From positions 16,819,118 through 16,883,117 of the forward strand of contig NC_087078.1 in NCBI RefSeq assembly GCF_026151205.1: DNA of 64,000 bases, given 5' to 3'. Every line of letters starts with the position of its first letter. Positions within the stretch are counted from its first letter, which is position 1. This stretch comes from Bolinopsis microptera. Taxonomy: Eukaryota; Ctenophora; Tentaculata; Lobata; Bolinopsidae. Below are positions 1 to 64,000 of this stretch, one piece after another. The notes under the pieces are model-generated. The model had not been told where the DNA came from and searched no databases. It saw nothing but the letters and a program-made list of their open reading frames with translations. Both the position numbers and the translations under genes were made by a program.

Positions 1-133
1 AGCAATGGGACGTTCCCCTGTCCACTGTGCGAGGTACATAAAGACCTGATGCAAGTACCCAGAAGCCAGAGAGCTCTCTGCAAGCCCCGAACTTTTGCGG
101 GAATTATGCAGAACTTTGATGCTAATATGAGTG
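1..133 (+). CDS. Possible partial coding exon with a Cys-x2-Cys motif
   Basis: The frame is open from the first base, and a good splice donor (GTGAGA) follows after base 133. The peptide contains FPCPLCEVHKDL, which resembles a zinc-binding knuckle, then a Ser/Arg-containing stretch. I do not recognise the family. It lies on the strand opposite the calumenin-like gene and apparently inside that gene's intron, so it may be a transposon-derived exon. The open stretch is short enough to be chance. Confidence 0.25.
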
Positions 134-1702
134 GTGAGAGTACTCACTCCCTTTTTAAGAATCACGAACACATGACAAGTAAGAAATAACTTGGGCTTTT
201 AGAATTAATTGAGTTTGAGATCAAATTTTGATTTCCACACGTTGAATAGTAGTGTGTAAGGGGTCGTTCATATATTACTTAACCATCGAAGGTGAGGGGG
301 AGTACATAATATGTGGACGACCACCACTTTAATACAGAAATGTAAGCAACATAAATTTTCAGACCATGTTCGTAATGACGAAGACCGAGTTGTGAAAAAG
401 TGCGAGCTAGCAACACGGAAATACCTGTTGAAAGTGAAATCCAAGCTGTGTGACTGAAATGGGTCAATCATGATGGATTTAGTGTTTGGGACAATCTGCT
501 ATATGCCTAAAATTGAAAGATTGTTAATTTGGTGATGCTTCACCCTCTGTTCATATTTTCTACTTGATCAATAATGATATTCGCCACATATTATGTAAAA
601 CGCCGCTTATGTTTTGCCATTAAAATTTTTTCGTTATAGTAGTGACTGCGACTGAAACCGCGCATCACGCAAGTTTTTGTCGCCGCGCGAGGGTGATTCA
701 ATTTTGTCCACTTCGCCATAATTCTCAGAGGATGTAATTTGACGAGTGCGGGACAATTTTGAGCGCAAGGAATCACTTGAATCGAAGATAACGATTGAGC
801 TGACAATTTCTCCGGTAAAAATTAGACCTTAGATAACTGAATTGGGATGACATCGGAAATAACTCTGATGCGAGCAGGAATACACTATGTCATACTCATA
901 GCAGTAATACTTAGACGTGAATATTAATATCCGATGGATCAAATTAGTGTATATGTTATCATTATTATATATATAAAGTGTGCCTCACTGGGGCACCCTT
1001 AAGTAACAGTTCCAGCTCGATAGGCCTCGTAACCGGGATGGATAGAGACAAACGAAATACATCATCTCGTCACAAGCAATCAGATCTAAGTTAAACGATA
1101 AGGCCAGGACATACTATGAGCATTGAATTAACTGTCAAAATGGTAACCTGAGCCCTAGAGGTGATCACATGCTATAAGCCTAACGGAAAAGTATTCTAAA
1201 AATATAAATCTAATCGTTAAGTTAAACACATTTGAAAGCGGCTGTCAGATAATATAAACGGTTCGGGATGATGGCTGTCGAGGTTCGGGCATGACGCGCC
1301 CGGCCGCACAATAAGCGGTGACTAGGGAAGTCACAACAAAAAGTCCCCTCTCAGTCTAATCTGAGCTCTCGATATTTTGGAAGAATTCTGGATTCTAGCT
1401 AGAAATAGGTAAATTAGTCAACGAACATGAGATGAATCATATATTAACTTAAAGATGAAAACCCGCTAATCAACGTTGACCAAAATTAAATTATGTGGGC
1501 TTACAATTGAATCATATAGAGTAACTATTTGATCATTTGACGTAGCCATTTTGTCAACGCAGCATTTTGTCAATTTGTCAACTCTAAATATTCGACTGCT
1601 GTTAATCTTTTAACTTTAATTATAAACTTATGTTACCACTGAAAATCTGAAATGGCTCCAGTAGATCTGTAGATGTGGCAGCTAGGTTCTCGTTATATAC
1701 TG
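134..1702. other. Non-coding stretch, no gene seen
   Basis: AT-rich and without a convincing ORF. It is probably part of the last visible intron of the calumenin-like gene. A short hairpin-like element at about 260-322 (ends GGGGTCGTTCATATATTAC and its diverged complement) belongs to the MITE family seen intact at 41,214-41,405. Confidence 0.5.
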
Positions 1703-1884
1703 CGATAATCGCAAATTGAGGCGACAATCGCACGATAATCGCATAATGAGGCGATTATCGCACAAGGGGGGGCGATAATCGCAAAATGAGGCGATAACCG
1801 CGCGATAATCGCAAAATGAGGCGATAATCGCACAAGGAGTCGATTATCGCGCGATAATCGCGAGGGAGTGCGATTATCGCTGCA
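1703..1884. repeat. Palindromic minisatellite built on GCGATAATCGC
   Basis: About ten irregular repeats of the self-complementary core GCGATAATCGC, joined by linkers such as AAAATGAG and ACAAGG. Some cores are inverted (GCGATTATCGC). Every unit can form its own small hairpin. Confidence 0.8.
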
Positions 1885-2489
1885 AAAATAAAATCTGCGA
1901 AATGGCCAACATTTTCCACTGTGTTCTGCGCACTGCGAAATGCTATCAGATTTTAAGGTCCAAAAACTAGTGATAGCTTGCTAGTACTTTTAGAACCTGT
2001 TCCGCTATTTAATTACTAAGGCTTTGGATGATATAATTGCAGGCAAATGGTAAAGCTAACGACTGGTGGTTAATACAGGGATGGCGCTTTAGAATCCGTG
2101 TAGTAATCGCCTTCTTCGTATTGGCTGAAAAGTGCTAAACGATGCTTCAGACCTGGCAGACATTGATATTCGTAAATAGCTTAAGAAAAAAGATGTTACG
2201 ATAAATGATTAGATGATAATGGGTCATTAGGTCGATAGCTAGAGAGAGTAAATAAGTGCAGAGTGTCAACTTTCTGGCTGGGTCGATGATAAAATAACAT
2301 TGTTTGCTACCGCGGTAAGATAAATCATTAGCTCAAAAATGAGGTCCAGATAAGTTGTATTTCAAATCCAATTTGGAGGCTAACATTTTAACAGCTCTGT
2401 GCGAATATACAACTTTAACTAAATGGAGATCAGATCTTGCCATGCCATGATTGAGCTTTGAGGCTAATTACACAAAAACTCAAAAGAAA

Positions 2490-2545
2490 ATCAATAATTT
2501 GTCAACAAATTTGTCAAACGAATTTGTCAACGAATTTGTCAAACT
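2490..2545. repeat. Short tandem repeat AATTTGTCAACG
   Basis: Four to five units of a 12-13 bp motif (AATTTGTCAACG and variants). Related words (TTTTGTCAACGC, AATTTGTCAAC) also occur near 1,550-1,580. Confidence 0.6.
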
Positions 2546-2638
2546 CGCCTCTAAAATCTATGGAGCAACAAATGAATGATGCCTGAGCGCATATATTTTG
2601 ATAAATTAATGAATTAAAATGTTGGTAAAAGTCATCAC

Positions 2639-5600
2639 CTTCGTCGTCATCGTCGTCATCGTCGTTTTCCATTTCTCCGACATATTCTGAAAGTGAGATT
2701 TTACCATCCTGGTTCTCGTCCATATCCTCCATTGTTTCCGCAATCACGACATCTGAAGAAAATGATTGTTTAATAACATCAAAAAACGGAGTAGTTCGCT
2801 GTTTATTAGTCTCATGATTGAAATACTGATATCTGGATATTATCCGGTTGGAAGAGACAAGGACAAGTGAAACAAGGAAGATAGGAGTAAGGGCAAATTT
2901 TCGGCGTCAACGCCAGTGGCGTAACGAAAGGCCCTGCTGACCTCGCTGTGCAGGGGGGCGCCGTCTTAGGGGGGCGCCAAATCGTCGTTTGAATGTGGGA
3001 CAATTTCGAAAACTTAACTAAAGTACTAGCAAAACTGCGCGTTTTGCTCTAGATACACACTTTTTTAGAGATTTTACCGGCGTATTCTCTAAAATCACCT
3101 AATTTGTTCAATTTTAGGGAGGGGCACCAAAAGGGGAGGGGGCGCCAACAGGGGGGCGCTTTTTTCGGCAGGGGGGCGCCAACATGCAACGTTACGCCAC
3201 TGGTCAACGCCATCTTCAGGCTCAATAAATGTATTTAATTGTAGTTGCGAAAAAAGTTTTTAAACTTTTTTCACAACTACAATTAAATACATTTATTGAG
3301 CCTGAAGATGGCGTTGACGCCGAAAATTTGCCCTTACTCCTAACTTCCTTGTTTCACTTGTCCTTGTCTCTTCCAACCGGATAATATCCAGATATCAGTG
3401 TTTAATAACAGTTCAACATAATTCTGGCATAATTATTAGATAAGCAAGTACCTAATTATTTCGCCATGGGATAAAATTAGATAACCACAATTTTTAGTAA
3501 ACCGGTCCAGATTGCGTTTGCTACCAGGCCATCTCTAGATTAAGACATATTTCATTGCATCGGAGATACCGATTTTGAAATATATTAAACACGACCTGGC
3601 CTGAAGATATAACATTAATCATAACAGTAATCATAACATTAAACTTAATATTAAACATAATATTAAACATTACATTTAAACATAATATTAAACATTATAT
3701 GTGCAATATTAATAACACACACGTAGAGGGGTGAGGGTGTTTTATTTGGAGTGTGCCGAGTTGTTTGGGACACGGACTGAGGGTTATTGGGATGTGGGGA
3801 GCCTTATCATATATAATAGAGGGGTCTTGTATCTCTTGCAACATAGCATCATCATATCACCATATTATACAATTTTCGAATTGAACACGTCATCATTAAT
3901 TAACGTCTTTCGCAAATTCCGTGTTAAATTAAAGCTAATTACTTATGTACTCATGACATGTGGAACGGAGAGTTGAATATTTCTGAATATTCTGATTCTG
4001 AATATTTAAGATACTGTACAGTATTAAAATGCAGCACAGTATTAACTACAGTAAACAATATGTTAAATCAGAGGACAAGCTCCCGAAACTAAATCTCTTA
4101 TTGGGGTGTATGCACTGTGCAATAAACTGGGGGTAATATCTTAGCGTGGTTATACTAGATATCCCTTCTAATATTACACGAGGTTTAGGGAGTCATTGAT
4201 CTGTGACACTGTGACACTGTGACACTTGCACTGTGACACTGTGACCAGTAGGCAGTATATACCTAATACCCAAAGACATCACCCTTGTCGAACAAATTGC
4301 GTTACAATCTGTAAGAACAGCTGTGATCAGTCCTATAATTAATACCCGAGCACATTACCCCGATTTACCGTACAGTTCGGGGGAAAGGTAAATAGAACGG
4401 AAAAATATTGTACAGTAAATCGGGGTTTTGACTTGTGAAACTGGGTCCACTGACTTTTTATCTCATAATAGTCCAGTTGAAATATTAGATATTTACAGAT
4501 TTAGAGTGTTGAAGAATGTTCCATATGAACATTGAACAGTCATTCTGTGAATGAAACCATTACATAGGATCATGACATTGTGTTTAAACTGCACGTTTCT
4601 AATGATGTGTACTGTAAACGATATGTTAAGTTCTGGAGAAACATTGAGCAGCAGTCACACTGTCACCAAGAAACACTGTCACTAAGTAAAACATTAAGAA
4701 ACACTGTCACTAACTCATCCAACTACAATAGTCTTGATCCTCAAGCGGCCCCTGATACTGTCCGTGATGCTGCAATCATCATTAAAGTTTACACTGACTC
4801 TGAGAGATCCGTGTCCACTGTCCATAAATAATAGCAGTTCGCTAAATATAAGTGTAAAAGAACAGAGCACCCCCCCCCCCCCCAGTGAGTGTATTACAAA
4901 AGCACAACCCGGAATATGTAGCTTGTCGCTGAGGACTGTGAATTACCAAGATCTTGAATGATGGATCAGTTATTGGGAATATACCAGCATTGTTAACAGA
5001 ACACAGCGAGTGAGGAAGTTTCTTAACTTACGTGTCCCATGGAATCAGAGTCACTCTTTTGTTGTTTACAAACAGTTACACTAGCTACCCCCCGATTAGC
5101 ACATATGATACTCTTATAATCTCTACATCCGCCGACATTAATTTAGCTGAAGTGGATATGATACGTGGATAAAATACGTGGATATGATACGTGGATAAAA
5201 TACGTGGATATGATACGTGGATAAAATACGTGAATAGGATACGTGGATAAAATACGTGGATAGGATACGTGGATATGATACGTGGATATGATACGTGTCC
5301 AAACTTTGAGTGCAGCTCTTAAATACAAACTGTTTAAACTCTAGCTTATGAATTACAATTTGAGATGCAAATCAAATTTCAAGAATTTCGATTTCAGATT
5401 TCGACACGAATCTTGAAAGAGTCCGTATCTATAGCGGTAAACTTTACTATCCAGCCATACAGTCACTGTGATCTTACTGCATAATAGAGCACTGCAAGAA
5501 TTACAGTAGATTAGGTATGCAATGTATGATGGTAGGCATTTAATGTATGTCCAGGTCGACTGTCGAGTCTAGAATATTCTAGTTAAGTCCAGGTCTGGTG

Positions 5601-8600
5601 CTCTGTCTGCATCATCCACGTGCATACAGTACACTAATAACCTCACAGAGCTGCACTCTATTCAATACGATCTGTAGTATATAAACTGACTTTATTCAAT
5701 ATGGTACCTACCCAGTACCCAGTGACCGTACTCAGTACTGATACCATTGAACAGTGGTGATTGGTGAGATTATTATATCGTACTGTTACCTGAATCTTCA
5801 TCCTTTTATATCTTTAATCATTATAATATGCCAAGTGTGACAGGTTAATGGACCTAGCTGTGACGTCACGTGCTGTATTATATTTTTGTTCGATTAAAGT
5901 AATATCTTGACTTGTGATATTAGTAGTACAGTGTACACTCTGTACAGGTTATAGTAGTAGTACTTTAAAGTTATAATAGATATTACGATAACGCCGTGCT
6001 ACTACAGAGAACTAGTGCTTGGTGCACCAAGCCAGGTTTTAGCTAATAGTGAGTATACGGAGAATAGTGTGAGATACTTACTTACTTACACCATGAAATA
6101 TGAATAAAGTAAACTAAAAACTTCTGAGTCCTGAGATCTGCCCTAATTCAAAAGTATCCATCGTTTGTGATAATATAAAGTGTGGTTTGTGGTAGATATT
6201 TATATAGCGTACTCCACAATCTACCTTATCGGACCTTATTTGGAGGGACATTAAATGGACGCTCGCGCTGGAGGCCCTTACGTTCATCTTAATGTCCGTT
6301 CATTTAAGGTCCGTCTAAGTTAAAGTCCGTTGAATTATTTTCAAACATTTTTCCACTTTGAACTTTTTGTCCAAAATATGACAATTATGAGAACTTTATT
6401 ATGCCTTAAGTTAACGAAGGAAAGGTTCTCCTTGGTCTGCCAGAGGCACAGAAAACCCTACAAGTATATGAGGTTTTCAAGGGTCACTTGGCGGAAAAAG
6501 TCAACGGAATTATGGCACTCAACAACATAGTTCATGAGTTAGTCCCCGCCAACATGACAAACTTTTTCCAGCCTCTAGACATTACGGTAAATCGTGTTGC
6601 CAAGGACATTGTCCGACGTTGTTATAGTTCATATTACTCAGGGGAGGTAATGAAACAGTGCTAGGAAAACTCCAAGTGATTACGGTTAACCTTAAGTTGT
6701 CTAAGATAAAACCACTTCACGCCGAATGGCTTGTAAAAGTTAACACTGAAATGCAGGACCGGGGTAGTTTGATAAAAAAGGTTTCCATAAAGCTAGAAAT
6801 CACTGATGCTTTAAGCATGGACTATTTCATGCACGAACACCCATTTGATGAAGATGATTATATGTGATATTAGACACTGATCATGTAAACATATTTTAAC
6901 ATTTTTACTGCTTAACGACTGCTATTCTTACTTACTGTATAAAAAATGGATTTAAAAATCGTTTGCTGAAATAAAAAACGTCAAAAAATGAACAAAATTC
7001 GGATTTTTGATGGTTTTGAATGCCTTCTAGCGTTCACATTAATGTCCGTTCATAATTATGTCCGATCATTTAATGTTCGTCCGAATAAGGTCTGATTTAA
7101 GGTATGTGAATACTGCAACTGGACAATTTTCGTTAATTATGTAATCAAAATTTTCGTTTTTTAAACAAATTTCCGTTTAGTAAGTGTTTTGCAATTACTA
7201 ATCTTGATTACGTAATATAGGGGGGGGGGGTTCGGTCTTGATTACGGTTGATTACGGAGGGGGGGGGGTAAAAATTGCCAAAATATTGATTACGTAATAT
7301 GTGAACGACCCCTTAATAGTACAACTTTATTGAAATAATAGAAGAGTATTAAAATATTTTTCTAAGATCAAAATGTTAATAAGTTCCGCGCCGTCTATTG
7401 TCCTTTGAACCCGCTAGTACATAATAGTAGCAACAAATGATAAAACTAAGTAAGTAAATTTGATAATACATTTTTGAACTTTTAAAAAGGTTCTATACTG
7501 CGGTCGGCTGCCATGCTGTAATGTAATATATTGAGTGTCGAGTATTAAGATGCTTATATTATATGCTATTGTTTTAGTAACAATAAATAGTAGGTTTTCG
7601 TAACAAACAAAATTAAAAATTAAAATGGTAGGTTGATTGTTGAACTTAAAACTGTTCTGTATTGCTGTCGGCTGCTGCAATGTAATATATTGAGTATTGA
7701 GTATTGAGATTTGAGATGCTTATATTATATATGCTTTATGCTATTGTTTTAGTAACAATAAATATTAGGTTTTAGTAACAATAAAACTACTTACTTGTAC
7801 TTACTTGATTAGGTCTCCTCAATCATTCGAGTGGCCTGCACCAATGAACTCCCGTTTGTGACGTATCATCTCCCTCCAAAGTTTTCGGTCACTAGCCATC
7901 TCGCTCGCTCCTTCTAGGTCTATGTCAGTGTTTCCTGTAAACGATGCAGCATCTTCCAGCAAACATTTCCTCCAGTTCTTTCTTGGACGGCCCCTAGATC
8001 TTCTCCCATGGGCAGGGGTCCAGTTAAGCAGGTACTTAGGAAGCCTAGTGTCTGGCATTCTGGTGACATGGCCAAACCAACGCAGGCGGTTTGCTCCTAT
8101 GTACGTCTCTACTGGATTTATCTTTGCACGCTCCAGCACTTCAGTGTTTCTAACCCGATCGAGCCATCTTATCCTAAGTATTCTCCTCAAGCAACGCTGA
8201 TGGAACACCTCAAAGCGATGTAGCTGCTTTTTGGTTGTGTTCCAAACCTCACTACCATATAACAATATTGTCAAAACCGCTGCCTTATAAATCCTGATCT
8301 TTATAACAATAAAATGTAACAATAAAATGTAAAAATAAAAATTGTACGTTGAACTTAAAACTGTTCTGTATTGCGGTCGGCTGCTGCAATGTAATATTTA
8401 TATATTGAGTATTGAGTATTGATATGCTTATATTATATGCTATTGTTTTAGTAACAATAAATAGTAGGTTTTCGTAAAAATAAAATGCAAAAATAAAAAT
8501 TGCACGTTGAACTTAAAACTGTTCTGTATTGCGGTCGGCTGCTGCAATGTAATATATTGAGTATTGAGTATTAAGACGCTTATACTATATGCTATTGTAT

Positions 8601-11415
8601 AAAAAAATGGATTTAAAGAACATTAGCTGGTATAAAAAAACGCCAAAGAAATGAACAAAATTCGGATTTTTGATGGTTTTGAATGCCTTCTAGCGTTCAC
8701 ATTAATGTCCGTTCATAATAATGTCCGTTCATTTAATGTCCGTCCAAATAAGGTCCGATAAGGTAGATCTATAAAACGGAGTACTAGTTATCTCTACGCT
8801 AAGTCTACAATTCTGCTAACTAACAATTGAGTCTGAGGTCAAGTAAATGTTCATAGATATGGATTATAGAGATTACGTATAGTACATTCACACATAGTTT
8901 ATTACATCGTTTATCAGTTATTTGTTGTGCTGTATTTGAGTGGTGATTTCGCTCTGAGAATCAGGGTCAGTAGCTCAATTGGTAGAGCAAGAGACGCGAA
9001 ATCTCGAGGTTCTGGGATCATTCCCCAGTTGTCCCTAGTTTTTCAGAATTAATCATCACATATAGACAGCATGAGAGTAGGCCTGGCCATCTCGAAGTGA
9101 TACATCGTTTATAATTAATATAATGACACTACTTTGAAGTTTGACTATTACACGTGTAATCCACTGCTTCTATGCTTTCACATTCTCTTACTTCCTTTTC
9201 CCATCAGGCAGTATCTGCATATATTTTAACTCATTAAAGTAATTCTGTGAAACGTCCCCTTCTAGAATTTAGCCTTTAAAACCGCTCCTATTAAATGTTA
9301 TAATAAACCGTTAAAGTATGAATATGACTTTATGTGCGAAATATTTTCAAAACTAGCTAAATAATGGAAAAACCAAATAGATGGAATGGAAAATGCAAAT
9401 GGTCTCAAAAAGTCGAATTGTTGCTGACTAAAAATGTGCGAAATTTTTGACTAAAATTATGGTAACCAACATTTTTGTAACCAAATTTATTGGCCTTAAG
9501 TTACCTACTTCTCTACTTCAACTGAACAAGTACACGTGTCCCTGTACAGTGTACTGCGTACACTCAAAGTTCACACCAGAGTATACTGTATAGACATGTG
9601 TCCCTGTACACTGTACAGTGTACACTCACAGACCACAGTTCACACGAGAGTATAGACATGGTTCACACCAGACATGGACTAGTCCAGGAAGCTACTCACC
9701 GCAATGTTTTCTAAAAGCTGGAGTAGTTTGGTTGGGCAGGAGAAAAATGAGAAGTTCATATTAGTTTCAACAGGAAACACAAAAGAATAACCCGGGTTAG
9801 CTACTAGCTAGTAAGAATGTCAGTAACTAGGAGCCTCTTAATCAGTTGATAGGCTTACTTGTTACCTGCTGAGCTCACCCCAGCAACCACCCAGGGGGGG
9901 GGTAGGTCTAACCCAGGGCCAGGGGGGGGGTGGTAGGTATAACACCTCACAAAGGGTTTTGTAGAGAGCTCCAGTAACTTAGATATACCAAAAAACTTAG
10001 ATGAGATGTGATTACATACCAATTAGTATGAATCAATCTTACCTGCCATGTGTTCGAATTCCTCAGGGTGGAGGAATGCAGTGAATTCCTCAAATGTCAG
10101 CTTCATGTCATCATCCTGATCAGCCAGCTGAAACCTCTGCTTGTCTCGTTTAACGTATCTAGTGGAGCAGTTTCAGAGTTGACAAAAAGCAATTACTTAA
10201 TATTTGATTACAAGTTAAATCTACACTTTGGATTCATAGTTTTTAGTGCCAGTAAAACTTTATAGTGTAAAGTGATTTACCGGGTTTTTGTGAGTGGTTT
10301 TGAGGAGTTTAAGATAAAGTTGTGTGCTTGTGTTCAAATTGTGTATTATAAATTCAATAAACAAGAAACCCCTTCAGATCGAAAATATTTCTAAAGATAC
10401 CCCAAACTAACCTGGCGTACGTTTCATCGTCATCATCATCATCGTCAACTTTACCGTCATCTTTACCGTCATCTTCACCGGCCTCCCTGTTGAGGTATTG
10501 TTCCCCGAATGTGTTTGTAACATATTCCTCCCACGTCACAACACCGTCTTTATCAGTATCTTCATTGGGCAGGGCCTAGATAATTGTGTTGTTGGCATCA
10601 TGGTTCGTAATAACACCTCAGTACACAATAACGCTATAGTGCACTTTATTCTGCTCATGTTGATTGTTGAATCATCATTAATTGTGTTACGAAGTACGAA
10701 CTATAATATTTAAGGCTTACATTTTGAGCGTCTTTCTGAACGTAATCCATGATCTGCAACTTGATCCAATTTTTCAGCTCAGTTTCATCAATATCACCAT
10801 CACCGTCAGCATCAACTCTGAAGGATGTTTTAAAGCTAGAAGGTTTGTGTATAACCCAAAATGAATAGCAAAATATTTAACGGTTGAGTTTACAAAAGGA
10901 TGGAGTTATCAAAAATCAATCGTAGGTAGATGACTTTTGAAAAACTATATTAATCTTATAATTAGATGGAACTAATGAAATTAATTCGTCTCACTTCGGC
11001 AAAAGTGCGGCTAGTTTAGCCTTGCTCTCATCTTCATCCATATCATCGTAGTCATGTCCGTGATCTTTTCCCAGGAATGCTTCATGATCTACATCTGAAA
11101 TAACCGTTTACATAAAACTTCAATTCAATATTACAGTACATTTTACGTTATGTAAAAAAATTTGGCATCGTGCAGTGTAGATATTATTTTACTTGTGCAA
11201 AGTTTGAAGTTAGTGAAAGCTCAAGTTTAGTGAAATGTTTGTCTAAAAAAGGACTAAATATTGTAAATATTCATAAATTTATTTAACGCCTCAAACCAAC
11301 CTGCTTCATTTTCGTGGTGGCGTCTTTCTTTATCAACGATGTTCTCTCTGTGCTTTTCTTCACCACTCACCAAGATGACAAATAATGCCAGAAATGCAGT
11401 ACTTTTAAGTAACAT
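2639..11415 (-). CDS. Calumenin/reticulocalbin-like EF-hand protein (six exons, 3' end off the window)
   Basis: Exons in transcript order: 11,301-11,415; 10,995-11,094; 10,721-10,817; 10,412-10,575; 10,043-10,158; 2,639-2,752. All junctions are GT-AG and the phases join into one frame of 706 bases (235 codons). The start ATG at 11,415 opens a signal peptide ([18 protein letters not shown]), then an acidic linker. EF-hand loops begin at residues 74 ([12 protein letters not shown]), 110 ([12 protein letters not shown]), 172 ([12 protein letters not shown], lacking the usual loop Gly6) and 209 ([12 protein letters not shown]). [12 protein letters not shown] is a CREC-family hallmark. Such proteins bind calcium in the ER/Golgi lumen. 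Two Asp-rich tracts are inserted: around codons 145-155, and at the end of exon 6. CREC proteins are usually about 315 aa with six or more EF-hands and a C-terminal HDEF/HDEL-type ER signal, so one or two exons should lie left of the window. I found none in 1-2,638. Calumenin and reticulocalbin cannot be told apart here. Confidence 0.85.
2825..3399. mobile_element. Foldback (long inverted-repeat) element, interrupted by a hAT-like MITE
   Basis: The left end (ACTGATATCTGGATATTATC) is the reverse complement of the right end at 3,399. Once the nested insert 2,914-3,210 is removed, the element is one long hairpin, nearly symmetric about position 3,258 (an AAAAAAGTTTTTAAACTTTTTT centre). A relative lies at about 61,295-61,520. 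Similarity to that copy also runs left to about 2,775. Confidence 0.8.
2914..3202. mobile_element. hAT-like MITE with 8-bp target duplication
   Basis: Terminal inverted repeats CAGTGGCGTAACG (2,914-2,926) and CGTTACGCCACTG (3,190-3,202) are perfect over 13 bp. They are flanked by the direct repeat GTCAACGC (2,906-2,913 and 3,203-3,210). An 8-bp target duplication and CAG...CTG ends fit the hAT superfamily. It has no coding capacity. The interior carries several GGGGGGCGCC words. Its insertion into the foldback arm shows it is the younger element. Confidence 0.85.
4197..4245. repeat. Short tandem repeat of CTGTGACA
   Basis: About five units of GTGACACT/CTGTGACA with one variant unit. Confidence 0.7.
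4358..4435. repeat. Small inverted-repeat element, ends CCCCGATTTAC
   Basis: CCCCGATTTACCGTACA and its near reverse complement TGTACAGTAAATCGGGG bound about 78 bp. The word CCCCGATTTACCGCA occurs twice again at about 34,904-34,939, inside a Rab1 intron, so this is a dispersed motif. Confidence 0.55.
5153..5298. repeat. Minisatellite of GATACGTGGATAAAATACGTG
   Basis: A 12-24 bp array in which GATACGTGGATA alternates with AAATACGTGGATA/AAATACGTGAATA, about eleven copies of the ATACGTGGAT core. The minus-strand ORF across it is repeat-driven and not a gene. Confidence 0.85.
6222..7104 (+). mobile_element. pogo/Tc1-like DNA transposon, internally deleted
   Basis: The left end TACCTTATCGGACCTTATTT matches the inverted right end of the copy at 49,254-50,156. 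The right end here (TCTGATTTAAGGTA) is diverged. The TA at each end fits the TA target preference of this superfamily. Subterminal regions repeat the word GGACATTAA/TTAATGTCC. A damaged transposase remnant lies inside. Confidence 0.75.
6330..6865 (+). pseudogene. Transposase remnant (DDE, pogo/CENP-B-like)
   Basis: Frame-broken fragments include [17 protein letters not shown], which matches the (L/F)QPLD-xx-VN signature near the last catalytic acid of pogo/Tigger-type DDE transposases. A helical stretch and a short tail follow. The N-terminal DNA-binding region and most of the DDE core are missing. The copy at 49,254-50,156 keeps the same pieces, so this deleted form was probably itself mobilised by an intact relative. 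Confidence 0.65.
7105..7313. mobile_element. Decayed MITE ending AATATGTGAACGACCCC
   Basis: The right end (about 7,296-7,311) is the reverse complement of GGGGTCGTTCACATATT, the terminus of the element at 41,214-41,405. The interior repeats TTGATTACG and carries two runs of nine or more G. The left end is missing or fused with the preceding pogo-like element. Confidence 0.45.
7490..8600. repeat. Tandem repeat of about 150 bp, split by a LINE tail
   Basis: Units containing GTTCTGTATTGC, GGTCGGCTGC, ATATTGAGTATTGAG and TTTTAGTAACAATAAATA recur from about 7,490, 7,645, 8,345 and 8,515. The LINE fragment 7,805-8,322 sits inside the array. A pogo-like right end begins at the last unit. Confidence 0.75.
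7819..8300 (-). pseudogene. C-terminal fragment of a non-LTR retrotransposon polyprotein
   Basis: An ORF of about 150 codons matches the post-RT tail common in invertebrate LINE proteins: a LLYGSEVW motif, [23 protein letters not shown], then [10 protein letters not shown]. No reverse transcriptase or endonuclease domain is left, so this is a 5'-truncated insertion. The sequence type differs from the LINE copies at 19.6-26.3 kb. The family (RTE-like or another) cannot be fixed from the tail alone. Confidence 0.75.
8588..8765. mobile_element. Right-end fragment of the pogo-like family
   Basis: Matches 6,930-7,104 (ATGAACAAAATTCGG, TTTTTGATGGTTTTGAATGC) and ends in the canonical GGTCCGATAAGGTA at 8,765. 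No left end is attached. Confidence 0.75.
8964..9036 (+). tRNA. tRNA-like sequence (pseudogene or SINE head)
   Basis: The 72-nt cloverleaf fit has an acceptor stem GGGTCAG/TTGTCCC with one mismatch, a D-arm with a perfect A-box (TAGCTCAATTGG), an anticodon arm of four pairs and a T-arm CTGGG/CCCAG. Against a working tRNA, the loop CGCGAAA lacks U33 before the would-be anticodon CGA, and the T-loop/B-box is poor. A degenerate tRNA or tRNA-derived SINE is more likely than a functional gene. Confidence 0.4.
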
Positions 11416-13250
11416 CCTGTCGAAATAATTAATCAACTTTTAAACTCGTAAATTAATGACCAAAGTGGTATTGAAAGTGGTAAAGATCCTGGAAGTAACT
11501 GCTGAACATTCCCTCTTAGAATTAATTAAAATCGTGCACAATAGGGTTAATATAGGTGGTGTAAAATGAAGTGCCCTACAGACCTTGAGGGGGGGGGGGG
11601 GCAACAGAGGGGAACGCTTTTCCCCCCAAATTTTGAACAAAGGGGGGGGGGGGGGGGCAAAATAGCAATGCTACCTCACTGTTACACAAAAATTTCCCTA
11701 GATCAATATTTTTAGGGGAGGCGCGGCAGTACACACATGGCACCAGGGGATTGATCTTCAAGAGGGTATGGTCTATGGAAATCCATTATTCTTACAGTTG
11801 ACAATTGTTGGTAAATTTCAGAAATTTGTAAGATCATTTTCTGTCTATTGGCTGGCATAAAGTAAGTGTTAAACAGATTATTATCAAATCTAACATATCT
11901 AATAATTTAACTAATTATTAAATGTCCCTTTCAAGTGGACAATAACATACTCTAAATTATAAAATTATATATGCAAATTCTTGTCTGTTTATTTAATTCT
12001 GAAAGTACTGGAAGCACATAATATATTTGTGCACATAATATATTTGTGTACTGCCTACTGTCCCTCAATTCCGTGATCCTCCTTTGAACTGCAATAATTT
12101 AACAAGGGCAAAGAGAAGAAAAAATTGTGATAGCCAGTTTATCTAAATTTGTATGTGCTCACTCAAAGTATTGATTCAGCTTCTCATATAAAGGAGGACT
12201 AACAAAGCAATTACATTTTAAAGCTTTGCCAGCAAGTGATGATCTGATCTCAGTGGAAGCTATTTTAGAGGGGGTTCTGAATGATCAGTCATCAGACCCA
12301 TCAATCTCATGTGGTCAACTCAGCTGAATGTTCGGGAAATCTGTGATTGAGGATTTTATGAGGAGGGATCTGCCAAAATATCATGAATTTTGTAAGGGTA
12401 TCCTTGGCCCTCATCCTTCAGTTTACATACATTGTAGTGCATTGTATAGTACTATTCATATAAGAGGTACTTAAGGTCTTCTAAGAATCACGATATGATG
12501 CTCCAAATTAGGAAAAACAAATTTTAGGAAAACAAATTTAAATTTTGGTATTTATTAATAACAATCAAAACATATCATATCATAAAAATAAAGCTGCGCG
12601 TTGGTTGACTGCCTCAGTAAGGTGAATAATTTAAGCTTGAGGGTGCCCCGTACATTTACAGAACCTCATGCGGCGATCACATGATCACGAGGACCTGTGA
12701 GCGCTAAATTTAATTTAAAGTTTCTAGAAATCATACGTATCACTACGAGTTACTCATGCTTTTGAATTATAGGAGTGCGGATTGTCAGGTATTCCATTCA
12801 TTCATACTTAGTCGGTTTAAAGCTGTATATTTAGAACTCACTATTGTTTGAACTATGAAAGCAGAACGTGGATAATGGACAATATACCGAAATTTATAAA
12901 ATATGATTGAGCTTCAGATTTAACCACATTTAATGGATGCCTAAAATGTGGACCTAGATACCTATTCAGTCACCAAGATATACAATGCCCAACGAAGACT
13001 GAAGAGGCAGTTTCTGTATTAGATTTGGCTGGAGGATAAAGAATATATCTTTATGCTGTGCGGAAGGATCTAAAAATAGTAATAATTCAAAAGTCGGAAT
13101 GGCTCCTATTATCAAACTGCACATTAAGACAAATACATCTAAGAGCTGCTGAATGAAAAAAGTATATTCAAGATTAAGATGACTGGGTAAAACAAGTCAT
13201 TTACTGCTATTATATACGTGTCGTTATTGACTTGATGCACGTTGAATTGC
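11416..13250. other. Intergenic stretch upstream of the calumenin-like gene
   Basis: Should hold the promoter of the minus-strand calumenin-like gene, but I see no clear core promoter. At about 11,575-11,760 is a block with two long G runs (about 14 and 16). A weak, stop-broken coding-like piece near 12,226-12,420 may be transposon debris. Confidence 0.4.
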
Positions 13251-14032
13251 ATTTACCTTCACCGCAATTATTGACAGAATTAAGTTATGACACTCATCGG
13301 CAGTAGCTAGCGGAAATTTCGGTTATCTAGCGGTAGTTGATAGAGTTGAGACACAGTTAATAAACTGCGGAGTGACTGAAATGCTATACAGCAAAAAACA
13401 GAAGGCTCCAACCAAACACTCCACCTACTGATCCTAACCACCCGAACAACTCTAGCTCTCTCTCTCTTCAACCCTCATTCCCTCACTCCCCTTGGTGCAC
13501 AAAACCATTCTAACCTATGTATGTCCCCCCTACGGGTTCCACAAGCCCAACGGTACATAGTTAGACGAAAAACAGAGAAGCCTTGATTGCCAGATCAAGA
13601 ACTGCATCAGTAGCAGCGAAATACGGATATACCTTCTCCCTTACAGTCAGCGAGCTGACAACTATCTGACTGTGTCTTTTAGGCCTTGCCACACCACCTT
13701 TGCTATATTACATCCGCTCGCCCGTATTCACTGACACATGCCACACCTGGGTTTAGTATGAAGATGTACACATATTCACCCAAGATGCGGAGATGTTTAA
13801 GTTTAGCGAGTTGAGATACAACAGCAAAATCATAGGAGCATGGATCAGAATCATCAGTTACCAACCTGACACCGTTTCGGGGCTTTAATCGCAATACGGT
13901 TTCCTGTCAGGCGCCCCAGCAGTCCACCCTTGAACCACCATCTGATCCGAGAGTCACTTGAGGAGACCCGTTAGAGCTCGCAATTGGCGACGAGATAACG
14001 TTTATGGTACCTTTAGATGTAATAGTGAACTC

Positions 14033-14401
14033 TCAAGCTCCAACCTTCCTGAACTCCCACTCCCTCCTCCCCGACAACAAGTAGATCCATCTGGAACAGT
14101 GAGCTAACTCTTTCCCACTGTCCCGTACCAGCTTCTTCGGCTCTCTTGCTTTAAAACCAATCCTCCTCGCAGCTCTCTCCAAACTCTGCGCAACCACTCC
14201 CCTAGCTCCAACTTCGACTGCAGCATTATAACAGCACCAACCTTTCGCCTGAATCTCACTCTGCAGACTTCTGTATCGGTCGAGTTTGTACTCGTGCGAT
14301 TCAGCGATCCGCTCTTCAGATGGTACTGTTAGCTCCCACCAAATAACTATCTTTGCCGGCCTTGAGAATATCACAAGGTCCGGCCTCAGCCGTGTTTCCA
14401 C
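14033..14401 (-). pseudogene. PD-(D/E)XK-like ORF fragment from a mobile element
   Basis: The fragment reads RPDLVIFS, then VIWWELTVPSEERI, then YKLDRYRSL, with VEVGARGVVAQSLER further on. This order resembles an ORF segment repeatedly found in invertebrate retroelement-associated proteins. PD...ExT...K spacing suggests a restriction-endonuclease-like fold, which is inference. It has no start context and no partner domain. Partial matches (TTACCTTCACC, ACAGAATTAA, GTAGCTAGCGG) lie on both sides at 13,252-13,314 and 14,432-14,527. The rest of the element is not recognisable. Confidence 0.4.
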
Positions 14402-14544
14402 AATCTCACTGGGAAACTTATATTAAGCTGACTTACCTTCACCTTAATTATTTACAGAATTAATTCGGTGGCACGCGCTTCGTGCGCAAAAGTGGCATGC
14501 AACATATGTCAAAGCGGTAGCTAGCGGATGACTAGCGGTATACA

Positions 14545-15835
14545 GTAAGTAAAACAAAATTTTTTTAAGTAAAACAAAATTTAAATTTTATTGCCATTAC
14601 AATGAATAATGATATCATAATAAATATAAGTAGACATCCGATAATAAACTTGTTACATCCAGTACAACCCAAGATGTCAGCCGACGCGACTTACAAAAAT
14701 AAAGAAAGCTAGCATGTTATGTTCATTGTTCATAGTTTTTCTAACGAGCATGCTTAGCACTTAGGCTGTACGGAAATAGCTTTAATTCTACGTCATATTA
14801 AAAACTTTACATCATTTTTGAGATACAAAAATAAATTTTAAAATAAATAACTCTTTTGCTGTTTAGGCGCGGCACCGCGCTTGACCCACATGCTATACAG
14901 TGTGTAGCAACACAGCGCTGAAAACAGAAGCTGAATGAGCTATAACATATAAGCGGCGCGTGCGCCGCGCCTAAACCTAAAACCATAAACTTTAAATATT
15001 GTCAAGATATTAAACGAGTTTTGCAAAATAATATAGCATGCTGACTTCGTAGGATATTACAATTATACCAGTGCCAGTTCCAAATGTGAGTCAGCGCTTA
15101 AACCAAAAGCAGTTGGCAAAAAGAGCCAGTTGCCTGCAAGAGCTTTACTAGCACCCGATTTACCACTTTTGGAGCACAAACTCAAACCTAAAACCGGCCA
15201 AGCACAAAAATATGTTATCGCCACGATTGGGTGGATTGATTCCCAGAATATTTATCAGCACGCGGCACTAATAATATATGAAGTTCATTATCGAATTTTA
15301 GATATGCCCTGGATCGTTTAACACATATATAAAAGGTTATTAAAGAATAATTAATGTTTGGTTCGTATATAAATCGATATTAATCAATTATTTAAAATAG
15401 TTTTTGTGTTTGTTATTATTAACTATTGAGTTGCGTTCGATTTAAATATTAAAACACTACTACAATACATTTCACAAAACAAAACGACGGGGACACAGAA
15501 AGGAGGAGGACAACACATCACACGTAAGGAAACTGCTGCTGTTGACGAGTATCTGATTATATTAATTATGGGTCTTTTGTTCATTAAAATAAGTGTGATC
15601 ATACTTCTAGGGTATATTGGGCTGACACAGTTGCTGCAAGGTTAACATTGGGGTCCAAAACCGGGAGTGTGATACAACTTAATTGTTAATTTCGCGTTAC
15701 GTAGTAAAAGATACAAAATATAAAATATAAGTCACTGTAGGTTCACGGATATAGCGCGGCGTCATATCATTATTCTGGCGCGGTAAATCACGCTGGGTAA
15801 TGAAATGATAGAATTATTGATTATACAATATTTGA
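14545..15835. repeat. 1.3-kb dispersed repeat, copy 1
   Basis: Matches 19,306-19,592 joined to 21,612-22,603 with few differences. Both copies start near AAGTAAAACAAAATTT and end near TATACAATATTT. A roughly 95-codon open frame without ATG, ending ILDMPWIV (stop at about 15,320), is kept in both. The ends show no clear inverted repeat or TG...CA. Confidence 0.75.
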
Positions 15836-16239
15836 GTAGTTAGCAGTTAACTACAAACTAGCAGTAGAACTACGGGAAGAACTACGGGAAGAACGCACAG
15901 TCGTACTTTGTACTTATATTAGCGGATTGCTACCGGAAACTATTTGCAATAGATTAATTAATAAATAAAACAAATATTAAAACTCAATAAAACAAACGAA
16001 AAAAATACTTGTTAGATAATTTTATACAATTTTGGGGAATTTACTACATAATAAATGTTGTAGGGCTTTTATAAAATTTACTAAGATTTTTTATTGAATT
16101 TCATATTGAATTTTTATAAAAATTCAATGTGTATATTGTTTGAATTAATTCGGTAATAATTTGGGGGAATTTTGATTTCTGAGACTAAATATAAACATTA
16201 AATTGTGTTTGATAAATATTACGTTTGAAATAATCGCAG

Positions 16240-16375
16240 CTGGTCCATGGTTTGTAGCGCGATACGTTACTGTGCCGCGCCGCGCACTCAATGAGGCTTC
16301 TCACAGCTAGATCGGCGATATCAAATATGCGCTACTGTGCCGCGCCGAGCTGCGATGAATTGACATCGTCAATTA
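16240..16375. repeat. GC-rich dispersed repeat with CCGCGCCG words
   Basis: Contains GTAGCGCGATACGTTACTG, TGTGCCGCGCCG twice and GAATTGACATCG. An inverted diverged relative lies at about 52,425-52,530. The GC content stands out against the AT-rich surroundings. Function unknown. Confidence 0.45.
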
Positions 16376-16779
16376 AGTCCATGGTCAAAAACTGCCGTAG
16401 AGCTTAAAATATACGCAAAAATTATTTGAGGCATGGCAATTTTGAAAAAAACGACGCACGATCAACAAATAAAAACTTACATCTTTTTACAAAGTTAGTT
16501 ACCTTATTTGCTGTTTCATAATATTGGCGCAGGTTACAAGTTATATTTCTACCGATATTATTGATACATGTTTCGTATCCCAAATATCAAAGATATTTCG
16601 CGCGCGAAAAGTAGCATGCAACGTATGTCATGGTCAACGATATCACATTCTCTAAATTGCGCGCATTGCAGTAACTTCTTTCAAACTTCACAAATCGAGA
16701 TTAAATCTTTTGCAATGTATTCAGTATCAATTTGTGCAATTATATACGCTAATCTAACTGCGTACAATGCGATTACACT

Positions 16780-16905
16780 ATTAATTGCACGAGGTGCAGC
16801 CGAGTGGAAATTGATACAATAATCGCACAAGGCAAAGCCGAGTTCGATTATTGCAGTTATTTCACGAGGCGCAGCCGAGTGCAATAACTGGTGTAATCGT
16901 ATTAT
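16780..16905. repeat. Inverted/direct repeat cluster with GCAGCCGAGTG words
   Basis: CACGAGGTGCAGCCGAGTGG and CACGAGGCGCAGCCGAGTGC flank a diverged copy (CAAGGCAAAGCCGAGTTCG). Between them lie partly complementary words (CAATAATCGCA / CGATTATTGCA), allowing alternative hairpins. ORFs here on both strands are repeat-driven. Confidence 0.55.
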
Positions 16906-17164
16906 ACATGCAGTTGGATTCGCGTACTGTTGGAACCCTGTTCTTGGGTTAATTAAATAACAAATAATACTCAATTATTATAAATACAAATTAGAGGAAT
17001 AAAGAGGTTATACAAATCTTGTGTCAAAAGTAACCTTGTTACTCTACAATGTACTCTCTTAAATAGTGAATGATTGATATGGTGTGACTCAGTAACTCAC
17101 ACTACTCTGCTCTGACTAATAGTTAAAACACATTTCAATACTAAACTAAACAATGTCTTTTTAC

Positions 17165-17305
17165 TAGAGTCTGGAGTCGACAACGTCACTCCTCTCCCTT
17201 CTGCTACGCTAGAGTCTGGAGTCAACTAAACACTGGACACTCCTCTCTCTTCTGTTACTTCAACTAGAGTCTGGAGTCGAGCCTTGTCTGCCTTCTGGAG
17301 TCCCT
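17165..17305. repeat. Degenerate tandem repeat of CTAGAGTCTGGAGTC
   Basis: Three units of about 55 bp, each with CTAGAGTCTGGAGTC followed by ACTCCTCTC(T/C)CTTCTG. Confidence 0.65.
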
Positions 17306-17751
17306 TTACCCCAACACTGTATATACAATCACTGGAACTAAACCTTTGCTAAAGTGAGATACAGGGTTAGTAATATGAAGTACAAAAACAAGCTACAAAT
17401 AGAATTAAGATTCTAACACGTACAACTCCACGCCTCTGATGTTATAACCAGTGTAATTAATTTATAATCGCACCGACTTTGTTGTTATAAGTAGCTCTCA
17501 AGACGATGCGATTATAAACTAATCGCACTGTTTTGAGATGCTGAGCAGCTGATATTTTGATTTCCGGAGTGTACTCTCAAACAAATGAAACAGTCTAGTC
17601 ATTAGATAAACAAATTTTGAAAGTAGATTAATGTTTCATGTATCTGAAAACGTTTGCATAAACAATTTTAAATCAGTTTAAAAATCTTAAGAACAATTAG
17701 ATTTACAATTAATAAAATATAGTAACTAAGAAAAAAGCCTTAATACACAAT

Positions 17752-19096
17752 TCAATTAAAGTTAAATGTCATATTGTGTATCACAGCATTGTCTCCGATC
17801 AATTTTTTTATCTTCGAGAAAACATTACGGTTTTGCAGGGATGTCAGTCTGTTGTCAGTTTGTGAGGATGTAATTCTGTTCTCACTCTGTGAAGATGACG
17901 GTCTGTTGTCAGTTTGTGAGGATGACGGTCTGTTGACAGTTTGTGAGGATGACGGTCTGTTCTCACTCAGTGAAGATGTTAGTTTGTTGTTACAATATTG
18001 TGAGGAAGACAGTATGTTGTTTATGTGTGAAGGAGACAGCCTGTTGTGTGAAGATAACAGCCTGTTGCTACTATGTGAAGATGACGGTCTGCTGTCAGTC
18101 TCACTCAGTGAGGATATTAATCTGCTAGCAGTCCTCATCTTTTTTGGCGAGATAGTCACTGATATATCCGTAAAGAGTCTTTTCCTTGATTTGGGTGTGA
18201 AATCTTCACTGGTATTGTCAGAGGAACCTCTAGCTCTGTTTGCTTGCGGTGGACTTTGAGGTGATCCTACAAATACCGGCGGAGCTGATTGCTTCTCGTA
18301 TGTGCTGTTTGTCTAGGTTAGATATCTTTGTGCCGACTTCATGATCCATTGTGTCATAGTTTATCAAAGACGTAGCGCTCTTATGACCGGTGTAGGCCAT
18401 AATTTGCTTTAGCACAACATTTTTCCTCAGCAAACTTGACACCACCATTTTCCTGATGGAGGTATTGGATATTTTGCGATCCCCGACATCAATCTCCGAG
18501 ACAACAACCATCTTTTTCACAGCTCCTGCTATTTTGTTCACTCCCGAAGGGCTGCTTATGAACCAGGGACCGTCCTTCAGACAAGCTTTACGGGGATCTT
18601 TTGACATTGTTCTTGCCAGGTTGAGAAACATGGGCGCATCCGGATCGTCGGCAACCCCTGGTCTCATGGAGGAGTACTTCAAGAAAGTCGCAACGGGACA
18701 GAAGTGTAAACAGTCCGGATCAGCAGAAAGAACTCCAACTCCATGTCTCATATTCCGTGGATCTTCCCCCTGCCGTGTTTTACTGAGGCGTTCTTTATCC
18801 AACGTGATAAATTGGTTCCCATCAACCACCTCAATTATCAAATCCCCGTATCTGGTTTCTCTCAGCTCAGTTCTTGCCCTCCGTCCCAGCGACAGACATA
18901 AGATGACCATTGAATTCCACAGTGCTGCTGGACTGTGTGTTCCCGCCAACTTACGGACAAACAATTCCCTAACCTCTGAGGTGGTAAGCATATTGATAGA
19001 ATTTTCTAAGTTTCCTTTACCAGATCGCTTACTTAGTTTGCAGGCAGCTCCAAGGTGGGACGACTTTGCCTTCCAGTTATTGACGGATATGACCAT
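17752..19096 (-). pseudogene. Crypton-like tyrosine recombinase (DUF3504-type), frameshifted
   Basis: The catalytic half is the ORF 18,230-19,096. It has an arginine box (RTELRETRYGDL), the SIRK arginine at the usual HxxR position, MAYTGHKSATSL with the box-II histidine, and the nucleophile in INYDT. This order is the tyrosine recombinase signature found in Cryptons and in Crypton-derived animal genes of the KIAA1958/QRICH1/ZMYM type. After a one-base frame change near 18,290-18,310 the other frame continues as SAPPVFVGSP into a Ser-rich tail (17,752-18,159) with repeated SSSQTDNRP-like units. The N-terminal SAM-like domain is missing, but a fragment of that kind lies at 27,137-27,376. It probably derives from a transposon and is now inactive unless the frame change is an assembly error or an unseen intron. 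Confidence 0.7.
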
Positions 19097-19305
19097 CTCA
19101 CGACTTCATCCTCATCTTTTAAACATTTTTTTTTTTTTTAAACTTTGTCGTGAGATCAAGGAAGCCTGTCACTGCAATCCTTGTAATGATGCCAGGGAAA
19201 AGCATGCTAATTTTACTGACAAACGTAGGAGAGTTAAACACGTAATAAGACTAGCTCAACGACTCTACACGTGCAACAAAATTGAGGAGTGTCAGGGTGA
19301 CAGTA

Positions 19306-19592
19306 AAAGTAAAACAAAATTTTAAGTAAAACAAAATTTAAATTTTATTGCCATTACAATGAATAATGATATCATAATAAATATAAGTAGACATCCGATA
19401 ATAAACTTGTTACATCCAGTACAACCCAAGATGTCAGCCGACGCAACTTACAAAAATAAAGAAAGCTAGCATGTTATGTTCATTGTTCATAGTTTTTCTA
19501 ACGAGCATGCTTAGCACTTAGGCTGTACGGAAATAGCTTTAATTCTACGTCATATTAAAAACTTTACATCATTTTTGAGATACAAAAATAAA
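19306..19592. repeat. 1.3-kb dispersed repeat, copy 2, left part
   Basis: Matches 14,545-14,833. It is broken at ACAAAAATAAAT by the LINE copy that follows and resumes at 21,612. Confidence 0.8.
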
Positions 19593-21611
19593 TAGAAAAC
19601 TACCGCCCAATTGCAATCTCTACTCTCTCTATATTTGGTAAAATCTTTGAAAAGATCATTTACTCAAGAATATATTCGTTTGCTAGCTCACAGTGTATAA
19701 TATCTAAAACACAATTTGGCTTCAGGCAGTCACACTCTACTTCACATGCAGTTAATCACTCAGTAAACCTTATAACTGAATCTCTAAAACTTAAGCATCA
19801 TGTCTTAGGCATATTCATAGACCTTAGCAAAGCTTTTGATACAATAGATCATGGTACATTACTTGTCAAATTACAGGGCTATGGGATACGTGGGGTGGCA
19901 AATGATCTTATAAAAAGTTACTTAACAAATAGATCACAATATACTGAAGTTGTTGGTGAGAAATCTGACGCCTTGAAAATACAGTTTGGAGTCCCTCAGG
20001 GTTCGATTCTTGGACCTCTCTTATTTCTCCTATATATTAATGATATCGCCAACAGCTCCAGTTTGGGATCATTTGTCACCTTCGCTGATGACACCAATAT
20101 ATTTGTGACTGGGAAATCTAAAAAGGAGGCATATATGCGTGGTAATTCTCTTTTAGCTAGTTTATATTCCTACATGCGAGCAAACAAACTCCATGTCAAC
20201 TTGTCTAAATGCTGTTTCATTCACTTTAAACCAGCATCGTCCTCCCAGACTGACAATAATTCTGAATATACTCTAACCATTGATAACTTTCCAATAAAAC
20301 AAGTTGCATCTGCTAAGTTTCTGGGAGTCGTCATCGATGAAAAGCTAACCTGGGAAGAACATATAAAATCACTTAGGCGTTCTCTCAGCCATGCAACATC
20401 AACTCTCTGCCGCCTACGCTGCTCCCTCCCAGATTTCTTACACCGCCAGTTGTATTACACTCTATTTGAATCACACCTCTCCTATTGTATCACGGTTTGG
20501 GGTGGGGCAGCCAAAACTCGTATAAGTTCTGTATTCAAAGCACAAAAATATTGTCTCAGGGTACTGTTTGGCGACAGGGAGGCATACCTAGATAAATTTA
20601 AGACCTGTGCTCGTGCTCGACCGTTTGGCAACCAAAATCTGAACAAAAAATTTTTCTTGAAAGAGCACACGAAACCTTTGTTCAAGGAACACGGAATACT
20701 TGCCGTCCAAAACCTGTACACTTACCATTGTTTCCTTGAGCTCTATAAAATCATGAAATTCCGTGCTCCGATTTCCCTCCATGAAAATTTCACCTGCTCA
20801 AGTAGGAAACCCACCCTTATACTAAGCCAAGCAGACCCCCCTGACAACTTCAATAGCAGAACGACTCGTATTTGGAACGTAATTGTGCCAAAATCTAAAT
20901 TTTGACATTAAGTCTACCCTAGGGTCCACACATCCAAAATGATTATCTTGAAATTGAAAATTAGCTGGGTGTGCATTTTCCTTTGTCTTACTAACGTGTG
21001 TGAGCGCAGTGTAGTGAGAAAGTGTTTTTAACAGATTTATTATTAGACTTAGGATTATGATTTTTAATATATTACATTGATATAAGATTTGTTTTTGATA
21101 GGTACTTAATAAAGTTGATGAATTTCCCTCCCTATTAAAATTTTAAACCCATTTAGTGAAAATTGATAAACGAAGATCTAGATATTGATACATATTATAA
21201 CCAACATTGCTTATATTCTGCCTTGTAAACAAAGAGCAAATCTTCTTAATGCCTTCTTCCTGTCCTAAAACTAAAACTTCATCCTATTAAAGTAAAGGCC
21301 AGTTGTTACCACAAGCTATTATACCGTCCCTCTCAAAAACATGCCTCAGCCTCCATCAAAAACAATTTTAGTTTTCAGTCCTTCTAGTTTCCAAAAATCT
21401 ACCGAGCTAGTGTTCTGGTGTGCTCAAAAGCCCCTAAGCCCGTGCATTCCTTGCCCCCGCTAGCTGCCAGTCCTTGACAAACTTCCAATAGCAAAGATCA
21501 ACTAGTCATTTACAAATTGAGCACTATACAATTTTAATTGTTTTAAATATTTGACTTTGTAAAATGAGCTAAAACATTGATTTATTAGTTTCATTGATTT
21601 ATTAGTTTCAT
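19593..21611 (+). mobile_element. 5'-truncated non-LTR retrotransposon (LINE A)
   Basis: Inserted into the second 1.3-kb repeat: the interrupted sequence resumes at 21,612 with ATTTTAAAATAAATAACTC. It begins inside the RT domain. The 3' end carries two copies of the 17-bp unit TGATTTATTAGTTTCAT, as expected for CR1/L2-type elements that end in short tandem repeats rather than poly(A). Any target duplication is only a few bases. Confidence 0.8.
19600..20905 (+). pseudogene. Reverse transcriptase of LINE A (partial)
   Basis: RT landmarks appear in order: a YRPIA-like opening (one frame change near 19,610-19,640), FGFRQSHST, FIDLSKAFDTIDH, GVPQGSILGPLLF, the catalytic FADDTN (YxDD box), then KFLGVVID and ESHLSYCITVWGG of the post-RT region. 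It stops early (WNVIVPKSKF) compared with the copy at 25,337. Element-type RT that copies its RNA at the target site; this copy lacks the endonuclease and cannot be autonomous. Confidence 0.8.
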
Positions 21612-22603
21612 TGAATTTTAAAATAAATAACTCTTTTGCTGCTTAGGCGCGGCACCGCGCTTGATCCACATGCTATACAGTGTGTAGCAACACATCGCTG
21701 AAAACAGAAGCTGAATGAGCTATAACATATAAGCGGTGCGCCGCGCCTAAACCTAAATCCATAAACTTTTAATATTGTCAAGATATTGAACGAGTTTTGC
21801 AAAATAATATAGCATGCTGACTTCGTAGGATATTACAATTATACCAGTGCCAGTTCCAAATGTGAGTCAGCGCTTAAACCAAAAGCAGTTGGCAAAAGGA
21901 GCCAGTTGCCTGCAAGAGCTTTACTAGCACCCGATTTACCACTTTTAGAGCACAAACTCAAACCTAAAACCGGCCAAGCACAAAAATATATTATCGCCAC
22001 GATTGGGTGGATTGATTCCCAGAATATTTATCAGCACGCGGCACTAATAATATATGAAGTTCATTATCGAATTTTAGATATGCCCTGGATCGTTTAACAC
22101 ATATATAAAAGGTTATTAAAAAATAATTAATGTTTGGTTCGTATAAATCGATATTAATCAATTATTTGAAATAGTATTTGTGTTTGTTATTATTAACTAT
22201 TGAGTTGCGTTCGATTTAAATATTAAAACACTACTACAATACATTTCACAAAACAAAACGACGGGGACACAGAAAGGAGGAGGACAACACATCACACGGA
22301 CGGAAACTGCTGCTGTTGACGAGTATCTGATTATATTAATTATGGGTCTTTTGTTCATTAAAATAAGTGTGATCATACTTCTAGAGTATATTGGGCTGAC
22401 ACAGTTGCTGCAAGGTTAACATTGGGGTCCAAAACCGGGAGTGTGATACAACTTAATTTCGCGTTACGTAGTAAGAGATACAAAATATAAAATATAAGAT
22501 ATAAGTGACGGTAGGTTCACGGATATAGCGCGGCGTCATTTCATTAATCTGGCGCGGTAAATCATGCTGGGTAATGAAATGATAGAGTTATACAATATTT
22601 AAG
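21612..22603. repeat. 1.3-kb dispersed repeat, copy 2, right part
   Basis: Continues the copy begun at 19,306. It holds the same open frame, ending at about 22,097 with ILDMPWIV, one V-to-I change away from copy 1. Small indels separate the copies near GTTAATTTCGCGTTACGTAG. Confidence 0.8.
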
Positions 22604-22749
22604 TTTCGCGCGCTACGTTTACACAATATATTTGTGAGTCCGTCCCACGTTCCAGACGTACACTCCAGACAAGTCCAGACACTAGTGTAAAGCGGATGAG
22701 CTGATCAGTGTTCTCTGTTATATGCGTGAATATATAGTTTCTATGTTTG

Positions 22750-25336
22750 ACTGTGGTGTGTATTGTGTGTGTTATTTTGTGTGTGTAGTATGAAATCTAT
22801 ATGGACTAGTTTGTATGTTCTTATTATAGGCACATGTCATTTCCATCAAAGTTGAGTTCTGACCATTCATCAGTGTTTCCAGCTTTTTGAGCATTGAGTA
22901 GCATAGTTTTAATGCGACCTTTAACAAGTGCAATTGGGGACGAGAAGTCAATCTTACTAGAAGGTTTAAGGAATTTATTCCACATATTCGAGGTTTTATA
23001 TACAAACAAATTGGTTGCAGCGGGGTTAATAAAGTAGTTATCACGTCGGGGTGACTTTTGAAATAAATTGTACATCGGTATTGGAGTGTGAAGTTTGATT
23101 ATTTTAAACATTTCAAGTAGACAGTAGTACTTATACAAATTATGCACGCAGAGTATTTTGTTTCTGCTGAGAAGGGGTTTACTTGATTCTCGTTTATAGA
23201 AGTCGGCTCCAAGTTTTTGGGATCCAATTGGGCGGGTTCTAGCACATGTTTTGAACTTATTACTGTATGCCTCTTGATCACCAAATAGAATACGAGTGCA
23301 CTTTTTTTGAATTTTAAATATTGGTTCAAGCCTATTGTTCGATATGCCTCCCCACACTGAGATCCCATATCCTAGATGAGATTCGAAGAGGGTGTGGTAG
23401 AGGTCATTATACAGCTCTTTAGGTATCTTCTCATACGGCAGAGTTTACCGACTTCACACTTTAATTTAGAACTAAGATATGCAGTATGAGGTTTCCAGTT
23501 AAGGTTTTTATCTATAATAACGCCGAGGAATTTAGTTTCATCAACACGTTTAATGACTGTGTTATTCAACGTTAAAATAAGATCATTACTATTACTACTA
23601 CTACTAGTTACATCCTTCTTTCCTGGTGTAAAGTGAATGTAACAGCATTTCTTGATGTTAATGTGGAGAAGATTGCATTTCATATAATTGTAAACAGAAT
23701 TCATTATAGTATTAGCTTTTTGGTAGAGATTCTGGACAGATTTGTCAACTACAAATATATTGGTGTCATCAGCGAAAAGTATAAATTTTCCTAGGTCTGA
23801 TGAGTTATAGATATCGTTTATGTAAATTATAAACAGTAGCGGTCCTAAAACACTACCTTGTGGTACTCCACAAATAACAGGGAGTTTATCAGATTCCTCA
23901 CCTAAAACTGAAACGTACTGCTGTCTGTTAGATAGGTAACTTCCAATAAGCTCGTTTGCGTTACCTCTTATACCATATTTGTCAAGTTTTATGAGAAGTT
24001 TATCGTGACTGATAGTGTCAAATGCCTTTGATAAGTCAATAAAGATACCTAATACATGTTGCTTTTCCTTTATATGGGAGTTTACATAGTCAACTGAGTA
24101 ATTAAGGGCGTGGTTAGTTGAGTGACTCTTCCTAAAACCAAACTGGTTCTCAAACAGAACGTTCTGCGACACAAGAAAACTGTACAAACGGGAGTAGATT
24201 ACTTTCTCAAATAACTTTCCGAACACAGCTAGGGTAGATACTGGCCTATAGTTTTCGAGATATTCCATTCTTGAGTTCGCTAATGATTTTCTCTATTTCT
24301 TCTGGTGTACAATCGCTGAGAAATATACTTGAGGTATTTGGCCTTGGTAAGTAGTCCGTAAAGCATTGAATTGGACTTAGTCTAATTTGACCGGTTGTAC
24401 TGTATGATTCATTCAACTTAGGGGCAAGAGATACAAAGTAATTATTAAATTCGTTAGCTATAATTCTACGGTTCATTATTTTTTCATTATTAATAACAAA
24501 CGGGGGTTTAATTTCTCGTTTCCCTTTGCCGCGTATCTTATTGATTAGTTGCCATGTTTTCTTACTGTCACCTTGAACTTCATTAAATTTACCCATATTG
24601 TACGAAGTTTGAGCCTTTTCACGTATAACTTTGAGTTCTTTTCTATAATATTTATAAGTTAAGTACTCACTGCGCTTTTTGTTACATACTGCGCAGTGAC
24701 AGAAGCCACCTTTTGTGTCAGTATCTCCTAGATTGCACTTGACTTTGCGAGCTTTGACCCAGTTTTCGTATAGTTCGTGACAGTGATTTATTGATGTTAT
24801 AATTGCTGGTGTAATCCATGGATTGTTTTGCATAGTGCGTTTTGTACATTTCGGGGTTTCTAACTTGAAACATTCGTCAAAAGCAACGTTAAATGTGTCA
24901 GCAAAGGTATCAAAACAATTTATTACAGTGTTATCAAGACTATTGGATAGTTTGTCGGTGAACTTATCTACGTTAGAGTTACAGTAGTCATAAAACTGTT
25001 CATACTTAATCTTGCAATCGTTCTGGTCAAGGTGTGTGTTGAGTGCTAAGAATATGGGGTGATGATGTGTGATTTTGTCTTTGAATGTGCCAGATGTTAT
25101 AATGTTGTCTAAATCATTGGTAATGATGTTATCGATGCATGAAGGAATACAGCCGGGTTTTTCATGGGTCATTACAGATATGAGAGGATAGAAGCCTAGA
25201 CTGTAAAGAACGTGTTCATATTTAGCAACCTTGTTGCTGTCGCCGTGAAGATTGATGTTAAAGTCACCAGCTATATACGAGTGTCTGGGGACTTTGTCCA
25301 GAGTGTCGGCTAGTTCACTTAGCGCTGAGTAAAAAA
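22750..25336 (-). mobile_element. Non-LTR retrotransposon (LINE B), endonuclease to 3' end
   Basis: Reading from 25,336 downward: the end of an apurinic-type endonuclease (SYIAGDFNINLHG, then PSCIDNIITND and THHHPIF), a linker with a Cys/His cluster (CHCAVCNKK), the RT, and the C-terminal domain ending at 22,824. The 3' tail is CA-rich. The 5' end stops abruptly against LINE C. Residual similarity places it with LINE A and C in one CR1/Jockey-like clade. Confidence 0.85.
22824..25172 (-). pseudogene. Polyprotein of LINE B, with an internal deletion and frame changes
   Basis: Three overlapping open stretches: 24,246-25,172 (endonuclease end plus linker), 23,372-24,268 (RT: YRPVSTLAVFGKLFEK, FIDLSKAFDTISHD, GVPQGSVLGPLLF, FADDTNIF) and 22,824-23,357 (ILFGDQEAYSNKFKTCAR to the stop). 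At about 24,260 the text jumps from the linker straight to YRPVS, so the first part of the RT fingers is deleted. Near 23,425 a one-base shift separates the second and third stretches. Not functional. Confidence 0.8.
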
Positions 25337-26375
25337 ACGTAAGACCATTGATAATACTGAAAATGACTTGAATCTAGAAATTGATGGGATCCCGATCAAA
25401 CAGGTTACTGAAACGAAATTTCTGGGTGTAATTATTGATGACAAACTGAGTTGGACACCTCATATCGAGAAACTAACTAAGAAATTAAACAGCATATGTG
25501 GCCGTATTTATCGAATAAAAAACTCCCTCCCCAGCCAGCTGTACAAACAGATATACCACACTCTTTTTGAATCTCATCTAGGATACGGTATAACTGTATG
25601 GGGTGGTGTATCAATTAATAAGCTTTCACCACTATTCCTTGCACAGAAGAAATGTGTCCGAATCTTATTTGGGGACTCGGAAGCATTTAGCGACAAGTTT
25701 AAAACTTGTTCTCGTAGCAGGCCAATCCAGTGCAGTATAAACAAGAAAGGTCAAATATCCAATGAATCAACTATACCTCACATTAAACCGTGTTCTATAT
25801 GTATCAGCTTGAGGAAGACTGGTGATAAACAAGCAAGGCCACATCGCTGCCAAATACTTGGGGCAGAATTCCACTCTAGAGAATCAACAAAACCTATTTT
25901 CCAATCTAAGGAACTAATGACAGTACATAACATATATAGATACAGATGCATTACTGAAACAATGAAGATAGTGAAGAGTCATCAGCCCATATCCATGTAT
26001 TCTCTCTTTAAGAAGTCTGAGCTCAGAGATGACAGATTTGTGACACCACACTCATCTCACAATTTCGCATATAAAGGGGCAAATTTATGGAATAGGTTTC
26101 TTGAGCAGTCAAATGCACGTGGTAAAATAGGTTCACTAGGTTCAATTAAATCCCGATTGAAGCTTTCTATCATGAAGGCTCAACACCAACCTGACAATAT
26201 TAACTGGCAGGACTTAAACTTCAACACTTTCCTATGAAAAGACCCCCATTTATATTTATATATTTTAGATTTTACACCTGTCAATCACATCATATATGCA
26301 CCACAAAAGAAAAAAGATTCATTCAATCATTACATTATACACTCACTCCACCACACATGCACACAAAACATTAAA
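25337..26375 (+). mobile_element. 3' fragment of a third non-LTR retrotransposon (LINE C)
   Basis: Holds only the post-RT C-terminal region and a CA-rich 3' end. It abuts LINE B in head-to-head orientation. LINE C carries a segment of roughly 50 residues with paired cysteines (KPCSICISL) absent from LINE A and B, so it is a different subfamily. Confidence 0.75.
25368..26237 (+). pseudogene. C-terminal domain of LINE C polyprotein
   Basis: Open for 289 codons: TKFLGVIIDDKLSW, LFESHLGYGITVWGG, CVRILFGDSEAFSDKF, then the Cys-containing insertion, SRESTKPIF, and a final INWQDLNF that matches the end of LINE B (WSELNF). No RT catalytic core remains. Confidence 0.8.
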
Positions 26376-27136
26376 GCAGGTTACACGCGGGTGTAACGTT
26401 CACTTTATCCGAAGGGAAAAATAATACTTTACGTAACGCGCGATTTACGTCTTGGTAGCTAAATTATTCAAGTGCTATTTGTCAGAGCGACACAAATGCT
26501 CGAGCGCTTGCGCGGCTCACCTATCCAACACTCTTGTTTACATCGTATCAGGCAATGGTTCAGTTTAATTATGGTAAGGGCACAGCCTGTCAAAAACCCT
26601 TTTCGCATGATCCGTCGACACCGCCTGAAGGTGAATGCATAATAACGGATCATGAACGTACGGAATCATGTATTCAACTTTGTGTCATGCTTGAATTGGT
26701 TTTGGACCTCTTCAATGCTTTTAATTTATTTATTATTGTTATTTGGTATTATGAGCTGATATGTATATATACATACGGTATTTAAAATTAAGCGTATAGC
26801 GAGCATATTTAACAATTTTTAAGCAATAATGTATTGCGAGCAGCTGTAACTTAAATATCGCATAAAAATCATATAATTATAACACAAAACTAAAATTTTA
26901 TTGGAATCTAGGTTAAACTAAGATAAAATTAATATCAGCCCCTTCGCCACTCTCAGCAGTCAACCAGGGCTCATAAAAGCTTAACAGCGCCTGGGTCCGT
27001 TCACCAACTGTGCTAATGTGAGTGGCGGTGTGGTAAAACCCATTTTAACAGCGTGAATATTTATCAAATATAAGCGCGCTAGCTGCTAGCATACTTGTAT
27101 CATTTAATTTTTAATCAAATTTATTCGGATATATAT
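26376..27136. other. Non-coding spacer
   Basis: AT-rich. ORFs near 26,468-26,785 overlap on both strands and lack any recognisable domain. No gene is supported. Confidence 0.5.
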
Positions 27137-27376
27137 TTATTGATTATGTATTGAATTGGTGATAAATAATAAAATTGTCTTTTCTCTCAAAAAATTGTCT
27201 TTTCTCTTTAGTGGAGTCAGCAATCCAAGTGCCTCTATCTTGTACTGTTCCAATATAGAGACCCACTGCGTTGTTGACTTAATGGTGTTCTTAGATCGGG
27301 TACTTTTAACGAATCCTTGCAGTTCATCCTCGTCCGGTATTTGTTGCTTGAATCTTCTGACATTTCTATTAGACAT
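27137..27376 (-). pseudogene. N-terminal fragment of a Crypton-like/DUF3504 protein
   Basis: The frame from an ATG at 27,376 reads IPDEDELQGFVKSTRSKNTI, then KSTTQWVSILEQY. This matches the helical core-binding (SAM-like) opening of Crypton-type recombinase proteins, where xFVxxxxNKNTxxxT is typical. The frame runs out after LLTPLKRKDNF in simple sequence (the word AAAAGACAATTTT occurs twice). No catalytic half is nearby. It could be a first exon, but no partner is seen. Confidence 0.5.
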
Positions 27377-29085
27377 CCTGTGAGTATGACGATTAACTTA
27401 AAATTTAAAACAAGCTAGCAAATACTAGAATTCAACTCCACAATATTATTACATTGACGTTATGACTTAGAATATGGCGCACTTGCAATTAAAATATGAA
27501 AATGTATTATTATTTCAAACTATGGATCGTTCACATATATTACGGGTCGTTCACATATTACGAATTCATTTTTTGGAACATTTTTACCCCTCCTCCGTTC
27601 AAAAGGGGTTGCAGCGTGTGTCAAGGTAACCGGCTTGACTGGTCAAAGCCTAGGGCGAGTGTAGTTGTTGCAAACAAGGAGTAAGGAACGATGTATCTGT
27701 TTGAAACGAGAATCGAGATATGCGCTGATAAATAAGTGACAACTCCCGATGAACAAGGAAATAACACTACTAGAGCTAAAATGAACCTGTATCAAACAAG
27801 GTCTAAAACCTACTGGCTGCTCCCGATAAACGAGGAGTTAACAAATAAAGGTGACTGTCTGAAATAAGCTACGGGTGCAGGTGTACCTGTCTAAAACAAG
27901 ATACAATCTTAATATTTAAACTCCCGATAAACGAGGAGATGAGAAGTCTGTAACTCGCGATGGTTATAGTGACTGTACGAAGCACTGACAGTGAACTCCG
28001 GTGAGCTGTAATTCCCCATGTGATGGCTCAGTCAGTTATAAACAAGAAAGGTGGAAGGCTGATGGAGTCTGTATTTAAACAAGTCTTAGACTTAGTGAAT
28101 TGTACTAAATAAAACGCTCTCGTAACGATAGAAAACTAATAAATCAAGAAGAGCACCAAATCTCGACTAATCCTCGGTGACAATTTCAGAAGTGTCTTAT
28201 CTCCCAAAAACCTTATCTCTTAAAAAAGGGCTCGTAAAATCTGATAAATATAAAAAAGGCCGAAAAACTTTGGTTCAAATATAAAATAGATGCATGAGAT
28301 AAAATTAAAATTAAGAAGTGGCAAAAAAACGGTGAATTAAAATATTAAAATGTAAAATCAAAGCCTAGCAATATTGTGGATCTACTAAACTAGTTAACTA
28401 CACCAAACACGGCAGCAAACAATCAACTTTCAAAATAAAGAGACAACAGCGGGTCGCACAACGCCTCAGGGTCTCAGAGCACTGAATACGTTGGCACACA
28501 CCGTGTATGCTTGAAGATGATTCGTTCTGGTGACTCGTATGCAGAGGTCAGCATCAGTAGGGAGACCCTTTTTTACATACTTGGACTCTACAGCATCCCA
28601 GCTCCTATTATTACCATGCCTCTTCTCTCTGATTCATCTCAGTCAAGAGTTCTAGTCCAGAATGTAGACCGCCTCCCCAACTTTTTAAAAACTAATGGGG
28701 CAAGGAATGTGCAGAAAATGTTTGCAAAATGAACACACTGAAACGATTGTCCAGATGAGATTTTGGAGACAAGGCTCACATTTGGCCACACAACAATTGT
28801 TGACAGTGATAAAATGTTGTTACTATGGATTACACCATTTTGAAGAATGCCAAATCCCCTCTGAAAGGTCATGTTTCACAATACTGGGATTACACCAGCT
28901 GTGATTGTTCTTTAAATGTTTTGTTTTTCTGACTTAGCGGATTCCTTTGTACTATTGGATCATCAGCCAATAAGATCCAAGGCTATGCAACCCTCCCCAG
29001 GCAAAGGGCTGTCACAAGGAGCAGAAAAATATTGGTGTACTTTGTAAGATCTATTTTTCAGGTTCCACGAGACTTCTCTCTTCAG
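27377..29085. other. Repeat-bearing spacer without a gene
   Basis: At 27,545 is an isolated MITE end (GGGTCGTTCACATATTACG). Between 27,741 and 27,940 the word CTCCCGATAAACGAGGAG recurs about every 80-100 bp. Short ORFs at 28,511-28,904 overlap on both strands and look non-coding. Confidence 0.5.
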
Positions 29086-30442
29086 GGGGGGGGGCCAATG
29101 GATATTTTTTTGTGAAACTTGATTTCGAGATAGCAGTTGACCAACAAACTAGGACCAGTGACCGAACTTTTGAGGGGGTCCCGGACCCTAACCGCCAAAC
29201 GGTGCCTGCGGGGCAGCCACGCCCATATTTGGTCCAAATTAGGCCCAATTTAGCCAAATACCCTGAACATGCCCAAAACCCAAATTTTAGGTGCTCTACT
29301 TGTAGCTAGTGGTCTCCTGAACTCGTATATGAAATTTCATCAAGATTGGACAAAAAATGACTGAGTTATGAGCCAAAAACCATATGCCCATATTTGGGCA
29401 TACGCACCAAATTTGGTAGATTTCGTCCCATAAATTGGTCAAATATCAATATTTTTCACTGAAACTTACTTTATATGAAAGGTAAGCATAAACTACATAT
29501 TCTCTGTAAGTTATAGCTTTATATCTGTTTAAATGTGGATACTAAGGCGAAAAGACCACAAAAAATGAACTAAATTGCCCATATCTTGGTTCGCGATATT
29601 CGCGGAATTGATCTCATTAAAATTGTAACAACTCAATCAGTTTTCAAAATTTTTCCATGAAATTTTCGGAATCGACTCGAAATCGCATTTCCACCTTAGT
29701 TTGAGAACAGATTTTTGATTAAGGCCTCAAAAAAAATTTGGCGGCCAAATTCTGAATTTCTCCGGGAAAATTTTGGAATTTGGCCGCCAAATTTTTTTGG
29801 AGGCCTAAATCAAAAATCTGTTCTCAAACTAAGGTGGAAATGCGATTTCGAGTCGATTCCGAAAATTTCATGGAAAAATTTTGAAAACTGATCGAGTTGT
29901 TACAATTTTAATGAGATCAATTCCGCGAATATCGCGAACCAAGATATGGGCAATTTAGTTCATTTTTTGTGGTCTTTTCGCCTTAGTATCCACATTTAAA
30001 CAGATATAAAGCTATAACTTACAGAGAATATGTAGTTTAGGCTTACCTTTCATATAAAGTAAGTTTCAGTGAAAAATATTGATATTTGACCAATTTATGG
30101 GACGAAATCTACCAAATTTGGTGCGTATGCCCAAATATGGGCATATGGTTTTTGGCTCATAACTCAGTCATTTTTTGTCCAATCTTGATGAAATTTCATA
30201 TACGAGTTCAGGAGACCACTAGCTACAAGTAGAGCAACTAAAATTTGGGTTTTGGGCATGTTCAGGGTATTTGGCTAAATTGGGCCTAATTTGGACCAAA
30301 TATGGGCGTGGCTGCCCCGCAGGCACCGTTTGGCGGTTAGGGTCCGGGACCCCCTCAAAAGTTCGGTCACTGGTCCTAGTTTGTTGGTCAACTGCTATCT
30401 CGAAATCAAGTTTCACAAAAAAATATCCATTGGCCCCCCCCC
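29086..30442. repeat. Giant near-perfect palindrome (foldback element), arms about 668 bp
   Basis: Left arm 29,086-29,753 and right arm about 29,776-30,442 are reverse complements around a loop of about 22 bases. I saw only a few single-base differences, for example GGTGCTCTAC against GTTGCTCTAC. The outer ends are runs of nine G and nine C. Mirror ORFs of about 65 aa appear in both arms simply because the arms are complementary. Transcription would give a long double-stranded RNA hairpin. Confidence 0.9.
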
Positions 30443-30539
30443 TTAAGTGTCATGGTCATTAGCAAGAAAGCTGGGTATTCAACTTGGTAGAAGATATTAG
30501 ATAGCTGCAAGGTCTGCACCAATTGAAATATCTGATAAC

Positions 30540-31285
30540 TTAAGGGGGCCGGGGGGTCTTCATCAAAATTCTCTCGAAATTGATTTTATAGTTGTTTCTG
30601 ATAGAGGGGAGTGACATCTATCAGCTGCTTTTGGTCCCATGGAAAAATATTGTTCCTAGCCGAAATTATCGCTGGTCAAAGGTCAGCGCTCATGTGTAAT
30701 TGTATTGCGCGAGCGATTTTCAATCGCGCGTCCTGAAAATCGAGTCTAAAAATCTATCTTCTCCTACATTTTTTGAGCAATCACCCTGAAACTTTCAGGA
30801 TATGTTCTACGGATCATTTAGAAGAGAAGTATCGAGCCGAATTTTGAGATAGGCCTCAGAAAATTTTTAAATCGATTTTGAAAATCTTGGACCTGGAAAA
30901 ATCGTCAAAAAATGAGGTCCAAGATTTTCAAAATCGAATTAAAAATTTTCTGAGGCCTATCTCAAAAATCGGCTCGATACTTCTCTTCTAAATGATCCCT
31001 AGAACATATCCTGAAAGTTTCAGGGTGATTGCTCCAAAAATGTAGGAGAAGATAGATTTTTAGACTCGATTTTCAGGACGCGCGATTGAAAATCGCTCGC
31101 GCAATACAATTACACATGAGCGCTGACCTTTGACCAGCGATAATTTCGGCTAGGAACAATATTTTTCCATGGGACCAAAAGCAGCTGATAGATGTCACTC
31201 CCCTCTATCAGAAACAACTATAAAATCAATTTCGAGAGAATTTTGATGAAGACCCCCCCCCCCCCCCCCCCCCCGGCCCCCTTAA
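30540..31285. repeat. Second giant palindrome, arms about 360 bp
   Basis: Arms start at TTAAGGGGGCCGGGGGGTC and end at GGCCCCCTTAA, centred at about 30,912. Arm identity is very high. The right arm carries a 22-C run where the left has six G, so the tract has expanded on one side. TTAA lies at both outer edges and may be a target duplication. It sits only about 100 bp from the first giant palindrome but has a different arm sequence. Confidence 0.9.
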
Positions 31286-31843
31286 TAGATCAGGTGGTGT
31301 ATATCAGCTGACCATAAAGTCAATGCTACTTGTAGAGACCCCTGGTCAGGCTTTTGATCAAATGAACACTTCGTCAGGCTGTATAACTAAATTGGGTTTT
31401 AAATGGGTAACCAGTCTTCCAAGAAGTGGTCCAGCGTTGTAGTGCCTGGTCCAGTTAGATATGGATTCTAATCAGTCATTTTTGAAGCTATACATTTTCA
31501 CTATTTCTATTCAGCATAAAAACCTTACATCAAATTGAGTTTTATCTAGTTTTATCTAGAAGTTTTATGTGATCAAATAGTTATACTGTCATTTAACTTT
31601 ACATTTGTAAACTGTATACAATTCCACCAATATCACGGCAGCTCTAATTTATAGGTCGAAACTGTAAAATGTATGTAGAAAACTTTCGACGAGATTACTT
31701 CTCCCATTATTACAAAATTGTATTCAAACATACCATGTATTGTACAGATTTGTCGATTATGATTTTATTAATTGATTTTATTGATTTTTATTGATTTCCT
31801 AATGTTATCTCTTATTTAGCCACTAGAGGTCCCAAGTGGCAAG
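31286..31843. other. Region upstream of Rab1
   Basis: No TATA box or other clear core promoter. TTATTTAG just before 31,820 could be a splice acceptor, so the first Rab1 coding exon may be preceded by an untranslated exon further left. Confidence 0.35.
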
Positions 31844-39740
<7,897 letters not shown>

Positions 39741-41212
39741 GAGACAGAAGATATTGCGGAGTTACCCTCACTGGTTGAGGAGGCAGTCACGTGTCCAACC
39801 CACGTGTCACGTGACCATAGTAACGCGACTCTTAAGATTACATTTTGTAGAGAAATGCTGTTACTCATGATGAGAGCAAATTCTCCAATACCGCCCCCCC
39901 CCCCCCCCCCCCCCCTTTAGAGTTCTTATTAACAATACGAGTCATGTTTAGTTGGATTATAACCAAATGTTCCCCCTTGTGAAGCACTTTGAGGGTACTG
40001 GTGGTCGTATAGGCAGCCCATTTACCCGAGTCTAAAGTTTAGTTTACTGGATAGAAGAAACCGAGATCTTACAAAATCAAATTCCTCCTGCCAGATTTTT
40101 GAGCAACCTTCGAACATCTTTGCCTGGAATCCAGTGTGAGCCCAATTCATGCCAACTGAAGCTATTCGTTCATTGCATGTTATGCGCTTAGCAAACCTGC
40201 GAGTAATTGGGCTGGGACTAATATTTCTGATATTAACATTTGTTAAATCTCTATTACTGTTCTCTATGCGGATAATTATAAACTCTTTATAGGTATATGG
40301 GTCGCCAGGGACCCCCATGCACCCTTGATGATGATACCCCAATTAGTTATCGTAATTATTGTAAGCTCCTTTTTTATTACCGTAAAAGTGTTGAAGTATT
40401 TTAAGCAAGTATTTCGCCTTGATACCAACAATATTACCGAGTCATCAATTTTATTTTTGTCTTAACTTTGCCAGAAGTTGAGTGTAATATATCATACTCC
40501 TAATTTTGTGAAAAGTTGTATAGAGAGCCCCCCTATAAAATGAATTTAAAATAAGTAATATTCAGAAACATTATACTACGCCATATATTAATGATTTGTT
40601 TTCATTCTTGACGAATATTATGTATGTTAATCATGGGTTTTTAGTAGATATAAGCTTAACTTTAACTTTGCCTCACCATATTTTCACGCCTCCTGTCAGA
40701 CCTCAGGGTGGAAACTTCCAGGCGATTTTCTAATTGCCGACAATTAACCATGATAATTTAAGATGCTATGAATTACTTATTAATTGCTCGTATAGAATTG
40801 ACATAAACTTGTCAGTCAGACTGAATATGTCCTGCCTGCCCTTGTTATAAGGTGGTAATTATAGGCGAACCTGGGGCTTTGTTACAAGATTGATTAATTA
40901 GTCTAATTGGATTAATTAATTACTTGGTTAGAATGTTAAATTTGTTTGTTTTAATGTTCTGTGCGAGTGTGTTGATCAAAATTTTATAATAATACCTTGG
41001 CTCGATAATTAACTTTGTCTATCAATTCGTTATGTGAAGTTTAAAATGTGTTTCATTGTCTACACTCAATAAACTCTCCAGAATGAAATTATCTTTGATA
41101 TTCTCGGACTATAAAGCTCTCATAGAAATCATAATTAAAGGACTGGATAATCCACATTATGTCAACAACCTTCCCGTCTATTCAAGATCCCGAAGGATCA
41201 TCCACATGATGT
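39741..41212. other. Downstream of Rab1, no gene seen
   Basis: Contains a C run of about 22 (39,893-39,915). The first AATAAA I notice on this strand is near 41,064, far from the stop, so the Rab1 poly(A) site is uncertain. The 106-codon minus ORF at 40,022-40,342 has no recognisable motif. Confidence 0.45.
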
Positions 41213-41213
41213 A

Positions 41214-41405
41214 GGGGTCGTTCACATAATCATATTAGGTTGTCAATTTTAGTTGTAGGTTTCCAACCTACCAGGACGCGCGCCGAGTTGGACTCGTCGA
41301 CGGTCCAATATATATGGAACAGATATTTTACGAGTATCACCCGTTAAAATTTTAGGTCCTCCGTAATCAGTTTTACACATGAATACGAAATATGTGAACG
41401 ACCCC
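41214..41405. mobile_element. MITE with ends GGGGTCGTTCACATA, TA target
   Basis: Perfect terminal inverted repeats GGGGTCGTTCACATA and TATGTGAACGACCCC enclose 192 bp, flanked by TA on both sides. The TA duplication suggests mobilisation by a Tc1/mariner-like transposase. Relatives or isolated ends lie at about 260, 7,296 and 27,545. Confidence 0.8.
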
Positions 41406-41428
41406 TAATCATAAATTTTCAGGAAAAA

Positions 41429-41782
41429 CTTACTGGGCTGCGCTCAGCCTGTCATTCCGCCGAATCTGATATGATCATATCAGATTCGGCGGAATGACAG
41501 GCTGCTTTAATGAACATAAATATAATAGCCGGAGGTCCCCAGGTAAGGGAAAACTCGACACTCGAGGGGAGGGCCAAGAAATGGAAAAAATATTTTCGGC
41601 CCATAATGACCAGGGTAGTAATAGAGTAATAGGTAGTGGCACCGAGCCACGCGTGCCGATTGTTTGATTGACGATGTCAACACTTCCAGATCGTTGCTCT
41701 GCGAATTAACGGAGCAACGATCTAGTCTTCGATGCGAATGGCGAAGTAAAAATGATAGTTAGCGGCGAAGTCCTCCAAGCCG
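41429..41782. repeat. Dispersed hairpin-rich repeat, copy 1
   Basis: Shares CTTACTGGGCNGCGCTCAGCC, GGTCCCCAGGT, GATTGACGATG and GGCGAAGTCCTCCAAG, in that order, with 52,787-53,147. It contains the 60-bp perfect palindrome listed separately. Confidence 0.65.
41445..41504. repeat. Perfect 60-bp palindrome
   Basis: The 30-base arm CAGCCTGTCATTCCGCCGAA... (41,445-41,474) is followed directly by its exact reverse complement with no spacer. The related copy near 52,806 has only the outer part, so this palindrome arose by local inverted duplication. Confidence 0.9.
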
Positions 41783-43101
41783 ACTGTAGGATGGTTTTCA
41801 GCGCTAATTTCGGCCAGCAAAAATTGTATATATAAAATCTTTGTGCTACGATTACGAAGTTGGAACTGGAAGTATTTTAGTAATTTTACCCCCCCCCCCC
41901 CCCCCCCCCCGTAATGGATTTTACTAATTCACTCGCCAGCGCGCTATCACGTGTTTTTAATGCCTTGATTTCATTGGTCACCTCTATAACGCGCATTGTT
42001 TGTGACAGCACAGTTTTTTCACATAATTTGTCAACCGCGCGTGCAATAAACTCAATTTAAGCTCCGCTTTGTGACCGAAATGGGCCCTAATATGGAATTT
42101 ATGCAACGCATGGCCGGTAATTAGCTAATTGAATTTTCGGCACAAGGACCAGGTGGCAGGTTGCATATTACATATACTTAAATATAGCATAACATATTTT
42201 ATGTCAATTAATTATATTAATATTACGTCGCAAGAATGTTATTTGGTTCTTGTACCAGCTAGCTGCATGTTTGAAGAATTAAAACAAAATTTTATGACGA
42301 CTCGTCAATGAGCTGTTAGAATTATAATAACAACATGTAAAGATGAAAAAATGTAAAGATCGGTAATCTTTAATATAAACGCTACAGTTGATGAAATAAA
42401 TGAAGGCAAAAAATCATTAACAAAATATATCGCTTATAAAAGTGATAAAATAACTGCAGTTGTTAAATAGAACTCAAAGAGTCTGAATGAAATTAACAAT
42501 ATCGGGAGCAATTAACAGTAACTGACCAATACCACTAATCAATCATTATATTTTGATACTTCAGATTCTGTAATTATACGATTTTCCTCAAACCTATATT
42601 ATATATATATAATACCGACCATGATCGATATTTAAGTATAAGATGGCTTTATTAAAACTTTTAATCTGTGCAAGTGTGGCTGAACTCCTATTTAATATCA
42701 CTAAATATCTAAAAATCTCTAAATTACTCTAAATGAAATTATCCATCGCATCATATTATTATTATATTAGTGCAACTATAAGTGCCTAATTCAGTGAGGA
42801 TTTCTCTATCGCAGTTGGATTGCAAAATAAAACACGTGGCAGAAGCATGAACTCGCTCATCAAAACCGGCCGCATTATATAGTCAATTTAATTCTGAGCG
42901 CCAAACACGTATCCGATAGTAGACAACAAAATGTTAACTCTCTGTCTTCTCTGTTCTCTTTACCAAATCCAACGAGGAAAAAGCGGAATCGCAAATCTTA
43001 AAGTTTCAAAATTAAAGATATTTTTTGTGCTCAATATAACAGTGCATCATGGATATAATATTAATTATAACGGCAGAATGGCCATAAATTTTTACTCGAA
43101 A
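41783..43101. other. Intergenic spacer before the SWIM gene 3' end
   Basis: Holds a C run of about 20 (41,890-41,910) followed by TACTAATTCACTCGCC, a word related to the outer ends of the telomere-like repeats at 44.1 and 55.5 kb. No gene seen. Confidence 0.45.
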
Positions 43102-46100
43102 TCACTGTCGCTGTGTTTGGTGTTGACCAGTGTATTTCGGAAATAGTTTCCGCTTTTTCTTCGTTGGCTTTGGTAAAGTGGCTGCAAAATCGTCTCGGCG
43201 GATTTGGGCATTTTCTCCTAGCTTCCGAACCCTGAAAGAAATTGATATCTTTAAATTTATTCAATAGATTGATTTAAAATCTTTGGATATGCCGGTTTCG
43301 TTTATACCAGTTTATTAGTATAACTAGTGTAACCCGGCCTTCGGCCGGGATTTCACTGCCGCAGTTAAAAAGGGTAGGAGTATTTACCCGCTGAGTCTAA
43401 ACCCGCATTAGGTGACCCAATAGTTTCTTAAACAATAATCTCATAATCAGTTATTTCTTGTGGATAATTAAGTCATTATTAGCCATGAGGCACCACATTC
43501 CATGATCATAAGGTCTGAACACCGAGTATTACACCTAATCACTCCCGTCTTGAACCGCTTTCTATTTTTATTTAAATCGTTATATGTTATAGAAATTAAC
43601 CCTTGTTAACTCCGCACCACACCCGTCTATTATATTTGAAAACACGCATAACATTGTCGTATGAACTCTCTCTCTCTGCACATGCAGTCCAAACAGACCC
43701 CAAACACTAACAGTCCTCCTCCCCTAATAAGCTTATGGTATTACATTACAGCGAATCTTCCCGGGCTAACGCAATTATGACGTTACTTAAATGCAGCTAC
43801 ATATTATACAGTAATGAGATATAGAGAGCAAGCCCCGTAACTCTTGCCGTTCTGCTCAAGCCATTTTATGCAACATTTGTGGTACAAAACCGTCAATTAA
43901 ACCACTTACCACCGGCCGATTTAAAAAAAATTTGCTTATGGGCTTCATCAGAGTTTTGTCGGCACTATACCGAAAAAACCAGTCACGTAACTCTTACCGT
44001 TTTTTTTGTATAACCGTTCGTAAATTACACACAGACAGACAGACACACGCACACACACACATTCTGGTGTTATTAAGTTGATTGTGTGCTGTGACTAGTG
44101 AGTGACTACATGCGTTGGTAACATTGTTACTTTTTGTTACTACATTCTCGCTCATTCGCTTGCCTTAACATTATCACATGAATTTGGTTTTAATGGTTTT
44201 GCAGCCGAACAAAACGGTTTCAAAATTCACATTAACCCTAATCCAAATCCTAACCATAACCCTGAAGCTATATCCGTGACCCTAACTATAAACCTAAACC
44301 TATAACCCGAGCCCTAAACATTCGAATTCGTGCTTAACTATAATGTCACGTGACCAAAACAAGTTTTTGCCTATAAATTTCCAGGGAAGCGTTTTTACCC
44401 TACGGGAAGTGATTCGAAATCAGCGTCCAAAAATATACCGATTTAGGTTACTTTCACACCTTAGGGCCTTTTCTCAAGATTTTTTAATAGTATTATTAAT
44501 GCTAGAATATGACATCTGAATTCAAAAGGAAGTAGTTAAATTTTAAAGACTTACGAGGGTATAAGCTGGTCTCTAACAGTGTCTTCCATAAGTTTGAGGA
44601 GTTCTCCCCTTTTAGATGCAGGAATCCTGTAGATATATTTTGAAAGGTTTTGCGTATCTGATTATTGTGGTTTTGATCCATTCGGTTGATTATCAAATGA
44701 TTGGTTCGATTATCTTAAAATTTATTCCGCTTTTATTTTTATTCCCAATCTCGATTCCTTGCTAGCAGTCCGGTTAATTTAGTACCTTTAGTGGGTATCT
44801 TTTAATCATTAGCTCTAATTAAAGAACCTCTCACCCTCTCAGAATTATTTTTATCTTTTTACTACACTTACTAACACGTGTGCATTACAATAACAAAGGA
44901 GCAATAGTTTGCGGAGGCATTCTAGAACGGTATATATTTTAGCTTTCAGTTTCTGTTTCATTATCTTAAAATTTATTCCGCTTTTATTTTTATTCCCAAT
45001 CTCGATTCCTTGCTAGCAGTCCGGTTAATTTAGTACCTTTAGTGGGTCTCTTTTAATCATTAGCTCTAATTAAAGAACCTCTCACCCTCTCAGAAAATTA
45101 CGTTAGGAGATATTCCTTATTATGCTCTAAGTTATTAATTTTCCTTGTGTTTGAATCCTGTCACTTTTTAACTGTTTTTAGTCTTTGTTATTTTCGGCCG
45201 ATTTCTGCACTTTTACACTGGGTCATCATTCATAATTTCTGGGATTGAGACGACTTATATCAGCATTTAAGGAAGAGTTTGCTTGTCTGACTTACTTCAT
45301 TAGACACTTCTGGTCAAGAACTGAACAAGAACCACATTAAAAAACTGGAACATCTGAATGACTCCGCAACCCAGGAATCAACTACTCAGTTATTATCGCT
45401 CAATAATCGGTTTGGTATCGACGTTACATACTTTATAATTTTTTTTAAAAAGCTGATTTTAGAAACCAGGGAATTAAAGTTACCCTCCTAAAGCTAACAT
45501 TAAATCGCTGATTTTATTTATATATATCATTTTTGTTGTTCTTTCTTTTCCTTCAAAACATTCCAGTACATTGTGCAGAAAGTTGGAGATGAAGCCGTAG
45601 TACGTACATGTAGCATTGCACTGGATCGAACTTGCAGAGTGTGGTTTCCTCCAGTCTGCGCCGCGCGCTTATATAAACATACGCGGCGCAGATCGACTGG
45701 AGGAGATTGCACTGTGTAGGCTCCGGTGTAATATAATATGTATGTACTACGGCTTTACAAATTTTGGAAGCATGTAGGGATATAAATCTGATACCAATCG
45801 TATATACTAAAAATACTCTAGCACAATTGTAACTGCAGTTTTACAGAACTCTAAATGCTTACTGAACACTCTTGCAGGTACCACCCGTATTCACACTCAG
45901 ACCTGAGTTTAGTCATTTTCCGATACGAGATTGGGGACGGGTTCAAACAAACAAACAACAAATGATTGGTTCGATTGATTGATAACCATTTTTTGCAATG
46001 ATTGTGAGTACAATGATTGAAATCGAGTTCAATTCATGAGGCTATGTCTGAGACAGTGATCTTTATAGAAGCAAATTACGTTAAAATAAGGATTCCTTGT

Positions 46101-47753
46101 AGTGATACTATGTTAATGACTCATTTATTCAATCAAATTACATTTTTGTTAAGTGAACCAATATTTTGAATGATCGAGGAGGAATCAGGAATAAAATTTC
46201 CCCTTAGAGAGCTTATGCTAATTATAATATATAATATTACCTGAACATTTGAGTCTTGAGGTCACTTAAGATGCTAAATGACTTGTTAAAGTCAAGATCC
46301 ATATCTGCAGTACTGGGGCCTGGTACCTCCTCACTAGAACACGATTGATCGATTACTTCGATTGGTTCATTAGTGCATGATCCCTCATCTTCATCCGGCA
46401 GCTGATGGTCACGGTCGGGGCCAAAATAAACTTGCTGAGGTAACTCAGTAGAAACGTTTCTACCTAGAGTGCTGTCGACGCTGAGATGAGGACTTAGTCT
46501 GAATGCAGACGTCAATATTATTCTTTAATTTGCTAAAAATTGTTAACAGAAAATATAAAACTATTATTAAAACTGTTTCTTCTCACTAGCTCACTAGCAA
46601 TTTGTAACTTAAAGTTTTGGCTATCAGCTGTCATCCTATAAATACAAATTATTGTTAAAAGTTGACCAAGATGTTTTCATGATGAAATTAATTCACTAAG
46701 ATTGATGCATGATCAGCAGCCGTTTCAGCAAGCAACCAACAATATTGAAAATATCCGGAAATTTTTACATTCGCTGTTCCGAATCAAGTTCTAAAACTTC
46801 GGTTTAAAGCTTTGGTTCATTACAAATTAGGGTTTAAATACGAGGCTAAGTTTTACTACAGTTCAGAGATACAACAATGAAGTAAACGGATGCGGGCACA
46901 CTTTTTATAACCATTACATTTTGATCTCGATTGAATTCGAGAGCAATGTGATTTGAGAGGGGGTGATCCGAAAATCTGCGATTTTTGGCGGACGTCCTCA
47001 GTCAATATTTCACCCTGATCATGGAACCTTGATCATGATAGCTTCAATTTAAATTCAAGGCCAAACTTTGAACTCGACAAGGTTGCCCAGGTTATCGAAA
47101 TGGTTCATGGGTTCGCCGACAGGAAATAACCTATTGACTTTATCGTGAGGCCAATCATGTTAAACAAAAAAAAGTTTTACCTGAATGTGGTCGGGAGTTG
47201 CGTCCAGTCAATTTCATATATTCTCAAAATCGCTAGCACATGTTTGCACGGTAACGTCGGTGTGCCACGGAATTTTATGCAGTCACACCTGACTTCTTCC
47301 GACAGAGATACCTAAGATTTTTGCAAGTTTAGAAAGGAATTTAGAAAGGATTCTAGTATCTGACCATGATGTTAGCTCATGGTAAATTACTTCATAAACT
47401 GTGGTCTGCAATAGTTATTGGTCAGCTAATGGTGAAACTATCATTCAGTAAATTTATGAATGTTTCTGAATAGGCTCAATAATTACAGTTTCTGTTACTT
47501 TTATCAAAAACTGTCATCAATGATTCTATTCAGAAAAAAAGTAGAAATTGCTTGAAAGATAATCAAAGTGCGAGACTCAATAACGATTAAATCAGATTAT
47601 TGGAGACAAGTTGCAACAAATCCTAGTCTATTAAGTATTAATTACCTTGTACGCGAAGGGATTTCCTTCAGAATCCTTTGTCCTGACAACATATTGGTCA
47701 CCCAGTTTCCTGATGTCGTCTTTAGTTTTTTCGAAGGATCGAAAATAACTTTC
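43102..47753 (-). CDS. SWIM zinc-finger protein (last five exons), ZSWIM/MULE-transposase-like
   Basis: Exons in transcript order: 47,646-47,753; 47,181-47,311; 46,241-46,498; 44,555-44,626; 43,102-43,231. All junctions are GT-AG and phases agree, giving 232 codons to the TGA at 43,102. Exon 2 carries a SWIM motif, C-x-C-x(n)-C-x-H, as VRCDCIKFRG followed by LPCKHVLAILR, then DWTQLPTTFR. A Ser/Glu/Asp-rich linker follows (QLPDEDEGSC, SSEEVPGPSTADMDLDF). A short basic tail with a nuclear-localisation-like KPTKKKRKLFPK ends the protein. In ZSWIM1/3-like and FAR1-like proteins this domain follows a MULE transposase core, so the gene may be a domesticated transposase, but that core would lie in exons I did not find. 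The role is likely nuclear, with binding to DNA or protein through SWIM. Confidence 0.65.
43330..44110. repeat. Probable dispersed element with GGCCTTCGGCC hairpin and CA/GACA tail
   Basis: It opens near TAACCCGGCCTTCGGCCGGG, a 20-base near-palindrome, and ends in a CACACAGACAGACAGACACAC-type microsatellite at 44,027-44,061. This is a common layout for SINE or LINE 3' ends. It lies in the last intron of the SWIM gene. No coding sequence seen. Confidence 0.4.
44147..44488. repeat. Dispersed repeat with an internal telomere-like (CCCTAA) tract, copy 1
   Basis: Contains degenerate CCCTAA/CCTAAAC repeats (about 44,236-44,315), flanked by TTTTGCAGCCGAA on one side and GTCACGTGACCAAAA, CCAGGGAAGC and TTTCACACC on the other. 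The same order occurs inverted at 55,177-55,524, so it is a mobile or duplicated unit rather than a chromosome end. Confidence 0.75.
44710..45095. repeat. Direct duplication of about 134 bp, period 251
   Basis: 44,710-44,843 and 44,961-45,095 are almost identical, from TTATCTTAAAATTTATTCC to CTCACCCTCTCAGAA. About 117 bp of unrelated sequence lies between them. Recent local duplication in an intron. Confidence 0.85.
45592..45755. mobile_element. MITE-like element, ends AAGCCGTAGTACGTACAT
   Basis: Terminal inverted repeats of 18 bp with one mismatch bound 164 bp. A GC-rich inner hairpin (CCTCCAGTCTGCGCCGCG / CGCGGCGCAGATCGACTGG) is centred near 45,677. No clear target duplication. Lies in an intron of the SWIM gene. 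Confidence 0.65.
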
Positions 47754-47819
47754 CTGAAAATTACAAAGTTCATATCCTGAACAATAACTTTGTAGTGACA
47801 TACATTTGGGTTGAAAAAT

Positions 47820-48924
47820 GTCGTCAGTCCTCCTCCTCCTCAGTCCTCCCCAGTCCCCCTCCTCCTCCTCCTATTCAGTCTTACTCCTCCTATTCAGTCC
47901 TCCTCCTTCTCATTCCTCCTAAGTCCTCCTCCTGAGTCCTCCTCCTCTTCCTCCTGAGTCCTCCTCCTGGTTCATCCTCCTCCTAGTTCCTCCACCTTCT
48001 CCTCCTCAGTCCTTCTCATCCTGCTCCTCTTCCTCAGTCATCCTCTTCAGTACTCCTCAGTCCTCCTCCTTCTCAGTCTTCCTCAGTCCTCTTCCTGAGT
48101 TCTCCTCCTCCTCCTGAGTCCTCCTTCTGGGTCCTCCTCCTAGGTCATCCTCCTTCTCCTCCTCAGTCCTACTCCTCCTCCTCAGTCCTCTCCCTCCTCC
48201 TCCTCCTCCTCCCTCTCAGTCAACCTCCTCAGCCATTCTCCTCAGCCATCCTCCTCAGTCCTCCTCCTCCTGGGTCTTCCTCCTCTTCATCCTCCCCAGT
48301 CCTCAGTCCTCCTCCTCATCCTTCTCGTCAGTCTTCTTCATCCTCAGTCCTCCCCAGTCCCCCTCCTCCTCCTCCTATTCAGTCCTCCTCCTCCTCAGTT
48401 CTCCTCAGTCCTCTTCCTTTTCAGTCCCCCTGAGTCCTCCTCCTCCTCTTCCTCCTGAGTCCTCCTCCTGGGTCCTCATCCTTCTAGGTCTTCCTCCTTC
48501 TCCTTCTCCTCAGTCCTTCTTCTCCATCTCCTCCCTATCAGTCATCCTCCTCAGTCATCATCCTCAGCCATCCTCCTCAGTACTCCTCAGTTTTCCTCCT
48601 TCTCTGTCCTTCTCAGTCCTCTTCCTGAGTCCTCCTCCTCCTCCTCCTCAGTCCTCCTCCTGGGTCCTCCTCCTCCTGGATCCTCCTCCTCCTAGGTCCT
48701 CCTCCTCAGTCATCCTCCTCAGCCATCCTCCTCAGCCATCCTCCACAGCAATCCTCCTCAGCCATCCTCCTCAGTACTCCTAAGTCCTCCTCCTTCTCAG
48801 TCCTCCTCAGTCCTCTTCCTGAGTCCTCCTCCTGAGTCCTCATCCTCCTCCTTCTCCTCCTGAGTCCTCCTCCTGGGTCATCCTCCTCCTAGATCCTCCT
48901 CCTTCTCCAATCATACATCTACGT
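47820..48924. repeat. 1.1-kb pyrimidine-rich satellite (TCC/CAGTCCTCC)
   Basis: Almost only C and T on the plus strand apart from regular AG of CAGTCC and GAGTCC. Units such as CTCAGTCCTCCTCCT vary in length, and higher-order repetition is visible (CCATCCTCCTCAG blocks). It lies in a putative upstream intron of the SWIM gene. Long polypurine/polypyrimidine tracts like this can form triplex DNA. Confidence 0.9.
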
Positions 48925-49133
48925 CTCCAGTGTCTCCAATGTCTCCAATGTCTCCAAAAGCTTTGTCTCCAATGTCTCCAATGTCTCCAATGTCTCCAAT
49001 GTCTCCAATGTCTCCAAAAGCTGTGTCTCCAATGTCTCCAATGTCTCCAGGACATGTCTCTGCACCCTATCTTTTCAAAAAAGACAAAAGACATTGGAGA
49101 CATTGGAGACATTGGAGACATTGGAGACATGTC
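48925..49133. repeat. 9-bp satellite TCTCCAATG that inverts to CATTGGAGA
   Basis: About fourteen plus-oriented units (48,927-49,054, some as TCTCCAAAAGCT), a short unique spacer (about 49,055-49,090), then four to five inverted units to 49,130, followed by a 14-C run. The plus frame would read (MSP)n and the minus frame (HWR)n. These ORFs are repeat artefacts. Confidence 0.9.
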
Positions 49134-49253
49134 ACCCCCCCCCCCCCCATCAAATGACAGGTGATCAGTGTTAGAGACGTGTGTAGTACCTCAGAACTAG
49201 AAGTTAAGTTGAACCCCAGTATGCTGCGTTAGTAGTAATTAGATTTGTAAATA

Positions 49254-50156
49254 TACCTTATCGGACCTTATTTGGACGGACATTACATGAACGGACACAA
49301 TTATGAACGGACATTAATATGAACGCTCGAAGGCATTCAAAACCATCAAAAACCGAATTTTGTTCAATATTTTTTTCAACGTTTTTTAAATTTCAGCAAA
49401 TGATTTTTAAATCCATTTTTTATACAGTAAGTAAGAAAAGCAGTCATTAAGCAGTAAAAATGTTAAAATATTTGTACATGATCAGTGTCTAATATCACAT
49501 ATCATCTTCATCAAATGGGTTTCGTGCTTGAAATAGTCCATGCTTAAAACATCAGTGATTTTTAGCTTTATGGAAACCTTTTTTAAAAATCAAACTACCC
49601 CGGTCCTGCATTTCAGTGTTACTGTTAACTTTTACAAGCCATTCGGCGTGAAGTGATTTTATCTTAGACAACTTAAGGTTAACCTTAACATCACGTGGAG
49701 CTTTCCTAGCATTGTTTCATTACCGCCCCCGAGTAATATGAACTATAACAACGTCGGACAATGTCCTTGGCATCACGATTTACCGTGATATCTAGAGGCT
49801 GGAGCAAGTTTGTCATGTTGGCGGGGACTAGTTCATGAACTTTGTTGTTGAGTGCCATAATTTCGTTGACTTTTTTCCGCCAAGTGACCCTTGAAAACAT
49901 CATATACTAGTAGTTTTCTGTGCCTTCGGCAGACCAAGGAGAACCTTTCCGTCGTTAACTTACGGCACAATAAAGTTCTCAAAGTTGTCATATTTTGGAC
50001 AAAAAGTTCGAAATGGAAAAATTTTTGAAAAAATTTCAACGGACTTTAACTTGGACGGACATTAATTGAACGGACTTTATTTGAACGGACATTAAGATGA
50101 ACGCTAGGGCCTCCAGCGTTCAAGTAATGTCCGTCCAAATAAGGTCCGATAAGGTA
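49254..50156 (-). mobile_element. pogo/Tc1-like DNA transposon, second copy, internally deleted
   Basis: Near-perfect termini TACCTTATCGGACC and GGTCCGATAAGGTA with TA at both outer edges. Transposon orientation is minus. Overall organisation and length match 6,222-7,104, with the same transposase pieces. Confidence 0.85.
49500..50030 (-). pseudogene. Transposase remnant (DDE, pogo/CENP-B-like)
   Basis: Contains [20 protein letters not shown], then [15 protein letters not shown]: the LQPLD-xx-VN signature of pogo/Tigger-type DDE enzymes. Upstream is a frame-shifted piece (FHFELFVQN...). Most of the enzyme is absent, as in the first copy. Confidence 0.7.
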
Positions 50157-52424
50157 TGTGGATTAAAATGGTAAATAAACCATGTAAATTTGCAAATATT
50201 CACCGTAACATAAAGTGTCATAAAGATGAATTAGGTGAGAACTTATATGATTAAGATGAATTAAGTGATCATTTATATGATTAAGATCTGATTGGAGAGA
50301 TTTGCAGAGCACTGCAGCCATTGGCCAGAAAGGACATCTAGTTTTATTAGAATTATTTATAACGAAATTATTGGATTAACAGAGTTATTGAATTCATCAA
50401 TTAGTGGAACGGTATTTTAACCAGTTTTAAAAACCGGGATTTGTATTAATAATCTGTTTGTTTGCAATAACCTGTTCGTAATAACCTGTTTGTTGCTACC
50501 TGGATAACGCGCTATACCGCCTCATCCACTGGAACTCCCCTTCCACGGAACACTCTAGGATTACAAAAGGATGGAAGACAAGTTTATCACTGCCTTTTTC
50601 TTCTGCCATCGCTCTTTCTTCGGCAAACCCGGCCCGGGGTGATTTAGTGTGCTGCCTCTCTCTCCCATGTCACTAGTCCATTAGGAAGAAGTCGCCAGAA
50701 CATTGCAATTGGTTCCCGTCACTTCCGTAAATTCCCGCTAAGCTAGGAAGTTTGTTGCTCGAGGTATTGTTCTATTATTATGTAACCCATTCCTTAGATG
50801 TTGTTCATTGCAATGTTATTCCCAAATTATTGTTTCACATTGTTCGTAATACTAAGGTCATTCCCGATTGGTTATTATTTAGTTCCTAATAGTTTATCAT
50901 TTCCTAGGTAATATTGTGGGTGAGCCCTATCCTAACCTGCCTGCTTGTCCCAAACCTTAGCAGCACCTACCTTATTATCTCGTAAGTCATTGAGCATTAA
51001 TTGATACGTTCTATATATTTCGTATTCTACCGTTTACTCTATTTAACTTTATCTTGTTTAATTTTATCCTAGTTAGTATATTATTGTCATTAATTAATCC
51101 GTCACTTGCTTATAATTTGTCCGTTTTCAGGACAAACCCCTCCCGCAGATTGTGCCTCGTTCCCAGCCGTTAGAAAGAATGTAGTAGAGAACGAGGGCAA
51201 ATCACGGTTAGTCACTAGACTTATTTACATTGTGTAATTAATTATTATTTGTCATTATATTACGTATCACTTTATTATATGTTGATTTATCCGACCTAAC
51301 GTGTCATTAGATTCTTAATTAATTATATGTCCACTTTACGTTCTCTTACCAATTCCATTTCGCAGTGATCCTAGAAGCTACCTGTCCATCGTCCAGAGAG
51401 AGAGTCAGCCAGCGGCCAGCCCCGTTATAATACACACCAGTTCCCATTGATCACCCAGCTACCCAACTGATTTAGGGTAACGGACTTTACCATGAGATTG
51501 AACACTTATTTTATGTACTATTGGATTGGTCTTGCATTATTTTACAATTCTTATTAACTTCTTTTTATTGGTTATCTTCCAGATATAAATTCATCTAAAA
51601 AGTTCGAAGTTAAGACTCTAGACATAAATTAACCTAAAAGTTCGAAGTCCATAATTATAACATAAATTCCTGTCACAAATCTACCATTGTACACTGAGAG
51701 TTTGGGTTTGAACTATGCCCTGAGTGAGTCTCAAGCCGGGAGGTATTCCATAATATCGGAACCTGAATATCCATACTCTAGTTAAAAGGAGCCCATTATA
51801 CGTAGTTAAATTAATACCATCACAATTTAATGAAATATAATAAATAAATAATCTCTAGAAGTCATGGAAAATTGGAGCATTAAATAGGCCGTTAAGTAAG
51901 TTGCCGTGCTGAAATCCGAGTACGCCTCTTAACAATCAGCAATTAGCACTGACCTGTTTTCCCACACCGAATAAATTTAACTCTTTGAACAATTGGAGTT
52001 CTTTTGGACACCAGACTATTCGGAAATCGGACCTGAAAGAGTTTTAACCTTACAAATTGAACAAAAAAATTAACAAAGGATTGAAAGCTTAACTCAACCT
52101 TTCGGGAACAGCTAAGCAACAGTCATAGATGTTCGTGGAGTATCAGAAAATCACTAGTTAAAATTTGTAATTGTATCGAATAAGAGAAGATATCGATTTG
52201 ACAAGAAAAGATTTATCGCAGACACGCGCCACGCGGTTTACTTAGACGCTTATCCAATGCGAAATTCAAATATGGCTCTTTTTGTGAAATTGATGGCGAG
52301 TGAATTAGTAGCGCCGAACCAAGAGAACGTGTTTAAAAAGTCACGTGACAGTCGAGTGTAGAGTGATTAATCATCATCCACCGGCTAGGCATAGTGCATA
52401 GGGTCTATTTGATTCACAATGTCA
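50157..52424. other. Repeat-like spacer, no gene seen
   Basis: AT-rich sequence with one compositionally distinct block (about 50,505-51,480) that could be an old LTR or other element, but I found no matching partner or coding domain. AAGTTCGAAGT recurs near 51,600 and 51,640. Confidence 0.35.
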
Positions 52425-52786
52425 ATCCTTTGCAGCTCGGCGAGGCCCAGTGGTGCATTTCGCCGATCTACCGAGAAGAATTATTTGATGCGCGGCGCGG
52501 CCCAGTAGTGCATCGCGCTACAAAGGGTACAAAGGGTCTAACTCCGTAAATAAACTAAAATTAAATATCGACCTCCGGTTTTCACCAAAATCTTCGTCTC
52601 GTGAAACTTAAGTTTGGGACAACGTAGGTTTTGAGTTATCCCAAAAAGTCTTATTTTGGGCCGATCAAAAGTTTATAACTTTAACTTTGCGGATTCCTGA
52701 CGACCTGACCTCTGATTTGTGATTATTGACTGAATTGTGTCATACCAGTACCACATACGTCAGGGGCGTGCATTGTGCAACCAGTG

Positions 52787-53422
52787 TACTTACTGGGCGG
52801 CGCTCAGCCTGTCCATGTCATATATTCCGCCTAATATCTATAAATATAATGTTTATGAACATTATAGCCTGGGGTCCCCAGGTGAGCAGTGTACTTATAT
52901 TTATAATGTTGCGCGCAAGCTCAAACCGGCTGTTTAAAAAAGAGCACCCCTAGCGAGCCCGCAAGCCGGTAATAAGGTTTTCTGGGTATTTGTGCTCTTC
53001 TTAAAGCAACCAGAGTTTGGACTATGACTATATCTTGATTGACGATGCCAACCCTTCCAGATCGTTGCTCTGCGAAGCAGAGCAACGATGCTCTGCGATT
53101 GCTCTGCAAAGCAAGAATACTAGTTTGCGCGGCGAAGTCCTCCAAGACTATATCATTAATTTGCAATATATAACATTTATTTGCAGAATAATCAAAATGG
53201 GCCTTTGCGATATTTTGTTATTTTATTCCCTCTGATCAGATCAAGAAGGTGGATGGATCTCGAAAACTGGATGTATAAAAGAGGAGATTAAAGATAAGAA
53301 TTTGAGCTTGGAGGACTTCGCCGCTTCGACGCGCTGCGCAAACTAGCATTCTTGCTTCGCATCGTCGATCGTTGCTCTGCTTCGCAGAGCAACGATCTCG
53401 ATGGGTTGACACCGTCAATCAA
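52787..53422. repeat. Dispersed hairpin-rich repeat, copy 2, with long inverted repeat
   Basis: 52,787-53,147 parallels 41,429-41,782. The segment 53,037-53,147 returns inverted at about 53,305-53,420: GATTGACG...TCGTTGCTCTGC and CTAGTTTGCGC face their complements. Each arm has an inner near-palindrome (TCGTTGCTCTGC/GCAGAGCAACGA). Short ORFs on both strands are repeat artefacts. Confidence 0.75.
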
Positions 53423-53698
53423 AATTTGAGCGAGATTGTTATACCTGGGAGCCATGACTCTGGGAATTACTGTATCAACCGCAAGTCAAAGTATAAGTTA
53501 TTTTACTGTTGATTTTACCAATTCCTATCAAGTCTCTGCCACTCTTCTGGGCTCATTTTAAAAACTGACGTAATTATTGTTGGACACCTGACCCAAATTA
53601 ATTTTATCCACAGGAGAACATACCTCTTACCGAACTTGTTTTGCCTGAACCCTGTTGTTGACAGAGTCGGATCAGTTTGGTCCAGATCCCAATAATAT

Positions 53699-53785
53699 TC
53701 CATTGCTAACAGTGCTATTCCATTGCTAACAGTGCTATTTTTCCATTGCTAACAGTGCTATTTTTCCATTGCTAACAGTGCTGCA
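53699..53785. repeat. 22-bp tandem repeat CCATTGCTAACAGTGCTATTTT
   Basis: Four units, the first shortened and the last running into GCAGCGATGG. Confidence 0.85.
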
Positions 53786-54896
53786 GCGATGGAATTATTT
53801 TATTCACATTTTTAGACAACGTTTGGTACAAAATTTATCAACATCGGGAAAAAAACATTCTGTGCCAACTCATGGCGCTTATAGTTATAGTTATAAATAT
53901 AATACATCTGACTAAATGGCCAAATCAAAATGCAACGTGTGTCAATGATTGACAGAACTGAGAACGAAAACATTGGCTTCAACAATTCGAACAAATGTAA
54001 TCAGAAGTCAATAACAGTAACACGCATATAAAAACTAAAATGAAACATTTACAAATAACGTTAGCTCGACGTTTGTATATGCTGATTAGTAAAATTCTGG
54101 AATTAACGGCACAGTCAACTTCAAGCACATGCGCAAGACATATATCCAATATCGTATTATCAATTATGCAATATGACATGTTATAATAACCAATTTTAAT
54201 AACATCACTTAAACTATGTATATCATTTTTCAGTCCATCTCTTTTAAATGCGTCACAGATACTTTGAGTGGATAAACTCAGGGAAGATTATAATTTTAAC
54301 TTGATTTTATTCCTAATATTTATCTAAACTCCTGGTCAACGTTGAGACTAAAGTAGAGATAAAATGGTAGCGTAGGAATATTACATTTTCTTATCTATGA
54401 TTTCACCTCAGCATAATTAAAAATAAACATTGAAATGCGAAAATCCTATCAAGCTAAAATTCAAAAATTCAAAAAGTAAACTGAATCTTATTTCAAGGCT
54501 ACTGTTCCTGAAAATACTCGCTAATCAGATCTATTTCTAAACGGCACAAATTAGCAACGAAAATGTAATTCAATAAACTTTCTCTCCGAACAATAACAAG
54601 CAGCAGGAAAAAAAAGCTAATCCCTAAATATGAAGGTTATAGATGCTGGTTTACTATCAAAAACATAACCAATATCATGATAATTTACCTCTCCATTAAA
54701 TTTAAAGACCATGTCATTCAAAAAAATAGTACAGTATTAGTAACAAGTTGACTGTAACAGTGTAAATTATAAACTAGCTCTAACTAGCCCTCTTCTCACT
54801 CCGCAACTCATTCTTAAACTGAAACCCGTACCTCTTAAATACCAACTAACAGATATCTCGACGTCAAGAACAACAATTTGTCGTTTTTAGGAACAA
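53786..54896. other. Downstream of the DENND1-like gene, no gene seen
   Basis: AT-rich. On the minus strand this is the 3' flank or untranslated region of the DENND1-like gene. No repeat family was recognised. Confidence 0.4.
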
Positions 54897-57026
54897 CTAA
54901 TCGTCATCGCCAAGAGAAATAAGTTGTCCGACGTTAACCTCATTTTGGGAATTGTTAGTGTTCTGATGAGGAGGAGGAGGCTTGGAAGGGAGGTTTCGAG
55001 GGATGGAAAGTGAGCCGTGGTGGGAGAGTGGTCGAGGTGGCACTGCTCTGGACTGAACAGGAACCTGGCGACTTATTGTGGCAGAGCGTCTCATTTCAAC
55101 CTGATCCAATGAGCAGTGATCACATTGGGTGTTTTTCCAGAAAATCAATTAAATCGCTTCCACTAAATCGCTCACCCAAATTAAAAAAATTCTTGTGAAA
55201 AGGCCCTGAGGGTGTGAAAGTAGTTTGATTTTGTGTATTTTATTTTTGGAAACTGATTCCGAATCACCCCTCGTGATGTAAGGTAAAAATGCTTCCCTGG
55301 AGAGTTATGGGCAAAAAACTATTTTGGTCACGTGACACGCTTGTAAAACACGAATTCGATTATTTAGGGCTCATGTTAGGGTTATGGTTAGGGTTATGGA
55401 TAGCTCCGGGGTTATGGTTATGCCTATGGTTAGGATTGGGATTACATGTAAAACCGTTTTTTCGGCTGCAAAACCGTTAAAAAAAAGTCACGTGATAATG
55501 TTTGGGCGAGCGAATTAGTAAGAGCCCAATAAAATAGATCCGTTAGAACGAAAAGTAAACATTGCCTATTCCTCTATAAAAAAATGCGAATCAGATATTT
55601 TCTTATTGATAATATCCCAGTATAATCGGCCCACATACCTGTCCAGTTTGTTTGTTGGAATTAATGGAAGGGTTGGAATTAATATGATCCAGGTTTCCTA
55701 TCATCAAGTTAAACAACTTCTCATCAATGGTCGGAGGTGGAAGTGTGTTGTCCCTAAGAAAGGCAGGAAGGTTCAGTAACGTATTCTTGTATAAATGCCA
55801 CGGCATTGGTTTGGTGGGAGCAGTTCTGGTCACGGGCATTTCCTTTCCGGTGTTCATTTTTGGACTGGAAACTCTAGTTCCACTGTTCATATCGGACATG
55901 AAACCTTGGATGGCAAAGGCCCCGTTGTTTATCCTTGCTATCTGAGGGTTCCACTCTTTCTGAAGCGGAAATTGTTTAGACAACTGAAATCGGGCAAAAA
56001 CTTTAGCTCAAGACGAAGAAAAATACGATCTCTACACGGCTACACCACATAAGTTACAATAAATGCGTTTTCTATGATTGCCAGGAAGCTTCCGGGATTC
56101 ATTACGGTCCCAATCTTTAAATAGAAAAACGTCATACGTAGTGAGATGCTTTGCTGAGCATTTCCGCAAACTGGTCATAATAACCCCAGTAAATTATATT
56201 GGATCAAGATTCGATAAAGAAACTTAAAACTTACAGCGATCTCGTCATTTATCCACGATTTGAGGTAGTTTTTATGAGATCCGGTCTGATAGTAGTCAAC
56301 TGAGAGTTCCTCGTACGCGTCACGTGGTTTCACCCCCTGGATTATTTGCAGCCTCTCCTAAAAGTAGGAATATTATTAAGAATAATTCAAAACATAATAA
56401 TTATGAATTTAATATGTATTAAACACAATTTCCGGAGCCTATAGAATTTTGGATATACAAACTGTAACTTACAATCTTTGAATGATAAAATAATAAATAC
56501 TAATAACATCCGCAAGTCTCAACTTTTGAAGGCTAACTTCAAAATCAAACCTGAATGAACTCATCAAAGTGCTGGCATTGCAGAAGTTTGGTTACAATTT
56601 CTTGTAAATTGGCTGGTCTGGAGTGAAGGAAATTATCATGGTCGAAGGAGAAAGTTTTACTCTTTGTATTGTCAAATCTGCACGAGCCTCTGTAGTTTCC
56701 TACAATTGCTACCAGCGTGACGCAGAACTGAAATAGAAAGAGTGACCAATAGTCATATGTGATCCACTGAGTCAATCATAGGAATAAATAGTTAATATAT
56801 ATTTTGAGGACCTTGGGTATCAAAGTTTCGCCGGCCATAACGAAATGCAAGAAAAGGAGAGGAAATGGTAACCATGGTAAACCATTTTAGATAGCTTATC
56901 TCCTATCTTTTTCCTCGTTTCATCATTCTCGTACATTTTCTTGATTCCCTTGATCCCCTCCATGACACTTTCCTCAATGCTGTGAGGTATTTTCAGCATG
57001 TCTTCGTTCAGCAATGAAGGAGGCAC
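54897..57026 (-). CDS. DENND1-like (connecdenn) Rab exchange factor, C-terminal five exons
   Basis: Exons in transcript order: 56,883-57,026; 56,551-56,727; 56,235-56,357; 55,639-55,983; 54,897-55,100. All begin in phase 0 with AG acceptors and GT donors, giving 330 codons to TAG at 54,897. FCVTLVAIVGNYRG, followed by FDEFIQERLQIIQG, parallels the dDENN segment of DENND1 proteins (FLxAQAxLFGxYR, then LQLFKQFIDGRL). The preceding exon (PPSLLNEDMLKIPHSI) fits the end of the cDENN lobe. The rest is a Pro/Ser-rich tail (PPRPLSHHGS, LPSKPPPPHQ) ending VGQLISLGDDD, possibly with adaptor-binding motifs. DENND1 proteins activate Rab35 on clathrin-coated and endosomal membranes. The N-terminal DENN core is not in the visible exons. 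Donor choice after codon 48 (GTTTAC) is weak. Another DENN subfamily is possible. Confidence 0.65.
55177..55524. repeat. Dispersed repeat with an internal telomere-like (TTAGGG) tract, copy 2
   Basis: Inverted relative of 44,147-44,488: GGTCACGTGAC, then CGAATTCGATTATTTAGGG, then degenerate GTTAGGGTTATG units (about 55,365-55,440), then TTTCGGCTGCAAAACCG. It lies in the last intron of the DENND1-like gene. The outer edge GGCGAGCGAATTAGTA resembles words near 41,927 and 52,300. Confidence 0.75.
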
Positions 57027-58455
57027 CTGAAATATGTGGAGAATAAAAATGTATTAGTTATAGTATCACATAAATAAAATCAAGAAAGATAAATTTGAGC
57101 GGCCGTCATTCAGTTCAAATGCTAGAGAAGGTATATTCTGTACCCATTACATAATATTCAGTATTCACTAGATGGAAGCTTTCTGCTGAAGTAAAATAAT
57201 ATTTGGATAATTATTCAATCCCTTAATAAATTAATATCCGTGAAATAAAATATTAGTTAAAGCTCTTTCTCCGTCCTTTTCAACCACTTAATTGTGCACA
57301 ACCACACATCTTCTAAGCACAACCACACATCTTCTGGGCTGGCTCTCGCAAGCAACATCTTCTGGAGAACTACAGATATTTTCCAACTTTGGTCTTTTGC
57401 GTCACCAAAATGCTTTTAGTAACATACTAAAAGCAATTTGACCCATTTTAAACATATTTTATATAATTACCGCTGGCTTTTAAATTTATCCGAGACAAGT
57501 TTCAAAGGTGTGGTGAACAAGGCGTTCAAGACAGGACTTTATTAAAAATTCCGGTGCTTGTAAAATGCTGGCTAATTGCAGCCATACCGAACAACTTCAC
57601 CAAATCATGGTCTAGTAACAAAGCCGGGAATAACGCTTTAAGTACCCAATTCTCCAGAAGGAAGATTAAACCGTTCTGTTTGCTACTGACACCTGGTTGA
57701 CCAGCTACCTCGGCGCTCAGTTTCAGCAGTTCATCACCCTAGTAGGCTGGCAGGCGTCAGCTTCTCTGACCATCTCATCCACTGACTTGCCTTCCCAAGG
57801 CCTTCTCCATACAATATGGGCAACTGTTTGGGTGGTACCACTGCCACTGCGGGTGGCTGCAGAATTCTGCGTGGATGTCCTGGCGTTGCCATAGATGACT
57901 GTCAGAATCCAGCTTCACGTGGCGCCGTAACGTACCATGGCTGTGAGCTTTAACCAAGGGTTCACTTCACAAGCCGAAGCCTCTGTTTTGAGCAGGAGTA
58001 CTATTACTAATCACGCTAGCGTGCGATACAGTGCAGCTTGGTGAATGGCTAACACATGGATCCAACCCTTAAAACCAACGAAAATAATGCTTTAAGTTCC
58101 AAACTATCGAAAAGATCTTTTATTTTGCCAATTGCCAGTGTTCGGTACGGAGATGTGAAGCAAACACTTGACAGTGATTTTAGGTTTTGATTGCACAATC
58201 ACTTTTTTGTGTCAAAACAAATGTTTCACCTCCACACCAGAATACACATCTGGATTCTTCCTTCCGTCGATTCTTCAGATTTTGTTACTTCCAAAAACTG
58301 GGATTTGAATATTTTTAACATTTTAAAATCTCAGCTTCTGTGTTTGTTAAAAAATCAGTCTGAGATTCTACCAAATTATTCTCTAAAAATAACCCAATAA
58401 ATTTCAATACAGCCCAGATTTTTCACTACAGATAACTCTTTTCATTCAGGAATTC
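57027..58455. other. Spacer between DENND1-like exons and cystatin gene A
   Basis: Includes a direct repeat GCACAACCACACATCTTCT at about 57,296-57,335. ORFs at 57,697-57,957 overlap on both strands and have no clear domain. I looked here for upstream DENN exons and saw none. About 130 bp before the cystatin start is shared with the second copy (ATAACCCAATA, CACTACAGATAACTC). Confidence 0.5.
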
Positions 58456-59912
58456 ATGTTGAGAACTATCTGCATTTTCCTGCTTTTTATTCACTATGCT
58501 AGTTGTACCTCGGTCAAAAGGGATGTAGAGTCAAAGAAAGAGAAAAGGAAATCGAAGCGAAAAAAAGATAAATCTGTAAAGAAGAAGAAATCTGTAAAAA
58601 GAGGAGAAAGCTGCAGAAATAGAACAAGCGAAAACTATCGCAAAATGCTATGAGTACGAAAGCAAATTGGACGTCTGTTTATCATCGGGTACGTAGTGAA
58701 TTAAAAAATAATTTGCTCAAAATTAATCATTATTGATCGCAAGAAAAAGTAGCAAACTTGATCTTCTTGAAAGCGTCCAACAAGATTATACTATTTTCTA
58801 AGTAAAATATAGCTCCATTCGATCTCCACAAGTTGAATTTCAACTTATAATTCCTCAAACTCACAGATTACAAGCCCAAGTGGATCAAGTGTGCTGAAAA
58901 GTTTCACAAGATAGCAAACGAAGGCTTATCATTAGAAATAGAGAAGGAAAAAACCCGCAGAAAGCCAGTAAAAGCCAGACAGGTTGGTGACAACACTCGT
59001 GTTGGGGTAATGAGTAAGAAGAAACGGCAAAAGAGACAAGTTCGTGGGAGTACACTGTCAAAGAAGGAGGAAAAAGGGTGCCGACAGAGCGAAAGGAAGA
59101 TACACAAAACTTGTGTAAAGTCGAAGTACGATTGTGCAGCAATAAATGAGGCAGTTTTGGAAAGGCGAGAGAATGTAGCATGGCTAACTGGCAATATACC
59201 AGGTATTCGGAGAGTCACACATTTAATTTTATATTAGTTTAATGCAATAAGGTAATAGTATTATTATTATATCGGGTCTCTATAAGAGGTCTCGACTACC
59301 TAGGCATCAAACGTTGGCAGTCGGTAATTTCCTCCGCCCGGAGTCAGCTAACCATAAGGATCAGAGGATGATTATTATTATTGTTTACTTCTGTTTCTTT
59401 ATTCGGAGAATTGTTACCTAAATTCGAAATTAGACCTCATAAACATGTTATGTAATTTGACAACAGATAAACATTTCATTTTAATGATTTCAGGAGGAAT
59501 AACCCCAGCCGACATGTCTGACGAATTGACTATTGAAGCGTTGGAGCAAATCCTGATGGAGTTTAAGCGGAGGGCATACACTCTAGGAAACATGAAACCT
59601 CGGGATACCATATTGGTCGGAGACGTTCTTAACATAGACGAACAGGTGAGCATCACTTAAAAAGACCAAATTTATTCACACTACTATGTTTTTGTGTAGT
59701 TGGGAGGGGGAGGGAGGGGGTGTCGTATTTTACATAATATGATACCCAAGATACTGTGGCAGTGTGGCTCTTTACAAAGTACACCATTACAGGCCGTAAG
59801 TGGACACAAATTCGAGGTTACGCTAGAGCTGGGGATCACAAACAATCCTAGGTGCAAAAGACTATCTCGGAATGGCATTGTGGGCACCAAAGTCTGCGAT
59901 GATCGTGAAAAT
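58456..59912 (+). CDS. Secreted lysine-rich protein with cystatin domain, copy A (one-base frameshift in exon 1)
   Basis: Exons: 58,456-58,688; 58,867-59,202; 59,494-59,645; 59,793-59,912, all GT-AG. Exon 1 encodes a signal peptide (MLRTICIFLLFIHYASC), then a Lys/Arg/Glu-rich run and a Cys pair (CYEYESKLDVC). Exon 2 has KWIKCAEKFHKIANEG, a further basic stretch with the furin-like site RQKRQ, and CRQSERKIHKTC. Exons 3-4 form a cystatin: N-terminal IPGGITPADMSDE, helix EALEQILMEFKRRAY, and Q-x-V-x-G as QAVSG across the exon junction, then HKFEVTLELG and a Cys pair. Cystatins inhibit papain-type proteases. Exon 1 is 233 bases where phase demands 3n+1. An A run of five at about 58,597 (four in copy B) shifts the frame to a stop at 58,651. 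This is either a real lesion or a sequencing error. The C-terminus is unsettled: a last exon may follow, or the frame may read through the donor to TAA at 59,949 beside AATAAA. Confidence 0.7.
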
Positions 59913-60297
59913 GTGAGTTTATTTACAAAAATCGGTGATTTAGATAAATAAATGTAGATTGTGGTGGGGAGGTGAAGCATATTTTTTCCACGTGACAGTA
60001 AGCTTTCACTATTTCCCAATCAAAACCAGGAATCACTGTAGGGACTACCGGTGGAAGATGAATAATTAAAATTCCAACAACATCTTGTTCTCTTCATTGT
60101 GCTGATTCCGGGAAGCATTCTCTTTACGCTCTCATCATACTGTAGAATGAGATATCGTTCATTTAAAATAGGGTAATATAGGTCTGCCAAGGATTGCAGC
60201 CCGATTAAGAGCTGATAAATTGCAGCTACTCGTGCCATATAAAAAATATTCTCCAAATCCCCACCACAATCCAAATATATTAGTTTTTATATTATTT

Positions 60298-60991
60298 GGA
60301 GGGGGCGCGGGGGCGGGGAGGGGGGGGGGGGGGCTGACTATATTAAAGTATATTAAAATGGAGGTTTTCCCGATTTAGGGGCGGGATATACTTTAATATA
60401 TCCCTATCTTTTTGGAGGCCTAAATCAAAAATTCGCTGCACAAAATAAGCTTGAAATGCAATTCTTAATCGATTCCGAAAATTTCATGCAAAAATATTGA
60501 AAACTGATGAAGTTATTTCAATTTTAATGAAGTCATTTTGGCTAGTATCCCGAACCGAGATATTATGTGCAATTTTGTTTATGGAGGTATTTTTACTTAG
60601 TATCCAGTATTCAACAGATATTGAGCTATATCTTTCACATAAAGTTAGTCTCATTCAAAAATATTGAAATTTGATCGAATTTTGGGCGAAAGCTTTCAAA
60701 TTTGGTGCTTATGCCCAAATATGGGCATATGGTTAAATTCATGTACTAGTCCAAAAACAGGCTTATCTTGCAAATCTAAACGAAGAATATAGCTCGACTA
60801 ATTTTGGGTATTAGGGTTACTGAAAAGGAGATAAGCACCTCAGGCCATCCCAACGTTCAGGAGAGACCTGCCCTTGTGTCTTGTTTGTTGTAATTTTGGG
60901 TATATTAAAGTACATTGAAAGTATATTAAAATTTCGGCTTTTTTAGGTGCGGGGATATACTTTAATATGGTCAGCCCCTCCCCCCCCCCAT
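60298..60991. repeat. Foldback element related to the giant palindrome at 29 kb
   Basis: Ends are a G-rich run followed by CTGACTATATTAAAGTATATT at left and its complement plus a C-rich run at right (inverted repeats of about 90 bp, imperfect). Inner sequence about 60,412-60,735 resembles 29,790-30,150 (GGAGGCCTAAATCAAAAAT, CGATTCCGAAAATTTCATG, GCCCAAATATGGGCATATGG). The internal arms here are no longer palindromic. Confidence 0.75.
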
Positions 60992-61294
60992 TATTGTTAA
61001 CGCCTGCGGTTTTCTTGTTTGAAAACGTGCAAAATCCTCATGTAGTGACTTTTATTAACTCCCTATATCATATTTTATGGTAGAAAAGCACACATGATCA
61101 ATTATGATAACTTACGGCCACGGAACTATACATCAAAATAGGGTTTTTAGCGTCCAGCCAAAATGATTTCAAGGGAAGAATCTCACCATTTCCACCAAAA
61201 ATCCTTTTGAGAACACGCATTTCTGTAATCGAGCATTTCCTGATTTAAATCATGTCTCGAAACAAGCTATTTCTTTGATATTTCTTGTGATACT

Positions 61295-61525
61295 GATAGT
61301 TGGATAATATCCGGTTGGAAGAGACAAGGACAAATAAAACAGGAAGTTAGGAATGTAAATTTCTAACTAAGTATTAAAACTTTCAACACTGTACTATATA
61401 TCAAATAATTTGAGCCTGAAGATGGCGTTGACGCCGAAAATTTGCCTACATTCCTAACTTCCTGTTTCATTTGTCCTTGTCTCTTCCAACCGGATATTAT
61501 CCAATTGTCAGTATTTCAATCATGA
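61295..61525. mobile_element. Foldback element, second copy
   Basis: Arms TTGGATAATATCCGGTTGG... and ...CCAACCGGATATTATCCAA share about 70 bp, including AGACAAGGACAA and AGGAAGTTAGGAATGTAAATT. The right half holds GCCTGAAGATGGCGTTGACG, as at 3,298-3,318. Similarity continues right to about 61,560 (TCAATCATGAAACTAATAAA). The two copies have different middle parts. Confidence 0.75.
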
Positions 61526-61981
61526 AACTAATAAACAGCTAACTACTCCATCATTTGATATTTCTTGTGATATCGAACTAAAACTGCGCACGAAGATTTT
61601 CAACGTGTTGTTCTACATGTGTAAAGAAATTCTATATCAAGAGAAATAGCTGAGTTACTGCCTCTCAATCAAGCAAATAGCTTGCTTCGAGAAATGATTT
61701 AAATCAGGAAATGCTCGATTACAGAAATGCGTGTTCTAAAAAGATTTTTGTTGTGGAAGTGGTGCGCAAATGAAGTTCCTGCGAAGTCATTTCAGCTGTT
61801 AATATTTGGTGTATCGACCCTAATAGGGCGGAAAATTTAGCTTCCACCCACATTAAATTCTGAAAATGGTCAATGGTGTGATCGAAAATTTTCATCCAAT
61901 CTCAAATTTAAAGGAAGTAGTGCCGTAGTAAGTGCCGTCCGCCACTTTCCATTTCCTGTTTTGGATTATTCAGATTCGTGA

Positions 61982-62692
61982 CGAAACTTGTTTCGTCATT
62001 ATCACTTTTTTGTTCCGGCGAAAAAAAGGAAATGGCGAACGGTGGTGACACCCCTGAAGACTGCTTATAAACTGTTTTCTCGGCAGATCGGCATAGGAAT
62101 CCTATCGGCAGTCCACTCACCTTGGAAGCAACCACCATGGCTCTACTTCGAATACCAAGATACTGTAGGTACAAGCCCCTCGAAAGAACTCTACTGGGGT
62201 GAAGACCAAGACATATCCGTGAATGACGAATATACCGAAGAGAGTAACTTTTACGTGGGGCCAACAAGTGAACTCGATGATGAATGGATATTATTTTTGG
62301 ACGAATATAGTACTGCCGACGATTATGCTTTTAATATTGATGAATTCGATGATGAATGGATATTTTTTTTACAAGAATATGGTGATGAATATGGGTTTGG
62401 TGATTTATTTGGAACTTCGAATTATGATAATTTTGATACAAACGATGATGAATACCATTTTGATAATAATTCTGAATGGGGTGATTTTATGCTTGGAGTT
62501 TCCCCTAGTGATAATTTTGATACAAATGATGATAAATACAATATCGATAATAATTCTGAATGGGGTGATTTTATGCTTGGAGCTTCCCCTAGTGATAATG
62601 TTGATATAAAAGATGATGAATACAATATTGATAATGATTCTGAATGGGATGATTTTATGCTTGGAGCTTCGCCATTTCGCAATTTTGGATGA
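61982..62692 (+). CDS. Acidic repeat ORF, probably one exon of an unknown gene
   Basis: Open from after the stop at 61,979-61,981 to TGA at 62,692, about 235 codons. It has no ATG before the repeats, so a spliced start is likely; GTTTTCTCGGCAG at about 62,090 is a good acceptor. The C-terminal half is three 28-residue repeats (62,426-62,677) with consensus DNFDTNDDEYNIDNNSEWGD plus FMLGASPS, preceded by two looser DDEW(I)xFLxEY units. It is extremely rich in Asp, Glu and Asn. No known domain recognised. It lies on the same strand between two lysine-rich cystatin-type genes. Regular protein repeats and an uninterrupted frame argue for coding, but simple DNA repetition could also keep the frame open. 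Confidence 0.4.
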   Translation, partial: RNLFRHYHFFVPAKKRKWRTVVTPLKTAYKLFSRQIGIGILSAVHSPWKQPPWLYFEYQDTVGTSPSKELYWGEDQDISVNDEYTEESNFYVGPTSELDDEWILFLDEYSTADDYAFNIDEFDDEWIFFLQEYGDEYGFGDLFGTSNYDNFDTNDDEYHFDNNSEWGDFMLGVSPSDNFDTNDDKYNIDNNSEWGDFMLGASPSDNVDIKDDEYNIDNDSEWDDFMLGASPFRNFG

Positions 62693-62914
62693 ATACATTA
62701 AATACTGGTGCACAATGCGTTTACGTTCATTTTATCTATTCATGTACCGTGTAGTATTTATTAGTCTTGTATCTAGAAATGTAAGTCGTCGCATTTTATT
62801 TTGTTTAATAATCAGGCTGAGATTCCACCCAATTATCCACTTAAAATAACCCAATACATTCTAATATACAGCCCATATATTTCACTACAGATAACTCTTT
62901 CCATTCAGGAATTC

Positions 62915-63749
62915 ATGTTGAGAACTATCTGCATTTTCCTACTTTTAATTCACTATGCTAGTTGTACCTCGGTCAAAAGGGATGCAGAGTCAAAGAAAGA
63001 GAAAAAGAAATCGAAGCGAAAAAAGGAGAAATCTGTAAAAAAGGAGAATTCTGTAAAAGATTATTTGGGAAATAGCATGGAATGCTATAAGTACGAAAGC
63101 AAATTGGACGTCTGTTTATCATCGGGTACATATTGAATTAAGAAATAGTTTTAGATTATCGGGGACGAAATGAGTCTCCACTCAGTGTAAAACAAAATAT
63201 TTGATGTATTGTCGACTTTTCGGCTATATTTTTGATATATACATAGCTGCAACACACAATTGGTACAAAAATCTATATACTATTAAATAATGTCAACCGA
63301 TAAAATTTGGAGATATTTCACGTTATTGTTTTTCATTTCATGTAAAATAAAGCTCCATTCAATCTCCACAAGTTGAATTTTCAACTTATAATTCCTCAAA
63401 CTCACAGATTACAAGCCCAAGTGGATCAAGTGTGCTGAAAAGTTTTACAAGATAGCAAACGAAGGCTTATCATTAGAAATAGAGAAGGAAAAAAACCGCA
63501 GAAAGCCGGTAAAAGCCAGCCAGGTTGGTGACAACACTCGTGTCGGGTTCAACAGCAGGAAGGAACGGCAAAAGAGACAAGTTCAAGGGAGCACAAGTAA
63601 ACTAACAAAAAAGGAGGAAAAAGGGTGCCGGCAGAGCGAAAGAAAGATACAGAAAAATTGCATAAAGTCGAAGTACGATTGTGCAAAAATAAGTGAGGCA
63701 GTTTTGGAAAGGCGATTAAATAAAGCAATGCTTTCTGGCAAGATACCAG
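62915..63749 (+). CDS. Secreted lysine-rich protein, copy B (cystatin exons beyond the window)
   Basis: Exons: 62,915-63,125 and 63,408-63,749, same phases as copy A. Signal peptide MLRTICIFLLLIHYASC, lysine-rich run (KKEKKKSKRKKEKS), then MECYKYESKLDVC. Exon 2 has KWIKCAEKFYKIANEG, the furin-like RQKRQ and CRQSERKIQKNC. The frame is intact here, and exon 1 is shorter than in copy A (211 against 233 bases) because the KEE-type helix is replaced by DYLGNS. The window ends at AAACATTTCAT, which in copy A is about 14 bases before the cystatin exon, so the cystatin domain is expected just outside. About 120 bp of upstream sequence is also duplicated, so both copies may share a promoter type. Confidence 0.75.
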
Positions 63750-64000
63750 GTACTCCAGAGATTCGCACATTTAATTGTATATTAGCATTATTATTATTAT
63801 CAATTACTTCTGTTACTTAACTTCTGTTTCTTTATTCGGAGGTTTGTTACCTAAATTTCAAATTGGATCTCATAAACCTGGCGTGTAATAATGTAATTAG
63901 ACAGCATAATTACGGCTTTCAAACTAAATACAATAACTGTTATATTAAGTAATAACGCCACAAAGTAGAAGATCGAATTAACAACAGATAAACATTTCAT
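63750..64000 (+). other. Intron 2 of copy B, running off the window
   Basis: Parallels 59,203-59,481 of copy A (ACTTCTGTTTCTTTATTCGG, TTGTTACCTAAATT, AACAGATAAACATTTCAT) with small insertions. No other feature. Confidence 0.7.

Follow-up and report, generated by a model that had tools for sequence, protein, structure and literature searches.

What does a ctenophore gene encode when a lysine-rich, cysteine-bearing secreted module appears to run directly into a cystatin domain? The question is raised by two neighbouring genes, here called copies A and B, at the end of a 64,000-nucleotide stretch of the Bolinopsis microptera genome (the window, C7:16819118-16883117). A sequence-only reading of the window had suggested that they could encode a two-part secreted precursor, perhaps for defence or mucus, in which cleavage by a furin-like enzyme would release a basic peptide from a protease inhibitor. 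The combination deserves attention because it joins a cystatin to two extensions of opposite charge, in a probably early-branching animal lineage.

Two composite genes in tandem

Copies A and B begin at ATGs 58456 and 62915, on the same strand and 4,459 bp apart, as first reported, and both comprise five exons as judged from GT-AG splice sites and frame. The first exon of copy A (58456-58688) carries a signal peptide, assigned by eye, and a lysine-rich run, and its frame breaks before the first cysteine pair. Exon 2 (58867-59202) contributes the third cysteine of a first cysteine module, the furin-like RQKR-Q site, a second cysteine module and a terminal IPG. The cystatin domain starts in exon 3 (59494-59645), which spans GGITPAD to IDEQ, and continues in exon 4 (59793-59912), which supplies AVSG, the remainder of the QxVxG loop, together with the cystatin cysteine pair. 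Beyond intron 4, which holds nested inverted repeats with arms of 82 and 73 nt (61198-61749), exon 5 (62087-62692, stop at 62690-62692) encodes the PW segment of the cystatin and a 172-aa acidic repeat tail. In copy B, exon 1 is intact (62915-63125) and provides a signal peptide, again by eye, the lysine-rich run and the first two cysteines of module 1; exon 2 (63408-63749) contains the third, the same RQKR-Q site and the second cysteine module. Exons 3 to 5 fall past the end of the window (64015-64166, 64315-64434 and 64847-65842 in extended window coordinates; C7:16883132-16884959), and the cystatin of copy B was outside what the sequence-only reading could see. With the predicted splicing, copy B is one open frame of 607 codons including the stop, or 606 aa.

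Many of the elements originally described are found again, namely a signal-like start (by eye), a lysine-rich run, cysteines and RQKRQ in both copies, and the IPGGI and QAVSG motifs in copy A. The 'Cys-pair segment' survives in that cysteines are present, and is corrected in their number, which is three on each side of the furin-like site. The idea that the gene ends with exons 3 and 4 does not hold, since exon 5 completes the cystatin and adds the acidic tail. That tail and a frameshift in copy A had both been overlooked. At the DNA level, the composite architecture is well supported for copy B and for a third copy, C, located elsewhere on the same contig.

The frameshift lies in exon 1 of copy A, which at 233 bp is 22 bp longer than the 211 bp of its counterpart in B. 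Read from its ATG, copy A reaches a stop at 58651-58653 after 65 codons, and in the frame that leads into exon 2 no ATG follows the last stop of exon 1. From exon 2 onward the copy is open for 404 aa plus a stop and has the same layout as B and C. Because exon 1 is out of frame, it is doubtful whether copy A works as a gene, and it is the weaker example of the pair, with B the better one; the frameshift may equally reflect a pseudogene, a polymorphism or an assembly error.

A broader version of this doubt would treat the window copies as decaying duplicates, with A a pseudogene and the significance confined to B and C, or with none of them doing more than a plain cystatin does. Such decay would be in keeping with the frameshift, with a dN/dS of 0.89 between the cystatin domains of A and B, a pair that looks relaxed, and with repeat remnants that follow the tail of copy C in shifting frames. 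The complete frame and usable splice sites of copy B speak against it, as does exon 2, where B and C differ by a dN of 0.42 and a dS of 1.90. The resulting ratio of 0.22 suggests that the added module is constrained between these two copies, and decay is in our view distinctly improbable. The exon 2 ratio is 0.32 for A and C and 0.49 for A and B. For the cystatin domain, dS was saturated and gave no value in 7 of the 10 pairs, as it also was for exon 1 of B and C.

The cystatin domain and its relatives

Searches of the genome (264.65 Mb, 232 contigs) place the tandem pair in a small group of relatives. Copy C lies on the minus strand from C7:13087824 down to 13084750, 3.8 Mb from A and B, and is more diverged, while keeping the exon phases, the furin-like motif and all six N-terminal cysteines. 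On the same strand, some 3.5 kb further downstream, gene D (C7:13081271 down to 13080116) encodes a plain cystatin that has neither the N-terminal module nor the tail. Gene E (C10:13377405-13377878) is likewise plain and is intronless, with 59-75% identity to gene D across four matched pieces and a cystatin dN/dS of 0.19 in that comparison. The cystatin domains of the three composite copies can be aligned with those of D and E, with identities to copy B of 34% for D and 36% for E. Moreover, both introns inside the domain occupy the same places in gene D and in the composite genes, and the intron preceding the domain in D, in a model chosen by frame, is 5 nt off the composite exon 2/3 junction. 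Contig C112 and the region around C8:13.93 Mb gave weaker matches, some of them with stops.

Family profiles give a graded picture. Against the Pfam cystatin family PF00031, with its cut-off of 22.2 bits, gene E passes at 25.8 bits; gene D (21.0 bits), copy C (17.8 bits) and copy B (13.4 bits) remain below, and copy A gives no hit. The same family searched against the whole genome returned no matches, although gene E passes Pfam on its own, and the controls were silent too; the empty result is probably due to the genome-wide E-value limit combined with an exon-by-exon search. When all five domains were combined in a profile, a single solved sequence, a multicystatin at 6.7e-05, reached an E-value of 0.01 or below; its best stretch is limited to 19 columns around QxVxG, and no stretch is significant by itself. 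Copy B used as a single query against solved structures retrieved cystatins at E-values of 0.045 and worse.

The defining cystatin motifs, an N-terminal glycine, QxVxG and the tryptophan of the PW loop, are nonetheless recognizable. Among the five aligned genes, Gly-Gly and the cysteine pair are present in all, as is the PW-loop tryptophan, which is preceded by proline only in A, D and E and not in B or C. QxVxG is kept in four of the five; copy C has SxVxG and lacks the glutamine. The claimed fusion to a cystatin is supported by homology; the composite copies themselves fall under the PF00031 cut-off. The domain of all five genes can reasonably be regarded as a divergent cystatin.

Type-2 cystatins (MEROPS I25, for example cystatin C) are secreted through a signal peptide and usually carry two disulphides. 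A signal-like hydrophobic start can be discerned by eye in B, C, D and E, and the domain has two cysteines, with room for one disulphide. Because there is room for only one, we call the domain type-2-like rather than type-2. It shares with type-2 cystatins the signal-like start, the early Gly-Gly, QxVxG (except in copy C), the PW-loop tryptophan and one conserved cysteine pair; only the composite has the polylysine/cysteine module, the furin-like site and the acidic repeat tail.

Might exons 1-2 and exons 3-5 instead belong to different genes? The sequence gave no sign of such a split, and the exons are predicted to belong together. A signal exon of the D or E type was not seen near A, B or C in a search with a short, insensitive query, which picked up such an exon only at gene D and within E (E-value 0.03), and intron 2 offered no conserved in-frame ATG start by eye. 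A plausible history is that a D-like cystatin gene was duplicated, acquired a tail and two exons at its 5' end, and then moved, with the tandem duplication into A and B coming last.

The basic front half and its furin-like site

In B and C the protein would run from a signal-like start through polylysine, a cysteine triplet, the furin-like site and a second cysteine triplet to the cystatin and a polyanionic tail. The N-terminal half of copy C is 43% identical and keeps this layout, and the second cysteine module has 28 of 51 columns invariant among A, B and C, including KEEKGCRQSERK. Because copy C keeps the layout and the second module is conserved, the arrangement of the N-terminal half is more than chance.

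Within this genome its relatives appear to be confined to the three composite genes. The N-terminal half of copy B matched the genome six times, always within A, B or C, and that of copy C returned the same loci plus three rows at E-values of 0.68, 1.65 and 7.5, which are taken as chance. No stand-alone N-terminal module was found besides A, B and C in a search that scores the best candidates only. Against solved structures in the PDB, a three-sequence profile of this half produced nothing up to an E-value of 10; against Pfam, the half itself produced two hits only, at E-values of 0.17 and 0.9 and under their cut-offs, and the first 459 residues of copy B matched no Pfam family up to an E-value of 0.01. 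The front half found no counterpart in the Pfam and PDB libraries, and the six-cysteine module may be a new domain. The two triplets were also considered as an internal repeat, which was not supported by a profile comparison (probability 0.2%, E-value 0.3).

The furin-like motif reads RQKR in both tandem copies and RKRR in copy C, followed by glutamine in all three. The R-x-[KR]-R motif alone is weak evidence, because it is common in shuffled sequence: it arose in 980 of 5,000 shuffles of the basic region for B, 1,024 of 5,000 for C and 1,132 of 5,000 for exon 2 of A, or about 20-23%. Further matches occur as RDRR in copy C, nearer the cystatin, and as RCKR in copy A, inside the cystatin. The site gains weight because it is conserved at the same aligned place even though its middle has changed, from RQKR to RKRR, and from the glutamine; the motif with glutamine next appeared in only 39 (B), 38 (C) and 53 (A exon 2) of the 5,000 shuffles. 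In a structure model of exon 2, of low confidence (mean pLDDT 54.4, pTM 0.28), helices surround an unstructured middle, and the furin-like site sits in a low-pLDDT stretch of it that has no secondary structure.

What would cleavage at this site accomplish? With the signal cut position assumed by eye, the four pieces of copy B, that is the N-terminal fragment, second cysteine module, cystatin and tail, have net charges of +17 (109 aa), +9 (55 aa), -1 (121 aa) and -60 (303 aa), and those of copy C +16, +6, -1 and -24. The signal start itself was likewise judged by eye. The lysine-rich fragment before the site is 109-112 aa long. After a cut, the cystatin would retain the remaining third or so of the basic region, which in B and C amounts to 55-59 aa with a net charge of +6 to +9. 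Cysteines number 3, 3, 2 and 0 in the same four pieces of B and C. Because there are three on either side of the site, the two fragments may stay held together by disulphides; if the cystatin pair is bonded to itself, the others can all be paired only when one or more bridges span the cut. The furin-like motif proposed earlier is present in all three copies, and the release of the basic part from the inhibitor becomes the weaker half of that proposal. From the cysteine counts, a clipped, disulphide-tethered inhibitor seems likelier than a freed peptide.

A freed peptide is nevertheless what one would expect if the gene encoded the precursor of a cationic peptide, antimicrobial or membrane-active, with furin liberating the lysine-rich fragment and the cystatin serving as carrier, as in a cathelicidin turned around. 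Cathelicidins consist of a cathelin domain followed by a C-terminal cationic peptide. Like them, the composite would be a secreted precursor with a cystatin-like domain, a cationic part and a processing site; unlike them, it has its cationic part in front and furnished with cysteines, it keeps most inhibitory motifs, and its tail is acidic. The order is thus reversed and the C-terminal part is acidic, and Pfam scans of the composite and relative proteins gave no cathelicidin hit. The strongly basic first fragment of B and C and the location of the site in an unstructured stretch would suit a peptide precursor. With three cysteines on each side of the cut favouring a tether, and with inhibitory motifs that a pure carrier would hardly retain, we consider it unlikely.

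Charged ends and a proposed inhibitor

The acidic tail shares its exon and its frame with the cystatin PW segment, and because of this its link to the cystatin is independent of splice prediction. In copy B it consists of 303 aa of Gly/Tyr/Ser/Asn/Asp repeats, and the DNA behind them is arrayed in tandem, with unit lengths that include 78, 108 and 186 bp. All three composite copies have an acidic tail, each with a sequence of its own.

Opposite charges on one chain invite comparison with structural or adhesive secretions. Complex-coacervate glues condense by charge, and a polycation and a polyanion from one precursor could do the same while the cystatin guards the material, the obvious place being the glue of the colloblasts. 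The repeat tail of copy B, and the way the tail differs from copy to copy, would fit such a material. Against it, only three gene copies were found, and cystatin is not named in the accessible part of a paper on colloblast candidate genes (PMC6278862); an adhesive function strikes us as rather unlikely. In a more specific form, perhaps special to ctenophores, the product would be a self-condensing secretion protein, polycation and polyanion from a single precursor, clipped by furin and tethered by disulphides, whose cystatin protects glue or mucus from the animal's own papain-like proteases. This we rate as quite improbable.

The reading that we favour, with confidence evenly balanced between acceptance and doubt, is a clipped and tethered type-2-like cystatin with charged retention ends, directed against papain-like proteases. 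Built on a type-2-like cystatin and secreted, the protein would inhibit papain-like cysteine proteases outside the cell; its additions are a polycationic six-cysteine module ahead of the cystatin and a polyanionic repeat tail after it. A furin-type convertase would probably clip it once, between the cysteine triplets, and one or more disulphides would keep the two chains together. The charged ends could act as devices for retention or packing in a secretory granule, in mucus or at another charged surface, and the inhibitor might restrain either the host's own large set of papain-like proteases or the corresponding enzymes of prey and microbes. The gene layout, the homology to cystatins, the mostly retained inhibitory motifs, the charges and the cysteine counts are observed directly; splicing, secretion, cleavage and target enzymes are inferred from them, as are tether and retention, which we deduce from cysteine counts and charges only. 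If the charged ends do localise the inhibitor, the composite would be a compact way to hold it at digestive or adhesive secretions.

Among known proteins, histidine-rich glycoprotein and kininogen, both type-3 cystatins, also join cystatin domains to low-complexity regions; the composite differs in having a single cystatin domain, and lysine and Asp/Glu in place of histidine. No title about ctenophore cystatins came up in the open-access literature on ctenophores and cystatins, and nothing that fits the composite in the accessible portion of the biomineralisation literature.

A ctenophore host agrees with a glutamate-receptor frame of this genome, for which the best solved relatives are ML032222a chains, from the ctenophore Mnemiopsis, at an E-value of 2.7e-37; the next molecule follows at 2.3e-25 and kainate receptor 2 at 4.9e-21. 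COX1 and cellulose synthase, the latter sought as a marker of tunicates, had no match in the assembly. Possible targets for such an inhibitor look plentiful in the host. The papain family gave 154 matches in the genome, with 150 of 281 candidates scored. By hand count, the best 86 of these, with E-values no higher than 3.4e-35, are near-complete frames that span 190 or more of the 220 model positions in one frame, and 85 of the 86 are free of stops; a few may be duplicate haplotypes. Two papain-family frames examined in Pfam carry an additional domain each, an ShK domain in one and a cathepsin propeptide domain in the other, both over their cut-offs.

Further cystatin genes and possible remnants

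Plain cystatin gene D lies near the third composite gene, copy C, on the minus strand (C7:13081271-13080116, within locus L003). A second plain cystatin, gene E, is intronless and sits on a different contig (L004, 1906-2379), possibly having arisen as a retrocopy of a D-like gene. The search of the whole assembly also returned weak cystatin matches at C8:13930737-13931298 and C112:7165-7362, some interrupted by internal stops, which may be further members that are either decayed or split by introns. Past the stop codon of copy C, the repeat SNDEESYPGFGLGMGDG runs on with a shifting frame along the minus strand of L003 (about C7:13084743-13084133), a stretch that resembles a broken extension of the tail of this gene.

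Mobile-element-like sequence

Intron 4 of the composite gene copy A harbors nested inverted repeats (window 61198-61749) that resemble a small mobile element, the 82-nt arms being 91% complementary and the 73-nt arms 93%. Intron 4 of copy C contains a minus-strand open frame (2977-3657 of the reverse complement of L003) which, judged by eye, looks like the RNase H region of a retroelement. Within the window, long open frames at 19592-20905 and 23372-25373 resemble, by eye, non-LTR retroelement sequences coding for reverse transcriptase and endonuclease.

Papain-like protease and glutamate-receptor genes

Papain-like (C1) proteases form a very large set in this genome, spread over contigs C1-C13 (loci L005-L016), with 86 near-complete single-frame matches counted by hand. 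Several bear acidic or Cys-rich tails, and a Pfam scan of two identified an ShK domain in one. Glutamate-receptor matches number 32 in the genome search and include many single-frame genes (L017-L022); ten have an open frame of >900 aa.
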